This document shows, in pieces, positions 1 through 64,000 of a stretch of DNA of 64,000 bases (its first letter is position 1; each line of letters starts with the position of its first letter). Both the position numbers and the translations under genes were made by a program. Under the pieces are notes generated by a model. That model did not search any database. It was not told where the DNA came from and saw only the letters and a list, made by a program, of their open reading frames with translations. The stretch is taken from the NCBI RefSeq assembly GCF_003353065.1, contig NZ_CP027806.1, positions 558,001 to 622,000 on the forward strand, in the 5' to 3' direction. The DNA comes from Cyclonatronum proteinivorum (lineage in GTDB: Bacteria; Bacteroidota; Rhodothermia; Balneolales; Cyclonatronaceae).

Positions 1-267
1 CTTCTTGCTTTGTATCCGGAGATCATCCCAAGGACAATACGCTATCTTGAGCAGGAAATTCCGAAACATAGGACCGGGGAGAAGCTGGAGCTTGACGAAT
101 GGAAGCGGATTCTTATGACTACTCCATTTCAGAGGCTTAAAAAGCTGCTCGAATCAGACTCTGAGAGAGCAATCAGACTCCGTCAGTCGCTTCCGTTCTG
201 GCCTGTTTTAACTGAAGATGAAAGGGCGATGTTTATGTCGCTGAAAGGGCAAAAGTCGGGCGTATGA
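1..267 (+). CDS. hypothetical protein, 5' end outside window
   Basis: The reading frame is open to the first base, so the gene probably starts upstream; an in-window TTG at 10 is the only candidate start and has no convincing ribosome site. The visible 89 codons encode a charged, probably helical protein rich in Arg, Glu and Lys, with no motif I recognise. It overlaps the next gene by four bases (ATGA), so the two are translationally coupled. The pairing of a small protein with a downstream nucleotidyltransferase-like protein resembles two-gene toxin-antitoxin modules, but that role is inferred only from arrangement. Confidence 0.55.
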   Translation, partial: LLALYPEIIPRTIRYLEQEIPKHRTGEKLELDEWKRILMTTPFQRLKKLLESDSERAIRLRQSLPFWPVLTEDERAMFMSLKGQKSGV

Positions 268-806
268 ACATAGAACAATTAGCACACGCTATCCGCGCAG
301 CTTGTAATGTAGCGGAAGATCAGGAGCTTTATATATTTGGTTCGCAGGCAATTTTAGGAGAATTCCCTGATGCACCTGAGGAGTTAAGGAAGTCAGTTGA
401 AGTAGATGTAGTACCGGTAAATAAGCCCGATGCCGTAGACAAAATTGATGGCGCACTGGGTGAAAACTCTCCATTCCATCAGATGCACGGATTTTACGTT
501 CATGGGGTTGCTCTTGAGACCGCGGTCTTGCCCAAAGGGTGGAAAGAAAGAACAAGAGTGGTTCGTGATTATTTAGACAAGAACAATATTGGCTATTGCG
601 TCGAAGCCCATGATTTAGCTGCGAGCAAGCTTATTGCCTTTCGTGAAAAAGACACGGAGTTTGTGCGCTTTTTGATTCTAAGACAGATGATTAACCCTAC
701 AGTGCTGCATGCGAGAATACAGCTTACACAGGTTGATTCAGTAGTCAGGCAGCGGGCATTGACCTGGACAGAACTAATCATTGAAAGCCTAAGTGATGAT
801 GACTGA
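264..806 (+). CDS. nucleotidyltransferase-like protein (DUF6036 type)
   Basis: A 180-residue protein. Near the N-terminus is 'LYIFGSQAIL', followed some 20 residues later by 'SVEVDVVP', which fits the GS...DxD pattern of polymerase-beta-type nucleotidyltransferases, although only one acidic pair is clear. Such proteins (DUF6036 and AbiEii-like families) often sit with a small partner gene in accessory loci. The start ATG overlaps the preceding stop, supporting one operon. The second half (residues 110-180) is helical with 'HDLAASKLIAFREKD', the sort of segment that follows the catalytic fold in AbiEii-like proteins. Family assignment is moderate; substrate and toxin role are unknown. Confidence 0.6.
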   Translation: MNIEQLAHAIRAACNVAEDQELYIFGSQAILGEFPDAPEELRKSVEVDVVPVNKPDAVDKIDGALGENSPFHQMHGFYVHGVALETAVLPKGWKERTRVVRDYLDKNNIGYCVEAHDLAASKLIAFREKDTEFVRFLILRQMINPTVLHARIQLTQVDSVVRQRALTWTELIIESLSDDD

Positions 807-959
807 CTTGCGCATTTTATGTACCCCAAATTGAGCGGTTAGCTGCATTTGGAAATTATTGACCCCTCCCATGTAACAATTGTGACTGAACCCGGGGGCT
901 GCCCGGTCTTATATTAAGGTCAAAATTACAACCGCCGCTTTATTTTAGATGTATATCTC

Positions 960-1199
960 ATGATGAATCGTTTGCTCACCAACTGGCACATGCGCCGTGT
1001 ATTAGGTCTTGTGATTGGCCTTATTTTCCTTGTCCAAAGCATTACATTTGGGGAAGCATTGCCGGGTTTTCTGGCGCTTTTCTTTTTGCTGCAGGCCGGC
1101 CTTAATGTCGGTTGCTTCGGGGCGCAGGGATGTGCACCCGCGGCTTACGGGCCGGAAAAAGCTTCCGATGGTGAGATTCAGTACACGGAAGTCAAGTAG
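960..1199 (+). CDS. small membrane protein, DUF2892/YgaP-like
   Basis: A 79-residue protein with two hydrophobic helices (about residues 12-28 and 34-50) and two cysteines in 'GCFGAQGCAP'. This matches small inner-membrane proteins of the DUF2892/YgaP-transmembrane type, often found next to rhodanese, thioredoxin or other sulfur-handling genes. It lies 39 bases before thioredoxin on the same strand, so a redox or sulfur link is plausible. Start is at the first of two consecutive ATGs; either could be used. Confidence 0.7.
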   Translation: MMNRLLTNWHMRRVLGLVIGLIFLVQSITFGEALPGFLALFFLLQAGLNVGCFGAQGCAPAAYGPEKASDGEIQYTEVK

Positions 1200-1238
1200 C
1201 GGCACCTCATATTTCTGATCCCTTAACTTATTTTTCTT

Positions 1239-1550
1239 ATGGAAACCAAGCTTTCTTTCAAAGACCTCATCAATTCCGATACCCCTGTCCTGGTCGATTT
1301 TTACGCCGATTGGTGCGGTCCCTGCCGCATGATGCCGCCTATCCTCGATAAGGTGAAAAAATCATTCGGCGACGGTCTCAACATTATTAAAATTGACGTG
1401 GATAAGAATCAGCAGGCTGCGGCTGCCTACGGTATCCGCAGTATCCCGACTCTCATTCTGTTCCAGAATGGAGAAATCAAGTGGCAGCAGGCGGGCGTAC
1501 CGCAGGCCGCGCAGCTTGAGCAGGTGATTCGCGAAAAGGCGACCGTCTGA
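1239..1550 (+). CDS. trxA: thioredoxin
   Basis: A 103-residue protein of normal thioredoxin length. The active site WCGPC is at residues 25-29, preceded by 'VLVDFYADW', and the cis-proline segment 'IRSIPTLILF' is present. It reduces protein disulfides in the cytoplasm; no signal peptide is seen. It follows a small membrane protein and precedes a PLP-dependent sulfur amino-acid enzyme, from which it is separated by a hairpin with a T-run. Confidence 0.95.
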   Translation: METKLSFKDLINSDTPVLVDFYADWCGPCRMMPPILDKVKKSFGDGLNIIKIDVDKNQQAAAAYGIRSIPTLILFQNGEIKWQQAGVPQAAQLEQVIREKATV

Positions 1551-1587
1551 TTTTATTTCCGTTCGGCTGATTCCCAATTAGCATTTT

Positions 1588-1649
1588 AGCTTTGGTTTGT
1601 GGAAATTGACGCCTCACAAGGCCCTTCTTCACCAACCAAAGCTTTTTTT
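1588..1649 (+). terminator. intrinsic terminator or attenuator abutting the next start codon
   Basis: AGCTTTGGTT (1588-1597) pairs perfectly with AACCAAAGCT (1634-1643), the stem continues inward with one mismatch, and it is followed directly by a T-run (1643-1649) whose last base touches the ATG at 1650. A competing hairpin is possible: TTGTG (1597-1601) with CACAA (1615-1619). A terminator ending at a start codon means either that thioredoxin transcription stops here and the next gene has a promoter inside the loop region, or that the hairpin acts as an attenuator. Seen in sequence; function inferred. Confidence 0.65.
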
Positions 1650-2774
1650 ATGCGTTTTGAAACCCGCGCCATTCACGGCGGTCTTGATCATGACAACCAT
1701 GCGCGCGCGATTGTGCCGCCCGTGTACCACAGCACGGTGTATGAGCTGAGCGAAGCCGGCAAGCAGGATGATGAGCTGTTATACTCGCGCCTCGATAATC
1801 CGAACCGGCGGCAGTGGGAAGCGCTCGCGGCTTCGCTCGAAGGGGGTGCCGGTGCCGCGGCTTTTGCGTCCGGCATTGCGGCGGCTACCGCGGTGCTTCA
1901 GGCGCTTGACCCCGGCGATCATGTGATCTTCCCCGACGACCTCTATTCCGGTCACCGGATGATGATCACCGGCCTGATGAACCGCTGGAACCTGCACAGC
2001 AGCTTTGTGGATGCAACCAATGCCAACACCATACGGGAAGCCATCCGGCCCGAAACCCGCCTCATTTGGATGGAAACGCCTTCCAACCCCATGCTCCGGA
2101 TCACGGATATTGCGGCGGTGTGCGAACTCGCGCGGTCACGCGGCCTGATTAGCTGCGTGGACAACACCTGGCCGTCCCCCGTCAATCAGCGGCCGCTGGA
2201 ACTGGGCGCCGATCTCGTGATGCATTCTTCTACCAAATACTTCGGGGGGCATTCTGATACGCTGGGCGGCTTGGTCATTGCGCGTGAAGAAAACGAACTG
2301 ATGGAGCGTATCCGGTTCATTCAGCGGCTTGGTGGCGCGGTGCCTTCCCCGCAGGATTGCTGGATGCTGGCCCGCAGCACCCGAACCCTGGCGTACCGCA
2401 TGCGCGGACACAACGCACACGGCGCCGAACTCGCAGCCTTTCTGGCGCGTCATCCGAAAGTCGGGGCCGTTCACTATCCCGGCCTGAGCGGACATCCGGG
2501 CCACGAGACCGCCCGCAGGCAGATGCATGGCTTTGGCGGGATGATTTCTTTTGAAGTCAAAGGGGATGCGTCCCAAACGCTGAAGGTTGTAGCGGGCGCA
2601 GCACTCATCCGGCGGGCGACAAGTCTGGGCGGGGTGGAAAGCAGCTGGGAGCACCGCCTCAGTACGGAAGGCGAAGGCTCGAAAACGCCGGGAAATCTGA
2701 TTCGTTTCAGCGTGGGGCTGGAACATCCCGATGATTTGAAGGAAGATCTCGAGCGGGCACTGTCGGTGCTTTGA
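1650..2774 (+). CDS. trans-sulfuration PLP-dependent enzyme (cystathionine lyase/synthase family)
   Basis: A 374-residue protein of the Cys/Met metabolism PLP family. 'AIHGGLDHD' opens the protein, 'YSRLDNPN' is the substrate and phosphate-binding region, 'CVDNTWPSP' holds the PLP-ring aspartate and 'SSTKYFGGHSD' the Schiff-base lysine (about residue 196). Members make or cleave cystathionine or related thioethers, or act on homoserine esters; residues alone do not tell which, and cystathionine beta-lyase or gamma-synthase are most likely. I chose ATG 1650 because the longer frame from GTG 1599 would encode a non-conserved tail through a terminator-like hairpin. Confidence 0.85.
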   Translation: MRFETRAIHGGLDHDNHARAIVPPVYHSTVYELSEAGKQDDELLYSRLDNPNRRQWEALAASLEGGAGAAAFASGIAAATAVLQALDPGDHVIFPDDLYSGHRMMITGLMNRWNLHSSFVDATNANTIREAIRPETRLIWMETPSNPMLRITDIAAVCELARSRGLISCVDNTWPSPVNQRPLELGADLVMHSSTKYFGGHSDTLGGLVIAREENELMERIRFIQRLGGAVPSPQDCWMLARSTRTLAYRMRGHNAHGAELAAFLARHPKVGAVHYPGLSGHPGHETARRQMHGFGGMISFEVKGDASQTLKVVAGAALIRRATSLGGVESSWEHRLSTEGEGSKTPGNLIRFSVGLEHPDDLKEDLERALSVL

Positions 2775-2799
2775 CACCCCTTTCTTTACTGCCGGATTA

Positions 2800-2836
2800 A
2801 AAAAACAAAAGGCGCTGCCCTTCCGGACTGCGCCTC
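2800..2836 (-). terminator. intrinsic terminator of the MacAB-like operon
   Basis: AGGCGC (2810-2815) pairs with GCGCCT (2830-2835). Read on the minus strand the stem is followed by TTTTGTTTTTT, the classic layout for a minus-strand terminator, about 100 bases after the last permease gene. It could also slow plus-strand transcription from the PLP enzyme. Confidence 0.7.
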
Positions 2837-2933
2837 TTCATCTTATTGTACTAACAGGAAAATTTCAGGGTCTCAGGAAAAAACGGGCGTATTATTAAAA
2901 TGCCCTGTTTTTCTTTTTGGGGATGCGGGCTGC

Positions 2934-4160
2934 CTACTCGTAGCGCAGGCTTTCAATCGGGTCGAGCCGCGCGGCTTTCATGGCCGGGTACACCCCGAAA
3001 ATGATGCCGATCAGGGTCATGCCAATCAGGCCCCCGATGGCTGAGCCCCAGGGGAACACGAGACTTGAGCCGAAGTACAGGGCCGCACCGTTGCCGAGCG
3101 CAATCCCCGCGATGATGCCAATCATGCCGCCAATCTGACAGAGCGCGATAGACTCAAGCAGGAACTGTGTCGTGATTTCGCGGCGGCGGGCCCCGATGGC
3201 TTTTCGCACGCCGATTTCGCGGGTCCGCTCGGTGACCGATACGAGCATGATGTTCATCACCCCGATGCCCGCCCCAAGGAGCACAATGCCGCCAATCACA
3301 AAGCCGACAATGTAGAGAAAGCCGGTAAACTGACTCAGTGCGCCGCTGATGCTTTGGTTGCTGGCAATTTCGAAGTCATCCGCACTTGCCGGATCCACCT
3401 GCCGGATCAGGCGCATAAGGCCGGTCACGCGGTCAATCATGGCCTGTAGCTCTTCGACCGAACCCGCCCGCAGCTGAATGCTCACGTTTTGGTTGCGTCC
3501 GTACTTGTTGGCCGTGATGGTGTACGGCAGCAGCGCAAAGCGGTCGAGCGAGCTTCCAAAGACTGTTCCGCGTGCTTCGGTAACCCCGATTACCGTGTAA
3601 GGCTGTCCTTCAATGCGGACTGTCTTGCCCAAAGCTTCCTGCACCGGAAAAAGGGTTTCGGCGACTTCTGCGCCGAGCAGGGTCACATTGCGGCGGTAGG
3701 CCATATCTTCAGCGGTAAAATTCCGGCCTTCCGCAATGGTGTAGGCATTGTTGGCCAGGAAATACTCGTTCACGCCCTGAATGCCGATATTGGGCTCGGT
3801 TTCCTGATCTTCGAACAGCACCCGCGTAGTCCGGAAGGTGCGGCTTGGGCCGACTTCCGCAGTGAGCGGTAGAAGTTCCTGCAGGCGTTCCATCTGTTCA
3901 ATGGTGATGTCCTGACGGTTGCGGAAGGCGTTCCAGTCGGTCGGACCTACGTTGATAGCCGGCGTTTTGCTCACGGTGATGACATCCCCGCCCATCAGGC
4001 TGAGCGTGTCGCGGAAGTAGGTGTCGAGCACCAGCACCGCGGTGTTTGCGCTGATGATGGCGAACACGCCCACCGAGATGGCGAGCAGGGTCAGCCCTGA
4101 GCGCAGCTTGGAAGCCCGGATGGATTCAAAAGCCTGTCTGAAAACTTCAAGTAATTGCAT
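2934..4160 (-). CDS. MacB-like ABC transporter permease
   Basis: A 408-residue inner-membrane protein. One N-terminal helix (residues about 17-40, 'LRSGLTLLAISVGVFAII') is followed by a large periplasmic MacB_PCD domain of some 230 residues, then three C-terminal FtsX helices. 'VTERTREIGVRKAIGARRREI' bears the cytoplasmic coupling sequence that contacts the ATPase. It ends in 'ARLDPIESLRYE', the same tail as the neighbouring permease, so the two are paralogues forming a heterodimer or alternative pairs. It is last in a three-gene operon behind an adaptor. No ATPase gene is present in the operon, so the ATPase must be encoded elsewhere. Confidence 0.9.
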   Translation of the reverse strand: MQLLEVFRQAFESIRASKLRSGLTLLAISVGVFAIISANTAVLVLDTYFRDTLSLMGGDVITVSKTPAINVGPTDWNAFRNRQDITIEQMERLQELLPLTAEVGPSRTFRTTRVLFEDQETEPNIGIQGVNEYFLANNAYTIAEGRNFTAEDMAYRRNVTLLGAEVAETLFPVQEALGKTVRIEGQPYTVIGVTEARGTVFGSSLDRFALLPYTITANKYGRNQNVSIQLRAGSVEELQAMIDRVTGLMRLIRQVDPASADDFEIASNQSISGALSQFTGFLYIVGFVIGGIVLLGAGIGVMNIMLVSVTERTREIGVRKAIGARRREITTQFLLESIALCQIGGMIGIIAGIALGNGAALYFGSSLVFPWGSAIGGLIGMTLIGIIFGVYPAMKAARLDPIESLRYE

Positions 4161-4213
4161 GGTTCGCTGCGGTGAAAATGAGAGAGAAATCGTTCGGCTG
4201 AAGCAGGTCGCCG

Positions 4214-5446
4214 CTACTCGTAGCGGAGCGACTCAATCGGGTTGGCTTTTGCGGCCCGGCTTGAAGGCAGGTAGCCAAACAGCAGGCCGATGAAGGTGCA
4301 GATGAGAATGGCCTGCACCACGGTCGTCCAGTCCATGTAGGCCACAAAAAACTGATTGATGAGCTGCGTGATGCCCATGGAGAGAAGTACCCCAATGATG
4401 CCGCCCAGCATACAAATGATGACGGCCTCGGTAAGAAATTGCAGCAGAATCTCCCAGGATTTGGCCCCGACCGCTTTCCGGATGCCGATTTCCCGGGTGC
4501 GCTCCCGCACCGACACGAACATGATGTTCATCACGCCTATTCCGCCCACAAGCAGGGCAAGCCCGGTAAGGAAAATTCCTATGCCGTAAATGGCCATTTT
4601 TACGCCACCCAGCTGTTCCTCAAAAAGGGCCGCTTTGTTGATGGCGAAGTCGTTATCCTCCATGGGATCAAGGCCGCGGATTTGGCGCATGGCCCCGATT
4701 ACTTCGTATTCGCCATCGATGGCGGTTTCCGCGTCGGGGAACTGCGCGAGCAGCCGAACCCCGAAACGAAGGCTGAAGATGTTGCCAAAAGAGGAAATCG
4801 GGATGATAATTACATTGTCCATATCCTCCATGCCCAGGAACGAACCCTGTTCCTCGATAATGCCGATGATGGTGAAGCGCTGCCCGCCTATGCGGACTAT
4901 TTTTCCGACGGGGTCTTCGTCCTGAAACAGGGCCTGATACACGGTTGCGCCCATCACCGCGACCGGTGCCGATGTTTGTACTTCAGCCTCGGTAAAGACG
5001 CGACCGTCGGCGAGATCGGCGTTGGTCGTTTGGAAGTAGCCAGCAGTTGCGCCGATAATGAGCGGATTTTCCACCGCGCGTTCACCGTATCGTGCCGGGG
5101 ACGTGCGGAAGGCGGTTGCGGCTACATTACTTGTTGAAGGCGCGAGTCGCTGCAGCGGTTCGAGGTAGGCAAGCTGAATTTCGCGGCGGTTGCGGTATTC
5201 CCACCAGCGGTACTCGCCCCCGAATCCCCAGGGCCATTTTTCGATATAGACCACATTGCTGCCGATCATGCTCATGCTGTCTTCAAAGGCCTGATCGATA
5301 CCGTCGGTTACGGTTTTCATGGTAGTCACGGAGACAATGCCGATTACGATGCAGGTAGTCGTAAGGATGGCCCGGACTTTATTGAGCCAAATGGCGGACA
5401 TCGCGATCCGGAACCCTTCGCTGAGGCTGATAAAAAATCGTCGCAT
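4214..5446 (-). CDS. MacB-like ABC transporter permease
   Basis: A 410-residue paralogue of the downstream permease with the same plan: N-terminal helix ('VRAILTTTCIVIGIVSVTTM'), periplasmic MacB_PCD domain, three C-terminal helices, the coupling sequence 'RERTREIGIRKAVGAKSWEI' and terminal 'ANPIESLRYE'. It lies 57 bases after the adaptor gene and 53 bases before the next permease. MacB-type transporters work as mechanotransducers that push periplasmic substrates through an adaptor into an outer-membrane channel rather than carrying them across the inner membrane. Substrate unknown. Confidence 0.9.
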   Translation of the reverse strand: MRRFFISLSEGFRIAMSAIWLNKVRAILTTTCIVIGIVSVTTMKTVTDGIDQAFEDSMSMIGSNVVYIEKWPWGFGGEYRWWEYRNRREIQLAYLEPLQRLAPSTSNVAATAFRTSPARYGERAVENPLIIGATAGYFQTTNADLADGRVFTEAEVQTSAPVAVMGATVYQALFQDEDPVGKIVRIGGQRFTIIGIIEEQGSFLGMEDMDNVIIIPISSFGNIFSLRFGVRLLAQFPDAETAIDGEYEVIGAMRQIRGLDPMEDNDFAINKAALFEEQLGGVKMAIYGIGIFLTGLALLVGGIGVMNIMFVSVRERTREIGIRKAVGAKSWEILLQFLTEAVIICMLGGIIGVLLSMGITQLINQFFVAYMDWTTVVQAILICTFIGLLFGYLPSSRAAKANPIESLRYE

Positions 5447-5503
5447 AAACGTGCGGTATTTCGGTGATGGAGGAAGCTGTAAGACCGCCTCCGGGCTCGG
5501 AAC

Positions 5504-6892
5504 TTAGTTGTCGCGTCGTACGGCTTCGTTGTGCTGAAGCTCTCTTGAAAGGATGCGGAAGCTGCCGGTTACGACCTCATCACCATCCTGCAGCCCGTGT
5601 ATAATCTGAATGTAGTTGTTGTCGCTGATGCCGGTTTCTACTTCGACCCTGCGAACCTTGCCCTCCTCATACACAAACACAACCCTGCGGAAATCTTCGC
5701 GGCTGCCCCGGCGGCTGTTGCCGTTGCTGTTTGCGCTGCCACTGTTCGTCCGGTCAGCGACAAGCTCTGCCGGCGTATCCGGGCTCTCCCCGTTTTCTTC
5801 TGATGGATTTGGAAAGCGGTTGAAATCGCGCACGGTAACGGCCTGAATGGGCACACTGACTGCATCATAAACGGTCTGACTCAAAACATCCACCGTTGCG
5901 GACATCCCGGGTTTGAAGGTTGGGATGAAACCGCTGCCGGGGCGTTCGCTTGCTTCAAGCGGAATCAACTCAGCGCCGGATGCGTCAATATTGTGCGGCG
6001 AGGTGACCCTGATTTTCACTTTGTAATTGGTAACCTGTTCGGCTGCCGATCCGGTGATGTCGGCTGAGTTGGCGATTTCGGTGACGATACCCTCAAAGGT
6101 GTGGTTAGGGTGCGCGTCTACTTCTATGCGCGCTGTGTCGCCCACGCTCACATTCATAATTTGATTTTCATTCACATCCACAATCACTTCCATCAGATCA
6201 AGACGTGCAATGCGCATCATTTCGGTACCGGCCGTTTGGGTATTTCCCAGCACCCGTTCGCCCCGCTCGATAGATAGCCGTGATATGGTGCCATCTTTAG
6301 GGCTGCGGATTACGGTTTGCTGCAGTTCTTCTTCCGAACGGCGCAGCTGTGCCCGGGCACTCTGTATCTGAAATTCTGCAGCACGTACATTGGCCTGCTG
6401 CGCTTTGTAATTGTTGGATGAAGCGAGGTAATCCAGCTCTGAAACCATGCCGCGCTCATAAAGCTGCTTGTTGCGCAGGTACTCCACTTCTGCCTGCAGC
6501 ATAGTAGCGCGGGCCTGCTCAAGCCGGGCCTGCTGCGTGAGTAGCATGGCGCTGAGTTCATCAATCTGCGCCTGGAAAATATCGGGTTTGATGCGCAGCA
6601 AGAGATCGCCTTCCCGCACGAAATCGCCTTCGCGCACATTCAGCTCAATGACTTCACCGGAAACATCCGGTCGAATAACGACTTCTACTTCGGGCTGCAT
6701 ACGGCCGGAAGCCGAAACCAGCTGCGTGATGGTCCGGATTTCTGCCTGTTCCGTACTAACAGGGGTTTCGGAGGGGCCACGGTTAATCAGGCCCATGCTG
6801 TTGGCAATGATGCCGCCAAAGGCGATAACAAGGATAGCGATAACCAGCATACGCCCGCGGCGTTTTTTGGGTGCTGAAGGATCTTTGCTCAT
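5504..6892 (-). CDS. periplasmic adaptor subunit, MacA/HlyD type
   Basis: A 462-residue membrane-fusion protein. An N-terminal membrane anchor ('MLVIAILVIAFGGIIANSM') precedes the first lipoyl half ('RPDVSGEVIELNVREGDFV', about residue 75), a long coiled-coil hairpin (about 105-195, rich in Gln, Ala and Glu), the second lipoyl half ('SPKDGTISRLSIERGERV') and beta-barrel domains. A low-complexity Asn/Ser/Gly segment interrupts the C-terminal part (about residues 360-400). First gene of the operon, it would link the two permeases to an outer-membrane TolC-like channel. Start is the ATG that leaves a short basic segment before the anchor. Confidence 0.9.
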   Translation of the reverse strand: MSKDPSAPKKRRGRMLVIAILVIAFGGIIANSMGLINRGPSETPVSTEQAEIRTITQLVSASGRMQPEVEVVIRPDVSGEVIELNVREGDFVREGDLLLRIKPDIFQAQIDELSAMLLTQQARLEQARATMLQAEVEYLRNKQLYERGMVSELDYLASSNNYKAQQANVRAAEFQIQSARAQLRRSEEELQQTVIRSPKDGTISRLSIERGERVLGNTQTAGTEMMRIARLDLMEVIVDVNENQIMNVSVGDTARIEVDAHPNHTFEGIVTEIANSADITGSAAEQVTNYKVKIRVTSPHNIDASGAELIPLEASERPGSGFIPTFKPGMSATVDVLSQTVYDAVSVPIQAVTVRDFNRFPNPSEENGESPDTPAELVADRTNSGSANSNGNSRRGSREDFRRVVFVYEEGKVRRVEVETGISDNNYIQIIHGLQDGDEVVTGSFRILSRELQHNEAVRRDN

Positions 6893-7128
6893 GATGGAAC
6901 AATACTTAAAAATGAATAATCGTGGTTGCGACCGTACAGCCGACGGGGGAACCTGAAGGCATGTTTACGAACTGTTTTCGTTCATGCATTTGGTATAAGC
7001 AACATTTCTTATCTCAGGCTTACACGATAAGCATCAGATCTTGTTTCGGCAATTTTTTTCAAAAGCCAAATCACCTGACGTGCCCGTCAGGCGGCAAGCT
7101 GTAATCAGCATATTGAATGAATATTCGG

Positions 7129-7136
7129 TATATTTG
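7129..7136 (+). promoter_or_regulatory. possible Bacteroidota-type -7 element before prfC
   Basis: TATATTTG matches the -7 consensus TAnnTTTG used by the primary sigma factor of Bacteroidota and lies 33 bases before the prfC start. A convincing -33 element is not visible at the expected spacing, so the call is weak. Confidence 0.3.
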
Positions 7137-7168
7137 GAAGCTAATCAATTTTTGAAAAAGTCATTACT

Positions 7169-8791
7169 ATGTCCACTGCAGCTGCACCCTCTCCGGTCGG
7201 TAAAAACGCGGCCCCGATTCTCGAAGAAGCCCGTAACCGCCGCACCTTTGCTATTATTTCCCACCCCGATGCCGGGAAAACCACCCTCACCGAAAAGCTG
7301 TTGCTTTATGGCGGTGCCATCCGGGAGGCCGGTTCGATCAAACAGCGTAAAGCGGCCAGGCATGCAGCTTCAGACTGGATGGCCATCGAACAGGAACGCG
7401 GTATTTCGGTAACCTCCTCTGTGCTTCGGTTCGAAAAAGACGGCATCAAATACAACCTGCTCGATACCCCCGGTCACAAAGACTTTTCCGAAGATACGCT
7501 TCGTACGCTGGTAGCCGCGGACTGCGCGCTCATGGTGATTGACTCAGCCAAGGGCGTCGAGGAACAGACCGAGAAGCTGTTTGAAGTCTGCCGTATGCGC
7601 GGTATTCCGGTGATCACTTTTGTAAACAAGTACGACCGCCCGGGTATGGACCCGCTGGAAGTGCTGAGTAATATTGAAAGTAAGCTGGGTATTCATCCGG
7701 TAGCCGCAGCCTGGCCTTTGGGCTATGGCACCGACTTTCAGGGGGTGTATGATGTGATTGGCCGCAAGCTGCACCTCTACATCAAAGCGAGCCACGGTGC
7801 CCGGGAAGCCGATACAGAAATTTTTGATCTGGAGGAGGGCGTTGCAAATGCACAGCTTTCCGAGTCTGTGAAGGAAGCTTTCATGGAAGAGTGTGAGCTC
7901 ATCAGAGATGAGTTTCATGAAATGGACCCCGATGAGTATAACACCGGCAAGGCAACGCCGGTCTTTTTTGGATCTGCTTTGAGCAATTTCGGCCTGGATA
8001 TTTTTCTCGAGCACTTCCGGAATCTTGCCCCGCAGCCGCAGCGCTATACGGATAACACCGAACAGCTCAGATCGCTTGATGAGCCCTTTTCAGGCTTTGT
8101 GTTCAAACTGCAGGCCAACATGAACCCGGAGCACCGCGACTGCACGGCTTTTGTGCGCGTTGCAACCGGTAAATTTGAGCGGGGTATTGAGGTGAAAGTA
8201 GATGACCTCAGTAAGAAAATCCGCATGACTTCGCCGCATACGCTCATGGCTGATGACCGCAGCCTGCTGGAAGTCGCCTACCCCGGGGATATTGTAGCCT
8301 TATTCAATCCCGGCGAGTTCAAAATCGGAAGCACGGTGTATAAAGGAGAGAAGAAGAAATATGATGTTATTCCGCTTTTTACGCCTGAACACTTTATTAA
8401 GGCAAGTTCCAAAGATCCGTTTCGGCGGAAACAGCTGCGTGAGGGTTTGCAGCAACTTTCGGAGGAGGGCGTTGTGCATGTGTTTGAAGTACCCAATGGC
8501 GTCGGTAATGAGCTTTTGTTAGGAACTGTGGGCGTGCTTCAGTTTGAAGTAGTACAGCACCGCATGCTGGCCGAATACAAAGTGGAAATGCACTACACGC
8601 CGGTGCCGTATCATACCGCGAGATGGCTGCCCGAAAACGAGGAAATCATCAGCAAGCTGAAGACCGCTTTTTCCACGCACGTGACTTTCGATCTGGACGA
8701 AAACCCGATTGCGCTGTTCGACAGTGCCTATGCCCTGAGTCAGGCCATTGAAAAAGTGGGCGAAGAAAATCTGTTCAAATTCAAGCGGTAG
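7169..8791 (+). CDS. prfC: peptide chain release factor 3
   Basis: A 540-residue translational GTPase, the usual RF3 length. G1 'HPDAGKTT' is at residues 32-39, G3 'DTPGHKDF' near 98, G4 'NKYDR' near 152 (most RF3 have NKLDR). The 'IKQRKAARHAASDWM' segment and the C-terminal RF3 domains are present. RF3 recycles RF1/RF2 from the ribosome after peptide release. It is followed 19 bases later by mnmD, suggesting co-transcription of two translation-related genes. Confidence 0.95.
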   Translation: MSTAAAPSPVGKNAAPILEEARNRRTFAIISHPDAGKTTLTEKLLLYGGAIREAGSIKQRKAARHAASDWMAIEQERGISVTSSVLRFEKDGIKYNLLDTPGHKDFSEDTLRTLVAADCALMVIDSAKGVEEQTEKLFEVCRMRGIPVITFVNKYDRPGMDPLEVLSNIESKLGIHPVAAAWPLGYGTDFQGVYDVIGRKLHLYIKASHGAREADTEIFDLEEGVANAQLSESVKEAFMEECELIRDEFHEMDPDEYNTGKATPVFFGSALSNFGLDIFLEHFRNLAPQPQRYTDNTEQLRSLDEPFSGFVFKLQANMNPEHRDCTAFVRVATGKFERGIEVKVDDLSKKIRMTSPHTLMADDRSLLEVAYPGDIVALFNPGEFKIGSTVYKGEKKKYDVIPLFTPEHFIKASSKDPFRRKQLREGLQQLSEEGVVHVFEVPNGVGNELLLGTVGVLQFEVVQHRMLAEYKVEMHYTPVPYHTARWLPENEEIISKLKTAFSTHVTFDLDENPIALFDSAYALSQAIEKVGEENLFKFKR

Positions 8792-8810
8792 CCAAAAGCT
8801 TAATCTCCGC

Positions 8811-9599
8811 ATGGCAAAACAACGGACGCGCATTGAGCTGAGCCGGGACGGTTCGCACACCGTGTACTCGGAAACTGCCGGCAGCTACTTCCACAATCCT
8901 AACGGTGCCGTTGAGGAGAGCCTTTACGTGTATTTCGAATCATCAGGAATAAGCCGGGCTTTACAGCGCGATGAAGATGTATCGGTGATGGAGATCGGTT
9001 TCGGCACCGGGCTCAACCTGCTGCTGCTGGCCGATCTGGTTGCGCGTTACCGACCCGATGCACAAGTTAAGTTCACGAGTGTTGAAGCTTATCCGCTCAT
9101 GCCGGATCAGGTTCAGCAACTGAATTTTGCAGCCTTCATCAAACATAAAGCTCTTTTCGAAGCCCTGCCCGCGGTATTTGGGAAGCTTCAGGACGCGCAC
9201 CAATCCGGTGAGCCTGTTAGCGGAAAACTGGGAGAGGTGCACTATGAGATTCATCCCTGCCTGTTCTCAAAGCTGAAGCTCAGGCCGAAACGTCCGTTTA
9301 CGCACATCCTGCATGATCCCTTTGATCCGGTCGTGTCGCCGGAGCTGTGGAAGCCCGGTGTGTTTAAATGGCTCCGGGAGCGGTCAGCGGAGGACGCTGT
9401 GCTCACAACTTTCGGCGCCTCGACAGCGGCACGGGCAAGCATGGCAGTGGGAGGCTGGCTCGTAGCGCGGGCACCCGGGGCACTGGGTAAGCGCGAAATG
9501 ACGGTAGCGTCCCTGAGCGAAGAAAAGCTGCGCGACTTCAAACGTCTCAACGAAGCCCGGCTCAAACAGCGCTGGGAAGCCGGCGAACTCAGTATCTGA
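8811..9599 (+). CDS. mnmD: tRNA U34 5-methylaminomethyl methyltransferase MnmD
   Basis: A 262-residue protein of the DUF752/MnmC-methyltransferase family standing alone, without the FAD oxidase half of enterobacterial MnmC. The SAM-binding motif 'EIGFGTGLNLLLLADL' lies near residue 62. 'ILHDPFDPVVSPELW' is the family's catalytic-pocket segment and 'TFGASTAARASM' a later conserved strand. The enzyme methylates the aminomethyl group on the wobble uridine in the last step toward mnm5U34. The ATG at 8811 is preferred over the upstream in-frame ATG at 8748, which overlaps prfC and adds 21 unrelated residues. Confidence 0.85.
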   Translation: MAKQRTRIELSRDGSHTVYSETAGSYFHNPNGAVEESLYVYFESSGISRALQRDEDVSVMEIGFGTGLNLLLLADLVARYRPDAQVKFTSVEAYPLMPDQVQQLNFAAFIKHKALFEALPAVFGKLQDAHQSGEPVSGKLGEVHYEIHPCLFSKLKLRPKRPFTHILHDPFDPVVSPELWKPGVFKWLRERSAEDAVLTTFGASTAARASMAVGGWLVARAPGALGKREMTVASLSEEKLRDFKRLNEARLKQRWEAGELSI

Positions 9600-9751
9600 G
9601 CGGTTTCAAAAATCGCTATCTGTTGGGGCGCAACGGACTTTCACGAAACGGCAGCGCGTTGCCGATACGCCGACGCTTGCACCGATTTTACGTTGTTGGG
9701 AGCGCTTTTTTAGTATATTGGGTGAAGTCGGATCTCTACTATCTCATCTCA

Positions 9752-10405
9752 ATGCCGCTTCTTATGTCTGCTTCAGCCTCTTTCCGTATCCTTTTCTTTT
9801 TAATGGTATTCATGGTGCTCGGCGCTTGTCGCAGCACGCTCGATTTGGGAGAAGGCACCATTTTTCGCTTTGAATTTGAAGGTGAGCAATACGAGATTAT
9901 TGGATACAATCAGGTTGAAGGGCGTGACGAAGGCGTCAATGATCTGGTTTTGCGGGAGGGGCGCACCGTCAGGCTTTGGGCGCGGGATAACACGCAGGAT
10001 GGCTTCATCGACCGCATTTTTGAAGGCGATGTGACACTTTCGGAGGCGAATCGCATTTACCTTGCAGGCATTCATACCGCCATGGATCGCGGGAATTACC
10101 GTGAACGACCTTTCGAAAGACGCTTTGAACTGCTTGATGGCTTCCTTGCTTTTGACATCATCTCCCTGCTTGTTGATGAAGAAGGAACCTATAACCTGTT
10201 CGTCATTCGCGATATCAAAACACGGGAAGTTGTTTCAATCCGTGATTTCGGGCGCGATGGCATACTTGACGACCCCCTGATTACTGAAGAGGACCGCGCA
10301 TTTTGGCAGACCTATTATACCCGTACGCTTGAAACCGGCAAGGCACTCGGAAGGGTACGCTTCATCAATGAAGCCTGGATTGTGGCGCTGCCGGATCAGC
10401 TGTAG
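9752..10405 (+). CDS. hypothetical lipoprotein
   Basis: A 217-residue protein with a lipoprotein signal peptide: hydrophobic stretch 'FRILFFLMVFMVLGAC' with lipid-attachment Cys at residue 26. The mature part is mostly short beta strands ('IFRFEFEGEQYEIIGYNQV') and acidic; I do not recognise the family. Start chosen at ATG 9752 because the longer frame from 9623 adds a non-signal region; ATG 9764 is also possible. It converges on the hybrid sensor gene with a 15-base gap. Confidence 0.7.
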   Translation: MPLLMSASASFRILFFLMVFMVLGACRSTLDLGEGTIFRFEFEGEQYEIIGYNQVEGRDEGVNDLVLREGRTVRLWARDNTQDGFIDRIFEGDVTLSEANRIYLAGIHTAMDRGNYRERPFERRFELLDGFLAFDIISLLVDEEGTYNLFVIRDIKTREVVSIRDFGRDGILDDPLITEEDRAFWQTYYTRTLETGKALGRVRFINEAWIVALPDQL

Positions 10406-10420
10406 AATCTGTATGTGATA

Positions 10421-13400
10421 TCAGGCCTTTTCCTTTGCAGTGTCAAGCCATTCGGAGGGGCTCAATCCGGTTTCTTTTTTGAACAGCGTTGAAAAATAGC
10501 TCGCGTGTTTGTAGCCCACAGCGTTGGCGGCTTCCGAAACGGTATAATTTTCCTGCTCCATCAGGTGACAGGCTTCTTCAATCCGCATTTTGGTGATGTA
10601 CTTGTTGATGGACATGGTACCCGTTTGTTCCCACTTCCGGTACAACTGCGCGCGGCTGATGTAGAGAGAGTCAGCAATCAGCTGAGCATTCAGGTTTGAA
10701 TTGCCCATGTGCCGCAGGATGAGCTCCCTGATATTATGCTCCAGCTCCTTATGACTTTCTGCACCTTTAAGCCTGACGCCAACCGTTTCGGTACCGGAGT
10801 TTTCATTCCGCTGCAGCTTTCCGTTGGAAGCGACCTTTTGCGGGAGTTCCGTTTTTTTGATGAGTTTTTCCCGCCGAAGCATGGCGAAAACCTGTTTTCG
10901 GATGATTTCAGGACTAACCGGTTTGGTGAGATAGACATCTGCGCCGCTTGAAAGTCCGATAGCGATATCATCCTGATCGCTTTTTGCGGAGATAAACAGC
11001 ACCGGAACCGTCTTGAATTGCGGCAGACTGCGGATGTTCGAAACAAGCGTGATCCCGTCCATGCCGGGCATCATCACATCGGAGATGATCAGATCCGGTC
11101 GCAGCTTTTCAAGCTGTGCAAGGGCAGCATGGCCGTTGGGTGCTTCGCTGATACTAAAGTGTTTCGAAAGGATGGAAGACAAAAAAGAGCGGTAATCTGC
11201 ATTGTCATCCGTGATCAGGAGATGGGGCTTCTCTGAGGTGACAAAAGTTTCATCCTCGCTGGCTTCCGGCTTAACCGCTGGGGTTGGCGCAAAAGTTATG
11301 CGGCGAATGTCAGGCAGTTCGGGTGTATTGGATTGATTTCGCAGGCTTTTAGGGCTGTAATCATCAAGGTCAGCCGGATTAAGGTGAGAAGAACCGTTTT
11401 TCAGGCGCAGTTCAAAAACAGCGCCGCCCTGTTCATGGTTAAAGGCACGGATGGTTCCGCCAGCCCGCTCCACCAATCCCTTCACCAGGTAAAGGCCAAT
11501 ACCGGTGCCATCAGAACCCTGATTCCCGTTGCCCTGATACAAATAGTCAAAAATGTGTGGCAGATCAGCTTCATGAATACCCGGCCCTTCATCCGTAATG
11601 AGGCAGCGTACTTGCTTGTCATTTTGGTGAAGCGCCACGCGGATGGTTGAACCGGAAGGCGTAAACCGCAGGGCATTACAAACAAGGTTGGTAATGATTC
11701 TGTCCCAAGCGTGTTCATCCATCCAAACCGTAAAATTGGCCGGCTCTGCGCGCAACTCCAGTTTTACGCTTTCTTTAAGGGTGAAGGCCGACAGCTGATA
11801 AAGAAGAGATTGGGTTAATTCCGGCAGGTTGACCGGTTTAAACTTCAGTCTAAGGGCGTCGGCATTCAGCTTGGTTACGTCCATAATCTGATCTACCAGA
11901 AAAGTCAGCTTGAACGTGTTTTCCTGCACCATTTCAAGCTGTCGGTGCAGGTCTGTGTTTTGAAGGATGGTATGGTGACGGCTGATCTCTTCCAGCGGTC
12001 CTGAGATCAGGGAAAGCGGTGTTTTTAGTTCGTGACTAATGCTTGAGAACAACCGGCTTTTTGCCTGCGCAGCTTTGCGCACTTCAGCATTTGCTTTGGT
12101 GAGTTCCGCTGTTTTTTCTTCGACCAGCAAACGCAGTCGCTCCTGTTTTTTTTGATAAACATAAATCCGGCGCCGGTATGCAAGAACCCCCAGGAAGATA
12201 ATCCCGAGACCACTGAAGAAATAAAAAAGCGTGGTTTCATAAAAATAGGGCGGAATATAAACCGGCACCGAAACCTGCGCGACCTGACCGTTATACCCGG
12301 TTGCTGTAACCTGAAACTGATAGGTGCCGGGGGTGACGTTTGTGTAGTAAGCGGTGCGTGTCTCAGATGTGAGATGGGGATGAGCGTCGAAGCCCATCAG
12401 ATGATGATGAAACGTTACGGCTTCAGGATGTTCGAAATTAGGGATGGTAAAATGTATGCGGAAAGATCGCTCACCTCTTTCAAGACTGAAGCCCCCCTGT
12501 AAGTTGTTTCTTAATAGCTGATCGGGCGTAACAAGGTAGTCAACAGTAGGTGAGCCGATAAAATCAAATCGTGAAGCATTAAAATCAGACGGGTTTATCA
12601 GTACTAATCCAGCCTGACCCGGAAAAACGATTAAACCGTTTCGGAGTTTAAGCCCCGCATTGCCTACCCCGCCATTACCTTCGCGGTTTACCAGGCCGTT
12701 CTGCTCGTTAAAAATAAAAGGGGTAACGGTCTGCAGCTCACCCAATGTAAAATCAGCAATTTGCTCCTTGCTGATCCGCATGATGCCGTTATTGGAATTC
12801 AGCCAGACGTTGCCATAATTATCGGCAATAATGCGATGCAGCGAGTTACTATTGAGACCGGTTTGCCTTGTTATCGAGATACTTTTGCGGATTTCGCTGC
12901 GATCATTGAACTGAAGAAGGTTAAGCCCGTCCCCTTCTGTGGCAAGCCATATTTCATCCTCGTTTTTTAAATAAATATCCCGAATGTAATTGCTGCGAAG
13001 GCCGTCTTCGGTAGTGTACTTAACCCAGCTCCAGTCAGGATTCAGCCGGTACAGGCCGTGCCCATTGGTTCCCAAAAAAAGGCTGCCGTCATCCAGTTCG
13101 CGAATAACCCGCACATATCTGAAATTATAGCCTGTAAGGGCGTCAATCATGCTGACGGAATCACCTTGTTTAACCGCCATTCCCCGCGGTGAACCGACAA
13201 AGAGCGTACCATTCCGGCCGCGGTGCATGGCATCTACCCGTGAGTCACTTCCGGTTAAAAGCTCCTGAAACCAGCTTTCGGTAACCCAGGTGCCGGACTC
13301 ATAGCGCAAAAGTTGAGGGGCAAAAAAGGATTTGTAGAGTACGCCTTCGGCTTCATCATAAAAAATGAAGCGGCTTTGATTCAGGTTATCATTCGATGTA

Positions 13401-14188
13401 TCGGAAACGGTTCGCCTGAACCCATCGGGCCCAAAGTGAAGGGTGCCACCTGACAGGCTTCCGGCTACAATTTCACCAGTTGGTAGCTCAACGACAGAAT
13501 AGGTGTTACCAACAGACAGACCGTCCATTTCGGTGATGTTCCGAATCAGACTTGGTCTGATCTGAAAAAGACCCTCATTATAGGTTGATATCCAGATTGT
13601 ACCTTTGTCGTCGGCAAAAGCACCTGTTATGGCTGTGGTTTCAAGGATGATTTGTCCGTCAATCTTTACAAAGTTATCGTCAACGCTAACAAGACTACCA
13701 AGCTGCGGGACATATCGGGATGTTAATCCGGTTCGTCGGGCTTTTATGACCGTTCCGAGCGCTGTGCCAAGTGCCAGGAATTGGGATTCTTTGCTTTGCT
13801 GTAAATTGAAGGGATGGGGTTCTGCAGGATCAAAAGTTCTAAAATTGTAACCGTCAAATGATGAGACGATTCCGTAGGTAGTGCCCAGCCAGATTCGCTC
13901 GTCTTCTTCAATGCCGATGTACTGCAACCTGTTGGAAACAAGTCCCGGAAAATCTTCAGTGGTGTAGGTTTTAAATTCGTATCCGTCATAGCGCACCAAT
14001 CCATCGAGTGTCGTCATATACAGGAAGCCGTCAGCCGACTGAATCATACCGATCACCGAGTTTAATGGCAGACCATCTGATGTGGTATAGTGTCTGATGA
14101 GATATTCAGGCTTTTCTGTAGTACTAAAGTATTGAAGCGGGTTTGCCGAAAGTAAAAGAAGTACGGTAACTAAAAAGGCCGGCAGCAT
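10421..14188 (-). CDS. hybrid two-component system protein (propeller sensor, kinase, receiver, AraC HTH)
   Basis: A 1255-residue protein. Order: N-terminal signal or membrane segment (1-18), periplasmic two-component propeller repeats (about 30-560, for example 'GTIWISTYNEGLFQI'), Y_Y_Y domain (about 585-648), transmembrane helix (654-672), coiled linker, HisKA with His719 in 'SHELKTP', HATPase with N-box near 838 and G boxes 866-871 and 894-901, receiver with Asp1037 ('IISDVMMPG'), acidic pair 994-995 and Lys1089, then AraC-type HTH (about 1152-1250). In Bacteroidota such proteins sense glycans and activate adjacent utilisation loci. Here no SusCD pair or glycosidase is nearby, so the ligand is unclear. 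Confidence 0.93.
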   Translation of the reverse strand: MLPAFLVTVLLLLSANPLQYFSTTEKPEYLIRHYTTSDGLPLNSVIGMIQSADGFLYMTTLDGLVRYDGYEFKTYTTEDFPGLVSNRLQYIGIEEDERIWLGTTYGIVSSFDGYNFRTFDPAEPHPFNLQQSKESQFLALGTALGTVIKARRTGLTSRYVPQLGSLVSVDDNFVKIDGQIILETTAITGAFADDKGTIWISTYNEGLFQIRPSLIRNITEMDGLSVGNTYSVVELPTGEIVAGSLSGGTLHFGPDGFRRTVSDTSNDNLNQSRFIFYDEAEGVLYKSFFAPQLLRYESGTWVTESWFQELLTGSDSRVDAMHRGRNGTLFVGSPRGMAVKQGDSVSMIDALTGYNFRYVRVIRELDDGSLFLGTNGHGLYRLNPDWSWVKYTTEDGLRSNYIRDIYLKNEDEIWLATEGDGLNLLQFNDRSEIRKSISITRQTGLNSNSLHRIIADNYGNVWLNSNNGIMRISKEQIADFTLGELQTVTPFIFNEQNGLVNREGNGGVGNAGLKLRNGLIVFPGQAGLVLINPSDFNASRFDFIGSPTVDYLVTPDQLLRNNLQGGFSLERGERSFRIHFTIPNFEHPEAVTFHHHLMGFDAHPHLTSETRTAYYTNVTPGTYQFQVTATGYNGQVAQVSVPVYIPPYFYETTLFYFFSGLGIIFLGVLAYRRRIYVYQKKQERLRLLVEEKTAELTKANAEVRKAAQAKSRLFSSISHELKTPLSLISGPLEEISRHHTILQNTDLHRQLEMVQENTFKLTFLVDQIMDVTKLNADALRLKFKPVNLPELTQSLLYQLSAFTLKESVKLELRAEPANFTVWMDEHAWDRIITNLVCNALRFTPSGSTIRVALHQNDKQVRCLITDEGPGIHEADLPHIFDYLYQGNGNQGSDGTGIGLYLVKGLVERAGGTIRAFNHEQGGAVFELRLKNGSSHLNPADLDDYSPKSLRNQSNTPELPDIRRITFAPTPAVKPEASEDETFVTSEKPHLLITDDNADYRSFLSSILSKHFSISEAPNGHAALAQLEKLRPDLIISDVMMPGMDGITLVSNIRSLPQFKTVPVLFISAKSDQDDIAIGLSSGADVYLTKPVSPEIIRKQVFAMLRREKLIKKTELPQKVASNGKLQRNENSGTETVGVRLKGAESHKELEHNIRELILRHMGNSNLNAQLIADSLYISRAQLYRKWEQTGTMSINKYITKMRIEEACHLMEQENYTVSEAANAVGYKHASYFSTLFKKETGLSPSEWLDTAKEKA

Positions 14189-14308
14189 ATATCACGTGGC
14201 TCGTTGGATGTTTTCTAATGCGACAATATTTGAATATAGTGAGACAAAAACAAAGACTAAAAGGTATAGTTTATATTTAAAATTTATACCATTGAAGCAC
14301 AACGTAAG

Positions 14309-14342
14309 GCTCCGTCTCGTGAAAGGTCGGAGCTTTTTTTTT
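14309..14342 (+). terminator. plus-strand intrinsic terminator without an upstream plus-strand gene
   Basis: GCTCCG (14309-14314) pairs with CGGAGC (14328-14333) followed by nine T. The orientation serves plus-strand transcription, yet both flanking genes are on the minus strand. It could end a small RNA transcribed from the 120 bases upstream, or stop antisense transcription. Confidence 0.6.
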
Positions 14343-14364
14343 ATTCACGTATTGTTATCCGCTA

Positions 14365-16047
14365 TTACTGAATAAAAAAGTCCGGAGGGTAGGTCTTATG
14401 GAAATCAGTTGCCTGCTGGAAGCTGTCAGCTACACGCAATAACTTACCCTCTTCAAACAGCTGTGCCGTGAAGGTAATGCTTACCGGCATACCTGTTTCG
14501 GTGAAGCCGTTCGGCACAACTACAGCCGGATGACCTGTCAGGTTGGTAATGCCGAGATTGCCTCCTGCAAAAGACGGGCTCACGTACACGTCAATGCCTT
14601 GCAGCGCCTTATGCATGTTTTCAATAAGCTGCTTGCGTGCCCGGTTTGCCTGAATATACTCAACAGCCGGCACGAAACGGGCGGTGCGGAACACATTGGG
14701 CCATGCTTGTATGAGCTGCCGCACCATCAGGCTGTCGCGACCGCTTCGGGTCAGGTCATCGAAAGCCGCAGCGGCCTCTACGCTTAGAATTACATCCATC
14801 GCATTAAACGCAAGTTGCGGAATTTCAACAGGGATGAGGTCGGCGCCAAGGTTTCGCAGGGTTTCAAGCGCTGCGAGATCGTGTTCACGGTTGGGGTAGG
14901 GCAGCTCAAAAGCCGACGTCTGATAGCCAATCCGGATTTCAGAAAGCGGCAGATCGGCATCAAATACAAAAGGGGCGTCTATGAGACTGGGGTCATAAGG
15001 GTCAGCACCGTAGATCGCATCAAATACCAGCGCGGCATCCCGCACACTGCGGGTGATCGGCCCGATTTTGTCCATACTCCAACTCAGCGCCATGGCACCG
15101 TGCCGGCTGACCCTGCCATACGTTGGTCGCAGTCCGGTAACCCCGTTTCGGGTTGAGGGGGAAACAATAGAGCCCAGTGTTTCTGAGCCGATGGCAAAAG
15201 CCACAAGTCCCGCGGCTGTAGCGGCAGCCGAACCGGCACTTGAACCGCTTGCCCCGACCTCGGTATTCCATGGAGAGCGCGTGGTGGCATCAAACCAGAC
15301 ATCGCCCCAGGCCAGCGCACCAAGAGAAAGTTTGGCCAGATGTACAGCGCCGGCCACTTCCAGCCTGCTGATCACGGTTGCGGTTTCATCAATCATCTGA
15401 TCTTTGTACGGAACGGCTCCCCATGTTGTGGGATATCCCTCAAGGGCAAGCAAATCTTTACTGCCGTAAGGAATGCCGTGCAGCGGCCCCAGCCATACAC
15501 CTGCCTGTATCAGAGAATCGGCCCGTTCGGCCTGACGAAGAGCAAGATCCGCTGTGAGGGTAATTACCGTCCGGAGTTCCGGGTCGTAGGTGCGAATGCG
15601 TTCGAGGTAAAGCTCTGTGAGCGTAACTGAGCTGAGCTGTCCGCTGCGGATGAGGCTGCTAAGCTCGGCAACGCTCATAAAAGCGAGTTCAGCTCCGCTT
15701 TCGGGAAGCGTGACGGACTCAGGCAGTTGCCAGTTGTGCGTTTCGTGGTTCTCCCCGGGCATTTCAAATCCGGCCGGCAGGGGATTGAACTGAACCGCCG
15801 GCCAGACATCGTTGCTGATTTCCTGTGCACGGAGGGCTTCATACGTTTCCAGATTGCTGCGGATGCCGGCCAGCATGGAGTCGCGATGGGCCTGCTGAAA
15901 GTGCAGCCCGTACAGCCGCTCAGCTTTCTGAATATCGGAAGCTTGCGGCTGCTCATGTATCAGCTGATCATCTGTGCTATTGTACAGTGCGAGAAGCACA
16001 AGCGCGGCGCAAAAGCCAAAGAGTGTGTAGGTGATTTTGGGTATCAT
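14365..16047 (-). CDS. exported amidase (amidase signature family)
   Basis: A 560-residue protein with an N-terminal hydrophobic anchor or signal (residues 5-22). The amidase signature is complete: catalytic Lys197 in 'GIPYGSKDLLAL', the Gly/Ser-rich segment 'GASGSSAGSAAATAAG' (265-280) with the cis-Ser, and the nucleophile Ser near 293 in 'SETLGSIVSPS'. The family hydrolyses amide bonds in varied substrates and includes aspartyl/glutamyl-tRNA amidotransferase subunit A, but the N-terminal extension and export signal exclude GatA. A periplasmic or surface peptide or amide hydrolase is most likely. Confidence 0.88.
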   Translation of the reverse strand: MIPKITYTLFGFCAALVLLALYNSTDDQLIHEQPQASDIQKAERLYGLHFQQAHRDSMLAGIRSNLETYEALRAQEISNDVWPAVQFNPLPAGFEMPGENHETHNWQLPESVTLPESGAELAFMSVAELSSLIRSGQLSSVTLTELYLERIRTYDPELRTVITLTADLALRQAERADSLIQAGVWLGPLHGIPYGSKDLLALEGYPTTWGAVPYKDQMIDETATVISRLEVAGAVHLAKLSLGALAWGDVWFDATTRSPWNTEVGASGSSAGSAAATAAGLVAFAIGSETLGSIVSPSTRNGVTGLRPTYGRVSRHGAMALSWSMDKIGPITRSVRDAALVFDAIYGADPYDPSLIDAPFVFDADLPLSEIRIGYQTSAFELPYPNREHDLAALETLRNLGADLIPVEIPQLAFNAMDVILSVEAAAAFDDLTRSGRDSLMVRQLIQAWPNVFRTARFVPAVEYIQANRARKQLIENMHKALQGIDVYVSPSFAGGNLGITNLTGHPAVVVPNGFTETGMPVSITFTAQLFEEGKLLRVADSFQQATDFHKTYPPDFFIQ

Positions 16048-16308
16048 AGGTTTAATACAGGGTATAAGGATTAAAAAATCAGGCTGCGTAAAGCTGAATT
16101 TACGACTGCTGTCTGACGTTCCGCACGGGCTGTTTGGCAGGGCTTACTCTGCCTGCATCTGATAGTAAAGTGTCTTATTTTAGGATGATTAGTATTTAAA
16201 GAAAATTTTTGAATGATTTTGCTTATGTATGCCGGCATTTACTCCGGCAGTGATGTCCCTCAACCGAAGTCCTTCTTTTCTTGTCCGTTTAGTATTTCAG
16301 ATCAGGCT

Positions 16309-19300
16309 ATGAGAATATTTATGCAGTTAAGCAAAGCGTCCGTAATTGCGCTTTTTGTGGGTTTGGTATCGGGTATTTTTGGCTTACATGCACAGGCACA
16401 GACAATTGTGATTAATGAAGTGATGGCATCCAACGCCACTACCATTGCTGATGAAGACGGAGATTTTGAAGACTGGATTGAGCTTTACAATCCCACGGTT
16501 GAACCCGTGAGCCTGCTTGGCTATGCCTTAAGTGATGATGCCTCTGAGCCTCAGATGTGGTTTTTTCCGGATGTTACCCTGGAACCCGGGGCGTTTCTTC
16601 TGGTATGGGCTTCCGGCAAGGACCGCCGTATTCCTTTTGGGGAGCTGCACACAAACTTTTCGATTCGCGCTGCCGGTGAGGAAGTGCTGCTGACAGACCC
16701 CATGGGGCAAATGATTGATTTCATGCCGCCGACCAATATCCCGACGGATATAAGCTACGGGCGCTATCCCGATGGTGGGGAGGAATGGCAGTACTTCACT
16801 ACGCCCACACCCGGTGAACCCAACATTTCCGGGCTGCCGCAACTGCTCACCCCGCCTGACTTCAGCATAGCACCGGGCAAATACAGCGAACCGGTTTCCC
16901 TCGAACTGCTCACAGAGGCTGAAGACGCCATCATTCTTTACACCCTCGACGGTTCCGTCCCCGATCCGGCCAATATCAGTGAAGATGCCCCGGATTTTAG
17001 CGTGAACTACTTTTTCCCCGGCTCCTCAGACCTTTCTTTCATGGCGCCCTTCCAAAACCGGACCTTTGTATATGACGGTCCGCTCGATCTCATTCCGGCT
17101 GCCGATCAGCCGTATCGTTTTTCGGATATCATCACAACCTACCGCAGAGACGCAGGAGGCTGGCGCTGGCAGAATCCGCCAGGCGGTTTACCACGGGCAT
17201 GGGTCGTTCGTGCAGCTGTGCAGCAAGGGGAGGAACTGAGTGAGGTCGCCACCGGAAGCTGGTTTGTAGGGGATTTCGGGGAAGATGCTTTCCAAATTAT
17301 GCCGGTCCTTTCCGTTATTGCACCACCGAAACGCCTTTTCGGCTTTGAAGAAGGCATTTATGTACCCGGCACAGATTACTTTGAAGCCGGCGGTACGGAA
17401 TTCGACTTTGCATGGTACGCTAACTACGACCGCAGGGGTGACGAATGGGAAGTACCGGTTCATGTCTCGCTTTTTGACGCCGGTCAAACAGATGCGCTGT
17501 TCAGTCAAAGCTTGGGGCTACGGCTCCACGGGCTGGGTTCCCGAACAAATCCTAACAAGTCTTTCAGGCTCTATTCCCGTGCTATGTACGACGAGGCGAA
17601 CGTTATGTCGTACGCTTTTTTCCCGGGAGCTGTAAATGCGTTCAACGGGCAGCCGCTCACGGAATACAACCGCCTGATGGTACGCAGCGGCGGTAACCTG
17701 CGTCAATTTCTGAATGATGCAGCCGCACATCGTATGATCGCCCCCATGGCCCTGAGTCATCAGCGGAGCCGGGCTGTGCAGCAATTTATCAACGGAGAGT
17801 ACTGGGGCATGATGTTGCTTCGCGACCGATTCGACCGCTTCCACATTCACTACCACTACGGACCTGATCCTGATAATGTAGTCGTTATCGAGGAGCCGGT
17901 TGGCATGGCGGATGAAAGCGCTGTTGATGAAGGCCTGCCCGAGGACCTTGGCCTCTGGCAACAATTCTGGCAGTTCTTTACCACCGCAGATCTGTCGGAT
18001 GATGAGGTCTTTGCTCAGCTTGAAGAAATGCTTTATATCGACAGCTACATCGATCATCTTGTGAGCATGATCTATTGGGGAAACGTGGACTGGTACGGGA
18101 ACAAGCATTTTAAATTCTGGCGGGTACGCGATACCTCAGACGCGCCTTTTCACGATGGTAAATGGCGACTTTTTGTGTGGGATTTTGATGAGGCCGGGCG
18201 AATGCAGAACCTTAATGTCGATCTTCTCCATAACGCGCTCTCCCCGGAAGGCAGCGGGGAACCTCCCTATTATTTCGGCAACGATCCCGAAAGAACCCTG
18301 ATGCTGCGAAGCCTTATGCAAAATGAAGCGTTTAAAAACCGCTTCATAAACCGCTTCGCGTCTCACATAAATTTCACCTTTGCACCTGAGCGAGCCAATC
18401 AGGTTGTGCAGGACCTGGTAGCGGAAATGAGTCCCGGCGCAGACCTTTACGAGCAGCGGTGGAGCTACAATCCGCTGCGATCACAAACGGTACAGGGTTT
18501 CCTCTCCTATGCTGAAGCCAAGCCGGATGTGCAGCGTGATCAGATTGCGGAAAATTTCGGACTCCCCGGAGTTTTCCGTCTCAGGCTGCAGACGAGTCAG
18601 GCTTCCGCCGGACATGTGATTGTTGACGGCTTCAGCATTCAGGAAGATACACCGGGAGTAGAACAGCCCGTATGGCCGTGGACGGGCTACTATTTCCAGG
18701 GTGTCCCCCTCACCCTGCAAGCTGAGCCTGCGTTTGGCTTCGCGTTTTCGCACTGGGAGGGATTACCCGAAGGTGTGCCCAACGAAGCTGAAATCACGCT
18801 TGAAGCACATACCAATCTGATGCTCACCGCTATTTTTACAGAGTCAGAAATTGATGCCTTTCCAGAAGCACACGCGGTTCAGTTCGAAGATTATTTCTTC
18901 ACCGGCTGGTCTGCGGATGCCACAGCCGGGAGTTATCCCGATAATATGGCCTTTGTTTACATGGATCAGGACGATCCGTACTATACCGCCGGAATTGAAG
19001 GGTTTACGTCCGGAGCCTACAACCTCGAATCCCGGACGCGCATTAACGGTCTGGGGCAGGATGGTGTGGCGTTCATCAATACCGCAAATGCTGAGGGCAA
19101 TCCCGGTTTTCCCGGCAAGAGGCTGGGTGGGGCACTTCTTGCCCTTGATACCACAGGCGAGCAGCTCACAACAGTAACCTGGACAGCCGGAACCGTAACC
19201 CCTAATTCCCGCGAATACGGTTTGCGGCTGCAGTACCGCATCGGTGATGAAGGTCCCTTTCAGGACGTTTTACTCCCCAGCGGAAATCCGGCGGAGTACA

Positions 19301-19779
19301 TCGGGACAGAAGAGGCCGGACATGCGCAATTTTTTGAGGATGTCGTGCTTCCGGGACCGGCACAGCAGCAGCGGTATGTGCAGTTGCTTTGGCGGTACTA
19401 CCATACCGGAGAACGGCGCAGTGAAGAAAGCGGCGCGCGCGATCAGATTCGTCTGTCTGATATTGTCGTAAGCCGGAAAACCGTGCCGGTGCAGCCTGAG
19501 CCACCCGAAAAGCCGGTTCAGGTCTTCCTCCATCAGAACTATCCTAATCCCTTCAACCCTGAAACCATAATCGAGTTTTATTTGTCGGAGGCCATGGATG
19601 TGCGCCTTGAAGTCTTCAACCTCACCGGCCAGCTGATCAGCACCCTCACAGAAGGACTACGCAGCAGCGGCTATCACAGCGTGGCATTTGACGGCTCGGC
19701 ACTGTCGAGCGGCATCTATCTCTACCGGATAACTACCCCGAACGGCACCCAAACCCGAAAAATGACCCTGGTGAAATGA
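16309..19779 (+). CDS. large exported CotH-kinase-like protein with lamin-tail and sorting domains
   Basis: About 1156 residues from ATG 16309. A signal peptide ends near 'LHAQAQ', then a lamin-tail domain ('INEVMASNATTIADEDGDF', 'WIELYNPTVEPVSLLGYAL'), a chitobiase/FN3-like segment ('ILYTLDGSVPDP'), a CotH kinase-like domain ('FRLYSRAMYDE', 'INGEYWGMMLLRDRFD', 'WDFDEAG'), further beta domains, and a C-terminal type A sorting domain beginning 'HQNYPNPFNPETIIEF'. CotH proteins are secreted protein-kinase-fold enzymes known from spore coats; in Bacteroidota the same architecture occurs in surface proteins of unknown substrate. Export through the type IX system is inferred from the tail. The frame is open from 16213, but that adds 32 residues before a good signal peptide. 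Confidence 0.85.
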   Translation: MRIFMQLSKASVIALFVGLVSGIFGLHAQAQTIVINEVMASNATTIADEDGDFEDWIELYNPTVEPVSLLGYALSDDASEPQMWFFPDVTLEPGAFLLVWASGKDRRIPFGELHTNFSIRAAGEEVLLTDPMGQMIDFMPPTNIPTDISYGRYPDGGEEWQYFTTPTPGEPNISGLPQLLTPPDFSIAPGKYSEPVSLELLTEAEDAIILYTLDGSVPDPANISEDAPDFSVNYFFPGSSDLSFMAPFQNRTFVYDGPLDLIPAADQPYRFSDIITTYRRDAGGWRWQNPPGGLPRAWVVRAAVQQGEELSEVATGSWFVGDFGEDAFQIMPVLSVIAPPKRLFGFEEGIYVPGTDYFEAGGTEFDFAWYANYDRRGDEWEVPVHVSLFDAGQTDALFSQSLGLRLHGLGSRTNPNKSFRLYSRAMYDEANVMSYAFFPGAVNAFNGQPLTEYNRLMVRSGGNLRQFLNDAAAHRMIAPMALSHQRSRAVQQFINGEYWGMMLLRDRFDRFHIHYHYGPDPDNVVVIEEPVGMADESAVDEGLPEDLGLWQQFWQFFTTADLSDDEVFAQLEEMLYIDSYIDHLVSMIYWGNVDWYGNKHFKFWRVRDTSDAPFHDGKWRLFVWDFDEAGRMQNLNVDLLHNALSPEGSGEPPYYFGNDPERTLMLRSLMQNEAFKNRFINRFASHINFTFAPERANQVVQDLVAEMSPGADLYEQRWSYNPLRSQTVQGFLSYAEAKPDVQRDQIAENFGLPGVFRLRLQTSQASAGHVIVDGFSIQEDTPGVEQPVWPWTGYYFQGVPLTLQAEPAFGFAFSHWEGLPEGVPNEAEITLEAHTNLMLTAIFTESEIDAFPEAHAVQFEDYFFTGWSADATAGSYPDNMAFVYMDQDDPYYTAGIEGFTSGAYNLESRTRINGLGQDGVAFINTANAEGNPGFPGKRLGGALLALDTTGEQLTTVTWTAGTVTPNSREYGLRLQYRIGDEGPFQDVLLPSGNPAEYIGTEEAGHAQFFEDVVLPGPAQQQRYVQLLWRYYHTGERRSEESGARDQIRLSDIVVSRKTVPVQPEPPEKPVQVFLHQNYPNPFNPETIIEFYLSEAMDVRLEVFNLTGQLISTLTEGLRSSGYHSVAFDGSALSSGIYLYRITTPNGTQTRKMTLVK

Positions 19780-19931
19780 GCCACTAACAAAATGAGAGCA
19801 GCTTATTTCAAATACTGTACGTGCTGAACCATCAAAGTCGCGGCTGTAGGGATGCGAGTGGTTATAAAATAGAGGGTATGACTTCTACACGTCTGACTAC
19901 CTGTCAATTAGGGGTACGAAATATGTGGGGT

Positions 19932-21107
19932 CTAATAAATAATATTTAAAAAGGGCTGAAAACACTCTTCGCGTAGGAAGTTATCCTTCACAAATGTTCT
20001 GTTAGCGGCAGACGCAGCATGCAGCACTTTGTAGTTATTAACCAGTTTTTCCAGCGCCAGCTTTAGGTCCTCTACGGAATCCTGTCGAAAAGAAATGTTT
20101 CCGGGATGGTTGTTTAAAATTTCATGTGCTTCACCTGACAGTCCGTAAACAATCGGGATGTTGTACTGCATACAATCAAATACCTTCGATGGTATCGTAA
20201 GGTTTAGGGAAGGGTCAGATTTCAGGTGAATAAAAAGAGCGTGAGCTTCCTCCGCAAGTATATGGGTGAGTTCAGATTTAGTGTAGGGACCTGCAAATGA
20301 AACCCGGTCACTTACTCCAAGTTCAGCGGCAAGAGATTCAAGCTCTTTCTGCTTAAAGCCCTGACCCAAAAATGATACCTTCAGCTGGCTTTTATGTTTT
20401 TCTTCTAAGCTATTTACAGCTCTAATCAGCAAATCGAGACCCTGTACTAACCCGAAATTTCCCGCATATACGAGATTAAGATGTTTGAAATCCGAATCAG
20501 GAGCACCTATTACAGGCGTGTTAATCAATTCATCAACCCCATTATAGACGATACTAACATCTGAATTTTTTTTGTACTGCCTAACATATGTTGCCATAGG
20601 TTTTGCTACGGTAGTAATATGAGCCGCTTTATGGTACAAAAACCGTTCAAGAAAAGATGCAAGACGGATAGGAATGGATCCACTTGAAAAAAGACCGGTC
20701 GCAATTATGCTGCCGGGCCAAATATCCCGAATGTCGAGAATAAAACGTCCGCCACATAATTTAGAAATAAAGTAGCCGCTCAGACCCGCAAAAAGGGGCG
20801 GGGATGTAGCAATCACGTAATCATATCTTCCAGGTTTTGAAATAAAAGCAATAAAGGATCTCACCATAAACCAGAGCTGCTCTTTTATACGTCCTTTAGT
20901 ACTACCTTCTATAGTTGGCATAGATACTCTGTTAATTTTAGGAGTATCGTTAACGGCCTGCTCGTTAGGGCTTCGGTGCGGAAAGGTTGTAATCACATCA
21001 ACATCATGGCCCTGTTTGGTTAGGTACGATTCAAGTGCACTGAGCCGGTATGCTGCTGCTGTTATTTCAGGAAGGAAATACTGCGTTATGATAAGAATTC
21101 GAGCCAA
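19932..21107 (-). CDS. glycosyltransferase family 4 (WbuB-like)
   Basis: A 391-residue GT-B glycosyltransferase. N-terminal 'ILIITQYFLPEITAAAYRL' and 'FILDIRDIWPGS' are typical of the WbuB/WcaI branch that adds amino sugars or fucose derivatives to polysaccharide repeats. The donor half holds 'LVYAGNFGLVQGLDLLIRA' and 'LNLTIPSKVFDCMQYNIPIV', the acidic sugar-nucleotide site being degenerate. It sits in a polysaccharide locus beside wecB and is transcribed away from CotH. Sugar specificity is not readable. Confidence 0.87.
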   Translation of the reverse strand: MARILIITQYFLPEITAAAYRLSALESYLTKQGHDVDVITTFPHRSPNEQAVNDTPKINRVSMPTIEGSTKGRIKEQLWFMVRSFIAFISKPGRYDYVIATSPPLFAGLSGYFISKLCGGRFILDIRDIWPGSIIATGLFSSGSIPIRLASFLERFLYHKAAHITTVAKPMATYVRQYKKNSDVSIVYNGVDELINTPVIGAPDSDFKHLNLVYAGNFGLVQGLDLLIRAVNSLEEKHKSQLKVSFLGQGFKQKELESLAAELGVSDRVSFAGPYTKSELTHILAEEAHALFIHLKSDPSLNLTIPSKVFDCMQYNIPIVYGLSGEAHEILNNHPGNISFRQDSVEDLKLALEKLVNNYKVLHAASAANRTFVKDNFLREECFQPFLNIIY

Positions 21108-21377
21108 TACAGCGCTGTTATTAATTTAATGTGAGAGTACAGAGTGGGAATATACGGTTTAATCATTCAGTCCATAAGCTGACTTTACGTAAAGGCATAT
21201 CTTTCTGTTTGCCACATTCAGGTGATTCCCGGCAACAGTTAGCCCCAGACAAATGTAGTGATCTTCGGTGTAAAGCCTTTTTTTATATCAGGAGTAAGAA
21301 GTATTGAAAACGGCCGGGCTTGGTATCGCTCAGGGTATCATGTAAGAAGGCTCAGGATTCAGGAGCTGCAAGCTTTA

Positions 21378-22472
21378 TTAGGAGGTTGAAATCTGATCTA
21401 ATATATCCACAATCCGCTGCGCAGCTTTGCCGTCCCACTTTTCCGGAATACCCCCCTTCTTCCAATTGCCGCTAAAGAGTTTTTCAAAAGCCGGCCCGAT
21501 GGCTTCCGGCTGAATGCCAAGCAGTTCGTTGGTGCCAATGGTGCAGGTTTCCGGGCGTTCAGTGCTTGAGCGTAGGGTCATGCAGGGAATGCCCATCACG
21601 GTCGTTTCTTCCGTAATCCCCCCTGAGTCTGTTACAACGACTTTGGAGCGCTCCACCAGGTAGTTGAATTCCAGGTAGCCTAACGGCTCAACCAGAAAAA
21701 GCCGCTTGTGCTGGATACCTGTTTCATTCAGGATCCTGGCAGTGCGGGGATGGACCGGGAATATCAACGGTAAGTCGCGTGTGTACGCGATTATTTCGTC
21801 GATTAGTTTTTTGAGATTGCTTTCCTCATCCACATTGGAAGGTCTGTGCAGCGTCATTACAATGTAGCCGCGTTCCTGCAGCTTCATCTCATCCCAAAAG
21901 GCAGGTTTTGTAAAACGGGGACGCTGTTTAAGCAGCGTATCAATCATTGTGTTGCCTACAAAAAAGATTTTTTCACGGGCAACACCGCTACTGTAGAGCT
22001 CTGAGTTAGCTGTTTCAGAAGTCGTAAAAAAGTAGTTGGTTATGCTGTCGGTAACGAGACGGTTGATTTCCTCCGGCATGGTCCAGTCGCCGGATCTAAT
22101 GCCGGCTTCAACATGACCAACAGGGATGTGCATTTTTTGAGCCGTAATAGAACAGGCCATGGTCGAAGTAACATCACCAACAACAAGACACAACTCGGAG
22201 GGGGATTCCATGAGCAGCTTTTCATATCGTGTCATAATCGCAGCGGTTTGTTCGGCCTGACTGCCGCCGCCCGCCCCAAGGTTTACATCCGGTTCAGGAA
22301 TGCCAAGCTGTTTAAAAAAATTACCGCTCATGTTTTTATCGTAATGCTGTCCGGTATGCACGAGCCGAAATTTCAAGGCGCTTCCGCGCTGTTGCTTCGC
22401 TTTAATTGCATCGATGATGGGCGCGATTTTCATAAAATTCGGACGGGCGCCTGCGATTATATCAATAAGCAT
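21378..22472 (-). CDS. wecB: UDP-N-acetylglucosamine 2-epimerase, non-hydrolysing
   Basis: A 364-residue protein covering the whole WecB family. 'AGARPNFMKIAPII' and 'HTGQHYDKNMS' near the start, 'HVEAGIRSGDWTMPEEINR' in the middle and 'TDSGGITEETTVMGIPCMTL' toward the end are the hallmark segments. It interconverts UDP-GlcNAc and UDP-ManNAc, giving ManNAc-type sugars for surface polysaccharide. It is 270 bases from the downstream glycosyltransferase and divergent from the wzz-like gene. Confidence 0.93.
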   Translation of the reverse strand: MLIDIIAGARPNFMKIAPIIDAIKAKQQRGSALKFRLVHTGQHYDKNMSGNFFKQLGIPEPDVNLGAGGGSQAEQTAAIMTRYEKLLMESPSELCLVVGDVTSTMACSITAQKMHIPVGHVEAGIRSGDWTMPEEINRLVTDSITNYFFTTSETANSELYSSGVAREKIFFVGNTMIDTLLKQRPRFTKPAFWDEMKLQERGYIVMTLHRPSNVDEESNLKKLIDEIIAYTRDLPLIFPVHPRTARILNETGIQHKRLFLVEPLGYLEFNYLVERSKVVVTDSGGITEETTVMGIPCMTLRSSTERPETCTIGTNELLGIQPEAIGPAFEKLFSGNWKKGGIPEKWDGKAAQRIVDILDQISTS

Positions 22473-22913
22473 CAGAAAAAGATTATGGTATTTGTGGTGA
22501 GTTAGATTTGTTTAAAGGACAGCTTGGATATTGTGGACGGGCCATTTTCCTTAAGAAAAAAGCATCATCAGTTGCGCTGGCTGCGCTTTCGGGTGTGGGG
22601 CGGAAAGTTAGTCCTCTTTGATCGTTCTTCAAAGTAAGGCTGCAATTTAGTAGCTTAAGCCTGAATTACTCACAAAGTCCGTCAGTCCGCGGCTACTCTC
22701 TTTTTGTTTTTTGAAGACGACTGCTTAAATGATGATATCCTTCGGTGATTTATTCCCAAAGAAAGGGTATTTTGAAAAGTTTATTTGTCCGGTAGCGGTT
22801 CACCCGAACAAGTTGCATCGTCGGGTGTTTAACCGTGCTCCTTTTTGCCTTTCCCGGTCGCTGTACGTGTACCGGAATTTATTCATTAAACAAGTATCAG
22901 TCTTTCTCCCAAG
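22473..22913. other. intergenic region between divergent wecB and wzz-like genes
   Basis: About 440 bases carrying the promoters of both arms of the polysaccharide locus. A 62-codon frame at 22729-22917 overlaps the wzz start by four bases (ATGA), but its product (Phe/Arg-rich, no domain) is not convincing. I see no tRNA and no clear riboswitch. Confidence 0.5.
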
Positions 22914-24134
22914 ATGAATCAACCCGAAGAACCGAAAAGCATTAACCTGCTCGACCTACTGCTGAGCCTGGTGCAGGAAAAATGGTTCATCATCAAAACA
23001 GTTTTTGCCGTCACCTTTCTGTCGCTGGTTATTAGTTTGGTTTGGCCTGAAACCTTTAAATCTGAATCAACCATCCTGCCGGTTAGTCAGTCAGGCGGAC
23101 CCTCGCTCGGGGGGCTTGCAGGTCTTGCCGGCAATCTGCTGCCGCTCTCTTTTAGCGGTGAAAGTATTAATACCGAAGCACTCGGCATCATCCTCAACAG
23201 CCGTACCCTCAGAAAGCGTGTCATTGAAGAGTTTGACCTGATGGAGGTGTACGGGCACAAGGTAATCGAGCAAACGCTTCGTACCCTCGATAACAATACG
23301 CGGATTAATTATGTGCGGGAGGGCGGCTTTGGGTTTAACCCTATCACGGCAATAGAGCTTTCCGTGACCGATCGTGAACCGGAGCGGGCACAGGCGATGA
23401 CTGCTTTTTATGTCAGTTTTCTGGATTCAGTAGCTACCCGCCTCAATGAGGCAAATAACATTGACCGTTTTCGGGTCATTGAAAAGCGATACCTGCAAAA
23501 CCTCGCGGAGCTGGAAGAAGCGGAACTGCGTTTCAAGGCTTTTCAGGAAGAACACGGCCTGATAGATATTGAACAGCAAAGCGCTGTGCTGGTACAGTCG
23601 ATGGCTTCAGTCGCTTCTCAGATCATGGAGCTGGATATCGAAATTAACCTGCTCCGTACCCGTGTAGAACCGGGCAACCCGGAGCTGAACAGCCTGATCC
23701 GGACACGAACGGAGCTTCAGAGAGCTTTGAATGACCTCAATCTGCAGGGCGACCGTCAGTTTGGGGATCAGGCGCGCTTTCTTCCCGGTTTTTCAGAAAT
23801 ACCCGATCTCGGCCTGCAGTACATGCGGCTGTATCGCGACATGATTATTCAGGGTAAAATCTATGAGACCATCTTCCCGCAGTATGTGCAGCAGCAAATG
23901 CTCGTTGAGTCCCCCCGCCGCAACATTCAGGTGATAGATGTAGCCCACCTGCCGACCTATAAAGATGGCCCCAAACGGGCATTCATTGTTATTGGCGGGT
24001 TCTTTTTCAGCCTTTTTATAAGCCTGTTTATCGTACTGTTTCGCGGGTACAGCAAAGGGCTTGAAAAATACAATAAAGAGGACTACGAACGCCTCAATCA
24101 GATTAAAGCTGAGCTCTTCCGGTTTCGGAAATAG
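22914..24134 (+). CDS. Wzz-type polysaccharide chain-length regulator
   Basis: A 406-residue polysaccharide co-polymerase. An N-terminal helix ('WFIIKTVFAVTFLSLVISLV') leads into a long periplasmic helical region with coiled-coil content (about residues 170-300) and a C-terminal helix ('AFIVIGGFFFSLFISLFIVL'). No Walker motifs or tyrosine tail, so it is a kinase-less PCP-1-like protein. It sets chain length together with the Wzy-like protein encoded next. Start ATG follows a weak purine-rich site. Confidence 0.85.
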   Translation: MNQPEEPKSINLLDLLLSLVQEKWFIIKTVFAVTFLSLVISLVWPETFKSESTILPVSQSGGPSLGGLAGLAGNLLPLSFSGESINTEALGIILNSRTLRKRVIEEFDLMEVYGHKVIEQTLRTLDNNTRINYVREGGFGFNPITAIELSVTDREPERAQAMTAFYVSFLDSVATRLNEANNIDRFRVIEKRYLQNLAELEEAELRFKAFQEEHGLIDIEQQSAVLVQSMASVASQIMELDIEINLLRTRVEPGNPELNSLIRTRTELQRALNDLNLQGDRQFGDQARFLPGFSEIPDLGLQYMRLYRDMIIQGKIYETIFPQYVQQQMLVESPRRNIQVIDVAHLPTYKDGPKRAFIVIGGFFFSLFISLFIVLFRGYSKGLEKYNKEDYERLNQIKAELFRFRK

Positions 24135-24168
24135 GCGAGGCCGTACCTAAGGAACAGCCCAAAGCCCC

Positions 24169-25662
24169 ATGCAACAGCTGCAGGATTACATTCAGCACGC
24201 CAACCTGCTTGCCGGTGCCGTTGCACTGAGTTTTATGCTATTGCTGTATCTGGTATGGCTGAGTGGTATAGCTTTGCTGCCGCTTGTTGTTTTCGTTGTT
24301 CCGCTTGCGCTATATGGTTACTGGCAAACCTTTGTAAAGCCGTGGCTGTGGGTAGCCCTGATCGCGGTTGGTTCCTTTCTGGGTAACATCATGCACCTGT
24401 TGCCGGAAGGTGTGATTCCGCTCACGCTCTTTCAGCTCTTCCTGTTTACAGCGGTATTTTCTATTCTGCTCAGGCGGCTTATCGAGAGGGACTTTAATTT
24501 TAGGATGATGGGGTTTGAAGCGGAAATTATTCTGTTTCTCGGCCTCATTTTTCTGTCGCTGATCTGGGCCCCGGACGCTCCCGATGGATTTAGGGACGGG
24601 GTTAGGGTACTGATATCCATTTTCTTTCTCTATCTGGTTTTTAACGAAGTAAAGCGCACCCATGAAATCAAGATGGTGCTCATCGCGCTGGTTGTTGTAG
24701 CTGTTTTTCTGGGCGCCTATGGTGTCTATCAGAACGTGACCAATGTTGGGGATACCGTGCGGAATATGCTGGGAGGCGGGCGCTTTCTGCGGGGGCGCGT
24801 AACGGGAACAACGACTGACCCGAATCGCTTTGCGACCATGTTCTTCATCCCAATGGCCTTCACAGCCTGCATTATTCTTTCCAAAAAACAGCTTTCCCAC
24901 AAAGTAATGGCGTTTGTAGCTTTTATGGTGATGTCAGGCGGCATCATTGTGACCTACTCACGAAGTGCCTGGATTGGCGCCATTCTCATGCTGCTCATTA
25001 TCGCCTGGTACTATCGTAATGTGAAGCTCTTTGCGTATCTCGGCCTGGTGGTGATCGCCGTCCTTATTGCCTTTCCGCAGTTTACCTTTACGCTTTTAAA
25101 TGCAGCACAGCGCTTTTTGGATATCACAGCGGGATCCGCCGACGATTCATCCCGCATCCGGCTGCTGCTCGGGCTGGCCGCAATTGGTATGTTTCTGGAC
25201 TCATGGTTCATCGGGGTTGGCTTCAGGGGATTCGTGGAAAGCTTCACCAACTACTATTCCCTGCATGAATCCATAGGTGTAGCCGAACCGCATAACGTAC
25301 TCTATACTGTTATGGCTGAACTGGGACTGATTGGCATTGTGCTGTACGGCTTCATCATGTTTAAAATTTTCAGAGTAGCCTGGCTCAATATCCGGCTGAC
25401 CGAAACAGAGGATGAAAAAATTATTGCATTAACCTGCTTCTCTACCATTGTGGCCTTCTTTGTGTTTTACCAGTTTTACGGCGGCGGGCTGAATGACAAT
25501 AACTTCTGGCTGGTTTGTGCGCTGGCTTTTTCGCTTTACTATGTGGGTAAAGCGAAAAGTACCCCTGACCCTGATGAGCTTCCGCCTGCGCCATCCCTTA
25601 CGCCTTCCGGGGGCGGGACTCCGAGCAGGGAGACCGGGTTGCCGTCAAATCCTACAGCCTGA
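24169..25662 (+). CDS. O-antigen polymerase/ligase-like membrane protein (Wzy/WaaL family)
   Basis: A 497-residue protein with about a dozen hydrophobic helices and a periplasmic loop between two late helices, the Wzy_C layout. 'VTYSRSAWIGAILML' carries the conserved Arg-containing SRSAW element, and 'GTTTDPNRFATMF' the preceding family segment. The C-terminus is a Pro/Ser/Gly-rich cytoplasmic tail. Polymerase and ligase cannot be separated by sequence; lying after a chain-length regulator favours a polymerase. Its stop overlaps the next start (TGATG). Confidence 0.85.
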   Translation: MQQLQDYIQHANLLAGAVALSFMLLLYLVWLSGIALLPLVVFVVPLALYGYWQTFVKPWLWVALIAVGSFLGNIMHLLPEGVIPLTLFQLFLFTAVFSILLRRLIERDFNFRMMGFEAEIILFLGLIFLSLIWAPDAPDGFRDGVRVLISIFFLYLVFNEVKRTHEIKMVLIALVVVAVFLGAYGVYQNVTNVGDTVRNMLGGGRFLRGRVTGTTTDPNRFATMFFIPMAFTACIILSKKQLSHKVMAFVAFMVMSGGIIVTYSRSAWIGAILMLLIIAWYYRNVKLFAYLGLVVIAVLIAFPQFTFTLLNAAQRFLDITAGSADDSSRIRLLLGLAAIGMFLDSWFIGVGFRGFVESFTNYYSLHESIGVAEPHNVLYTVMAELGLIGIVLYGFIMFKIFRVAWLNIRLTETEDEKIIALTCFSTIVAFFVFYQFYGGGLNDNNFWLVCALAFSLYYVGKAKSTPDPDELPPAPSLTPSGGGTPSRETGLPSNPTA

Positions 25663-26795
25663 TGAAAATCCTGATTGCTGCCAAAGGGTACCCGACGCGG
25701 GAAAAGCCGTTTGTTCAATCGTTTATCAGAGATGAAGCCCGCCTGCTTCACCGCAAGTTCAGCGTTCAGGTCCTCGACACACAGCCGTTCAAGCCCGGTC
25801 TGTTACCCGCATTGCTTCGCGCACCGGATTACCCCGATGACGGCTTTCGGGTCGAAAGGGCACCCTACTTATCCGTGCCGCGTCATAAACTTCCGCAGCT
25901 TACCCGCCGCGGGCTTGGTGCACGGGTCAGGGCTGCCTTCAGGCGCTGGAAACCCGACGTGCTTCATGCGCACTTTCTGTACCCGGGCATCCTCGCCATA
26001 CAGGAGGCGCACCAAACCGGAACGCCTACAGTCCTCACCCTGCATGGTGCTGACTGGTACGCCGCGCTGCGGACCCCGGCTGTTAAAAAGCTCGCAGCTG
26101 ATGTCCTACCTCAAACCGGCCGTATCATTTGCGTAGGGCCGGGGCTTCATAAGGATGTGATTACGGCCTTTCCGCAATTCGCATCCCGGACCGGAGTAGT
26201 GCTGCACGGTACAGATTACAGCTATTTTAAGCCTCCTCAGCGTGTGAAGACCGTTTCAGAAACACCCGCGATTTTATGCATCGCGCGCTTTGTCCATAAA
26301 AAAGGCCTGCATTTACTCATCGAAGCCATTGCCGGGTCAGACCTGCTTCGCACTTGTCCCCTAACGATTGTAGGGGATATTACCGATTCGGCATATTATG
26401 GCAGGCTTCTGGCTATGATTAAAGCCGAAGGACTCAGTAATGTCCGAATCCTGCCGGGGATGGGGCGCGAACAGCTTCGTGAAGAGTTTTATGCCCATGA
26501 TATTTATGTGCAGCCAAGCCTTGATGAACCCTTTGGCCTCGCCCTGCTCGAAGCCATCGCTTGCGGACTCCCTGCGATAGCCTTTCGGAGTGGCGGTCCG
26601 GACGTTATTCTGACCGAAAAAAATGGCCTGCTGCTTGGCAAGCCGGAGAGCGTTTCTCTCAGACAGGCGCTGGAGCAAATGTGTGAGGCATACCCAACAT
26701 ACGCTCCCGTCGAAATGCATACGGATTTACAAACCCGCTTTTCTGAGGAAGCTAAACTCAAACAGCTCTCAGCTATTTACGAAAGCCTGCTATAG
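25662..26795 (+). CDS. glycosyltransferase family 4
   Basis: A 377-residue GT-B enzyme. The acceptor domain includes 'DVLHAHFLYPGILAIQEAH' and 'VLTLHGADWY'; the donor domain has 'ILCIARFVHKKGLHLLIEA' and the E(x7)E-type motif in 'QPSLDEPFGLALLEAIACG'. Translationally coupled to the polymerase gene, so it is part of the same repeat-unit assembly pathway. The stop codon is immediately followed by the terminal repeat of a MITE. Confidence 0.9.
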   Translation: MKILIAAKGYPTREKPFVQSFIRDEARLLHRKFSVQVLDTQPFKPGLLPALLRAPDYPDDGFRVERAPYLSVPRHKLPQLTRRGLGARVRAAFRRWKPDVLHAHFLYPGILAIQEAHQTGTPTVLTLHGADWYAALRTPAVKKLAADVLPQTGRIICVGPGLHKDVITAFPQFASRTGVVLHGTDYSYFKPPQRVKTVSETPAILCIARFVHKKGLHLLIEAIAGSDLLRTCPLTIVGDITDSAYYGRLLAMIKAEGLSNVRILPGMGREQLREEFYAHDIYVQPSLDEPFGLALLEAIACGLPAIAFRSGGPDVILTEKNGLLLGKPESVSLRQALEQMCEAYPTYAPVEMHTDLQTRFSEEAKLKQLSAIYESLL

Positions 26796-27011
26796 CCCGA
26801 ATTATTCACCAAGAAATTTTCTTGCTGGCAAGGCGAAGCTGAAAACTCAGCGGAAGGGTACCCAAGTACCCTGAGCATGAGTTTTCAGCTTAGCGGGGAA
26901 ATTTCGCAGTCTTTAAACCACACCCAAATTTGGGCTACCGCTTTTTTTCACTAAGTCAAAATTAAACTTACATTTAGTAAATAAATTCTGTTTAATTGTG
27001 AATAATGCGGG
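26796..27011. mobile_element. MITE, copy 1 (216 bp)
   Basis: Bounded by CCCGAATTATTCAC (26796-26809) and GTGAATAATGCGGG (26998-27011), near-perfect terminal inverted repeats. Inside are GCTGAAAACTCA and its inverse around a GGGTACCC-like centre, so the whole element can fold into a long hairpin. It is an inverted copy of 60808-61035 with high identity. It has no coding capacity and fills the gap between two convergent genes: it begins on the base after one stop and ends five bases before the other. Whether it doubles as a bidirectional terminator is inference. Confidence 0.85.
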
Positions 27012-27016
27012 ATAGA

Positions 27017-28204
27017 TCATCTGACTGCTTCCCGGAAAAGGGCCTCAAATTTATCGATAGAAGATTTCCAGCCAAAGTGAGGAGCATGCTCATAGGCGTT
27101 TTGTGCGTAATGCGCATAGTTATCCATGATTTTTAATATTGCTGAGGCCATCTCCCCCGGATCATTTGCCGAAACGGCATGTCCGTAGGTGCCGTCGGGG
27201 AAGAAGCCGTCAAAACCCTGATTTCTTGTATAAACAACCGGTACGCCCTGACTCATGGCTTCGACATAGGCAACGCCGAAGGTTTCGATATGTGAAGGCA
27301 CCACAAGCACGTGAGCGTTGCGGTAGTAGCTCAGCAAAGTTTCTGTATCCGACACAAAACCCTCGAAGCGAACCTCAAACGGATAGGCGTGCTCCGCAAG
27401 CTGAGCCGACCGTGGACCGTCACCAACTATGGTAACCCTGACCTCTGTACCTGCGCTAACCAGCTGTGCTGCGGCTTTGAGCACTCCTTCGGCATTTTTG
27501 TTGTCATCGAGCTGCCCCACAAAAAGTAATTCAACACGGGATGAATCAGGGGGAGCGCTGAGGTGCCGGTTTTCAAACCAGAAGTCATCGGCACCGTTGG
27601 GAATGACCTGTATTTTTTGATTATAAATCGGATGAAAGGTTTCCGGAAACAAGGTCCGCACGCTTTTCTCATAGGCCGGTGACATGGTGTATAGTCCGGC
27701 TGAATCGCGGATAATGGCCATGGCAAGCCGCCGGAAAAGGCCGCTTGGCTTCAGAAAAGTCTTCACATCACTGCTGCGCACAGCTACCACATAGGGCGTA
27801 CCTGTCTTGCGCCAATTGAGCCAGGCCACAACGCCATTGGAAATCAGGGTATGTGCACAAACGAGGTCCGGCCGACCGCGCTCTGCCTGAAGCGCTTCAA
27901 ACATGCGCTGTATTTTCCGCGTTTTCAGCGGCCACAAATAGCGCTCAAGGTATCGGAAAGCGCGTGGGTTGTGAATGTGAGCCTGCCTTAACTTCGCATC
28001 TGACATACCTTTCCGTGGTCCGGTTCGCTCCGAGATGGGAGCAAGGATAGTTTGCCGGTACCCCTTCTTGTCTAAAAGCTTCACAATTGTCTGATGAATC
28101 TGATTTGAATAATAGTAGGTGTTGATATGAAAGATATGACATGGCACTGTTGCTGTCTGTGCCGTTACTGAAGCGGTATTCATCAAAAAGAAATTGGGGG
28201 CCAA
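27017..28204 (-). CDS. glycosyltransferase family 4
   Basis: A 395-residue GT-B glycosyltransferase. Donor-domain landmarks are 'LLFVGQLDDNKNAEGVLKA', 'VTIVGDGPRSAQLAEH' and 'VVPSHIETFGVAYVEAMSQG' with the conserved acidic pair. 'YVVAVRSSDVKTFLK' marks the acceptor half. The longest frame begins at TTG 28204, which has AGGA seven bases upstream; ATG 28183 is the alternative and lacks a clear site. It is convergent with the previous GT and divergent from the flippase. Confidence 0.88.
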   Translation of the reverse strand: MAPNFFLMNTASVTAQTATVPCHIFHINTYYYSNQIHQTIVKLLDKKGYRQTILAPISERTGPRKGMSDAKLRQAHIHNPRAFRYLERYLWPLKTRKIQRMFEALQAERGRPDLVCAHTLISNGVVAWLNWRKTGTPYVVAVRSSDVKTFLKPSGLFRRLAMAIIRDSAGLYTMSPAYEKSVRTLFPETFHPIYNQKIQVIPNGADDFWFENRHLSAPPDSSRVELLFVGQLDDNKNAEGVLKAAAQLVSAGTEVRVTIVGDGPRSAQLAEHAYPFEVRFEGFVSDTETLLSYYRNAHVLVVPSHIETFGVAYVEAMSQGVPVVYTRNQGFDGFFPDGTYGHAVSANDPGEMASAILKIMDNYAHYAQNAYEHAPHFGWKSSIDKFEALFREAVR

Positions 28205-28629
28205 AAATTTCCTGATTATGATTGATAATCAGGATAAGATATCAAAAAATAAAGCAGGTCTTTTTCATTTTAGTTCTTTCAATTAGCTTTATTTTGGCAG
28301 GCTGATAACCGGACCATAAGAATCGTATCTAATTAGGAAATTAATGTCAGCAGTTCCTGTACTTAGGTTGTTCAAATCAATTTCAAGCCTGAAAGATTGA
28401 ACGAATAATTAAATAGTTAATAGAAGAACCGTGGCATAAAATGGCTTAACTAAGTAATGTATGAAAACGGGGTAGCAAATATCCGCTGTTTTCATCTAAT
28501 GGCTGAAAAACTATCCGAGTAATTGGATTTGTGAATTTTTACGTCTCAATGTATCTAAGCGTGATTATAATGGTTTAATCCATCTTATAAAATGGTGACA
28601 TTAGGATGACACACTAAACTGATTAACAT
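28205..28629. other. AT-rich intergenic region before the flippase gene
   Basis: About 425 AT-rich bases between divergent genes, with no reading frame, tRNA or strong hairpin that I can support. It must hold the promoters for the glycosyltransferase (minus) and the flippase (plus). The lower GC than neighbouring genes fits a regulatory or horizontally acquired joint. Confidence 0.5.
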
Positions 28630-29925
28630 ATGAATTTGATGCAGAAACTGTCATCCCTGAAAAACTCTGATTTCCTGAAAAACATAGGGAAAATGATGAG
28701 CGGTACCGGTGCCGCTCACTTGTTGGGTATAGCTGTTTATCCTGTGCTGACGCGGATTTACACACCGGAGCAAATAGGGGTATATGCCACTTTTGTGTCA
28801 TTTTTCATGATTTATGCGGCTGTATCGACCCTCAGGTATGAATACGCGACCCTTATTCCGCGCACGCAGCACGCTGCAAACAATGTCACATTTCTGTCAT
28901 TCACCGTGTTGCTAACATCAGCGTTATTTTTACTGCTGATACTGCTGCTATTCGGTCCGCAGCTTCGGGAGCTGCTGAATTTGCAGGAGCTGGGCCGTTT
29001 GATCTATTTGCTGCCTGTTTCCGTGCTCACCTACTGTATGTTTATGATTCTCACCTTTCACTACAACCGGCTCAAGCAATACGGCAGCATTGCTACGGCT
29101 AAGGTAACGGCAGCAAGCAGCATAGCCGGCGGACAGGCCGGTCTCGGCTTTGGGGGTTTCCAGTCGTTTGGGATGGTTGTCGGTAAGGTTTTGGGTGATG
29201 TGGCAGGGGTGCTGTTCCTGATTTGGAAGCGCAGAAAAATCGAAGGTTCCATGCGCGCCGGGGTTTCACCCAAGCGGATGGCAGCCATGGCCAAGCGGTA
29301 TAAAAACTTCGCTTACTACAACACCCCGCACGCGCTTACTACTACGACTTCCAGCAACTTCCCGGTCCTGCTTTTTAACAGCTTCTTTTCGGAAGCCATT
29401 GCCGGGTTTTATGCGATGGCGGCTAAAATCTGCTACTCGCCGGTGCAGGTCGTGGCCCATGCGGCCTATCAGGTGTTTAGTCAGCGCGTAGCTGAAAAGT
29501 ACGGAAACCGCGACAGGATCATACCCTTCATCCATAGCAACCTTGCGTTGCTGGCAGGGGTCGGATTTTTCCCGTTTCTGATTTTGTTTTTTATAAGTCC
29601 GCAGCTATTCCCGTGGCTGCTGGGGGAAGGCTGGGAGATGACAGGCAAATTTGTCCAAATCCTAACCCCTTTCATCTTTTTGGTGTTTATTGCCACCCCC
29701 ATGAACTTCATTCCGCTCATGCTCAACCGGCAGCGCAAGGCTTTTATCATCGATCTGATTTACCTGCTGCTGCGCCTTGCCGCTCTAAGTGTCGGGATTT
29801 GGTATCAGGATGTCATGCTTGCGATCATCCTGTATTCTGCTGTCGGCGTGAGCGTCAATCTCTATCAGCTCAGCTGGTTCTATGCAATCGCCCGCAAAGC
29901 CGAGCGTGAGCTGTTCCCGGTCTGA
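28630..29925 (+). CDS. Wzx-type polysaccharide flippase (MATE/MVF superfamily)
   Basis: A 431-residue protein with about twelve hydrophobic helices. 'GTGAAHLLGIAVYPVLTRIY', followed by 'TPEQIGVYATFVSF', is the conserved opening of O-antigen translocases. It moves lipid-linked repeat units to the periplasmic face for the Wzy-like polymerase. With wecB, the three glycosyltransferases, the wzz-like and wzy-like genes it completes a Wzy-dependent surface polysaccharide set. Confidence 0.88.
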   Translation: MNLMQKLSSLKNSDFLKNIGKMMSGTGAAHLLGIAVYPVLTRIYTPEQIGVYATFVSFFMIYAAVSTLRYEYATLIPRTQHAANNVTFLSFTVLLTSALFLLLILLLFGPQLRELLNLQELGRLIYLLPVSVLTYCMFMILTFHYNRLKQYGSIATAKVTAASSIAGGQAGLGFGGFQSFGMVVGKVLGDVAGVLFLIWKRRKIEGSMRAGVSPKRMAAMAKRYKNFAYYNTPHALTTTTSSNFPVLLFNSFFSEAIAGFYAMAAKICYSPVQVVAHAAYQVFSQRVAEKYGNRDRIIPFIHSNLALLAGVGFFPFLILFFISPQLFPWLLGEGWEMTGKFVQILTPFIFLVFIATPMNFIPLMLNRQRKAFIIDLIYLLLRLAALSVGIWYQDVMLAIILYSAVGVSVNLYQLSWFYAIARKAERELFPV

Positions 29926-30049
29926 TTTTTTTTTGAGGGGGAAACTCCGTGCATATCACTGAGTGTGTCGCTGGCTCCTGATATCCCAAATCAGCGGAGA
30001 GCGCCTTGCTTTTTGTTTTCGGCGTTCCCGGGCGACCAATAAAGTCGTG

Positions 30050-30400
30050 ATTATACCCACAATTTAACAGCCTCCGGGGGTGCGACCTTTTCAGGGTCGA
30101 AAGCGGTTGGGATGGTGAATTCTATAAACATTCTTCTATAAACATTCGACCCTTTCAGGGTCGCTGGAGTTTGGCATATCTTAGCTGTAGCGGTAGCGAT
30201 TGATCCGACTTGGATAAGAAGAAAGTTGGGGTTTATTGCCATATAGCTTCGATAGATATTCCCGTTCTCTCAAGGCCACATGAAACTGTTTGACCCAGAA
30301 ATACTGGCCCGATCCCAATCCCGAAGGGATTGCATGTTTATAGAAAATGTAACCGCGAAACAAGCACGACCCGGAAAGGGTCGCACGCGGAAGGCTTGTC
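30050..30400. repeat. REP-like palindromes with conserved spacer, two inverted groups
   Basis: CGACCCTTTCAGGGTCG (30149-30165) and degenerate relatives (GCGACCTTTTCAGGGTCG at 30082, CGACCCGGAAAGGGTCG at 30367, TCCCGAAGGGA at 30318) flank a shared spacer: TTCTATAAACAT on the left group and its inverse ATGTTTATAGAA on the right group. A spacer plus palindrome is therefore repeated in opposite orientations about 170 bases apart. Similar palindrome-spacer intergenic repeats are scattered in Bacteroidota genomes. No gene is supported between 29926 and 30557. Confidence 0.7.
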
Positions 30401-30636
30401 CGAGGCTATTATGGCTCAGGGCAAATGGTTGTTCCCGCTCGTCCGCAAAAAAAATGCTGAACCCCTCACGAAATGCTGCTCAGCTTCGGAGCGCCTGCAT
30501 CAAAAAAGCAAGGAGCCATGAGACCGATTTGGGGTGTGTGGAACCAGCAACGCTGCCAGGTACTGTGTCAAAAGTCAAGTAATTTTTTTCCTTTTAATCT
30601 TCAAAAAATGCCATTTCTAGCTCCGGTATGGTAGTA

Positions 30637-31701
30637 TCAACACCGGTATCGCCCTTGGGCGATACCGGTGTTGGCGCTCAGGCCGGCCGGCCTGAGCGCC
30701 AGCGCGGCATCAAAGGCCTCGTTTTTCTTCCACAAATGGTACATCAGGCACAACAACTTTTTCTGCAAGGCCACATTGGCCTTCATTTTTATCCCGTGCC
30801 GGCTGACTAACCGATCATAATAGCTGTAATATGGTTGCTTCCTGTGCGACAAAATATTGCCAACCGGCATGTACATGGCTGCCCTGATGCGCGCATTGCC
30901 CTGTTTCGACATTTTTCTCTTGCCTTTGTGTTTGCCTGACTCCTTAACCAATATATCGTAACCCGCATAGCTGATCAGCTGGCTTCTTGACGTAAAGTAT
31001 TCAAAGCCCAGCGTCTCTGCCAGCACCGTGGAGATTGTAATCAAACCTATCGACGGAATCGACTTCAGCTTATCCACCTTTTCTTCGATCTCCGGATCCG
31101 AATCCAGATGCCTGGTGATCAGCTTTTCAAGCTTGGTGATCTGTTTATCCAAGGCAGCGATGGTTTGCTGGACAATCTTGCGCGTATCTTTGATAGCGTA
31201 AGCGCTGTAATTGAGAGCGTGAAGCTGGTTTTTGAGCTGGGTCCGCTGTTCTACCAACGCGCCACGGGTACGCGTGAGCTGACGCAGCTCGCTCCAATAG
31301 GGTTTAATGCCCCGCCATAGCTGCAGCTTCTTGCGCGCACCCATCAGGGCTAGCCCGCGGGCATCAATACGGTCGGTTTTGTTCTTGAATCCCTCAGACT
31401 CATTGAATCTACGCGCCTGACTGGGTAAAACCACGCTTAATGCCCATTCGGGGTGGTTATCAAACAGGTGCAGGGCAACCCGCTCGTAATACACACCGGT
31501 GGCTTCCATGGTGATGCGCACCGGTGCAGGCTGTTTGGACTCCCATTTGGTGACCCAGCTGACAAACTTGGGCAGCTCTGCCTGGGTGTTGTTAAACTTT
31601 CTGGAGGAGCGTACACGCTCGGTCTGTTCAACAGGGTTATACTCGAGGATGCAGGCCTTGAAGTCGTCTTTTGAGATATCTATGCCAGTGGAATAAAACA
31701 T
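30637..31701 (-). CDS. IS110-family transposase, element 1
   Basis: A 354-residue DEDD/serine recombinase. N-terminal RuvC-like domain: 'GIDISKDDF' (first Asp), 'MEATGVYYE' (Glu), 'NKTDRIDARGLA' (two Asp). C-terminal Tnp_20 domain: 'SIPSIGLITISTVLAETLG' and 'KRKMSKQGNARIRAAMY', which supplies the catalytic Ser. The gene looks intact. Its last 20 or so codons run through two large palindromes (30638-30700), so the C-terminal tail is probably element-specific rather than family core. Not closely alike to the second IS110 transposase in this window. Confidence 0.93.
   Translation of the reverse strand: MFYSTGIDISKDDFKACILEYNPVEQTERVRSSRKFNNTQAELPKFVSWVTKWESKQPAPVRITMEATGVYYERVALHLFDNHPEWALSVVLPSQARRFNESEGFKNKTDRIDARGLALMGARKKLQLWRGIKPYWSELRQLTRTRGALVEQRTQLKNQLHALNYSAYAIKDTRKIVQQTIAALDKQITKLEKLITRHLDSDPEIEEKVDKLKSIPSIGLITISTVLAETLGFEYFTSRSQLISYAGYDILVKESGKHKGKRKMSKQGNARIRAAMYMPVGNILSHRKQPYYSYYDRLVSRHGIKMKANVALQKKLLCLMYHLWKKNEAFDAALALRPAGLSANTGIAQGRYRC
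30638..30700. repeat. two back-to-back perfect palindromes at the transposase 3' end
   Basis: First, AACACCGGTATCGCCC (30639-30654) and its exact inverse (30657-30672) are separated by only TT. Second, GGCGCTCAGGCCGG (30673-30686) is followed at once by its exact inverse (30687-30700). Both lie inside the coding sequence and end at the stop codon. No T-run follows, so they are not classic terminators; a role in RNA stability, roadblocking or protection from readthrough is possible. Confidence 0.85.
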
Positions 31702-31739
31702 GACTAATCAATAGTTTAGTGGTGTGTTATTTGCATCCG

Positions 31740-31914
31740 AAGCAGGATCCTGTCGCATGAATTTCACTCATGAATGGTAGCTTTAGAAACGGGTCTAAGC
31801 TCTAGGTACTGTTGTCTTTCAACGCCAGGATACAAGTCTGGTTATGCCTGGCGTGGTTCATCCGGTTAAACCGGTGATTGTGATGCTCCGAGGGTGCCAG
31901 ACTTGCTCCTATTT
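31740..31914 (-). ncRNA. candidate bridge RNA of IS110 element 1
   Basis: On the minus strand CAAGTCTGG and CCAGACTTG (plus 31897-31905 and 31833-31841) form a 9-bp stem enclosing an internal loop capped by CCGGTT/AACCGG (31862-31874). The loop carries GCACCCT (left target guide; the left flank reads GCGCCCT) and GCCAGG (right target guide; complementary to the right flank CCTGGC). Downstream, ACAGTACCT (31804-31812) is identical to the element's right end plus core. GACAGG (near 31751) could pair with the left-end CCTGT. This is the layout of IS110 bridge RNAs; RNA limits are approximate. Confidence 0.68.
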
Positions 31915-32060
31915 CGGTTGTTTGGTTTCTAATCTAACACTTGCCCGATTAGACGCCAATTTGAATCAAAATTAACATATGAGTGATGCTCTCGGAGTTT
32001 CACCCCAAAAAAACAGGGCGCAGGAACAACCGGGGGAGCGGGATTTCCCGTACACCCGCT

Positions 32061-33395
32061 TTACAGCACGGCAGGGGTGGCAATTTCATGCCGGTTCAGG
32101 AACGCTTCAAGATGTGCACGACCGGGACGGACATCTATTTTGGAGCCCATCTTCATCAGCATCTGATACATGCCGAGGTGCGCGCGGGCCACAAAGATGA
32201 AGTGCTTGCTGCCGCGTGGTTCTTTGAAACCTACCGCTTCGCGCGCGAGATTCGTGAAGGCTTTAAAAAAGCGCGGATCCGCAAAATCGAAGGTGTCGTG
32301 ATCGTAGGGGGAGACGAATTCTTTGCCGAGACGCAGGGTATATTCGTAGAACTTTTCGTCATCCGGCGTGAAGTTGTTTGCGTCTTCGATAATTTCGAGA
32401 CGCTCATACAAATCTTTCATGGACTGCTCATCCCGGGTGCGGTGTGCGACAAACAGCCGCATGTAATCCAGGAAGAAATCTTTCGGGCATACTTTCACGC
32501 AGCCGAAATCAAGCACGCCCAGGCGGCCATCCTGCATGAAAAGGTAGTTACCGGGATGTGCATCGGCGTGAACCGTGAAACTGTCGTTGATCTGATCGTG
32601 GAAGAAATCCCACATGCGCTGCCCAAAGTGATCGCGCTGCTGTTGCGAAGGGTTTTCCTGCAAAAATTCATTCAGGTGACGGCCTTCGAGCCAGCTCATG
32701 GTGAGCACGGTTTCGGTGGAAAGCTCCGGGATGTATTCCGGCGTGGCAAAGGCGCCATTTGCATAGCGTGCACGAAACGCTTCGATTTGCTGCCCTTCAA
32801 GAAGGTAATCCGTTTCTTCCATCAGCTTGTTGCCGACTTCAGCAAAATAGTCGTCGGCCTTGTTGCCTTTCACTATCTGTTTAAACAACAGTTTGGCTAC
32901 AGCCAGATCGCTCTTGATGGTTTCGCGCACGTTGGGGTACTGCACCTTCACGGCAACTTCGCGGCCGTCTTTGGTGCGGGCGCGGTGCACCTGACCCAAT
33001 GAGGCTGCGCGGCAGGCATCCGGCTCAAAGCTTTCAAAAATATTTTCCGGGTAATCGCCCAGCTGCTTTTTGATAATTCCGCGAACCAGCACTCTGTTGA
33101 TAGGAGGTACGCCGTACTGCGACTGCGTGAGCACTTCTGCAAATTCTTCGGGAAGAAGGGCGTTGTCCAGGCTCATCCCCTGCGCAAGTTTCAGAGCTGT
33201 ACCGCGGAGTTTGCTGAATTCTTTAAAGAGTTCATTTGCATTGGTACGATTCAGCTCAGAACGTGATTCCGGGGTGCTTTTCTTCCCAAGGGCTTCTTTG
33301 AGCCGGAATTTTGCATAGTTGGTGCCGATTTTCAGGCCCGTTTTGGCCATGGCGGTGGTGCGTTCAAGTTTTCCGGAGGGAAATTCTTTGCTCAA
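32061..33395 (-). CDS. ABC1/UbiB-type atypical kinase
   Basis: A 444-residue protein of the ABC1 (AarF/UbiB/COQ8) family. 'LKLAQGMSLDNALLPEEF' contains the KxAQ-type family motif, 'EVAVKVQYPN' the ATP-binding Lys, 'HADAHPGNYLF' the catalytic loop and 'LGVLDFGCVK' the metal-binding DFG. Family members are ATPases or kinases supporting isoprenoid quinone biosynthesis or lipid homeostasis. No C-terminal membrane helices are seen, unlike UbiB of E. coli. It lies 74 bases downstream of a TetR-fold protein gene on the same strand, probably in one operon. Confidence 0.9.
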   Translation of the reverse strand: MSKEFPSGKLERTTAMAKTGLKIGTNYAKFRLKEALGKKSTPESRSELNRTNANELFKEFSKLRGTALKLAQGMSLDNALLPEEFAEVLTQSQYGVPPINRVLVRGIIKKQLGDYPENIFESFEPDACRAASLGQVHRARTKDGREVAVKVQYPNVRETIKSDLAVAKLLFKQIVKGNKADDYFAEVGNKLMEETDYLLEGQQIEAFRARYANGAFATPEYIPELSTETVLTMSWLEGRHLNEFLQENPSQQQRDHFGQRMWDFFHDQINDSFTVHADAHPGNYLFMQDGRLGVLDFGCVKVCPKDFFLDYMRLFVAHRTRDEQSMKDLYERLEIIEDANNFTPDDEKFYEYTLRLGKEFVSPYDHDTFDFADPRFFKAFTNLAREAVGFKEPRGSKHFIFVARAHLGMYQMLMKMGSKIDVRPGRAHLEAFLNRHEIATPAVL

Positions 33396-33469
33396 GGATA
33401 GCGGAGGTTACGGATGGATAAAATGAAGTTGTTACAGCGACAATAGCGCAACGGCCCGTGTGAAGGCCT

Positions 33470-34132
33470 TTACTTTGGGGATACAAACGGAATTTTAATC
33501 AGGCCTTCATTCCAAAAAAAGCGGGCAAGGTCTGTGCCTTTATCGATGAGGCGGTTGGTCATGAGTTCAGATACCAGGCCATTGAAGGTATCGAGCAATG
33601 CCATGGTTTTCTGCCGGTCGGGGGAGGTATCCCGCATCCAGAATTTAATTACGTGCAGAAATTCCTTGCTCAGGAAAGCGTACACATCATCCCACAAAAC
33701 AATTTGCGCGGTACGGCTAAGTCCCTGATGGGTAGAAATGATTTCTTTAAGGAGGTGTTCGTTTTCCTTGCAGAACGGGTGCCAGCTCTGATTTTTGAAC
33801 ACCATGCTGTTGAAGGTTTCCTGAACAAAGGGCAGCTGCTCTTCCATCATGTCGGTGATGGTAAGCATCATATTGGTCAGTTTTTCGGAAAGCGTGAGTT
33901 CGTTGTATGCGTCGAGTTCGGCAACCATCAGTCGGTACCGCTGCGGCAGGCTTTCGTACCAAAAATGAAAAACAGCGGGTACATTGGGGAAATACTTGTA
34001 CAGATCTGAAGCCGGAACACCGGCAGCGGCTGCGATATCAAAAAGTCCCGGCTGCCTGCCTTTTACTTCCCATGCCTGAACGGCAGCTGTTGCAATAAAC
34101 AGTTTTTGTTCAAATGCATCGGTCGTTTCCAT
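33470..34132 (-). CDS. TetR-fold protein upstream of the ABC1 kinase
   Basis: A 220-residue protein beginning 'METTDAFEQKLFIATA'. The N-terminal 50 residues resemble a TetR helix-turn-helix ('GLFDIAAAAGVPASDLYKYF'), with the typical 'YKYFPNV' recognition segment; the rest is an all-helical ligand-type domain. It could be a repressor. Alternatively it may act with the ABC1 kinase, as eukaryotic COQ9 (a TetR-fold lipid-binding protein) does with COQ8. ATG 34132 is used because the frame upstream to 34246 has no family similarity. Confidence 0.75.
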   Translation of the reverse strand: METTDAFEQKLFIATAAVQAWEVKGRQPGLFDIAAAAGVPASDLYKYFPNVPAVFHFWYESLPQRYRLMVAELDAYNELTLSEKLTNMMLTITDMMEEQLPFVQETFNSMVFKNQSWHPFCKENEHLLKEIISTHQGLSRTAQIVLWDDVYAFLSKEFLHVIKFWMRDTSPDRQKTMALLDTFNGLVSELMTNRLIDKGTDLARFFWNEGLIKIPFVSPK

Positions 34133-34328
34133 ATCAGTTATATAATCTAAGGTATAGGTGAGATATTCGTTGTGTTGAACCATCCGGCACCCTGAAGCGT
34201 TCAGCGGTGGTAGTTGACATGGGGAAGATGGGGTCGCATCATACATGCTAATTGCGTAAAATCACCCGCATGCTTAACTGCAACCGACCAAAGCTACTGC
34301 TACTGCTGCATCCATAAAAACCACTATC

Positions 34329-35120
34329 ATGAGTCAACTTTCGCCCGAACAGCGGGCATACCGGCGGGATTTGTTGTTTTTAACCCTTTGTGCTGTTTTC
34401 CTGACGGCTTTGGTGATGGGCAACATTATCGGAACGACCAAATTCGTAACCCTGCTGCAGTTTTCCCTTCCCGATTGGCTCATACCCGTAGTGCCTTCAC
34501 TGGTGCGCGATGAAAGCCTGTACACGATGAGTATTCCGGTCGGGCTACTGGCTTTTCCGGTAACATTCCTAGTGACCGATCTGGTTTCAGAGCTGTTTGG
34601 CCGAAAGCGCGCGCAGCTGCTCGTATGGATTGGCTTTTTTATGAATGTGTTTATGCTGCTGGTGATGACGCTCGCCTGGTACCTTCCTAATACTGCGGGC
34701 GTTAGCGGTGGCGAAAGCCTGTTCGACGGGGTATACGGGTTCATGGTCGGCAATACCATCGGCAGCATGATTGCCTATCTTACGGCACAGAGCATCGACG
34801 TACGCCTGTATCATTTCTGGAAGAAATTTACCGGCGGGAAGCATTTGTGGCTGCGCAATAATGGCTCTACCTTGGTGAGTCAGCTGGTTGATTCCACCGC
34901 GATCTTATCCATTTTATATTTAGCGGGCAATCTCGGTGACAGCGTTACCACCATAGGGGCGCTGGTCATCCTTATTTTTAACTCCTATATTTTTAAGTTC
35001 TTCGCAGCTTTGTTTGATACGCCGTTGATTTATCTCAGCGTGAAATGGCTTCGCGAATATGAGGAAGATCCCGAGGGGCACCGCTTGTATCACCGAAATG
35101 TCGCTAACCAGGATAAATAA
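34329..35120 (+). CDS. queuosine precursor transporter (YhhQ/VUT family)
   Basis: A 263-residue membrane protein with six or more hydrophobic helices. 'MGNIIGTTKF' early, 'PVTFLVTDLVSELFGRKRA' in the middle and 'GSTLVSQLVDSTAI' late are the conserved segments of the VUT/YhhQ family, which imports queuosine precursors (preQ0/preQ1). No preQ1 riboswitch could be matched upstream, where only about 80 bases separate it from the TetR-like gene. Confidence 0.88.
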   Translation: MSQLSPEQRAYRRDLLFLTLCAVFLTALVMGNIIGTTKFVTLLQFSLPDWLIPVVPSLVRDESLYTMSIPVGLLAFPVTFLVTDLVSELFGRKRAQLLVWIGFFMNVFMLLVMTLAWYLPNTAGVSGGESLFDGVYGFMVGNTIGSMIAYLTAQSIDVRLYHFWKKFTGGKHLWLRNNGSTLVSQLVDSTAILSILYLAGNLGDSVTTIGALVILIFNSYIFKFFAALFDTPLIYLSVKWLREYEEDPEGHRLYHRNVANQDK

Positions 35121-35292
35121 GTAGCGAAATAACATTGCACCGGCATATCTGTTGTGATATATTTATGCGTGCAAAACAGTAACACTTCTTTAAATTGCCT
35201 GTATGGCAGAAGCCATCATTAGACTAAGGACTTAGAAAGTGGGGTAAGCTTGTAAGTCTGTTTAAAACCACCAAGGGGCACCCGTATAATTT

Positions 35293-36726
35293 ATGTCGCA
35301 TCAGGAAAAGATTGCTTTGAACAGCTTGTTTTGGCGTGAAATGCTTGATAAGCTGCCAGCTACCGTACTTATATTTAAAATTGATGAGCAGGAGCAAGCC
35401 CGTCTGTTATTAACAAACAGTCATATCCGGAAAGACCTTGGGTTTAGTCCGGAAGAGTATGTGCTTGCATCTGAGTCAGAAGAAAGCCCGATTACCGCTG
35501 AGCTTGATCTTCTTATTGATGAAGTTGCCCGGCTGAGCCATGCATCGGCCCCGCCGGATTCCTTGCCCTCGGCAGTGCTCAGTAATCGTCAGGGGGAGCA
35601 AATGCGTTTCGGGTTCAGTTTTAGCGTATTTCAGTCTAAAGCCAACCGCTCTAATTTAATTTCTGTGGCACTTGTACCTGCGCTTATCAGGAATGCGGTA
35701 TTTTCAACTGAAGGACCTGCAGACGGGCATAGGCAGAATGGCGTGCAGGAAAACAATACGGAAGTGGCAGCAGCAAAGGGTGATGTGATACCGCCTCCGC
35801 CGTTTGTTGCGGTTTCTGAAGTAATGAAAGGCGTGCTGGAAAAAGCAGATCATGCCGCAGGTATTGAAGCGCACATCCTGCTACATGGTGAAATCGCTAC
35901 AGGAAAAAGAGCAATAGCTTCACGGATTGAGAAAACCTGTGTATTTGCCAAACCGGGTACACAGGTCATGCATATTGACTTTCGGGCAGAGGCTGCCGAA
36001 GCTTCGTTTCAGAAAATTGTTGAGAGAGACCAAACAAGCGGAGCTTACCTCCTTGCACAGCTTCCGAAAAACCTGATTCTGCAAATACGTGCGCTTGATA
36101 ATATCAAAATTCCGCAGCTGGAAACCATAGCAGAAATTATTGATGAGCGTCAGGCCCGCGATTATAGAACAAGGCTGATTATGACCTCCCGCATCTCGCT
36201 TGATCAGCTTTCCGAGAGCGGGCGTATCCCGGCAAGCCTGCTCTATAAGTACACCTTTTTTCCGATACCTGTGCCGCCCCTCCGGCATCGCAGGGAAGAT
36301 CTGCCTGAAATTATTGAGATATGGCTAAGCCGGCTTGTTGCTGCAGCTGACCTTCGGCCCGCGCCGGCTTACACCCCGCAGCAAATGCAGCAACTGCTGC
36401 AGCACGAATGGCCTGAAAATTTCCAATCGCTTAAGGAAGTCATTCGGGCATCGGTACTGTCCGCGAATGGGGAAAAACTTCCGCTCCGTCTCGGGATCAA
36501 AACCTTTGGGGAAGGCAAGCAGGCCGGGCTGTTCGGTGGTGCCCTTGCTCCTGAGCTGCAGCAGGTTCTCAGCTATGATGAAATGAGCCGCGTTTACTTC
36601 CGGCACGTACTCGACCTCACCAAAGGAAAAATTTACGGTGATGACGGGGCCGCGGCACTCCTTGGCATGCCCCCTACGACCCTGCAAAGCAAGCTCAAAA
36701 AACTCAAGGTTAAACCGCCCAAATAG
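35293..36726 (+). CDS. degenerate sigma-54 activator-like protein (PAS, AAA+, Fis HTH)
   Basis: A 477-residue protein. Residues 15-135 look PAS-like ('LPATVLIFKIDEQE', 'DLGFSPEEYV'). The AAA+ region keeps a worn Walker A (199-206, GEIATGKR), a poor Walker B (261-270, LILQIRALDN, lacking the paired acidic residues) and the downstream segment 'VPPLRHRREDLPEI' (328-341), but no GAFTGA loop, which activators need to touch sigma-54. The C-terminus has a Fis-like HTH ('GDDGAAALLGMPPTTLQSKL'). It is probably a DNA-binding regulator that no longer works with sigma-54 or hydrolyses ATP. Confidence 0.78.
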   Translation: MSHQEKIALNSLFWREMLDKLPATVLIFKIDEQEQARLLLTNSHIRKDLGFSPEEYVLASESEESPITAELDLLIDEVARLSHASAPPDSLPSAVLSNRQGEQMRFGFSFSVFQSKANRSNLISVALVPALIRNAVFSTEGPADGHRQNGVQENNTEVAAAKGDVIPPPPFVAVSEVMKGVLEKADHAAGIEAHILLHGEIATGKRAIASRIEKTCVFAKPGTQVMHIDFRAEAAEASFQKIVERDQTSGAYLLAQLPKNLILQIRALDNIKIPQLETIAEIIDERQARDYRTRLIMTSRISLDQLSESGRIPASLLYKYTFFPIPVPPLRHRREDLPEIIEIWLSRLVAAADLRPAPAYTPQQMQQLLQHEWPENFQSLKEVIRASVLSANGEKLPLRLGIKTFGEGKQAGLFGGALAPELQQVLSYDEMSRVYFRHVLDLTKGKIYGDDGAAALLGMPPTTLQSKLKKLKVKPPK

Positions 36727-36834
36727 CACAGCTATCGCAAGTCCGCATGCCTGCACAACTTCTCAAACGTAAGCGGCCGGATAGTTTAGCTGGAGCATTA
36801 AGCAGCAAGGCTGCGTAATCCGGAAATATCCTCC

Positions 36835-36874
36835 AAAAAAAATGCTTCTCCGACCAAAGGTCGAAGAAGCATTC
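36835..36874 (-). terminator. intrinsic terminator of the tRNA-Lys transcript
   Basis: AATGCTTCT(C)CGACC pairs with GGTCG(A)AGAAGCATT (36841-36873), a stem of about 14 pairs with an AAA loop. On the minus strand it is followed by eight T (36842-36835), just after the tRNA gene. Confidence 0.85.
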
Positions 36875-36884
36875 GAATGATTGT

Positions 36885-36956
36885 GAATCGGGGGGGGCTC
36901 GAACCCCCGACCAGCGGCTTAAAAGGCCGATGCTCTACCAACTGAGCTACCGATTC
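36885..36956 (-). tRNA. tRNA-Lys (anticodon TTT)
   Basis: On the minus strand a 72-nt cloverleaf begins GAATCGGTAGCTCAG and ends CCCCGATTC. The acceptor stem GAATCGG/CCGATTC is perfect, the D-loop reads AGCTCAGTTGGTAGAGC, the anticodon loop CTTTTAA gives anticodon TTT, and the T-arm holds GGTTCGAGCC. CCA is not encoded. A terminator follows about ten bases downstream. Confidence 0.95.
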
Positions 36957-36993
36957 AGCAATTCCATAACAGATACCAAATATAAGACGCTAA

Positions 36994-38640
36994 TTAACTT
37001 TGCGCAATAGCTGATTCAATTTTTTTGGTCAGCTTTTCGTCCTGCATACGATCGATATCGTTAGCAGGCTTAAGCAAAGACTCCCGTGCTTTTGCAAGGT
37101 CTTCTTCCTCAATCACAAGGGCGCTGTAATCATACGACGCAACCGCGGCAGCGTCAAAATGACCGGCCATATTCAGATGGCGCCGCAGACTGTTGTAGGC
37201 CGCCTCTCTCGCGATATACGCAATTTCTGCACCCGTAAGCCCCTGCAGGCTCAGCCCGTAGCTACTGCGGTCAACGGCTTCGGAAAAAGGCATATCCTGC
37301 GTTGTAATCTCAAATATTTTCCGGCAGCCTTCAGCGTCCGGTTTTTTGACTTCCAATTGATAGTCAAAACGACCGGGGCGGAGCAGGGCCGGATCAATCA
37401 GTTCAATCCGGTTGGTTGCACCAATTACACAAACCCGGCCGTAATCCTCAACACCGTCCATCACCGAAAGCAGCTGATTCACGAAGCGCGCATCGGTGCG
37501 CAGGGTCTCGGCATCGGAGCGCCGCTGTGCTACGGCATCCATCTCATCGAAAAAAATGATGGAAGGCTGCATTTCTCGGGCTTCATCAAACAGCTTCCGC
37601 AGGTTCTCCTCGCTTGCCCCCTGATATTTGTTGATCAGCTCCGGACCCTTCACCGAAATAAAATGCGCCTCAACCTCATTCGCGATGGCCTTGGCGACCA
37701 TCGTTTTACCGCAGCCGGGTTCGCCGTACAGCATCATGCCTTTATGCGGCTTAATGCCCAAATGACGAAACAGACCCGGATTTTTCAGCGGCAGCTCAAT
37801 GACCTCCCGCACTTGCGTGATGATACCGTCAATACCTCCAATTTCATCAAACCGCACCTTGGGGATGTTGCGAAGCTTTTTCTCGGACGCCTGATCACCT
37901 GCCGCCTCGCTTCCGCCCTTCCTTCCCGCGCTTCCGTTGGTGCCCGGAGACCCGTTTCGCGTGAGCTTGTGAATGATACCTTTCGGCCGCTCAATAATTC
38001 GGGAACCTTCGACCTCTTTACTGAAAAAAACCGACCAGTTCGCATTCTCATTGGTATCGATCTGATCGGGCAGCCGGCCGATAATGCCCTCGGTTACGGA
38101 GAAATCAAAAGACGGACACAGATACAGATGTTTGTCCTCGACTTGCTGCCGCAGAATGGCCAGGATCTGATGTTTATCCACCTTCCAGACCCCTTCCGAA
38201 ACAAAATGCCCGAAGCTAAACCAGTAGGTGCCCAGCAGCAGCGCCTCACGGTTTTCGGGGAGATATCGGGTGATGGCATCGAGCGCGGCATACCCCCAGC
38301 CGTCAGGCCGCAGGCTCTCGTCAGCCTGTTCTTTCCGGATGGCCTCCTCCTGTGCCGCAACTGTTTCGAAAAGCTGCACCAAATACGACGGCGACACCGC
38401 CCGACCCTCTTTTTTGATGGTCACGCCAGGCACAGCGGCGAAGTCCGTACACAGCTCACGGAGCGTATCAAACGCCTTCCGAAAGCTTACGGAACCAAAA
38501 CGGAGTGTTAAAACAGCCTGCGATGGACGGTTTTCGTCCGTGTTAAAAAGCTGTTCGGTCACACCGGAAAGCTGTTGTAAGAGCCCGCGCTGCGATTCGG
38601 AAACCTGCGTTTCCGGAAGTTGGATTTCAAAATTATTCAT
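36994..38640 (-). CDS. classical AAA ATPase, Cdc48/FtsH-like single module
   Basis: A 548-residue protein. A 255-residue N-terminal region of unknown fold precedes a Gly/Ser linker and one AAA module: 'RFDEIGGIDGII', Walker A GEPGCGKT (306-313), Walker B 'IIFFDEMDAV' (360-369), sensor 'VIGATNR', arginine finger 'LLRPGRFD'. The module is of the Cdc48/proteasomal-ATPase type; no zinc protease domain follows, so it is not FtsH. It probably forms a hexameric unfoldase or remodeller with the N-domain choosing the client. ATG 38640 is chosen over 38751 because the extra 37 residues are Cys/Arg-rich and atypical. Confidence 0.83.
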   Translation of the reverse strand: MNNFEIQLPETQVSESQRGLLQQLSGVTEQLFNTDENRPSQAVLTLRFGSVSFRKAFDTLRELCTDFAAVPGVTIKKEGRAVSPSYLVQLFETVAAQEEAIRKEQADESLRPDGWGYAALDAITRYLPENREALLLGTYWFSFGHFVSEGVWKVDKHQILAILRQQVEDKHLYLCPSFDFSVTEGIIGRLPDQIDTNENANWSVFFSKEVEGSRIIERPKGIIHKLTRNGSPGTNGSAGRKGGSEAAGDQASEKKLRNIPKVRFDEIGGIDGIITQVREVIELPLKNPGLFRHLGIKPHKGMMLYGEPGCGKTMVAKAIANEVEAHFISVKGPELINKYQGASEENLRKLFDEAREMQPSIIFFDEMDAVAQRRSDAETLRTDARFVNQLLSVMDGVEDYGRVCVIGATNRIELIDPALLRPGRFDYQLEVKKPDAEGCRKIFEITTQDMPFSEAVDRSSYGLSLQGLTGAEIAYIAREAAYNSLRRHLNMAGHFDAAAVASYDYSALVIEEEDLAKARESLLKPANDIDRMQDEKLTKKIESAIAQS

Positions 38641-39028
38641 ACGCTCCGAAACAAAGCCACCGCAGATTGCATTCACCCCAAACAAAGTACGCAGCCCCAA
38701 AACCGACCGCCACGCCCGGCGTAAAGACGCGCAGCAAACAGGCTTCAACATCCGGTCCTGCCCGGGCTGATTCGCTGAACGGGTCTTATTTTTTTGGTTA
38801 AAACTTCGTGAACATCAGGAGTCTGGGTGACAGACTCCGCACTCCCAAACCTAAGATGGGTCCCTTGCTTTTTTTTGTGTGTAAAAGGAAACGGACGTCT
38901 GAAGCAAAGCCACAGGCCGCGGTCAACGGGTGCAATGCCATCATCAATGACAAATAACTGACAGCTATGGAGCGCTGATCAGGCAGGCGCCATCCCGCTA
39001 AAAACAGCTGTCGCCGCTACTGAACCGT

Positions 39029-40216
39029 TCAGATCAGTTTCTTTACCGTCAGGCCGAAAAACTTCAGCTTCATCCAGTGTGCAAACATGGGATCAGCAAA
39101 AGAAAGCTGATCGCCGCGATAGGTCAGCAGGTCGGCAGCGAGCAGCAAACGCCGGTTTTTGGTTGTGCTTGCAGGGGAGCCGAGACGGTACTTTTCCATC
39201 ACAGATACACTACTAAGTTGCTGTTCACCCATTGCAACCGCTTTGAGCAGGTTCAGCTGTGTCGGACTCAAGCCTCCGGCAAGGCGGCTGTAGGCCCGGT
39301 CGTGCAGGGCAAAATAAAGCTGAAGCGCAGCACGCAGTTCTTTTTTGCCGGAAGTTTGCTCTGCCGCCGTTTGGTGCCACAGATGGAATGCCAGCTCCTG
39401 CGCTGGTCTCGCTTCCGCTTCGCAAAGCGAAAGCAGCTGCAGCAGGGTCTGTTTCCTGACGCTCTTACCGGTTGCCCGAAACTGTTCCCTGAAGTAGGCA
39501 AGCCAGGTCTCAGCGGGCAGTGGCTGCGGTTGCACCAGCTGTGCAAACTGATAAAAAGGCTGTGCAGGCCGCTCAAACAACTGTACAAATGCAGGTCCGC
39601 CGCTGCCCGACAGCAGATAGCTGACCCGCTTATGGTTTTGCCAGATTGCCCGCACCCTTTTTGCAAATGCAGCGCCTTTGTCGAGATTTCGGAGCAGGTG
39701 AAAGTCATCAATCCAAATTACCAGACGGCAGCCGAGACTTTCGGCAATGCGTTCAGGGAGATCAAGAATTTCATCAGGATTGTGTTCGGTCTGCCAGCTG
39801 TCGAAAAGAAGCTTTTCCGCGTCACCGGGTTCCGTTAAGGGCGTAACTTTCTGCAGAAAAGTTTGGGCCAGCTGCAGGCGGGTTTCGGATGACTTCGAAG
39901 CGGCCTGAAGCACATGGGTTGCAAAATGATTCAGAAAATCAACGGTGTGCTGTGCCCGAAACAAGTCGGTGATCGCTAATATGCGTACGGACTCTTGCTG
40001 TGGGCCTGAACCGCTGTTTTGCTGGGCCTGTTTGCTGATCGCAGCCAAAACGGCCTGTGCCAGCCAGCTTTTCCCGCGACCCGGCGGTGCCGCAATAACC
40101 GCATTGCTGCCCGCAAGCAGGGTGGAAGTCAGAAACGTACACACCTCATCCCTGCCCGTAAAAAAACGCGACCGGTAGGGGATGTCAAAGGCAAAGGGTG
40201 TGTTTTTGGGAAACAT
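39029..40216 (-). CDS. ATP-binding protein, archaeal-ATPase/AAA_16-like
   Basis: About 395 residues. 'FFTGRDEVCTFL' precedes Walker A 'APPGRGKSWL' (42-51 from ATG 40216); Walker B is 'LVIWIDDFHLL'. A C-terminal winged-helix-like part ('LGSPASTTKNRRLLLAADLL', 'DPMFAHWMK') resembles the domain at the end of archaeal-type STAND-like ATPases. The organisation suggests a signalling or DNA-associated ATPase of unknown role. The frame extends to 40273, and ATG 40249 is also possible; 40216 places the conserved part near the N-terminus. Confidence 0.7.
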   Translation of the reverse strand: MFPKNTPFAFDIPYRSRFFTGRDEVCTFLTSTLLAGSNAVIAAPPGRGKSWLAQAVLAAISKQAQQNSGSGPQQESVRILAITDLFRAQHTVDFLNHFATHVLQAASKSSETRLQLAQTFLQKVTPLTEPGDAEKLLFDSWQTEHNPDEILDLPERIAESLGCRLVIWIDDFHLLRNLDKGAAFAKRVRAIWQNHKRVSYLLSGSGGPAFVQLFERPAQPFYQFAQLVQPQPLPAETWLAYFREQFRATGKSVRKQTLLQLLSLCEAEARPAQELAFHLWHQTAAEQTSGKKELRAALQLYFALHDRAYSRLAGGLSPTQLNLLKAVAMGEQQLSSVSVMEKYRLGSPASTTKNRRLLLAADLLTYRGDQLSFADPMFAHWMKLKFFGLTVKKLI

Positions 40217-40348
40217 GACTGCGAAAAGGGAATCAGATGGCTGTCTCATTCCCAAAATACACTTTTCCCGCAAAGCCTGAAGGTTCAGTTTGGCTGTATT
40301 TTTTACGCCCGAAACCCGTCAGGCCAGAAATTGCGCACCTAAGCTGCC

Positions 40349-40966
40349 CTACTTGCGAATGGGGTTCAGGCGCGACAAAAATGATGGTGCCGGTTCCGGG
40401 AAAACGCCTTCGTGAACCGACCGGATGTCTTCTACAGATACAAAGGCGTTGGGATTATACTTTTGGACAATTTGCTGCACTTTTTCAAGATCACGCCGCT
40501 TGATGATGGTAAGGATGAGACGGACCTGCCCCGATCGCCCCGTTGCGCTGACCGTAGTTGCCCCGTATTTGTTCTCGCGAAGTACATCAGTGAGCTCGGT
40601 AGCGTCCTGTGCGGTAATGATTCGCATACACAACATGCCCATTGCCAGCTTGCTTTCAATGTAAATACCCACATAATTACCCATCGAGAAGCCGCCGGCA
40701 AACGCAATAAATGAAACCCAGTTATCCAGGTTCTGAATAATCTGACTGATTGCGACCAGCCAGATCAGCGATTCAAAAAAGCCAACCATGGCTGCCAGCT
40801 TCCGCATACTCCGGCTTACAAAGATAATGCGAAGGGTGCCCAGCGACTGATCTACAATCCGGGCAAGAAATATGAGCAGGGGCAACACAATCCAGGCAAA
40901 CCAGTCGAAGCCGGAGGCCGTAGCCGTTTCAACAGTTTCGGGAAGCTGTGCAAAGATAAAGTCCAT
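40349..40966 (-). CDS. DUF2179/UPF0316 membrane protein
   Basis: A 205-residue protein with three N-terminal helices ('WIVLPLLIFLARIVDQSLGT', 'MVGFFESLIWLVAISQII', 'FIAFAGGFSMGNYVGIYI'), then a cytoplasmic DUF2179-type domain ('GSGQVRLILTIIKRRDL'-like region, about residues 120-185). The family (UPF0316) is of unknown function. ATG 40966 is chosen because the 24 residues upstream in frame are not conserved-looking. Confidence 0.85.
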   Translation of the reverse strand: MDFIFAQLPETVETATASGFDWFAWIVLPLLIFLARIVDQSLGTLRIIFVSRSMRKLAAMVGFFESLIWLVAISQIIQNLDNWVSFIAFAGGFSMGNYVGIYIESKLAMGMLCMRIITAQDATELTDVLRENKYGATTVSATGRSGQVRLILTIIKRRDLEKVQQIVQKYNPNAFVSVEDIRSVHEGVFPEPAPSFLSRLNPIRK

Positions 40967-41038
40967 GGATGAAAAGCCGGTTTTTGGCAGCGTATGAGTG
41001 AAGTGAAGGATAGTGCAGGGAAGCAAGGTATTAGTCAA

Positions 41039-41583
41039 AGATACCGTAATTTTGAAGCATGAAGGCTACTTCTCAAGCAAAAAATCCGATATCTTTGAGA
41101 GCTTTCAGTTCCCTTGTGAATGTTTTCCGCTCCTGTCACTTTATACATAGAGAAGTTATCGGATACACCGCGCTGCAGCCCTAATAAGTAAAGCTGTTAC
41201 AACTTATCTCCCGGCAGAAGCTGTCAGGGTATCGCGGTTCCGGCTAATTTTTACCGAACCTTAAAACATTGTAAGGCAGTGACTTTTACGGCATGTTTAT
41301 ACAAGAATCAGCAAGTGCTTCCGTTGGGTGCCCGACTCATCGAAGGGCGGAAAATCCCTGAATAAGATTTATTTTCACAGGGAATTTATAGTGCCCCGAC
41401 CATCAGCGCGAATCGGGAAATGAAAATTCAGCCGGATAAGGGGTATGTACATCCGGCTGAGAAAAGTATCGGGGAGGCTGGGTAATGAAAATGACCGGTG
41501 CTGCAGTGCAGAAAGCGCCGGATCAACCGGACAATTATTAAAATCAACTGGTTTGGAATACAACCACAAAACAATGATCTACT
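41039..41583. other. long non-coding leader region of the P-type ATPase gene
   Basis: 545 bases without a supported gene. Two hairpins are visible: TCCCTG (41355-41360) with CAGGGA (41378-41383), and CAGCCGGAT (41429-41437) with ATCCGGCTG (41451-41459), both well upstream of the ATPase start. A G-rich patch, GGGGAGGCTGGG (41471-41482), follows. This could be a structured 5' leader; I cannot match it to a known riboswitch class. Confidence 0.4.
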
Positions 41584-44253
41584 ATGGCTACCAAATGGCA
41601 TACCTTAGAAGCAGCAGAAGCGCTTGACAAGCTGCAAAGTTCAACTGACAAAGGACTCACGCCCAAAGAGGCCGAGAAGCGTCTGCAGGAATACGGGCCC
41701 AATAAACTGCCTGAGAAAAAGGGGCGTCATCCTGTCATGCAGTTCCTTGCGCATTTTCACAATGTGCTGATTTACATCTTGCTTGTGGCAGCGGTTGTTA
41801 CCGCTTTGATGGATCACTGGATCGACACCATCGTAATCCTTGCGGTTGTGCTGGCCAATGCAATCGTAGGCTTCGTACAGGAAGGCAAGGCTGAAAAAGC
41901 CCTTGAAGGCATTAAAAACATGCTTTCTCTGGATGCGCAGGTCATTCGTGACGGGAAGCAGCAGAAAGTAAATGCCGATGCCATCGTGCCGGGTGATATT
42001 GTGCGGCTGCGGTCCGGTGACAAGGTGCCCGCGGATGTCCGCATTATTGAGGCGAAAAGCTTTCGGGTTGAAGAGTCGCCGCTGACTGGAGAATCCACGG
42101 ATGTGAGAAAAACAAGCGATTCGGTTTCAGAGGATGCCGTTGTTGGCGATCGGAAATGTATGGCCTTTTCAGGTACGATGGTGACCTACGGGACGGCGAC
42201 CGGTGTCGTGGTTGAAACCGGCCTGAAGACGGAGCTGGGCAAGATCACTAAGATGCTTTCAGAGCAGAAGGAGTTTACAACCCCCTTGCTGCAGAAGATT
42301 GATAAGTTTGCCATACGCCTGTCGGTCTTCGTACTCCTTTTCTCTCTTAGCTTTTTCCTGTTCGGATATTTCTTCCGGGATTACACAACCATGGAGCTGT
42401 TTATGGCGACCATCGGTATTGTGGTAGCTTCTATCCCTGAGGGGCTTCCTGCCATCATTACCATTACGCTCGCCGTTGGGGTGCAGCGTATGGCGAGCCG
42501 AAAAGCGATTATCAGGCGGCTGCCTTCTGTTGAGACCCTGGGCTCGGTTAGCGTGATCTGTTCCGACAAAACCGGAACCCTGACCCGCAATGAAATGACG
42601 GTTCGTACTGTCGTAACCGCAGATGCTGCCTATGAGGTGGAAGGGTCCGGTTATCAGCCCGAAGGCGATATCCTTAAAGAGGATGCACCCCTGAAATCGT
42701 TTGAAGGGGAGCCAGCCTTGTATCAGCTTCTCCGCGCTGTTCGGGCCTGTAATGATGCTGCAATCGAAGAAAGCGAGGGGCAGTGGAAGCTCAACGGTAC
42801 GCCAACGGAAGGAGCGCTCATCACCCTTGCACACAAAGCAGGCTTGGCCGGGTTCAGCCCCAAACGTCTCGACGACATTCCGTTCGAGTCTGAGCACAAA
42901 TACATGGCAACTCTGAATGCGCATGAGGATAAAACCTATGTGTTTGTGAAGGGTGCTCCCGAGCGGTTAATGGATATGTGTGCGGAGCAGCTCACCGCTG
43001 AGGGTCCGGTAAAAATGCAGAAAGACTTCTGGACCGATCAGCAGGATACCATTGCGCGCCGCGGACAGCGGGTGCTTGGCGTTGCATTTCGCGAGGTAGA
43101 TGCAGGTACTTCGACTGTTGATCACGAAGATCTCGGGCAGGGGCTGACCTTTCTCGGGCTTACCGGCATTATTGATCCCCCGAGAGATGAGGCCGTAGCC
43201 GCGATTGAAGAATGCAAGGCTGCCGGAATCCGGGTTATTATGATTACCGGCGACCATGCTGTTACCGCGGAAGCTATTGCCAAAGAGCTGGGTATTGACA
43301 ATGGTGAAGGTACCATTACCGGCGCGCAGCTCGAGAAAACGCCAGACGATGCACTGCCTGAGCTTGTGATGAAGTACAATGTTTTTGCACGCACGAGTCC
43401 GGAGCATAAGCTGCGGCTTGTTAAAGCACTGCAGGCAAAGAATAAGCTCTGCGCAATGACCGGCGACGGCGTAAACGATGCCCCCGCCCTGAAGCGCGCT
43501 GATATTGGTATCGCCATGGGAATCAAAGGTACGGAGGTCAGCAAAGAGGCCGCAGAAATGGTACTGGCAGATGACAACTTTGCCACCATTACCAATGCTG
43601 TTGAGGAAGGCCGCACGGTTTACGACAACTTCCGGAAAACCATCCTGTACATCTTGCCGACCAATGGTGCGCAGGCTATTGTGCTGGTTGCTGCCATTTT
43701 CATAGGGATTGAAATGCCGATTACGCCGGCTCAGATTCTTTGGGTCAATATGGTTACAGCGGTAACCCTGGCGCTGGCGCTGGCTTTCGAGCCCATGGAG
43801 AAGCGGGTCATGGAGATGCCGCCCCGCAGGCGCGATGAGCCGACCCTTGGCGGCTATTTCATTTGGCGGATTATCTTCGTGTCGGTTCTGATCGGCGGAT
43901 TCACCTTTTTGCTCACGCACGTCTTTTTCGCAGGAGTTGATACGGATAAAATGAGAACCATTGCCGTAAACACGGTAGTCGCGGGACAGGTCTTCTACTT
44001 GTTCAACTGCCGTCAGTTCTATGAGACCGCTTTCACCAAGAGATTCTTTAGCAACAAATATATCTTCATTGCCATCGGCGTGCTCACGGTACTGCAGCTC
44101 CTGTTCATTTATGCGCCATTCATGAACACCCTGTTTTACACGGTACCACTCGGCTGGGCTGAGTGGAGTATCATCCTGTCAACAGGCGTACTTGTGTTGG
44201 TGCTCGTTGAACTGGAGAAGTGGATTTTCAGATCCCGCGGAAAAACCGTTTGA
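41584..44253 (+). CDS. P-type cation ATPase, Ca2+/PMCA-like (type II)
   Basis: An 889-residue transporter of full length. 'KLPEKKGRHPVMQFL' (N-terminal cation ATPase domain), 'EESPLTGES' (actuator), 'ASIPEGLPAIITITL' (TM4 ion-site PEGLP), phosphorylation Asp328 in 'CSDKTGTLTRNE', 'KGAPERLM' (nucleotide binding), 'TGDGVNDAPALKRADIGIAM' (hinge) and a six-helix C-terminal bundle are all present. PEGLP plus 'LWVNMVTAVTLALALAFEP' in TM6 fit type II pumps that export Ca2+ or a similar divalent or monovalent cation. A strong terminator follows. Confidence 0.92.
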   Translation: MATKWHTLEAAEALDKLQSSTDKGLTPKEAEKRLQEYGPNKLPEKKGRHPVMQFLAHFHNVLIYILLVAAVVTALMDHWIDTIVILAVVLANAIVGFVQEGKAEKALEGIKNMLSLDAQVIRDGKQQKVNADAIVPGDIVRLRSGDKVPADVRIIEAKSFRVEESPLTGESTDVRKTSDSVSEDAVVGDRKCMAFSGTMVTYGTATGVVVETGLKTELGKITKMLSEQKEFTTPLLQKIDKFAIRLSVFVLLFSLSFFLFGYFFRDYTTMELFMATIGIVVASIPEGLPAIITITLAVGVQRMASRKAIIRRLPSVETLGSVSVICSDKTGTLTRNEMTVRTVVTADAAYEVEGSGYQPEGDILKEDAPLKSFEGEPALYQLLRAVRACNDAAIEESEGQWKLNGTPTEGALITLAHKAGLAGFSPKRLDDIPFESEHKYMATLNAHEDKTYVFVKGAPERLMDMCAEQLTAEGPVKMQKDFWTDQQDTIARRGQRVLGVAFREVDAGTSTVDHEDLGQGLTFLGLTGIIDPPRDEAVAAIEECKAAGIRVIMITGDHAVTAEAIAKELGIDNGEGTITGAQLEKTPDDALPELVMKYNVFARTSPEHKLRLVKALQAKNKLCAMTGDGVNDAPALKRADIGIAMGIKGTEVSKEAAEMVLADDNFATITNAVEEGRTVYDNFRKTILYILPTNGAQAIVLVAAIFIGIEMPITPAQILWVNMVTAVTLALALAFEPMEKRVMEMPPRRRDEPTLGGYFIWRIIFVSVLIGGFTFLLTHVFFAGVDTDKMRTIAVNTVVAGQVFYLFNCRQFYETAFTKRFFSNKYIFIAIGVLTVLQLLFIYAPFMNTLFYTVPLGWAEWSIILSTGVLVLVLVELEKWIFRSRGKTV

Positions 44254-44294
44254 TTGCGGATGTCAGAGATCTGAACCAAACAAGGTGAACAATG

Positions 44295-44330
44295 AAAAAG
44301 GCCTGCGCGCATACGAACGCAGGCCTTTTT
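44295..44330 (+). terminator. terminator after the P-type ATPase gene
   Basis: GGCCTGCG (44300-44307) pairs with CGCAGGCC (44318-44325), flanked by AAAAA before and TTTTT after, so it can act on both strands. It lies about 45 bases after the ATPase stop. Confidence 0.85.
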
Positions 44331-44440
44331 CGATATACAGAGATGAACTTGCCACGGAAACCAAAAGCAACGCATTAATCTTAGGCCCAAGGGCTCGGAA
44401 GCTACCCCCCAAGCTCCTGATGTTCACGGAGTTTTCCCAA

Positions 44441-44479
44441 AAAAAAGCCGCTCGTCTTTGCTGACGGCGGCTTTTTTTG
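44441..44479. terminator. bidirectional terminator downstream of ahcY
   Basis: GCCGC (44447-44451) with GCGGC (44467-44471) and an inner GTC/GAC, flanked by an A-run and a T-run. On the minus strand it ends the ahcY transcript about 40 bases after its stop. Confidence 0.75.
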
Positions 44480-44515
44480 ATTTCGGTGGTTGTACCAAAT
44501 GTTGCGTTGCGGCGC

Positions 44516-45823
<1,308 letters not shown>

Positions 45824-46041
45824 AAAATAATAATAGGTTCGGTCGGGTCTGAATTTCGTTTAGCTTTCCAAAATACGCTTAATTCGCTGTTTTTTCAAGG
45901 AAAGCGTACGGGTGTAAACAGGCTTGGGGGTGGGGTCGTTCGGGGGTTTTGGTGGCGCTCAGAGTAATAGCTGCGGGTAACGATTGTAAAGATGGGCTTC
46001 GGGTTAATACATTACTTTGAACCGTTTGGGAAAAGAGTGTT

Positions 46042-46260
46042 CTAAGAAATTTCGCGGAAAACGTCTTCATCGCTTTCCCAGCCATGAGCTTTGCCGTAGG
46101 GTCTAAGTTCGCTTTGGAGGGTTTTACATTTTTCAAAAGCAAGCTGCCGTTTAAGCGCATCGAGTACCCACTCTTTCTGAGTCTTTCCGGCTTTTAATGA
46201 TGATTTCTCGAGAAGCTGTGCCAACTCTTTGTCAATTTCGATAGTAAGTGTGGTAGTCAT
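46042..46260 (-). CDS. orphan ribbon-helix-helix antitoxin-like protein
   Basis: A 72-residue protein. 'TLTIEIDKELAQLLEKSS' followed by 'GKTQKEWVLDALKRQL' fits a CopG/Arc-type RHH DNA-binding domain: one beta strand then two helices. The C-terminal 25 residues would bind a toxin. No toxin gene is found on either side (ahcY downstream, the aminopeptidase 180 bases upstream), so it is orphaned or acts alone as a repressor. Confidence 0.65.
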   Translation of the reverse strand: MTTTLTIEIDKELAQLLEKSSLKAGKTQKEWVLDALKRQLAFEKCKTLQSELRPYGKAHGWESDEDVFREIS

Positions 46261-46439
46261 AATTATGTATCCTGAGTAATATTTGGGGATTGTATATCTA
46301 ATATAATTAATGAAGTGAAGTGAGCAAGCTGAGTAGTATTGTCTTTGGTATTCATCATTGCTTACCGGATAAACAGATGTGATTGGAAATTCTGTAAATC
46401 GGACTCATAGACGTTCTCATTTTTTGATTCCGCGAAAAT

Positions 46440-48578
46440 TCACTTCACCAGCGTCACCGTCCGCATTTCACCCACACTCCCCGCCCGCATCACCACAAAA
46501 TAGACCCCGCTTGCTGCGCCTTCAGTTTCCCATCGGAGCAGGTGCTCGCCGGTGAGCTGTAAGCCCTCATAGAGCACGGCAATATGGCGACCATTCACAT
46601 CGAAAATCTCGGCCCGGATTTCGGTTGGTTCGCTCAGGGTGAAGGGGATGAGCACGCGCCCGTTGAAGGGGTTCGGGTAGGGCGGCTGCAGGCTGAGGCC
46701 GCGGCGGAGTTCGAGATTGGGATCGGCGAAGGAACCAGCTATGACATCGGTGCGACCCAGCAGCAAATGCGCGTCGGGGTCGGCTTCCGGCGGGCCGGGC
46801 GGGAAGGGCAGTGAGAGTTCCAGGGTGACCGGCTGACTAAAGCCGGGCAGGGTCAGGGTTGTGTCGCGGCTGCCATCGGCGGCGGGGATGCGCAGTTCGA
46901 GCGGAAGCGCCCAGTCCGCGGTGCCGCCCCCGGATGCGGTAGCCGAAACCTGAAGTCTCATCCGGTACAGGCCTGCTTCCTCCTGTGCGGCCGGCCGCAC
47001 ACCGTAGCGGATTTCCAGCTCGGGATGGGAGTCGCCGTAAATCCAGGTATCGAAAAAGTCGCGGAGGTTTTTTCCGGTGAAGGCTTCGGTGTGTGCGATG
47101 AAATCTTCGGTCGTAGCCGAGTCGTAGCGTAACGGACCCTGCATCCAGCTTCGGAGCAGGCCGAAGAAGGTATCATTCCCCAGTAAAAACCGCAGCTGAT
47201 GCAGCACGAGTGCGCCCTTTTGGTAGCTTGTGCGTAAGCGGAAAATGCGTGCGACCGAGGCATCTGGCGAGGCAGGATCAATGCGCTCCGAGGGTACAAA
47301 CACGCGGCCAAGCGGCTCAGCTGTAACCTGCCCGCGTACTCCGCGCCGCCATTCGCGGAAAGCTTCGGGTCCGTCGAAAGCCTCAACGACCAGACCTTCG
47401 GCGTAGGTCGCAAAGCTCTCGTTGAGCCAGATGTCCTCCCAGCGCGCGCAGGTGACTCCGTTGCCGAACCACTGATGCGCAAGCTCATGCGCCACGAGCG
47501 CCCGCGAGAAGTTGTTCATCGAACTCATGGTCTGATGCTCCATCCCGCCGCGCCGCCCGAACATTACGTGTCCGTACTGCTCGCTGAGAAACGGATAGGG
47601 TCCAAACAGCTCGGTGAACAGCGCCATCATGGGCAGGGTGAGGCGGGCCTGTTCGCGCAGATGCGGACTGTCGGCCTCGGGATACACAAAGTTGTGCACG
47701 GGCAGGGAGTCCTGCGGGCTGTGCCGGAAATAGTCTGTGAACTGCACATAAGGCGCGGCGGTGAGCGCAATCAGGTAGTGCGCGATGGGGTAGCGCGAGC
47801 GCCAGTGCCACTCGGTGCGCCCGTCGCCGAGCGGTGTCTGACGTTGCAGTTTGCCGTTGGAGGCCAGCGTGAGCCCGTCGGGGATGCGCGCGATCACATC
47901 GGAGGAGTCGGCCTTTACCGCGGGGGTGTTCAGGTTGGGAAACCAGTCGCGGGAGCCGAAGGGCTGACTCAGGGTCCAGAAGTGCGGTGCCCCGCCCCGT
48001 CGCGTGAACACAAAACTGCCAAAGCCGGTGCTGCCGGGCGTGCCTTCGTAGGCGATGTGGATGAGCCGCTGCGATTCCGTCCCGGCTTCCGTCTCTTCCT
48101 CAAGTTCAATTTCGACCAGAAAATCCACCGGACCCGCGCTGCGTGAAAAGGAAAGAGAAGCCCCGGTTTCCGCATCGGTGATATCCGAAATGTGAAGTTG
48201 CCGCGCAAGTTCCAGGGTGATGCGCGTCGTGCCCGCGGGCAGGTGCAGCAGCAGGTCTGCATGACCGTTCAGGCGCTCAAGTGCCGGGTCAATATCGAGG
48301 TTTAGTCCGTAGTACCCGACCCGGAAACCGGGATCGGCACGGCTGACGGCTTCCCCCGAAAACAGATGCAGGCTGCCACCAGCAAGCCCGCCGCCCGATT
48401 TGGTTTCCGAACAGCTTCGTCCGCCTTCTGTCGGTAAAACGGAGATGTTAGGAAGACCGCTGCCACTCGGGATCACCTCCGGTGAACCCGACTGCGCCAC
48501 AGCACCGGAGGTGAAGCCTGACAGCACACCCATGATCAAAGCGAGCTGCAGCACGCGCAGGATTTGGAGGAAAACCAT
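46440..48578 (-). CDS. exported M1-family aminopeptidase with sorting domain
   Basis: About 712 residues from ATG 48578, which begins a good signal peptide ('FLQILRVLQLALIMGVLSG' to 'GAVAQ'). Peptidase M1 features: exopeptidase motif 'GGMEHQTMSSMNN' and zinc site 'HELAHQWFGNG' near residue 363 with the downstream Glu in 'WLNESFATYAEG'. The C-terminus is a type A sorting domain ('LQPPYPNPFNGRVLIPFTL'), the same class as the CotH-like protein, indicating type IX secretion. Releases N-terminal amino acids from peptides outside the cell. The frame to 48686 adds 36 residues before the signal peptide. Confidence 0.9.
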   Translation of the reverse strand: MVFLQILRVLQLALIMGVLSGFTSGAVAQSGSPEVIPSGSGLPNISVLPTEGGRSCSETKSGGGLAGGSLHLFSGEAVSRADPGFRVGYYGLNLDIDPALERLNGHADLLLHLPAGTTRITLELARQLHISDITDAETGASLSFSRSAGPVDFLVEIELEEETEAGTESQRLIHIAYEGTPGSTGFGSFVFTRRGGAPHFWTLSQPFGSRDWFPNLNTPAVKADSSDVIARIPDGLTLASNGKLQRQTPLGDGRTEWHWRSRYPIAHYLIALTAAPYVQFTDYFRHSPQDSLPVHNFVYPEADSPHLREQARLTLPMMALFTELFGPYPFLSEQYGHVMFGRRGGMEHQTMSSMNNFSRALVAHELAHQWFGNGVTCARWEDIWLNESFATYAEGLVVEAFDGPEAFREWRRGVRGQVTAEPLGRVFVPSERIDPASPDASVARIFRLRTSYQKGALVLHQLRFLLGNDTFFGLLRSWMQGPLRYDSATTEDFIAHTEAFTGKNLRDFFDTWIYGDSHPELEIRYGVRPAAQEEAGLYRMRLQVSATASGGGTADWALPLELRIPAADGSRDTTLTLPGFSQPVTLELSLPFPPGPPEADPDAHLLLGRTDVIAGSFADPNLELRRGLSLQPPYPNPFNGRVLIPFTLSEPTEIRAEIFDVNGRHIAVLYEGLQLTGEHLLRWETEGAASGVYFVVMRAGSVGEMRTVTLVK

Positions 48579-48708
48579 TTTTGGGAATGCAGGTGCCAAT
48601 GCGGGTCGGGCGAAGGGTGAGTGTGTTTGAGCAAAATAGCTGTAGGCACGGCAGTTGCAAAACAGAAAAAGGCAGGCTGAATTCACTCATTCCTAAACAA
48701 CCTTTTAT

Positions 48709-48804
48709 TTCGGAATCTGCCACTCTGGCCCTGCGACCATGCCGGGGGCAAGGCCTCCAATGGCGAGCTTGGGTTTTGTGGAACCGGCATTCCAAAACCA
48801 CTTA
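48709..48804 (+). repeat. partial copy of the 270-bp repeat
   Basis: Corresponds to the central third of the full repeat: CCCTGCGACCATGCC, then CTCCAATGGCGA and GGAACCGGCATTCCAAA. It ends where the terminal repeat of copy A begins, so copy A inserted into or recombined with an older copy. Confidence 0.7.
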
Positions 48805-49076
48805 CCCCCCCGCGAGTCCGTCTTCTCGGAAATGCCCGCACTGAATCCGAAAAATGCCCCAATGTAACCGGCCTTATCCGGGATCTACCAGCTTCGGCCT
48901 GCGACCATGCCGGTAGCTGGGCTTCCAATGGCGACCGGGGACTTTGTGGAACATGCATTCCAAACTTTTACATCGCGGCAGTTCAGGCTTGGTAGATCCC
49001 GGATAATGCTGCTCCGGCTTTTGTGCAGGTTATCCGGCACCTTGCAGCAGCATTTCCGGGATGACGGGGTGGGGTG
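48805..49076 (+). repeat. 270-bp palindromic repeat, copy A
   Basis: Outer ends resemble CCCGTCATCCCGGAAA / TTTCCGGGATGACGGG (left arm here degenerate: GTCCGTCTTCTCGGAAA). Nested inside is a second inverted repeat, TTATCCGGGATCTACCA with its inverse TGGTAGATCCCGGATAA. Copies B, D and E in this window share the layout. No coding capacity. Confidence 0.8.
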
Positions 49077-49164
49077 GAAGATGTTTTAAATGAAGCCTAA
49101 TAGAACTATTCAGATGAATTATTTGCAACAATTGATTAGGTTTGAAGAAAACCAAACTTAAAGA

Positions 49165-49476
49165 ATGAGCAGTATGAAGGTCAGTTATGTCTATATTGAA
49201 ACAAATTATGACAAGTCAGTCTTTTATACGGGGGTGACCAGCGACATCCATAAACGTCACTATCAACATCAGGTTGGAACTTATAATGGCTTCTCAAGCA
49301 AATATCATACAAAATATCTTGTATGGTATGATGTGTTTTCGCCAATTACTGAAGCCATTAAGTTCGAGAAAAGACTTAAGCGTTGGCGAAGGAGCTGGAA
49401 AATTGAGCTTATTGAAAAGACGAATCCTGAATGGCTTGACCTTTCAACGAATGAACCTTTTGGCAGAAGAGAGTAG
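49165..49476 (+). CDS. GIY-YIG nuclease family protein
   Basis: A 103-residue single-domain protein. 'YVYIETN' and 'FYTGVTSDIHKRHYQH' give the GIY-YIG core with catalytic Arg in the 'SDIHKR' helix region, and 'IKFEKRLKRWRRSWKIELIE' with 'NPEWLDL' the C-terminal part, including the conserved Glu. This matches the short UPF0213/YhbQ-type family. It lies between two copies of the 270-bp repeat inside a unit duplicated 707 bases downstream. A role in movement or maintenance of the repeats is conjecture. Confidence 0.85.
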   Translation: MSSMKVSYVYIETNYDKSVFYTGVTSDIHKRHYQHQVGTYNGFSSKYHTKYLVWYDVFSPITEAIKFEKRLKRWRRSWKIELIEKTNPEWLDLSTNEPFGRRE

Positions 49477-49507
49477 CTGACACTGACATGGGTCAGCTGA
49501 TTTTTCT
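49473..49507 (+). terminator. terminator after GIY-YIG copy 1
   Basis: AGCTGAC (49475-49481) pairs with GTCAGCT (49493-49499), followed by GATTTTTCT. The duplicated unit has an equivalent at 50182-50215 with an extended stem, GCTGACAC/GTGTCAGC, then TTTTCT. Confidence 0.7.
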
Positions 49508-49510
49508 ACC

Positions 49511-49783
49511 ACCCCCCGCGAGCCCGTCATCCCGGAAAGGCCCACACTGAAGCCGAAAAAATGCCCCGATGCGACCGGCCTTATCCGGGATCTACCAGCT
49601 TCGCCCTGCGACCATGCCCGTAGCTGGGCTTCCAATGGCGACCGGGGATTTTGTGGAACATGCATTCCAAACTATTACATCGCGGTAGTTCAGGCTTGGT
49701 AGATCCCGGATAATGCTGCTCTGGCTTTTGTGCAGGTTATCCGGCACCTTGCAGCAGCATTTCCGGGATGACGGGGTGGGGTG
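49511..49783 (+). repeat. 270-bp palindromic repeat, copy B
   Basis: Well-preserved ends: AGCCCGTCATCCCGGAAAGG at the left and TTTCCGGGATGACGGGG at the right. Nearly identical to copy A from its middle to its right end, as expected if A and B are halves of a tandem duplication. Confidence 0.85.
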
Positions 49784-49871
49784 GAAGATGTTTTAAATGA
49801 AGCCTAATAGAACTATTCAGATGAATTATTTGCAACAATTGATTAGGTTTGAAGAAAACCAAACTTAAAGA

Positions 49872-50183
49872 ATGAGCAGTATGAAGGTCAGTTATGTCTA
49901 TATTGAAACAAATTATGACAAGTCAGTCTTTTATACGGGGGTGACCAGCGACATCCATAAACGTCACTATCAACATCAGGTTGGAACTTATAATGGCTCC
50001 TCAAGCAAATATCATACAAAATATCTTGTATGGTATGATGTGTTTTCGCCAATTACTGAAGCCATTAAGTTCGAGAAAAGACTTAAGCGTTGGCGAAGGA
50101 GCTAGAAAATTGAGCTTATTGAAAGGACGAATCCTGAATGGCTTGACCTTTCAACAAATGAACCTTTTGGCAGAAGAGAGTAG
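49872..50183 (+). pseudogene. GIY-YIG gene copy 2, nonsense mutation
   Basis: Almost identical to 49165-49476. The codon TGG (Trp 78, after 'RLKRWRRS') has become TAG at 50103-50105, removing the last 26 residues, including the conserved C-terminal segment. The rest of the frame stays open to 50183. A recent duplicate that has lost function or is losing it. Confidence 0.88.
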
Positions 50184-50315
50184 CTGACACAGCCATGTGT
50201 CAGCAGAATTTTCTACTCCCCCCAAACCCGTCATCATATATTAGTTGAGCGGCAAGGATCAGCTGTTTTGGATAAGAATCTTACAATATTAACTTGTACA
50301 CAAACATGAAGGTGA

Positions 50316-50449
50316 AAGCGCGTTGGTACCCTGTGTTTCGTCATTGAGCTTCGAGCTCGTCCGGGATGAAACCAACGCGCTTAACTCCACTAAGCAAGAA
50401 CAGTTCATAAGGCTTCGAGCCAGCATAAATGATGGATATGCTAATGGAG
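50316..50449 (+). ncRNA. bridge RNA of IS110 element 2, with readable target and donor guides
   Basis: Two stem-loops in tandem. Target loop: AAGCGCGTTGGT (50316-50327) pairs perfectly with ACCAACGCGCTT (50371-50382), capped by GAGCTTCGAGCTC (50346-50358). Inside, CGTCAT (50339-50344) is identical to the left target plus core, and TCCGGGATGA (50360-50369) is the exact complement of TCATCCCGGA at the insertion site. Donor loop: CTCCA (50385-50389) with TGGAG (50445-50449), capped by GGCTTCGAGCC (50411-50421). ACAGTTCAT (50400-50408) is identical to the element's right end plus core; ATAAATGATG (50425-50434) is complementary at 9 of 10 positions to core plus left end. RNA ends are not determined. 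Confidence 0.88.
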
Positions 50450-50488
50450 TCCCTCATGATTATTACCATAAATGAAAATAACAATATT

Positions 50489-51448
50489 ATGTATTTTTTC
50501 GGAGTTGATGTCTCAAAAGATACCCTTGATTTCTGCAAAGCGGGTCAAAAAAAAGTCAAAAAAGCGGCTAACGAACCTGCAGGCTGGCAACAGCTCGCCG
50601 ACGCAGTAACTCCAGACAGCTGGGTGGTGATGGAAGCCACCGGTCCGTACTTTCTTGGTCTGGCCATCTTTCTGACCGACAGGGATATTAAGGTTAGTGT
50701 CGTTAATCCGCTAATGATCAAAAACTACTGCAAAGCCAAAATGAGTCGGGTCAAGACTGACCAGGTTGATGCGCGTCTGATCGCTGATTATGCCCTAAAA
50801 ATGCATGCAGATCTGCAGGTGTGGAAACCCAGACCGGTGAATACGCGCTCTATTCGGCAATTAAACACCGTTCGGGAGATGCTACTCAAGCAAATCAACC
50901 AGGTCGAAAATCAAAACCATGCTTTCAGTCTTGATGAGCAGGCCTGTGAAGCTGCCCTGAGAATTAATAATCAAAGTCTGACATTCATGCGTGACTCACT
51001 CAAAAAGGTTGAGCGGAAATTGGATGAATTGGCCAAGGAAGAATACGGTGATTTAATCAAAAGAATTTCCACTATTCCGGGTGTTGGCAGGGCTACTGCA
51101 ATCCTGTTATGTGTCTTAACAGACGGATTCACGCGCTTTGAAAGTCATCAGCAGCTGAGTACGTATATCGGGATTGCGCCAAGTCCGTATCAGTCAGGTA
51201 CAAGCGTAAAGGGCAAAGGTCATATAAGCAAAATGGGGGCTGGTTATGTGCGAAAACAGCTGTATATGTGCGCTTACTCAGCGAGCCGCTATAACCCCGC
51301 ATGTGGTAACCTGTATAAACGTTTAAGAAGTAAAGGAAAACCTCATAAAGTTGCTCAGATAGCCGTTGCACATAAATTAGTAAGACAGGTGTTTGAAGTC
51401 GCCATGACCAATTCAGTTTATGATGAAAAAAAGGCGCTGGCCGCTTGA
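50489..51448 (+). CDS. IS110-family transposase, element 2
   Basis: A 319-residue protein from ATG 50489 ('MYFFGVDVSKDTLDF'). RuvC-like residues: 'GVDVSKD', 'VVMEATGPY', 'RVKTDQVDARLIADY'. Tnp_20 domain: 'STIPGVGRATAILLCVL' and 'GKGHISKMGAGYVRKQLY' with the catalytic Ser. The gene is intact. The frame extends upstream to 50429, but that part overlaps the end of the bridge RNA and is unlikely to be translated. Confidence 0.93.
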   Translation: MYFFGVDVSKDTLDFCKAGQKKVKKAANEPAGWQQLADAVTPDSWVVMEATGPYFLGLAIFLTDRDIKVSVVNPLMIKNYCKAKMSRVKTDQVDARLIADYALKMHADLQVWKPRPVNTRSIRQLNTVREMLLKQINQVENQNHAFSLDEQACEAALRINNQSLTFMRDSLKKVERKLDELAKEEYGDLIKRISTIPGVGRATAILLCVLTDGFTRFESHQQLSTYIGIAPSPYQSGTSVKGKGHISKMGAGYVRKQLYMCAYSASRYNPACGNLYKRLRSKGKPHKVAQIAVAHKLVRQVFEVAMTNSVYDEKKALAA

Positions 51449-51462
51449 CTTTTAATACAGTT

Positions 51463-51610
51463 CATCCCGGAAAGGCCCACGCCGGAGCCCAAAAATGCCC
51501 CGATGCGACCGGCCTTATCCGGGATCTACCAGCTTCGCCCTGCGACCATGCCGGTAGCTGGGCCACCAATGGTGACCCGGGATTTTGTGAACCGGCATTC
51601 CAAGCCGGCT
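51463..51610 (+). repeat. 270-bp repeat, copy C (interrupted by the IS and 3'-truncated)
   Basis: Left arm CATCCCGGAAAGGCCCAC continues from 50219-50234 on the far side of the IS. The copy runs through TTATCCGGGATCTACCAG and GGCATTCCAAGCC and then stops at a run of C where copy D begins, so its right half is missing, as in the partial copy at 48709. Confidence 0.8.
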
Positions 51611-51888
51611 ACCCCCCCCACCCCAAACCCGTCATCCCGGAAAGGCCCACACTGAAGCCGAAAAATGCTCCGATGCTATTGGCCTTATCCGGGATCTGCC
51701 AGCTTCGCCCTGCGACCATGCCGGTAGCTGGGCCACCAATGGTGACCCGGGATTTTGTGAACCGGCATTCCAAGCCAGCTATTGCATTGCGGCAGTTCAG
51801 GCTTGGTAGATCCCGGATAATGCTGCCCCGACATTCTTGCAGGCTATCCCGCCCAGTGCCGCAGCATTTCCGGGATGACGGAGTGGGT
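51611..51888 (+). repeat. 270-bp palindromic repeat, copy D
   Basis: Full-length copy: CCCGTCATCCCGGAAAGG on the left, TTTCCGGGATGACGGAG on the right, inner pair TTATCCGGGATCTGCCAG / TGGTAGATCCCGGATAA. Intact IS110 target sequence in both ends. Confidence 0.85.
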
Positions 51889-52004
51889 TAGGGTTTGGGT
51901 GGTAAAACCGCGCTTTAGTGGTAGTGGGAATGTTTTTTTGATCGGTAAAACGTGAGTCGAATCCTTTACAGAAACAAGATGATGGAATAATTCCAACACT
52001 TAAT

Positions 52005-52277
52005 CCCACCCCAAACCCGTCATCCCGGAAAGGCCCACGCGGGAGCCCAAAAATGCCCGGAGGCTGCCGGCCTTATCCGGGATCTGCCAGCTTCGCCCTG
52101 CGACCATGCCCGTAGCAGGCCTCCAATGGCGACCCGGGACTTTGTAGAACATGCACTCCAAGCCAGCTATTGCATCGCGGCAGTTCGGGCTTGGTAGATC
52201 CCGGATAATGCTGCTCCGACATTCTTGCAGGCTATCCCGCCCCGTGCTGCAGCATTTCCGGGATGACGGGGTGGGGG
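52005..52277 (+). repeat. 270-bp palindromic repeat, copy E
   Basis: Full-length copy with CCCGTCATCCCGGAAAGG at the left and TTTCCGGGATGACGGGG at the right, separated from copy D by about 115 bases that hold no gene. Confidence 0.85.
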
Positions 52278-52332
52278 GTATAGCGGTCAGTGCTTGCTTA
52301 CCCGGCGCATTATTTTATTCGCCGAAAACCCA

Positions 52333-52395
52333 AAATCCTGGAAGTCAACTTCCAGGATTTATATGAATTTTGGAAGTTCACTTCCGAAATTTGAA
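52333..52395. repeat. tandem pair of GGAAGT palindromes
   Basis: AAATCCTGGAAGT (52333-52345) and its exact inverse (52348-52360) around CA. Directly after comes AATTTTGGAAGT with the near-inverse ACTTCCGAAATTT. The shared half-site GGAAGT suggests a repeat family or paired protein sites upstream of the DUF4143-ATPase fragment. Confidence 0.65.
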
Positions 52396-52412
52396 TTTTA
52401 CTTGCAAACAAA

Positions 52413-52733
52413 TCCCGACTCAACCCCTTAAGCGCCCGCGAGGATAGCGGGGCCCTGTGGGAGAACTTCTGCGTGAGCGAGCGCATGAAGGCGCTGCACA
52501 ACCAACGGCAGTTTCCGAACAGCTTCTTCTGGCGCACCTACGATCGCAAAGAAATTGATTACCTCGAAGAAGCCGGCGGCCGGCTCCCGGCCTTTGAATT
52601 CAAATGGAACCCCAACGCCAAAGCCCGCAAGCCCGCTGCGTTTTTTGAAACTTACCCCAATAGCAGTTTTGAAGTGATTACGCAGGAAAGCTACCGGGGA
52701 TTTTTGATGGGTGATGGGTTGCAAACATTCTAA
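52413..52733 (+). pseudogene. C-terminal fragment of an ATPase with DUF4143
   Basis: In frame from about 52413: 'NPLSAREDSGALWENFCVSE' then 'FFWRTYDRKEIDYLEE' and 'LPAFEFKWNPNAKARKP', the end of the AAA+/DUF4143 family common in Bacteroidota. The AAA+ part (about 300 residues) is missing; no start codon with a ribosome site is seen. A remnant. Confidence 0.75.
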
Positions 52734-52765
52734 TAGCCAATTTTTGATAAAAGTGAATTAGATGG

Positions 52766-53098
52766 CTATTCTAAAACAAGAAGTGAACCTTCTTGATCCA
52801 TTCCGAATGCCCTTATCTCTTGTTGATGAAGCCGCAGAATCGAAATGATGGTCTCTGTAGAACAGTTTCCTTTTTTTATCCAGATAACTTTAGGCGGATG
52901 ACCCATAACAAAACTGCGCTGATGAAAATCGGAATCTTTCGATACAATCGTAAAGCCATTTTGTCTTGCGAATTCCCAAATAGTAGAGTCATCTTCATCT
53001 TCCATACCGTAATCTTTGACATGCATAGAACCGGTAAAAAGGTCTTTCAGATGCTCCTTGAGGCGGTGGGATAGATTCTGATCGATTAATAACTTCAA
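52766..53098 (-). CDS. DUF5615 PIN-like toxin
   Basis: A 110-residue protein. 'KLLIDQNLSHRLKEHL' (first acidic site), 'DDSTIWEFARQNGFTIVSKD' and 'DFHQRSF' are the conserved blocks of the DUF5615 PIN-like family, predicted ribonuclease toxins. It overlaps the DUF433 gene by four bases, the usual operon layout with the antitoxin first. Confidence 0.88.
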   Translation of the reverse strand: MKLLIDQNLSHRLKEHLKDLFTGSMHVKDYGMEDEDDSTIWEFARQNGFTIVSKDSDFHQRSFVMGHPPKVIWIKKGNCSTETIISILRLHQQEIRAFGMDQEGSLLVLE

Positions 53099-53319
53099 GC
53101 AGTGATCTTAGTAAGTTCGCGTTCCCTGTTAGCCGCAAAAGCGATACATGCACGAATGTCTTCTTCCGTTAATTCCGGAAAATCGAACAAGATTTCATCA
53201 ACGCTCATACCTGAAGCAAGGTACTCCAAAATATCGTAAACTGTAATTCGCATACCGCGGATACAGGGTTTCCCACCCCGTTTATCTGCTTCGATAGTAA
53301 TATGTTTTTTGAAATCCAT
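53095..53319 (-). CDS. DUF433 antitoxin
   Basis: A 74-residue protein beginning 'MDFKKHITIEADKRGGKPC'. 'GGKPCIRGMRITVYDILEYL' followed by 'GMSVDEILFDFPELTEEDIR' is the DUF433 (VapB45-like) signature with an HTH. It neutralises and represses the DUF5615 toxin encoded next. The ATG at 53319 is chosen; the frame to 53430 crosses ATPase debris on the other strand. Confidence 0.88.
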   Translation of the reverse strand: MDFKKHITIEADKRGGKPCIRGMRITVYDILEYLASGMSVDEILFDFPELTEEDIRACIAFAANRERELTKITA

Positions 53320-53383
53320 AATGTCCAAAATAAACCTGTAATTGATAAGGTGCAACCAATCTGATTTTCTGATTGGTACAATA

Positions 53384-53521
53384 TTCAAGAAGCTCCAGGC
53401 CTTCGAATTCAAACGGAACCCCAACGCCAAAGCCCGCCAACAAACCTATCTCAATAGCTACTTCGACCCGCTTACGCGGGTTTTGCCTGCCCTCCCGCAC
53501 TGCGTGACGGTCGGGCAATGA
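53384..53521 (+). pseudogene. second DUF4143-ATPase C-terminal remnant
   Basis: The frame encodes 'FKKLQAFEFKRNPNAKARQQ', matching the 'LPAFEFKWNPNAKARKP' segment of 52413-52733, then degenerates to a stop at 53519-53521. The TA pair therefore lies between two copies of the same ATPase tail. Confidence 0.65.
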
Positions 53522-53534
53522 ATCGGAAGTGTCG

Positions 53535-55145
53535 TTAATCCTCGAGGCAGCGCACAGAGAAGCCATTTCCTCGAAAGAAGTTCCTGCCACCCACTCCTGC
53601 AACGTTTTCATCAAGAAACAGAGCTGAAGCAAAGCGTTCGCCATAAATTGTACTTGACCAGTACCAGAATTTAATATCATCATCAATTCCATTTCCATTT
53701 TGGACTGCACGGCGGCCTGCTCGAGTAAGTTTAAGCTGAGAGTTGAATGCACCATTGGCGTTGTTGCTGCTCCAGCTGTTTCGCTCGGCGTTCCACTCGG
53801 CCTCGGTAGGCAGACGGTAGCCGGAGGGGCACGGATTATTAACTCCATTTACCCCTTGCCACAAATTGTCGTTGCGAGGGCTGCGCCAGTCGGAGGGACT
53901 ATTGGGTGCCAAAATAAAATCCCCGTGACCCGGCTGGTCGGTGCTGCTTAAGGTAGAGGTGGTTGGCGAATTCCGCTTTTGATGCCCATCAACAGCGCGT
54001 CCCCATTGGTACAGATCGCCATACGCTTGCGCATCGGTTGAGGATGTTGCTGCGCGGGATGCGCCCAGGTTACGATCCATCCAGGTGCGGCCGGTGGTTG
54101 GGTTGGTGACATTTACAACCTCGGTTTCTCTATCTATGGGCCAATCTGATGTAGTAAAATTATAAATATCCCCCCAAGCTGTAGCTAATTCGTTTGTTGC
54201 ATACGAACGTACGGTGTAGGTTTCTTCCAGTACCAAATCCTCCAATAAGACCTCAAATGTGTCTGAGGCAATGGGGGCGGCAATACATATATCATTTAGA
54301 TCCGGAGCTCCGGTACCCTCTACATAACATACCCCTGCTTCAGTTATATCCGCACCGCCATCATCGGTTATGGTACCTCCCGTTCGGGCAAATGTATCAC
54401 CAATATCAAAGGGTTCGGTTGTGGTTAGGCTTGGTACGCCGTCTCGTGTAGTAAAGGTTTGTTCATTTCCAAATACAGTACCAACAGCATTAGTAGCATA
54501 CGCACGAACAAAATACTGAGTATCAGGAGTTAGCTCTTCCAATGTAACTTCAAACGCACCACTGCCATTACCGGAGGTTATACACGAATCAGAAAGTCCC
54601 GAATTTTGTTGCGTTCCATAACAAACACCTCTTTCTGTGATGGTTGCCCCACCATCATCGGATATGATTCCTCCCGTTCGGGTTGTGAACGCCCGGATTT
54701 CTGTTACCGATCCTGTTTCTATTTCCGGCACGCCGTCTCGCGTTGTAAAACTCCGTTGCCCGCCATAAATCGTGCCATCGGCATTCGTAGCATAAGCTCG
54801 CACGAAATACTGCGTTTGTACTTCAAGACCGGAGATAATACTTTCAAATGTACCTATTCCCTCCCCGTCATTCGTGCAATCATCTTCAATCGTCGGATTT
54901 TCGTTTGTGCTCCAGCATACACCTTTTTGAATTACTCTGCCAAAGTCGGTTTCAAAAATACCGCCGGTAATGGCGGAAGTTGCGCGCGGCTGCACCGGAG
55001 CCGTGTTCAAATCCGGCGTTGGAATATAGGCTTCGCTTTGTTCATCATACGGGTTATCCAAAACCGGTTCTGTCGGACTTGTGCAATAAAGAAGCGCGGT
55101 GGCGAGCAACAGGCTAATCAGGAGGGGTTGGGTGAGGTTTTTCAT
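53535..55145 (-). CDS. FISUMP-domain lipoprotein with repeated Ig-like domains
   Basis: 536 residues from ATG 55145: 'MKNLTQPLLISLLLATALLY' then Cys, a likely lipoprotein signal with a loose lipobox. Three repeats of about 90 residues follow, each with 'TGG', 'ITEAGVCY' or 'ITERGVCY' and 'YFVRAYATNAVGT'-type segments, as in Bacteroidota adhesin-like proteins. The last 170 residues are a FISUMP domain ('GRTWMDRNLGASRAATSS', 'CPSGYRLPTEAEWNAE', 'YYWSST'-like 'FWYWSSTIYG'). Surface-exposed; ligand unknown. It follows the PEGA gene by 37 bases. Confidence 0.85.
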   Translation of the reverse strand: MKNLTQPLLISLLLATALLYCTSPTEPVLDNPYDEQSEAYIPTPDLNTAPVQPRATSAITGGIFETDFGRVIQKGVCWSTNENPTIEDDCTNDGEGIGTFESIISGLEVQTQYFVRAYATNADGTIYGGQRSFTTRDGVPEIETGSVTEIRAFTTRTGGIISDDGGATITERGVCYGTQQNSGLSDSCITSGNGSGAFEVTLEELTPDTQYFVRAYATNAVGTVFGNEQTFTTRDGVPSLTTTEPFDIGDTFARTGGTITDDGGADITEAGVCYVEGTGAPDLNDICIAAPIASDTFEVLLEDLVLEETYTVRSYATNELATAWGDIYNFTTSDWPIDRETEVVNVTNPTTGRTWMDRNLGASRAATSSTDAQAYGDLYQWGRAVDGHQKRNSPTTSTLSSTDQPGHGDFILAPNSPSDWRSPRNDNLWQGVNGVNNPCPSGYRLPTEAEWNAERNSWSSNNANGAFNSQLKLTRAGRRAVQNGNGIDDDIKFWYWSSTIYGERFASALFLDENVAGVGGRNFFRGNGFSVRCLED

Positions 55146-55182
55146 AACAACAGATATTGCATGGCGAGTTTGGGTATTTAAA

Positions 55183-57126
55183 TCAGAAACGGAGGGTGAG
55201 GTTGGCGCCCTGCGGGCCAAAGCCGGCCTGTACGGTTTGGCGGCGGTCACGGTAGCCGTAGCGGGGACGCAGGATGAGGATGTCGAGCATCTGCACGGCA
55301 TAGACGCCGCCGAATACGGCGAGGCCTAACATCATATTATCGTAGGCGGTATTCTGCGCACCGAAGGCATCGAGCACTTCAGCCCGGTAAAGGGCGGCAT
55401 CTTCGAGGGTGTTGGCCTGCTGATAGTTAAGCAGGGCGGTATCATAGCGGTCATTGGCTGCGTTATAATCGAGCCGCGCCCAAACAGTGAAGCCCGCCGC
55501 CGCGGCGGCACCCGCGAGGTAGAAGTAGCCGCGATTGCGGTTGGTGTACAGATGACCGGTGCCGGGCACCAAAGCCGATAAAAACACGGCCTGACCTCGG
55601 GAGGGCCGTAACAGCAGGGTTTCGTCAACGACACCGGCGGAGGGCACCGACACCCGGGTCTGCTGCCGGCCGAGGCGCGGGTGCCGGGCTTCAACCTGAT
55701 AGGTATCGGGTATCATCGAAAGGCTGACTTCCCCCTGTCCGCGGCGTTCGCCGTTGATGAAGATTTCGGCATCAGGCATATCAGCGGTTATGTTCAGGAT
55801 ACCGCGCGGCATCTGCTCGCGCCGCTGCCGGTCCTGCACGGCGGCGAGGCTTTCGAGCACGATAGTCGTATCGATGCGCACACCAGGGCGGGCGGTGACC
55901 CGCAGGCTGAGGTCGGCATAGCCCTGAGCCGAAACGACGACCGTCCGTACCCCGCGCTCGAGGTTGATTTCATTCCGGGTATTGGTTGCGGGCGCGTTGT
56001 TATCCGGGGCCTGCAGCTGGAAATTGGGGACGTTGGCGCGTACGCGGAGGGTTGCGAAGTCGGGATCGAGGGTGGGCGAGACAAAAACCGTTGCACCCGG
56101 GTCAATGCGGAACCTTCCCGTAAAATCCTGATAATGTTCCCTGCTGAGGCGGAAGGTATAGCTGCCTGTATCAAGCTTAAGCGGCTCATTAAACGTATAG
56201 CTCACGCGATATTCCTGATCCACCTGCTCGGTATTGAGAAAAAGCTGTGCACTTGGTGTGCCGATGGTCAGAAACCCAAAAGTGGGCGTCAGCACTACAT
56301 CCCGCACACTGGGCCGGAGCGGATCAACTCGTACGCTGATTTCCTTAGTTTCGTGATCCGATAGCTCAACGCGGATGTTGTAGGTTTGGGCAATGATATC
56401 CGTGAAGCTGTGCGGGGTTGTGTAGCGGCCGGGCAGGCCCTCGACCGTAAAGCTTGCGCCCGAAGGTTCCGAACGGATGAGGAGATCGCCCGTATCGGTG
56501 ATGCTCCGGTCCTGCGGCTCAACGGTTAAGTCGAGGACCTGCCGCGCCTGCAGGGGCCCCGTGCTGATGCGTGATTCCATGTAGCCCGGCGCGCGGAAAT
56601 AGAGCGCCTGACTTCTGGGATGGATAATCACGCGGTAAATGCCGTTTGCCGGTTCTGAAAGATCGGCAATGATTTCAAGGTTGGAGTCAATGCGCAGGCC
56701 CGGAATGCTGCTTTCCACGACAACCGCGGCGTATTGGGTGTATTCCTGAAAAACGGCAACCCGGTTCGAAGCAATCCGCTCGACCTGCATCTGCCGCAGC
56801 ACCTGTGCCTGTGTATCCTGCGCAAGAATCAGCGGAAGGGCGGTTAGGCATACAATCAGAAGGAGGGCGGTCCGGTAGACAGAAGCTGCTGTAGCGCGAT
56901 GGTGATGATTTCGGGCGGCATCAGTAGGGGAAGTCGTACACGGCTTTAATCCCTGACCGGCTGTTTGGTCCGCATTTGGGGTGTTTGATTTGTAGGATAC
57001 CCGGTCTTGGTTCAGCACTTGTGCGGATGGGTTGCGAAGGATAGCGTGCATCGGTATAGCAATCATAAAAAATTTATTCAAATAAACAGGCAATAAAGTG
57101 CTGTTTTGTAAGGCAAAGCGCGTCAA
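55183..57126 (-). CDS. exported PEGA-domain protein with C-terminal DUF5683
   Basis: Up to 647 residues. A hydrophobic signal ('RTALLLIVCLTALPLILAQ') sits about 85 residues into the longest frame; ATG 57051 shortens the leader, and no start immediately before the signal is visible, so the N-terminus is uncertain. The body contains PEGA repeats ('GDLLIRSEPSGASFTVEGLP', 'GILNITADMPDAEIFINGER', 'VSLSMIPDTYQVEARHPRLG'). The end has two membrane segments around 'LVPGTGHLYTNRNRGYFYLA', typical of DUF5683. Probably an envelope protein; partner of the FISUMP lipoprotein encoded downstream. Confidence 0.78.
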   Translation of the reverse strand: MTRFALQNSTLLPVYLNKFFMIAIPMHAILRNPSAQVLNQDRVSYKSNTPNADQTAGQGLKPCTTSPTDAARNHHHRATAASVYRTALLLIVCLTALPLILAQDTQAQVLRQMQVERIASNRVAVFQEYTQYAAVVVESSIPGLRIDSNLEIIADLSEPANGIYRVIIHPRSQALYFRAPGYMESRISTGPLQARQVLDLTVEPQDRSITDTGDLLIRSEPSGASFTVEGLPGRYTTPHSFTDIIAQTYNIRVELSDHETKEISVRVDPLRPSVRDVVLTPTFGFLTIGTPSAQLFLNTEQVDQEYRVSYTFNEPLKLDTGSYTFRLSREHYQDFTGRFRIDPGATVFVSPTLDPDFATLRVRANVPNFQLQAPDNNAPATNTRNEINLERGVRTVVVSAQGYADLSLRVTARPGVRIDTTIVLESLAAVQDRQRREQMPRGILNITADMPDAEIFINGERRGQGEVSLSMIPDTYQVEARHPRLGRQQTRVSVPSAGVVDETLLLRPSRGQAVFLSALVPGTGHLYTNRNRGYFYLAGAAAAAGFTVWARLDYNAANDRYDTALLNYQQANTLEDAALYRAEVLDAFGAQNTAYDNMMLGLAVFGGVYAVQMLDILILRPRYGYRDRRQTVQAGFGPQGANLTLRF

Positions 57127-57698
57127 TCGGGCTCATTTTGTAAGATATTTATTTTTGATGTGAGGAGGAAGTAAAAAGCGTGTGATGTGCTTCGCTTTGC
57201 GAGACGGTGGACGGCGGACCGCAGACCGCGGGGGGCTTTCGGGTAGTAGAGGTAGCGGTGTTTTTGTCGGCAAGGTTTTTTTGCGGGGTTTGGGGTTGTG
57301 CGTTGGGGCGGAAGGCGGATAAAGCCGGACAGATGTTTTTAACGACGCCCGTGTCAGTGTTTTCCGGCATTGGTGTTTTTACCGCGAAGCGCGCGAAGGG
57401 TATCGCGAAGGGCACAAAGGTTTTTTGCGGGGTTTGGATTTGGGGAAATTGCAGGAAATCCGCGCGAGCCGGATTTATGATTGCGCCTGTTTCCGGCTTT
57501 GGGAGATTCCTCACATGATGCTTCGAAGGATATTCGGGCGGGTTGGGATCTGAGGCTTCGAAGGGCTCCCTGCCAAATGAGAAGCGTTCGGAATGACACG
57601 CGGGGGTATGGGAAACAAACCATTTGATGGGCAAAACCTCCGGCAAATTCCCGCACAAACTACCCTCTGCCGTCCGCTATCCGCGGTCTGCAAACACA
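57127..57698. other. non-coding region between the S46 and PEGA genes
   Basis: About 570 bases. TTTTTTGCGGGGTTTGG occurs twice (near 57278 and 57421), and the stretch 57487-57600 reads like an intergenic repeat (CATTCCGAACGC on the minus strand). Open frames on both strands give low-complexity products without domains, so no gene is called. Confidence 0.5.
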
Positions 57699-57732
57699 AA
57701 AGCCCCGCGTTCCGGGATGGAGGCGGGGCTTT
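57699..57732 (-). terminator. terminator after the S46 peptidase gene
   Basis: AAAGCCCCGC (57699-57708) pairs exactly with GCGGGGCTTT (57723-57732). On the minus strand it is followed by TTTTGTGTTT, about 30 bases after the peptidase stop. Confidence 0.8.
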
Positions 57733-57763
57733 GGGGTGTGTAATCGCAAGGGCTTGTCGCGGC

Positions 57764-59977
57764 TTATCGCTGGTGGCGGGCGTCTTCGATTTCGCGGACG
57801 AGGCGGTCGGCACGGTACACGTGGCGGAGGGCTTCGAGCATGCCGCGGCTGTCAACGGATACGGCGCGGGCGCTCCGGTCATCGAGGATGAGGGTGCTTG
57901 AGCCCATGCTTTCCACGTTGCCGTCGAAGGCGAGGCCGACGATTTCAAGGCGGGTGTTAACGACCGGTGAGCCGGAGTTGCCGCCGATGATGTCGTTGGT
58001 AGAAACAAAATTCAGCGGGGTAGAAAGATCAAGGGAAGGCGTCGGGGTGGCCCAGCGCTCGGGCAGCGCCCACTGCGGATCGGTGTTGTGCGAGTGGTGG
58101 CGGTCGTACATGCCGTAGAAGGTCGTGTAGGCCGGGGCGATGGTTCCGTTGTATTCGTAGCCGGCTACGACCCCGTCGGCAATGCGGGGCGAGAAGGTGG
58201 CGTCCGGCGGGATGCTGGTGCCGTACACTGCAAACCAGCCACGGCCGAGGCGGGTTTCGAGCTGATTTTCTTCCTGACTGAGCAACTGAAACATGAGCGT
58301 GTTTTCATACAGCCGGCTGCCAAAGGCATTAAAGTAGTCGAGGCCGGGATCGGACCATTCGCGGAAGGCGGTTTCGGCGAAGGCTTCGGTTTGCTCCTGT
58401 GTGGCAAAGGCGGAGTTTTGGACGAGGGCTGCGGCGACTTCCGCTTTGTCGTGCCCGTTCAGTATGCGGCGCATGTAGGGGGAGTCGTCGCCGAGGAGGT
58501 CTGCGAGGTAGCGCAGGTGGTTTTCGATCAGGAGGCGTTCGTGCGCCGGGTCGCGGTCCTGAATGGCGGTCAGGCCTGCGAGGGCCTGCGTACGGGCTTC
58601 GGTGCTGAGATCCTGATGGACGAGGCGGTAGGCAACGAGGGCGCGCTGCAGCAAGGCGGAGCTGAGGGCGGAGTTTGGCTGCATGCCTATGCTCATGATA
58701 TACGGGTAGGGTGCGAGCCCCGCTTTTTGCTCCTGAATTTCGGCAATGCGCTCGATGATGGGGATGTATTCCGCGGCAAGGGCTTCATTATCGCGCAGGG
58801 CGGCGACGAAGTTGTTTTCGTTGTCGGTACGGCGGCCCATCAGGAAGGGGTCGCGGTGCGCGAGCACCTGTCCGCCGTAGAGTTTCTCGGCGTTGCGCAG
58901 GCTGAAGATGGTGTTACGGAGCTGCTGCGCTTCATCGGTGTCGGGATCGAGCTCGAAAATGGCGTCGAGGCTGTTGAGGGTGTGAAACAGGAAGCGATGG
59001 ATGATATCAAGCTGAAACTGTCCCGCGTAGGTGAGCTGTGCTACGGTGTTGAGGCGGGTGGTGCTTCCGGGGTTTCCGATCACAAAAACGCCGTCGCCGC
59101 TTCGCACGCCTTCTATGGCAAAGGGGAAGAAGAAGGGCGTTTGCAGCGGGGCATCATCTTCATACACCCGCATGAAGGTCATGTCGAGGTTGTAGCGCGG
59201 GTAGGTGAAGTTATCGGCGTCGCCCCCGTAGTACCCGATTTGCAGCTCGGGCGCCATTACCATGCGGATATCAAAGTAGCGGCGGAAGAAGTAGGCCGAG
59301 TAGCGTCCGCCGTTGAACAGGGACACGACCTGCACGACGATGTTTTCACTTTCATCGAATTCGGCGCTCAGTTCGGCCTGAACCCGCTGAATGACCTGTG
59401 AGCGGACCTGCGCCTGCTGCTCAATCGGGGCGGAATCGACTTCATCGAGGATCAGATCGGTGAGGTCGCGGATGTCGATGAGCTGATCGAGGTAGTAGTC
59501 TTCAATCATGCGCTCGTCGGAAAGGGTGACGGCGTAGAAGCCGTCGTCGAGGGTGCGCTCGCCTTCGCGGCCAATCTGCGTGATTTGGTCGCGCACGCAG
59601 TGATGGTTGGTCATCACGAGGCCGTTGGGCGAAATGAAGGAAGCGGAACAGCCCGGAAGCCGCAGGGCGCCGAGGCGGGCGCGCTCGAACCAGGCATCGT
59701 CGGGATCAAAGTTGTAGGTTTCGGCGAAATATTCGACCGGGGCGTGTTCGAAGGTCCACATGCGGCCGTTGTCGAGAATGCTGGAGGGGACCGGTTCGAA
59801 GGTCGGGAGCAGGGAAATAATTTCTGTTTCCGGTTCCGCTGCAGTTTGGGCAGCAGTGCCTGATTCGTTGGCCGGTGCGGCGGCATCATCAGCTGCCTGT
59901 TGGGGCGCGGCACAGGAAAAGAGCAGCAGCAGGCTCAGTGCTGCAAGCAGGGGTTTCAGTTGTATGATCTGATACAT
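57764..59977 (-). CDS. S46-family dipeptidyl-peptidase, lipoprotein
   Basis: 737 residues from ATG 59977: signal 'LKPLLAALSLLLLFSC' with lipid Cys near 22. Chymotrypsin-like catalytic elements: 'LVMTNHHCVRD' (His, near 124), and 'DIIGGNSGSPVVN' (Ser, near 667), 'IVGLAFDGNVESM' after it. This is the DPP7/DPP11 family of Bacteroidota and relatives, which removes dipeptides from the N-terminus of peptides in the periplasm or at the outer membrane. Specificity (hydrophobic versus acidic P1) is not decided here. Works downstream of the secreted M1 aminopeptidase in peptide feeding. Confidence 0.93.
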   Translation of the reverse strand: MYQIIQLKPLLAALSLLLLFSCAAPQQAADDAAAPANESGTAAQTAAEPETEIISLLPTFEPVPSSILDNGRMWTFEHAPVEYFAETYNFDPDDAWFERARLGALRLPGCSASFISPNGLVMTNHHCVRDQITQIGREGERTLDDGFYAVTLSDERMIEDYYLDQLIDIRDLTDLILDEVDSAPIEQQAQVRSQVIQRVQAELSAEFDESENIVVQVVSLFNGGRYSAYFFRRYFDIRMVMAPELQIGYYGGDADNFTYPRYNLDMTFMRVYEDDAPLQTPFFFPFAIEGVRSGDGVFVIGNPGSTTRLNTVAQLTYAGQFQLDIIHRFLFHTLNSLDAIFELDPDTDEAQQLRNTIFSLRNAEKLYGGQVLAHRDPFLMGRRTDNENNFVAALRDNEALAAEYIPIIERIAEIQEQKAGLAPYPYIMSIGMQPNSALSSALLQRALVAYRLVHQDLSTEARTQALAGLTAIQDRDPAHERLLIENHLRYLADLLGDDSPYMRRILNGHDKAEVAAALVQNSAFATQEQTEAFAETAFREWSDPGLDYFNAFGSRLYENTLMFQLLSQEENQLETRLGRGWFAVYGTSIPPDATFSPRIADGVVAGYEYNGTIAPAYTTFYGMYDRHHSHNTDPQWALPERWATPTPSLDLSTPLNFVSTNDIIGGNSGSPVVNTRLEIVGLAFDGNVESMGSSTLILDDRSARAVSVDSRGMLEALRHVYRADRLVREIEDARHQR

Positions 59978-60091
59978 GTAAAAGGATAGCTTGGTGAAGA
60001 GAAATTGGAATGCACCAAGGTACGGCATTCTGCATACAGGCGGAACCGTAAAAATGCAACAGGGTTGCAGTGCTGCCCCCCTGCCGATGTT

Positions 60092-60385
60092 TTACCCGCC
60101 TTCTTCCCGCAGCCTGAGCCGGACCGGACCTTTGGCGGTGCGGATATCAACCGGCTGACCTTTTTGGGTGACCCGGATCTTTCCGGCTTCGGCAAGTCTT
60201 GCGGCGGTTTCGCGTACATCCGGCATGTGATCGCGCCAGGCCGGACCGAAAAAAGACCTCGCCGGCTCGGAGGGACAAAGGGAAGCGTCAGGTCCCCGCT
60301 TTGCGGCAAGCTGCATAATCTCCTCTCTGAGATCGGGTTTTTGCATGGGCTGGTACGGTCTGATTTGATTTGATTCGCACGGCAT
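60092..60385 (-). CDS. DUF3253 family protein
   Basis: A 97-residue protein. 'LREEIMQLAAKRGPDASLCP' then 'SEPARSFFGPAWRDHMPDV' and 'ARLAEAGKIRVTQKGQPVDI' match the DUF3253 family of small winged-helix-like proteins. 'KGPVRLRLRE' ends the domain. Function unknown. ATG 60346 would give 84 residues and keep the whole domain. Confidence 0.8.
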   Translation of the reverse strand: MPCESNQIRPYQPMQKPDLREEIMQLAAKRGPDASLCPSEPARSFFGPAWRDHMPDVRETAARLAEAGKIRVTQKGQPVDIRTAKGPVRLRLREEGG

Positions 60386-60477
60386 AATTGCCGTAATTCG
60401 GATGCAACATCTGTAGTCCGAATCGGTACGACATCATTCCAACACAAAAAAATCCCTTTTCAAATCAGACCTTTTCC

Positions 60478-60654
60478 ATGAGCTGCCTTCGCCTGATTTT
60501 CGCCATTTTTTTGCCCCCGCTCGGTGTGTTTCTCACAGTCGGAATCCGGTTTTCGTTTTGGCTCAACATTTTATTTACCATACTGGGCTATTTACCAGGT
60601 ATCATTCATGCCGTGTGGATTATCGCGAAGCACGACGCTGAACCGCGTTATTAG
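60478..60654 (+). CDS. Pmp3/YqaE-family small membrane protein
   Basis: A 58-residue protein made almost wholly of two hydrophobic helices: 'LIFAIFLPPLGVFLTVG' and 'LNILFTILGYLPGIIHAVWI', ending 'IIAKHDAEPRY'. 'FLPPLGV' and 'LGYLPGIIHA' are signatures of the Pmp3/YqaE (UPF0057) proteolipids, linked to membrane potential and salt or stress response. Divergent from the DUF3253 gene. Confidence 0.9.
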   Translation: MSCLRLIFAIFLPPLGVFLTVGIRFSFWLNILFTILGYLPGIIHAVWIIAKHDAEPRY

Positions 60655-60683
60655 TTGACTCTGAACAGTAGTGTTTTTTCGGG

Positions 60684-60728
60684 CTTCACCTTGTCAGTAA
60701 GAAAAATTTCCTGTGGATAATGTGGGTT
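60684..60728 (+). repeat. degenerate end of a MITE
   Basis: TTGTCAGTAAGAAAAATTTC and GTGGATAATGTGGGTTAAG align with the right end of the MITE at 60808-61035 (TTGCCAGCAAGAAAATTTC, GTGAATAATCCGGGTTAAA). The other end is not visible, so this is a solo, decayed end. A weaker relative, GTGATAATGCGGGCTTA, is at 61259. Confidence 0.6.
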
Positions 60729-60807
60729 AAGGTAAGGCACGTAAAAGTGCTTATGGTGAAATGCTCTTAATGCCGGACTCGGACTGGAGTTGTGTGATTG
60801 GATCTTA

Positions 60808-61035
60808 ACCCGCATTATTCACTAATAAGCAGAATTTATTTGTTAAGTGTATGTTTAAATTTTGCTTAGCGAAAAACCCAGTAGCCCAAATTCGAGTGCG
60901 ATGTAAAGACGGCGAAATTTCCCCGCTGGCGGCGTTGAAGCTGAAAACTCATGCTCAGGGTACTTAGGTACCCTTCCGCTGAGTTTTCAGCTTCGCCTTG
61001 CCAGCAAGAAAATTTCTTGGTGAATAATCCGGGTT
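60808..61035 (+). mobile_element. MITE, copy 2 (228 bp)
   Basis: AACCCGCATTATTCAC (60808-60823) and GTGAATAATCCGGGTT (61020-61035) are terminal inverted repeats of 16 bp with one mismatch. AAGCTGAAAACTCA (60938-60951) and its exact inverse (60980-60993) surround GGGTACTTAGGTACCC, so most of the element forms a hairpin. Inverted relative to 26796-27011. From 61036 to 61491 nothing else is supported. Confidence 0.85.
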
Positions 61036-61491
61036 AAATCCCTGAATTACAGTTTTTTGAACAGAAAAAGCTTTCTGTATCTGTATATAAAACAAAAAGA
61101 CATCGCAAGAATAAAATGCTTTCAGCTTCTTGTCTGTGACGTCTGTCTTCGTTATACTCAATTGGTGAAACTGTGAGTTCTCGTAAATAATATTCAAATT
61201 TGACAAACCGAGGGCGCCTTCCAGAACATGCTTCAACCGTTAGGTGCCGTGCTCACAGTGATAATGCGGGCTTATTTAGCAAAAGTCGCTTTATAAGTTC
61301 CCGGCAATATCCCGTTTACTAAGTACGGAAGAATCTTCTGTTCGAAGTATTTAGTTTGCTTCGGGTGTAACATCCTGAACCGGCTCCCGGACTGTGGGTT
61401 GGTTAATACAAATTGTACGGCAAGTACTTTATCTGCGGCTGGTATTGTTGTGAGAATATTCAGCTCTAACGGTTACTTTGTGGGGAAAAAT

Positions 61492-63282
61492 TTGAGATTT
61501 AACGCTAAGGCTGTTTACCTGAAAACCGGAAAATTTTATTCCGGACTTTTGGTAATACTATTAGTGAGCGCAGTTCTGATTGCAGCGGTACCGCAGCGCA
61601 TGCAGGCTCAGGATGGTACTATTGCAGATACAAATATTCGTCTGTACACCCTTCAGGGAAACATGAGTCTGCAAACACATGCCTATTCTACGACCAGGGT
61701 TGCAGGTTTTCGCGAACCTTTAGGTATGCTTGCCAGCATGAACCTTAATTATTCGCTGCTGGGTTTTCGCTCAGGTATGAGTGTCAGGTATTCAACAGAA
61801 AACTCCCAATTCAGGCAAAGTATGAACAGGGTAAGCTTTAGGGCCGGCTGGAGATGGATTGATGTCGCAGCGGGCGATGTAAACCCGACTTTCAACCGAT
61901 TTAGCCTGCGAGGACTTAACGTAAGGGGTGGTGAAGTACAGCTCAGCCCGGGTAGTTTTTCGACCCATTTTGTTTTTGGAAGGGTAAACAAGAAAGTGGA
62001 TGCTTTTGGAGATGCAGATTTCCGGACGCTCAGCTACGAAAGGTGGTTGTATGGTACAAGGCTGCGTTTTGGCTCCGAGAGCAGATCCCATTTTGGACTT
62101 GGTGTTGTCTATGCGATCGATCGGGATGATGAATTAGTGCCATCAGCACAATCAGGTGATAATTTTGCGTTTGCCGGAAGGATTCCGGTACCGGAAGAAA
62201 ATCTGACCATCAGCCCTGATTTTCGCCTCATGATGTTCGGCAATCGCGTAGAAATGCGTGCAGAGAATACGGTTTCTGTTTTTACCCGTGATACACGGTC
62301 AGAGGCGCTCGATCTCAGTGAAGCCGGAATTCCCGATTTTGTTTCAGGACTGTACCGTGTTCGTACCTCAACCCGGGCTAACTTTGCAACCCTTATTAAT
62401 ACCAGATTTAACTTTAACCCGCTAACGCTTGCTGTTGGCTTTGAGCGTGTACAGCCAGGGTTCCGTTCTTTAGGTTTGCGAAATATTAAAGATGATGATC
62501 AAAGTCTTAGTATTCAGCCGCAGCTAATGCTGCTCAGCGGCAGACTTGGGATTTCCTCAAGCCTGCGATTCGGCCGGGATAATTTGCTCAATCAAAGAGT
62601 GTCAACCCTTTACCGCAATGATATGGCCGTGAATGTTCAGGCACAGCTGTCTCCGGAGCTGTCGCTTGCGGGTGGTTACAATGTGCTGATTAACAGCGCC
62701 CGAAATACCGGTACTGCTGACGATGATACCCTGCTAAATTATCCTGAGCAAACCATCATTTCTCACAATTTCAGTTTGCAGCCTTCCTATACCTGGGTAG
62801 CATCCTCGTCTACGCATTCTTTCTCTGTGAGCGCGATGTATCAGGCTCTGAACATCGATATTGATCGTATTGACCGTGATCTGAACAGTTCTTTTTTCAC
62901 CACTTCCTTCTCCTATAATTTGTCTGTGTTCAGCGGTTTCAGCCTGAACGGCGGTGTTAATTACGCCGGGGGCAGCTCGCCTGGAAGTGACTTTTCAGTA
63001 ACCGGACTCACGGTAGGATTAGGACATGCTTTTTTCGACAGAAAAGTAAATGTTAACCTGAACGGCGGTTTGTCACAAAATACAACCGAATCAGATTTTG
63101 GTGATCAGACGCTCCGGCAATCACAGCGTCAGCTGAATGGCAATGCTTCTGCCATTTACCGCCCTGCACGGCAAAGTACCATCCGGCTCACAGCCCGAAC
63201 AGTCAGCAATACTCAGATTCAGGGTACCGGTATGGGATTTCAGGAGTTTGAAGTAAGAATAATTATAGATCAGCGATTTTAA
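61492..63282 (+). CDS. outer-membrane beta-barrel protein
   Basis: 596 residues from TTG 61492, chosen because GGGGA lies five bases upstream and a signal peptide ('FYSGLLVILLVSAVLIAAV' to 'RMQAQ') follows; the frame is open from 61399 with another TTG. The mature protein is made of alternating strands ending in aromatic residues ('LNYSLLGFRSGMSVRY', 'FGLGVVYAI', 'FSLQPSYTW') and finishes 'FEVRIIIDQRF', a C-terminal Phe as in barrel proteins. No plug, TonB box or enzyme motif recognised. The next gene starts on the base after the stop. Confidence 0.72.
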   Translation: MRFNAKAVYLKTGKFYSGLLVILLVSAVLIAAVPQRMQAQDGTIADTNIRLYTLQGNMSLQTHAYSTTRVAGFREPLGMLASMNLNYSLLGFRSGMSVRYSTENSQFRQSMNRVSFRAGWRWIDVAAGDVNPTFNRFSLRGLNVRGGEVQLSPGSFSTHFVFGRVNKKVDAFGDADFRTLSYERWLYGTRLRFGSESRSHFGLGVVYAIDRDDELVPSAQSGDNFAFAGRIPVPEENLTISPDFRLMMFGNRVEMRAENTVSVFTRDTRSEALDLSEAGIPDFVSGLYRVRTSTRANFATLINTRFNFNPLTLAVGFERVQPGFRSLGLRNIKDDDQSLSIQPQLMLLSGRLGISSSLRFGRDNLLNQRVSTLYRNDMAVNVQAQLSPELSLAGGYNVLINSARNTGTADDDTLLNYPEQTIISHNFSLQPSYTWVASSSTHSFSVSAMYQALNIDIDRIDRDLNSSFFTTSFSYNLSVFSGFSLNGGVNYAGGSSPGSDFSVTGLTVGLGHAFFDRKVNVNLNGGLSQNTTESDFGDQTLRQSQRQLNGNASAIYRPARQSTIRLTARTVSNTQIQGTGMGFQEFEVRIIIDQRF

Positions 63283-64000
63283 ATGACCCGTATGAGTACA
63301 CGTTTTTCGTCTGCCAATATCAAAAAAACACTGCTTTTTTGGCTTGCATTTGCAGTGCTGCCAGGCCTGCTGATTTACGAAACGGCACAGGCACGGCAGG
63401 ATATCGCACAGTTTACAGTTACGGGTCTTCCGCCGGTGCTTGGGTCTGCCACTTATGAAGAGCTGCGCAGTAATTATGATGCCGGCTTATATCAGTTCAT
63501 GTTCAACTACAGCGGCAACACCGCGCGTGCATTCAGGTTTCAGGTTCTTTTTTTGAAGAACGGTGAAATACTGTGGAACGACACCAGCAACCCGGTTACC
63601 TTCGAGCCCGGCTTTTTTGTCTTTGAGAACTTCTTTGAGGAAGTAAGTTTTCCGGGTTCGGTTTCTGATGTACTGGAAAATCTGCCAGCTTCTTTCATCA
63701 ATCAGATTATCCAAACGGGCGTACTGCCTGAGGGCAGCTATTCATTTCGGGTAACGCCACAAGCTGTAAATCTGACCCCGCCTGTAAGTATCATTCCCTC
63801 TGTTTCAAACTTTGTTGTACGCCTGCCGCAGCCCCCTGCATTGGTGATGCCGCGTGATGAAGCCATCGTTTCACTTGCAGTGCCGGTATTTACATGGACC
63901 CCCGTTGTTGCAATCGGTAACCTTACAGTGGAATATGTTTTCCGCATAGTAGAACTACTTGAAGGCCAAAACCCCGAAGATGCTATGGTGAGTAACCCCA
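63283..64000 (+). CDS. large exported protein, 3' end outside window
   Basis: ATG 63283 directly follows the barrel gene's stop; ATG 63292 is an alternative. The signal peptide is 'TLLFWLAFAVLPGLLIYETA' with cleavage near 'AQA'. The visible 239 residues are beta-rich with 'TWTPV' and 'GSYSFRVTP' elements, like the N-terminal domains of long surface proteins in the Balneolota/Rhodothermota group. The rest lies beyond 64000. Tight coupling suggests it works with or is anchored by the barrel. Confidence 0.75.
   Translation, partial: MTRMSTRFSSANIKKTLLFWLAFAVLPGLLIYETAQARQDIAQFTVTGLPPVLGSATYEELRSNYDAGLYQFMFNYSGNTARAFRFQVLFLKNGEILWNDTSNPVTFEPGFFVFENFFEEVSFPGSVSDVLENLPASFINQIIQTGVLPEGSYSFRVTPQAVNLTPPVSIIPSVSNFVVRLPQPPALVMPRDEAIVSLAVPVFTWTPVVAIGNLTVEYVFRIVELLEGQNPEDAMVSNP

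What the first reader, a model, noticed from the sequence alone, without database searches (positions are those of the whole stretch)
50232..51465. IS110 element whose bridge RNA guides can be read against its own insertion site and ends
Seen: the leader (50316-50449) forms two stem-loops. Loop 1 holds CGTCAT and TCCGGGATGA; the site, rebuilt from intact repeats, is CCCGT-CAT-CCCGGA. So the first segment equals the left target plus core and the second is an exact 10-nt complement of the right target. Loop 2 holds ACAGTTCAT, identical to the right end plus core, and ATAAATGATG, 9/10 complementary to core plus left end (CATCATATAT). Known: IS110 elements such as IS621 use a bridge RNA with separate target and donor loops, each with left and right guides. 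All four guides can be assigned, and they place the junctions at a shared CAT. The CAT-containing core differs from the CT core of IS621.
Basis: partly seen in the sequence, partly recalled or inferred. Interest (0 to 1): 0.93.

Follow-up and report, generated by a model that had tools for sequence, protein, structure and literature searches.

The report
IS110 transposon with readable RNA guides
This is a small jumping gene of the known IS110 kind whose own RNA spells out both the DNA site it jumps into and its own ends; sister copies whose guide and landing site have changed together confirm the reading, so it is a well-supported new example of a known system rather than a new one.

Summary
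Window 50232-51465 is an intact IS110-group element (DEDD/Ser recombinase, 257-nt left end, 17-nt right end). Its leader folds into a target loop and a donor loop whose four segments match the insertion site and the element's ends as stated. The finding's own refutation test was run and passed. The genome holds three full copies. Two have identical loops and sit in the same dispersed repeat. The third (99% identical) sits at a different site, and its target loop has changed to match it; an uninterrupted 101/101-nt copy of that site lies about 0.4 kb away. A same-genus copy shows a third left-guide variant. In relatives at 36-43% protein identity, the right target guide covaries with the right flank (positions 10-14, z 8.6, p<5e-5) and the donor guides covary with the ends (46/46 loci at one position). 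Two refinements. Aligned to IS621, the crossover core is AT; the C before it is a conserved flank. The left target guide is only weakly testable, because GTCAT is nearly invariant in guides and targets and only position 4 covaries. Bridge RNAs, REP-like targets and natural re-targeting are all published. RNA expression and recombination are untested here.

The parts
50232..51465 (+). Complete IS110-group element, bounded by CAT at both ends (only one CAT in the empty site)
   Evidence: Three full copies in the genome; exact empty site for the third copy; paralogous empty sites for this copy
50226..50232 (+). Left target half ACCCGTC (positions 1-7)
   Evidence: Flank read directly; shared by two copies
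50233..50234 (+). Core AT, left copy (positions 8-9)
   Evidence: Alignment to IS621 donor numbering and RDG comparison
50235..50241 (+). Right donor CATATAT (left end of element)
   Evidence: Identical in all own copies
50316..50382 (+). [quoted passage not shown]
   Evidence: Folds; outer stem and inner hairpin kept with compensatory changes in relatives
50336..50344 (+). Left target guide UUUCGUCAU; 6 Watson-Crick plus 2 G-U pairs with left target plus core
   Evidence: position 4 covaries in relatives (p about 7e-4)
50360..50369 (+). Right target guide UCCGGGAUGA, complementary to TCATCCCGGA
   Evidence: covaries at positions 10-14 in relatives
50384..50450 (+). [quoted passage not shown]
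50400..50408 (+). Left donor guide ACAGUUCAU, identical to the right end plus core
   Evidence: position 5 A/T agrees between guide and end in 46 of 46 loci
50425..50434 (+). Right donor guide AUAAAUGAUG, 9 of 10 complementary to CATCATATAT
   Evidence: RDG variants track left ends in relatives
50489..51448 (+). IS110 recombinase, 319 aa from ATG 50489 (the longer ORF start at 50429 lies inside the bridge RNA)
   Evidence: PF01548 and PF02371, NF033542, phmmer to ISCro4 and IS621 structures E about 1e-30; start supported by alignment
51445..51450 (+). TTGACT, candidate -35 box; with TATATT at 50237-50242 it makes a 17-nt-spaced promoter across the circle junction
   Evidence: Joined ends; expression not tested
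50237..50242 (+). TATATT, candidate -10 box of the circle-junction promoter
   Evidence: Joined ends
51457..51465 (+). Left donor plus core ACAGTTC-AT (right end of element)
51466..51471 (+). Right target half CCCGGA
   Evidence: 31 intact CCCGTCATCCCGGA sites in the genome

Best explanation
The element is an autonomous IS110-group insertion sequence guided by a bridge RNA from its left end. Inferred cycle: the recombinase excises the element as a circle; the joined ends rebuild a promoter (TTGACT-17-TATATT) that transcribes the leader; the RNA's first loop pairs with both strands of a target GTC-AT-CCCGG at the edge of a dispersed repeat, its second loop pairs with the joined ends ACAGTTC-AT-CATAT, and the DEDD/Ser recombinase exchanges strands at the shared AT, inserting the circle without target duplication. 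Shown here: anatomy, boundaries, exact empty sites, RNA fold conservation, and guide-site and guide-end covariation. Inferred from IS621: transcription, RNA binding, cleavage position, circle.
For: Recombinase family and similarity to solved IS621 and ISCro4 proteins with the catalytic motifs aligned (D7, E49, D91, D94, S236 of the 319-aa protein). Four guide matches, jointly 0 of 5000 shuffles. Copy L003 differs from this copy at 17 positions in 1234 nt, four of them in the target loop, and its site changed to match: guide CGGTCAT with flank CCGGTCAT, and guide complement CATCCCGAAC with flank CATCCCGAAC; its uninterrupted site is present at 101/101 identity about 0.4 kb away. Same-genus copy L119: guide TGTCAT with flank TGTCAT. 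Relatives: right flank positions 10-14 covary with the guide across 17 guide groups and 42 loci (4.89 of 6 matched against 2.75 expected, z 8.6, p<5e-5; also without the own genus, z 8.1) and left position 4 covaries (p about 7e-4). Donor: ACAGATC in guide and end in 10 of 10 loci, ACAGTTC in both in 36 of 36; left ends CATCC, CATCG, CATTC and CATCA each mirrored in the right donor guide. Helices kept by compensatory changes (10 of 12 predicted pairs).
Against: No transcript or recombination data. Left-target positions 1-3 show no covariation and GTC is nearly constant, so the left guide is only partly confirmed. Some relatives sit at sites with one right-guide mismatch (for example three of four Polaribacter copies at position 11). 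The permutation treats guide groups as exchangeable and does not model phylogeny, although sister elements with different guides (L001/L003, L048/L050/L052, L059/L085) point the same way.
Confidence: 0.94

Rival explanations
1. The recombinase protein alone recognises GTCATCCCGG repeats, and the loop matches are leader sequence captured from past targets without a guiding role.
For: GTCAT is nearly invariant in all targets of the clade, which a protein preference could give.
Against: Right-flank bases vary widely between elements and follow the loop; copies with nearly the same protein (99%) differ in site and loop together. IS621, a homologue, is shown to be RNA-guided (PMC11208160).
Confidence: 0.03
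2. The leader is a cis-regulatory mRNA structure, such as an attenuator of the recombinase gene, and not a guide.
For: It lies in the 5' region of the gene and is strongly folded; small RNAs regulate the ISPpu9 transposase (abstract of PMC8450116).
Against: It does not explain matches to target and ends on the correct strands, nor the covariation. A regulatory role could exist in addition.
Confidence: 0.02
3. The shared core is the trinucleotide CAT, rather than AT. (This is a rival on one detail, compatible with the main explanation.)
For: CAT is common to target and both ends here, and both target guides pair with all three bases.
Against: Most relatives' right donor guides pair with AT but not C; alignment with IS621 puts a two-base core at positions 8-9, cut after position 9 (PMC11208158).
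Confidence: 0.15

Closest known systems
IS621 (E. coli, IS110 group), PMC11208160 and PMC11208158
   Same: Recombinase family and catalytic motifs; bridge RNA in the left end; target loop before donor loop; left guides read like the top strand and right guides are complementary to it; promoter across the circle junction; targets in dispersed palindromic repeats
   Different: Core AT instead of CT; right target guide long (covarying to position 14) instead of 4 bp including the core; left target half almost fixed as GTC in the clade
ISCro4 (solved structure 9t56)
   Same: Closest solved protein by sequence (E about 1e-30)
   Different: Guide and site details not compared here
ISEc21 and ISEc11/ISXne4 seekRNA elements (PMC11187229)
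   Same: RNA with matches to both target strands; natural re-targeting between close relatives already described for ISEc11/ISXne4
   Different: ISEc11 is IS1111-type with the RNA downstream of the gene and subterminal inverted repeats

Membership tests
IS110 group (IS621-like) | DEDD RuvC-like domain plus Transposase_20 domain with catalytic serine | tested here: met
   PF01548 and PF02371 above cut-off; NF033542; D, E, D, D and S aligned with IS621
IS110 group (IS621-like) | Long non-coding left end carrying the RNA, short right end | tested here: met
   Left end 257 nt to ATG 50489, right end 17 nt
IS110 group (IS621-like) | RNA with target loop then donor loop, each with left and right guide on the expected strands | tested here: met
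IS110 group (IS621-like) | No target duplication beyond the core | tested here: met
   Joined flanks of L003 found uninterrupted at 101/101
IS110 group (IS621-like) | Promoter rebuilt across the circle junction | tested here: inconclusive
   TTGACT-17-TATATT in sequence; 36 of 40 listed elements carry TAnnTTTG there; no expression data
IS110 group (IS621-like) | RNA expressed, bound by the recombinase, and required for recombination | not testable with these tools
   Needs RNA-seq and assays
IS621 itself | CT core dinucleotide | tested here: not met
   AT at positions 8-9
IS1111 group | Long non-coding region downstream of the gene and subterminal inverted repeats of 7-17 bp | tested here: not met
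   Right end is 17 nt and the long non-coding region is upstream; no such inverted repeat seen when the ends were read directly; no dedicated repeat search was run

The most novel reading that the evidence does not exclude
A widespread, mostly Bacteroidota and Balneolales clade of IS110 elements with AT core has a split specificity: a nearly fixed left half (GTC-AT) and a freely changing 5-nt right half, and it follows host dispersed repeats of the form GTCAT...ATGAC by repeatedly rewriting its right target guide.
Probability: 0.55. Interest if true: 0.5.

Novelty: new member of a known kind. Interest (0 to 1): 0.36.

Why it matters
It gives a bridge-RNA system with a natural AT core and a longer right guide than IS621, plus a natural re-targeting pair inside one genome with exact empty sites. 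That makes it a clean test case for guide rules and for how these elements acquire new targets. [quoted passage not shown]

Tried and rejected
Rfam scan of the region gave nothing above threshold. The first genome-contig scan with a single protein found nothing; an alignment query found relatives. A first comparison of the window site with its twins used a wrong offset and was redone. Automatic calling of the left end from the right donor guide failed for several elements because the 8-nt search is too short; left ends there rest on the CATC[ACG]TA motif. L039's left boundary was excluded from the left-target test because its flank resembles a donor-loop sequence of a related copy. L024 and L026 have degenerate donor guides and were left out of the statistics. 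The left target guides of L001, L046, L078 and L079 were mis-registered by the automatic rule and corrected by hand before the test. No structure prediction was run because sequence similarity to solved IS110 recombinases was sufficient.

Full report
Observation. The element, its ends and all four loop segments are present at the stated coordinates. The leader folds into two stem-loops, more stably than shuffles. By chance alone the right-target match and the right-end match are very unlikely (1 and 2 of 5000 shuffles), the left-target match of 6 nt is weak (153 of 5000), and all four together occur in none.

Copies. The genome (4.29 Mb, one contig) holds three full copies and one solo left end. 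The window copy and L001 are identical over 1234 nt and lie in the same dispersed repeat at AACCCGT-CAT-CCCGGAAA. Uninterrupted forms of that repeat lie beside the window copy, and the 14-mer CCCGTCATCCCGGA occurs 31 times in the genome. L003 differs at 17 positions, four in the target loop, and is inserted at ACCGGT-CAT-CCCGAACC. Its left guide reads CGGTCAT and its right guide is the complement of CATCCCGAAC. The joined flanks of L003 are found uninterrupted, 101 of 101 nt, about 0.4 kb away, which fixes the boundaries and shows no duplication. A same-genus copy at a contig end, L119, has left guide TTCTGTCAT and left flank CCGTGTCAT. So the refutation test in the finding (same loops, unrelated flanks) was applied and the finding survived. 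For L003 the recombinase has no ATG, GTG or TTG in frame upstream of the conserved part, so that copy may depend on the others.

Relatives. Elements with 36-43% protein identity were found in Balneolales and Bacteroidota, and a few in MAGs labelled otherwise. In 42 loci with 17 distinct right guides, the right flank follows the guide at positions 10-14 and not at 15. The left flank is GTCAT in nearly all; position 4 follows the guide, positions 1-3 do not. The donor side agrees fully: guide and right end are both ACAGATC in 10 loci and both ACAGTTC in 36, and left-end variants are mirrored in the right donor guide. The two hairpin tips and the donor stem keep pairing through compensatory changes; the outer target stem is also kept with different sequences in most rows.

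Core. IS621 is cut after a two-base core at positions 8-9, of which the T is nearly invariant (PMC11208158). The donor here aligns as ACAGTTC-AT-CATAT. The right donor guides of most relatives end in GAT or AAT followed by a base that does not pair with C. I therefore read the core as AT with a conserved C at position 7. Alignment to IS621's donor sequence uses my knowledge of that sequence, checked against the residue numbering in PMC11208158, not against a fetched record.

Mechanism. Joined ends form TTGACT-17-TATATT; in 36 of 40 elements listed the same place holds TAnnTTTG, which I know as the Bacteroidota -7 promoter motif. This agrees with the junction promoter of IS621 (PMC11208160). 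Transcription, RNA binding and strand exchange are inferred from IS621.

Known or new. Bridge RNAs were predicted in most IS110 elements (PMC11208160). Targeting of repetitive extragenic palindromes by such insertion sequences has been described (title of PMC1525189). Natural re-targeting has been reported (PMC11187229). This is a new, well-documented member, with an AT core and a longer right guide.

Noticed in passing
window 30694-31521 (minus); loci L016-L022: A second IS110-type family with seven copies, 29% identical in protein to the first; ends read ACAGTACCT and its leader holds AACAGTACCTAG, which suggests a CT core and its own bridge RNA, inserted beside T-rich sequences.
   Followed up: partly
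L004, G000:C1:3240707-3240819: A solo 113-nt left end that stops exactly at the GTCAT of its left target guide and continues as CTCGAACG, which resembles a right target half; it looks like a deletion from the guide's core to the right-end core.
   Followed up: partly
window 49165-49476 and 49872-50105: Two nearly identical reading frames that begin MSSMKVSYVYIETNYDKSVFYTG (my guess from memory: GIY-YIG-like), a direct duplication just upstream of the element; the second is shorter.
   Followed up: no
window 48964-52260: Cluster of dispersed repeats that begin CCCGTCATCCCGG and end CCGGGATGACGGG, seven intact ends besides the occupied one; similar GTCAT-edged repeats are the targets in distant relatives.
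   Followed up: partly
L039: Polaribacter copy whose left flank ACAGATCATTAGACAT resembles the donor loop of its own kind, as if inserted into another copy's bridge RNA gene.
   Followed up: no
L055, L073, L080-L117 (part): Flavobacteriia relatives with right ends CACAGTACTTTGTTG or CTCAGTTCTTTGTTG, suggesting a sister clade with a TT core.
   Followed up: no

Follow-up and report, generated by a model that had tools for sequence, protein, structure and literature searches.

The window, the whole stretch of 64,000 nucleotides of Cyclonatronum proteinivorum DNA analysed here, contains an insertion sequence (IS) of the IS110 group that is very probably directed to the end of a dispersed repeat by a bridge RNA produced from its own left non-coding end. 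This reading is based on the gene family, the junctions, the genomic copies and the matching of the guides with target and donor, together with the covariation of these matches, all of which are shown by the sequences. A guide RNA aimed at a multi-copy repeat had been proposed in an initial annotation, whose observation is confirmed and whose interpretation is largely supported: the guide matches the target in the window element and, independently, in dozens of relatives.

The IS110-family element and its junctions

The element and its parts are the following:
50235..51465, + strand, IS110-family element of 1,231 bp, with one right-end CAT counted (junctions read directly and aligned with two other copies)
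50225..50234, + strand, left target half AACCCGTCAT, the end of the interrupted repeat copy C (junction reading)
51463..51471, + strand, right target half CATCCCGGA (junction reading)
50429..51448, + strand, transposase with DEDD_Tnp_IS110 and Transposase_20 domains, the likely real start being 50489 (MYFFGVDVSK)

Both the N-terminal DEDD domain (PF01548, E 6e-22) and the C-terminal Transposase_20 domain (PF02371, E 7e-22) of the transposase scored above the cut-off, and the protein reached 214 bits (cut-off 140) against the NCBI model NF033542, 'IS110 family RNA-guided transposase'. Its relatives of known structure in the PDB are IS621 and ISCro4. The non-coding left end has about 190-250 bp, depending on the start codon, and on the right there are 17 bp from the stop codon to the junction core. 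The left junction is AACCCGTCAT / CATATATTAG and the right junction ATACAGTT / CATCCCGGAAAGG; the flanks, CCGTCAT on the left and CATCCCGGA on the right, correspond to the end of a dispersed repeat of about 263 bp. The target duplication is limited to a short core, with TCAT common to both junctions, and in most relatives of the element this core is CAT. Judged from its sequence, the element is assigned to the IS110 group, because it combines the two domains, a long left and a short right end, guide matches in two loops and a short core.

Predicted bridge RNA

A non-coding RNA with a target loop (left and right target guides) followed by a donor loop (left and right donor guides) is predicted upstream of the transposase gene, and this prediction is supported by the following features:
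50318..50380, + strand, target-binding stem-loop, outer stem 50318-50327 with 50371-50380 (fold, positions and alignment of 20 relatives)
50336..50344, + strand, left target guide TTTCGTCAT, ending in CGTCAT, the same six bases as the left target
50345..50359, + strand, inner hairpin separating the two target guides, with a covarying stem
50360..50369, + strand, right target guide TCCGGGATGA, exact reverse complement of TCATCCCGGA
50400..50408, + strand, left donor guide ACAGTTCAT, identical to the right end of the element plus CAT
50427..50435, + strand, right donor guide AAATGATGG, in which ATGATG is complementary to the CATCAT of the left junction (sequence match)

Both arms of the target loop match the flanks of the element, CGTCAT on the left and the complement of TCATCCCGGA on the right. 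In the alignment of 20 relatives three base pairs of the inner hairpin covary, each changed on both sides in 3-7 of the 20 sequences. The consensus structure obtained from the relatives' alignment has only 6 pairs, and the single-sequence fold of the left end was no better than those of shuffled sequences (z -0.93). An Rfam scan of positions 48500-52500 gave nothing credible, its 5 matches being all far below the gathering scores.

Relatives and guide-target covariation

Close homologues of the transposase were found in none of the 10 other genomes of the family at E <= 1e-60, and a search of the phylum (394 genomes, E <= 1e-70) matched only three other genomes, all about 41-43% identical. No close homologue was found in the viral contigs or in a single-sequence scan of the named genomes, and among plasmids the best identity was 38%. 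A scan of the named genomes with an alignment as query yielded 312 relatives, the best 80 of which were kept (36-44% protein identity), and the phylum search added more. When fixed end motifs were applied to these best 80 of the 312 loci, the right end was recognized in 73 and the left end in 72, with GTCAT at the left junction in 64 of the latter. The left flanks are mostly CGTCAT or TGTCAT, and flanks other than GTCAT are found in L055, L068, L096 and L129; L055 corresponds to Aliifodinibius salipaludis (Balneolales), and the same IS locus is carried by genome G154, from the order of the source organism.

Guide arms were read from hairpin geometry without using the target sequence. The scan covered 114 loci (duplicates included), 91 of which gave the ends and a guide, resulting in 74 unique insertions; the 23 loci dropped lacked a right-end motif (18) or a readable guide (5), and some of them have other ends and may aim elsewhere. 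Right flanks of at least 9 nt were available for 67 unique insertions, representing 40 guide types. A strict hairpin rule missed several elements, and a looser rule with the outer helix was used for the statistics. The observed guide-target score is lowered because known mis-picks were left in, namely L072, L074, L088 (wrong ATG), L106 (wrong right end) and L141 (outside the clade); the true right end of L106, TGCGA, agrees with its guide.

Over the 40 guide types, each guide agreed with its own right target at an average of 4.33 of the five bases beyond CAT, compared to a mean of 2.48 (sd 0.16, maximum 3.13) in permuted guide-target pairings, 0 of 20,000 of which reached 4.33. Because relatedness could inflate the permutation result, 13 pairs of near neighbours with different guides, chosen by the authors, were compared, and the presence of each guide next to the ATG in its locus was checked. 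At the 22 positions at which these pairs differ, the guide agreed with its own target in 42 of 44 cases and with that of the partner in 1 of 44. In the left guide, position -3 follows the target in 20 of 27 cases versus 9.6, and position -4 in 16 of 27 versus 8.9; positions -1 and -2 (GT) hardly vary among relatives. The donor guide also follows the left end where this is readable (CCTA/AGGAT in 10 cases, CGTA/ACGAT in 3 and CATA/ATGATG in 1).

It might be thought that the recombinase itself reads GTCAT in the DNA, and that the RNA loops resemble the flanks by chance or through a copied target, since GTCAT is nearly invariant in the targets (64 of the 70 unique left ends), as a protein-read motif would be. 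This is improbable, however, because in each element the right half and positions -3 and -4 change along with the RNA loop, and because a covarying hairpin brackets the target loop and a matching donor loop comes after it; moreover, the guide of IS621 has been proven by experiment, according to the part of PMC11208160 that describes it.

On a tree of the relatives, built with a quick method, SH-aLRT support only and nine guide labels set by eye, the right guide changed at least 30 times. The elements with GTCAT include a group of 53 rows with SH-aLRT support of 93, and the window element is placed provisionally on a long branch outside this group. Most relatives' sites look like palindromic repeats similar to CGTC-REPs, since the inverse of their own first stem bases was found within 52 nt of the right flank in 39 of 66 insertions versus 4.8 expected; examples are GTCATTGCGAGG...GAAGCAATC, GTCATTTCGA...GAAATC and GTCATCTCGAC...GAGATC. 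The word YGTCATNNCGA is abundant in Sphingobacterium sp. CZ-2 (674 versus 27 in the control) and Polaribacter sp. Hel1_85 (113 versus 21), and at or below background in other hosts, such as G404, G411, G415, G417 and G424.

Some of these relatives show particular arrangements. Seven copies in Polaribacter sp. Hel1_85 (L058-L062, L067, L098) share one guide, CATTGCGAA, and are inserted in TGCGA, TCCGA, TACGA and TTCGA repeats, one mismatch being tolerated at the second base beyond CAT. In Sphingobacterium sp. CZ-2, L103, L112 and L113 are mosaics of adjoining GTCAT repeat types (TGCGAGG, CCTGAG, GCTGAG, GGTGAG). Three further elements, L089, L127 and L132, from Limimorpha and two Bacteroidales MAGs, combine a GTCAT left junction with a right end that reads ACAGTTCTT, with CTT instead of CAT. 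The right guide of L089 predicts CATTCCCG, with CAT, and its flank is CTTTCCCGCGTAGGCGGGAATC, a dRS3-like palindrome; this may be a donor/target mismatch at the exchange point, which could serve to place the core.

IS copies in the source genome

A search with the transposase revealed three close copies in the genome, the window element being copy A. The other two are the following:
G000:C1:2639502-2640518, IS copy B, transposase protein identical to that of copy A, inserted in another copy of the dispersed repeat at the same base as A
3610057-3611013, minus strand, IS copy C, at GGTCAT^CATCCCGAA of another GTCATCC-type repeat

All three copies interrupt a GTCATCCCG repeat end, and therefore they are not located mainly outside repeats, in line with the initial annotation. 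It also proposed to check whether every IS copy interrupts the same repeat position: A and B do so, at an identical base, and C lies in a different repeat, with a guide changed to match. The predicted targets are CCGTCATCCCGGA for the A-type RNA and GGTCATCCCGAA for the C-type RNA. An uninterrupted copy of the target repeat of IS copy C is found about 450 bp away; the word GTCATCCCGAA of this target occurs 37 times in the genome versus 3 for the control, and the exact 15-mer target has just one other occurrence, beside copy C.

Copies A and C show 13 differences in about 263 left-end positions and 4 in the 960 positions of the rest of the element. Within the guide arms only two differences separate C from A/B, namely one additional G in the left arm of C and a C-to-T change in its right arm, and both reproduce the two target differences in the guided stretch. 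IS copy C has also a 1-base insertion close to the likely start codon, which may have left it inactive. Natural re-direction, in which guide and target change between relatives, has been described for ISEc11 and ISXne4 (seekRNA) in the portion of Siddiquee et al. 2024 (PMC11187229) considered here; whereas those are separate IS1111-group elements with 72% identical transposases, in the present case copies about 99% identical within one genome were also re-directed, by one insertion and one substitution.

Passive spread, in which the IS inserted once and was then copied along with the multiplying repeat, would fit with the repeats being tandem and duplicated around the window element. It is very improbable in view of copy B, which lies at a distant site in a repeat only about 75% identical to the query repeat and is consequently taken as a separate insertion, and yet has a transposase identical to that of A, so that the repeats had diverged before these IS copies arose. 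Furthermore, IS copy C is inserted in another repeat with a guide of its own.

The dispersed repeat at the landing site

Separate insertions guided to repeat ends, as preferred here, involve a repeat with these copies around the element, located by word and BLAST matches:
48818..49072, + strand, dispersed repeat copy with a degenerate left end
49523..49779, + strand, dispersed repeat copy B
51462..51611, + strand, right-hand remainder, matching repeat positions 9-158 only, of repeat copy C, which is both interrupted and partial
51624..51886, + strand, dispersed repeat copy D, with two inverted REP-like units
52012..52274, + strand, dispersed repeat copy E

In the window, CCGTCATCCCGGA is exact at 49524 (+), 49762 (-), 51629 (+), 51869 (-), 52017 (+), 52257 (-) and 49055 (-). 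These sites agree with the earlier description of a repeat end present on the left of copies B, D and E and inverted on their right, the length then given, 270 bp, being corrected to about 263 bp. With up to 2 mismatches there are 11 sites in the window versus 1.5 expected, a number reached in 0 of 100 shuffles. The repeat is well represented in the rest of the genome (4.29 Mb), as the targeting of a multi-copy repeat implied: the 13-mer CCGTCATCCCGGA occurs 46 times versus 0 for the reversed control, a BLAST search with the whole repeat (E <= 0.001) gave 63 matches, 40 of the 58 first-look candidates having been scored, and the wider word GTCATCCYGR occurs 260 times versus 9 in the control.

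A full copy consists of two inverted units, each starting with CCGTCATCCCGGAAA and ending with TTATCCGGGATCTRCCA. CGTC-tagged REPs are characterized, in the part of Di Nocera et al. 2013 (PMC3733652) used here, by a CGTC or TGTC tag that leads into AT at the stem base, a stem of 8-9 bp, a loop of 4-5 nt and a CCA tail. Both units of copies B, D and E show this arrangement of tag and AT, the stem of ATCCCGGA with TCCGGGAT has the expected 8-9 bp (often only about 5 bp in the repeats of the relatives), and the tail after the stem is CTACCA or CTGCCA (CTRCCA). The loop, unlike that of the CGTC-tagged REPs, has about 45 nt, and for this reason the repeat is named 'CGTC-REP-like' and has not been filed as a member.

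That the repeat is a non-autonomous derivative (MITE) of the window IS, with a common end due to ancestry, is hardly credible even though the ends of the repeat are inverted and one of them is precisely where the IS is located, because the IS ends (CATATATTAG..., ...ATACAGTT) are unlike the repeat ends, no repeat family connects IS and repeat beyond the junction, and the IS copies target two different repeat types.

Elsewhere in the genome, GTCATCC repeat ends form regular tandem arrays (G000:C1:749573-751925, 3222458-3225001 and 1403356-1405264) with steps of about 362, 845 and 550 bp. In the window, a 707-bp tandem duplication contains two single-domain GIY-YIG genes (49165-49476 and 49872-50180) in alternation with the repeats; the genes are 97% alike, and the second has an in-frame TAG. 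A genome search for GIY-YIG genes gave only two matches, both in this duplication and none elsewhere, and these genes were therefore rejected as a driver of the repeat in the source genome.

Comparison with known systems

IS621 was reportedly the subject of work by Choi et al. in 2003, as its title indicates. IS4321/IS5075, which belong to the IS1111 group of the wider family, reportedly target the terminal inverted repeats of other mobile elements, namely the ends of the Tn21 family (Partridge and Hall, 2003).

In the sections of Durrant et al. 2024 (PMC11208160) that concern it, IS621 of E. coli (IS110 group) has a bridge RNA with the target loop first and the donor loop second and inserts at a fixed place in REP sequences. 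The window element shares with it the DEDD and Transposase_20 recombinase, the long left end and the two-loop guide RNA ahead of the gene (PMC11208160), as well as the landing in the tag end of a REP, the IS621 target ATCAGGCCTAC carrying, in our own reading, the GTAG tag of the E. coli REPs reversed. Unlike IS621, the target of the window element is a CGTC/TGTC tag plus AT, the core lies within CAT and not CT (PMC11208160), the right guide reads at least 5 bases beyond CAT, and the protein is only distantly alike (PDB match, E 4e-29).

ISPa11, ISPpu9, ISPpu10, ISRm19 and a Neisseria Piv-type IS110 element are also inserted in or near REPs according to the portion of Tobes and Pareja 2006 (PMC1525189) consulted, with ISRm19 in 4 of 4 cases in S. 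meliloti and the Neisseria MC58 element in 3 of 5. Those elements are from hosts other than that of the window element, and, as far as that portion of the paper goes, no guide RNA was known in 2006. The initial annotation, which compared the case with IS621 and called the repeat unrelated, is to be corrected in two points: the repeat is formed by two inverted REP-like units, and IS110 elements aimed at REPs are known well beyond IS621 (PMC1525189). According to Di Nocera et al. (PMC3733652), CGTC repeats show no association with transposase genes except in a few fortuitous cases, and S. meliloti is named among their hosts; yet ISRm19 and the Neisseria Piv-type element are found in or near REPs (PMC1525189) in species named in that paper. 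Taken together, IS621 and the present element suggest that different IS110 lineages have adopted as addresses the tag ends of the GTAG as well as the CGTC superfamily of REPs.

Proposed mechanism and clade

In the mechanism that we infer, the bridge RNA would be expressed from the left non-coding end of the element. Its first loop would read the target by base pairing, with the 5' arm CGTCAT corresponding to the repeat tag and the 3' arm TCATCCCGGA to the first arm of the repeat stem, and its second loop would read the element's own ends, ACAGTTCAT and CATCAT. A circular form of the element would then be joined to the end of the repeat by the DEDD recombinase, through a short core that both have in common, presumably within CAT. 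Since the repeat that carries the target at its end is multi-copy, the element would find the same landing site dozens of times, and it is plausible that these are 'safe sites' from which the IS benefits.

The window element is similar to a wider IS110 clade, of which it is probably a member and whose left guide is fixed on GTCAT, with the right guide tracking the repeat type. GTCAT would be the common tag of CGTC/TGTC-tagged palindromic repeats, and the right guide would mutate to follow the type of repeat. There is about an even chance that this clade, which is widespread in Bacteroidota and Balneolota and has single members whose labels name other phyla, specialises on such repeats, one half-guide being frozen on the common tag and the other re-addressed repeatedly by point mutation to the abundant stem type of the host. 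If so, the element would have its niche in these repeats, and its recombinase might in addition catalyse recombination between them. Such a wide clade with a fixed tag-reading half-guide and a repeat-tracking half appears to be new so far as the literature was searched; no description of the clade or of fixed and variable half-guides was found in the open-licence literature other than preprints, which is weak evidence of novelty. The window element, its copies and its relatives offer a natural series of re-addressed predicted bridge RNAs, including near-identical copies in one genome that differ by two target-matched changes, and provide material for testing natural guide change, the tolerance of mismatches in the right arm and REP-type repeats as havens for RNA-guided elements.

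A second IS110 family

Another IS110 element (about 29% identity) is present in the window at 30694-31521 (-) and in six further copies in the genome (L012-L018), making 7 copies. A search for an empty site of this family gave only 1 match, with 3 mismatches, and consequently the common flanks of its copies may in part belong to the element or to a further repeated target. On the left, a G-rich stretch that ends in GAA(A)CTCCGAGAGCATCAC or similar is common to all flanks; on the right, 6 of the 7 flanks have CCCAAATC..CCTTGCTTT in common, preceded by a variable stretch.
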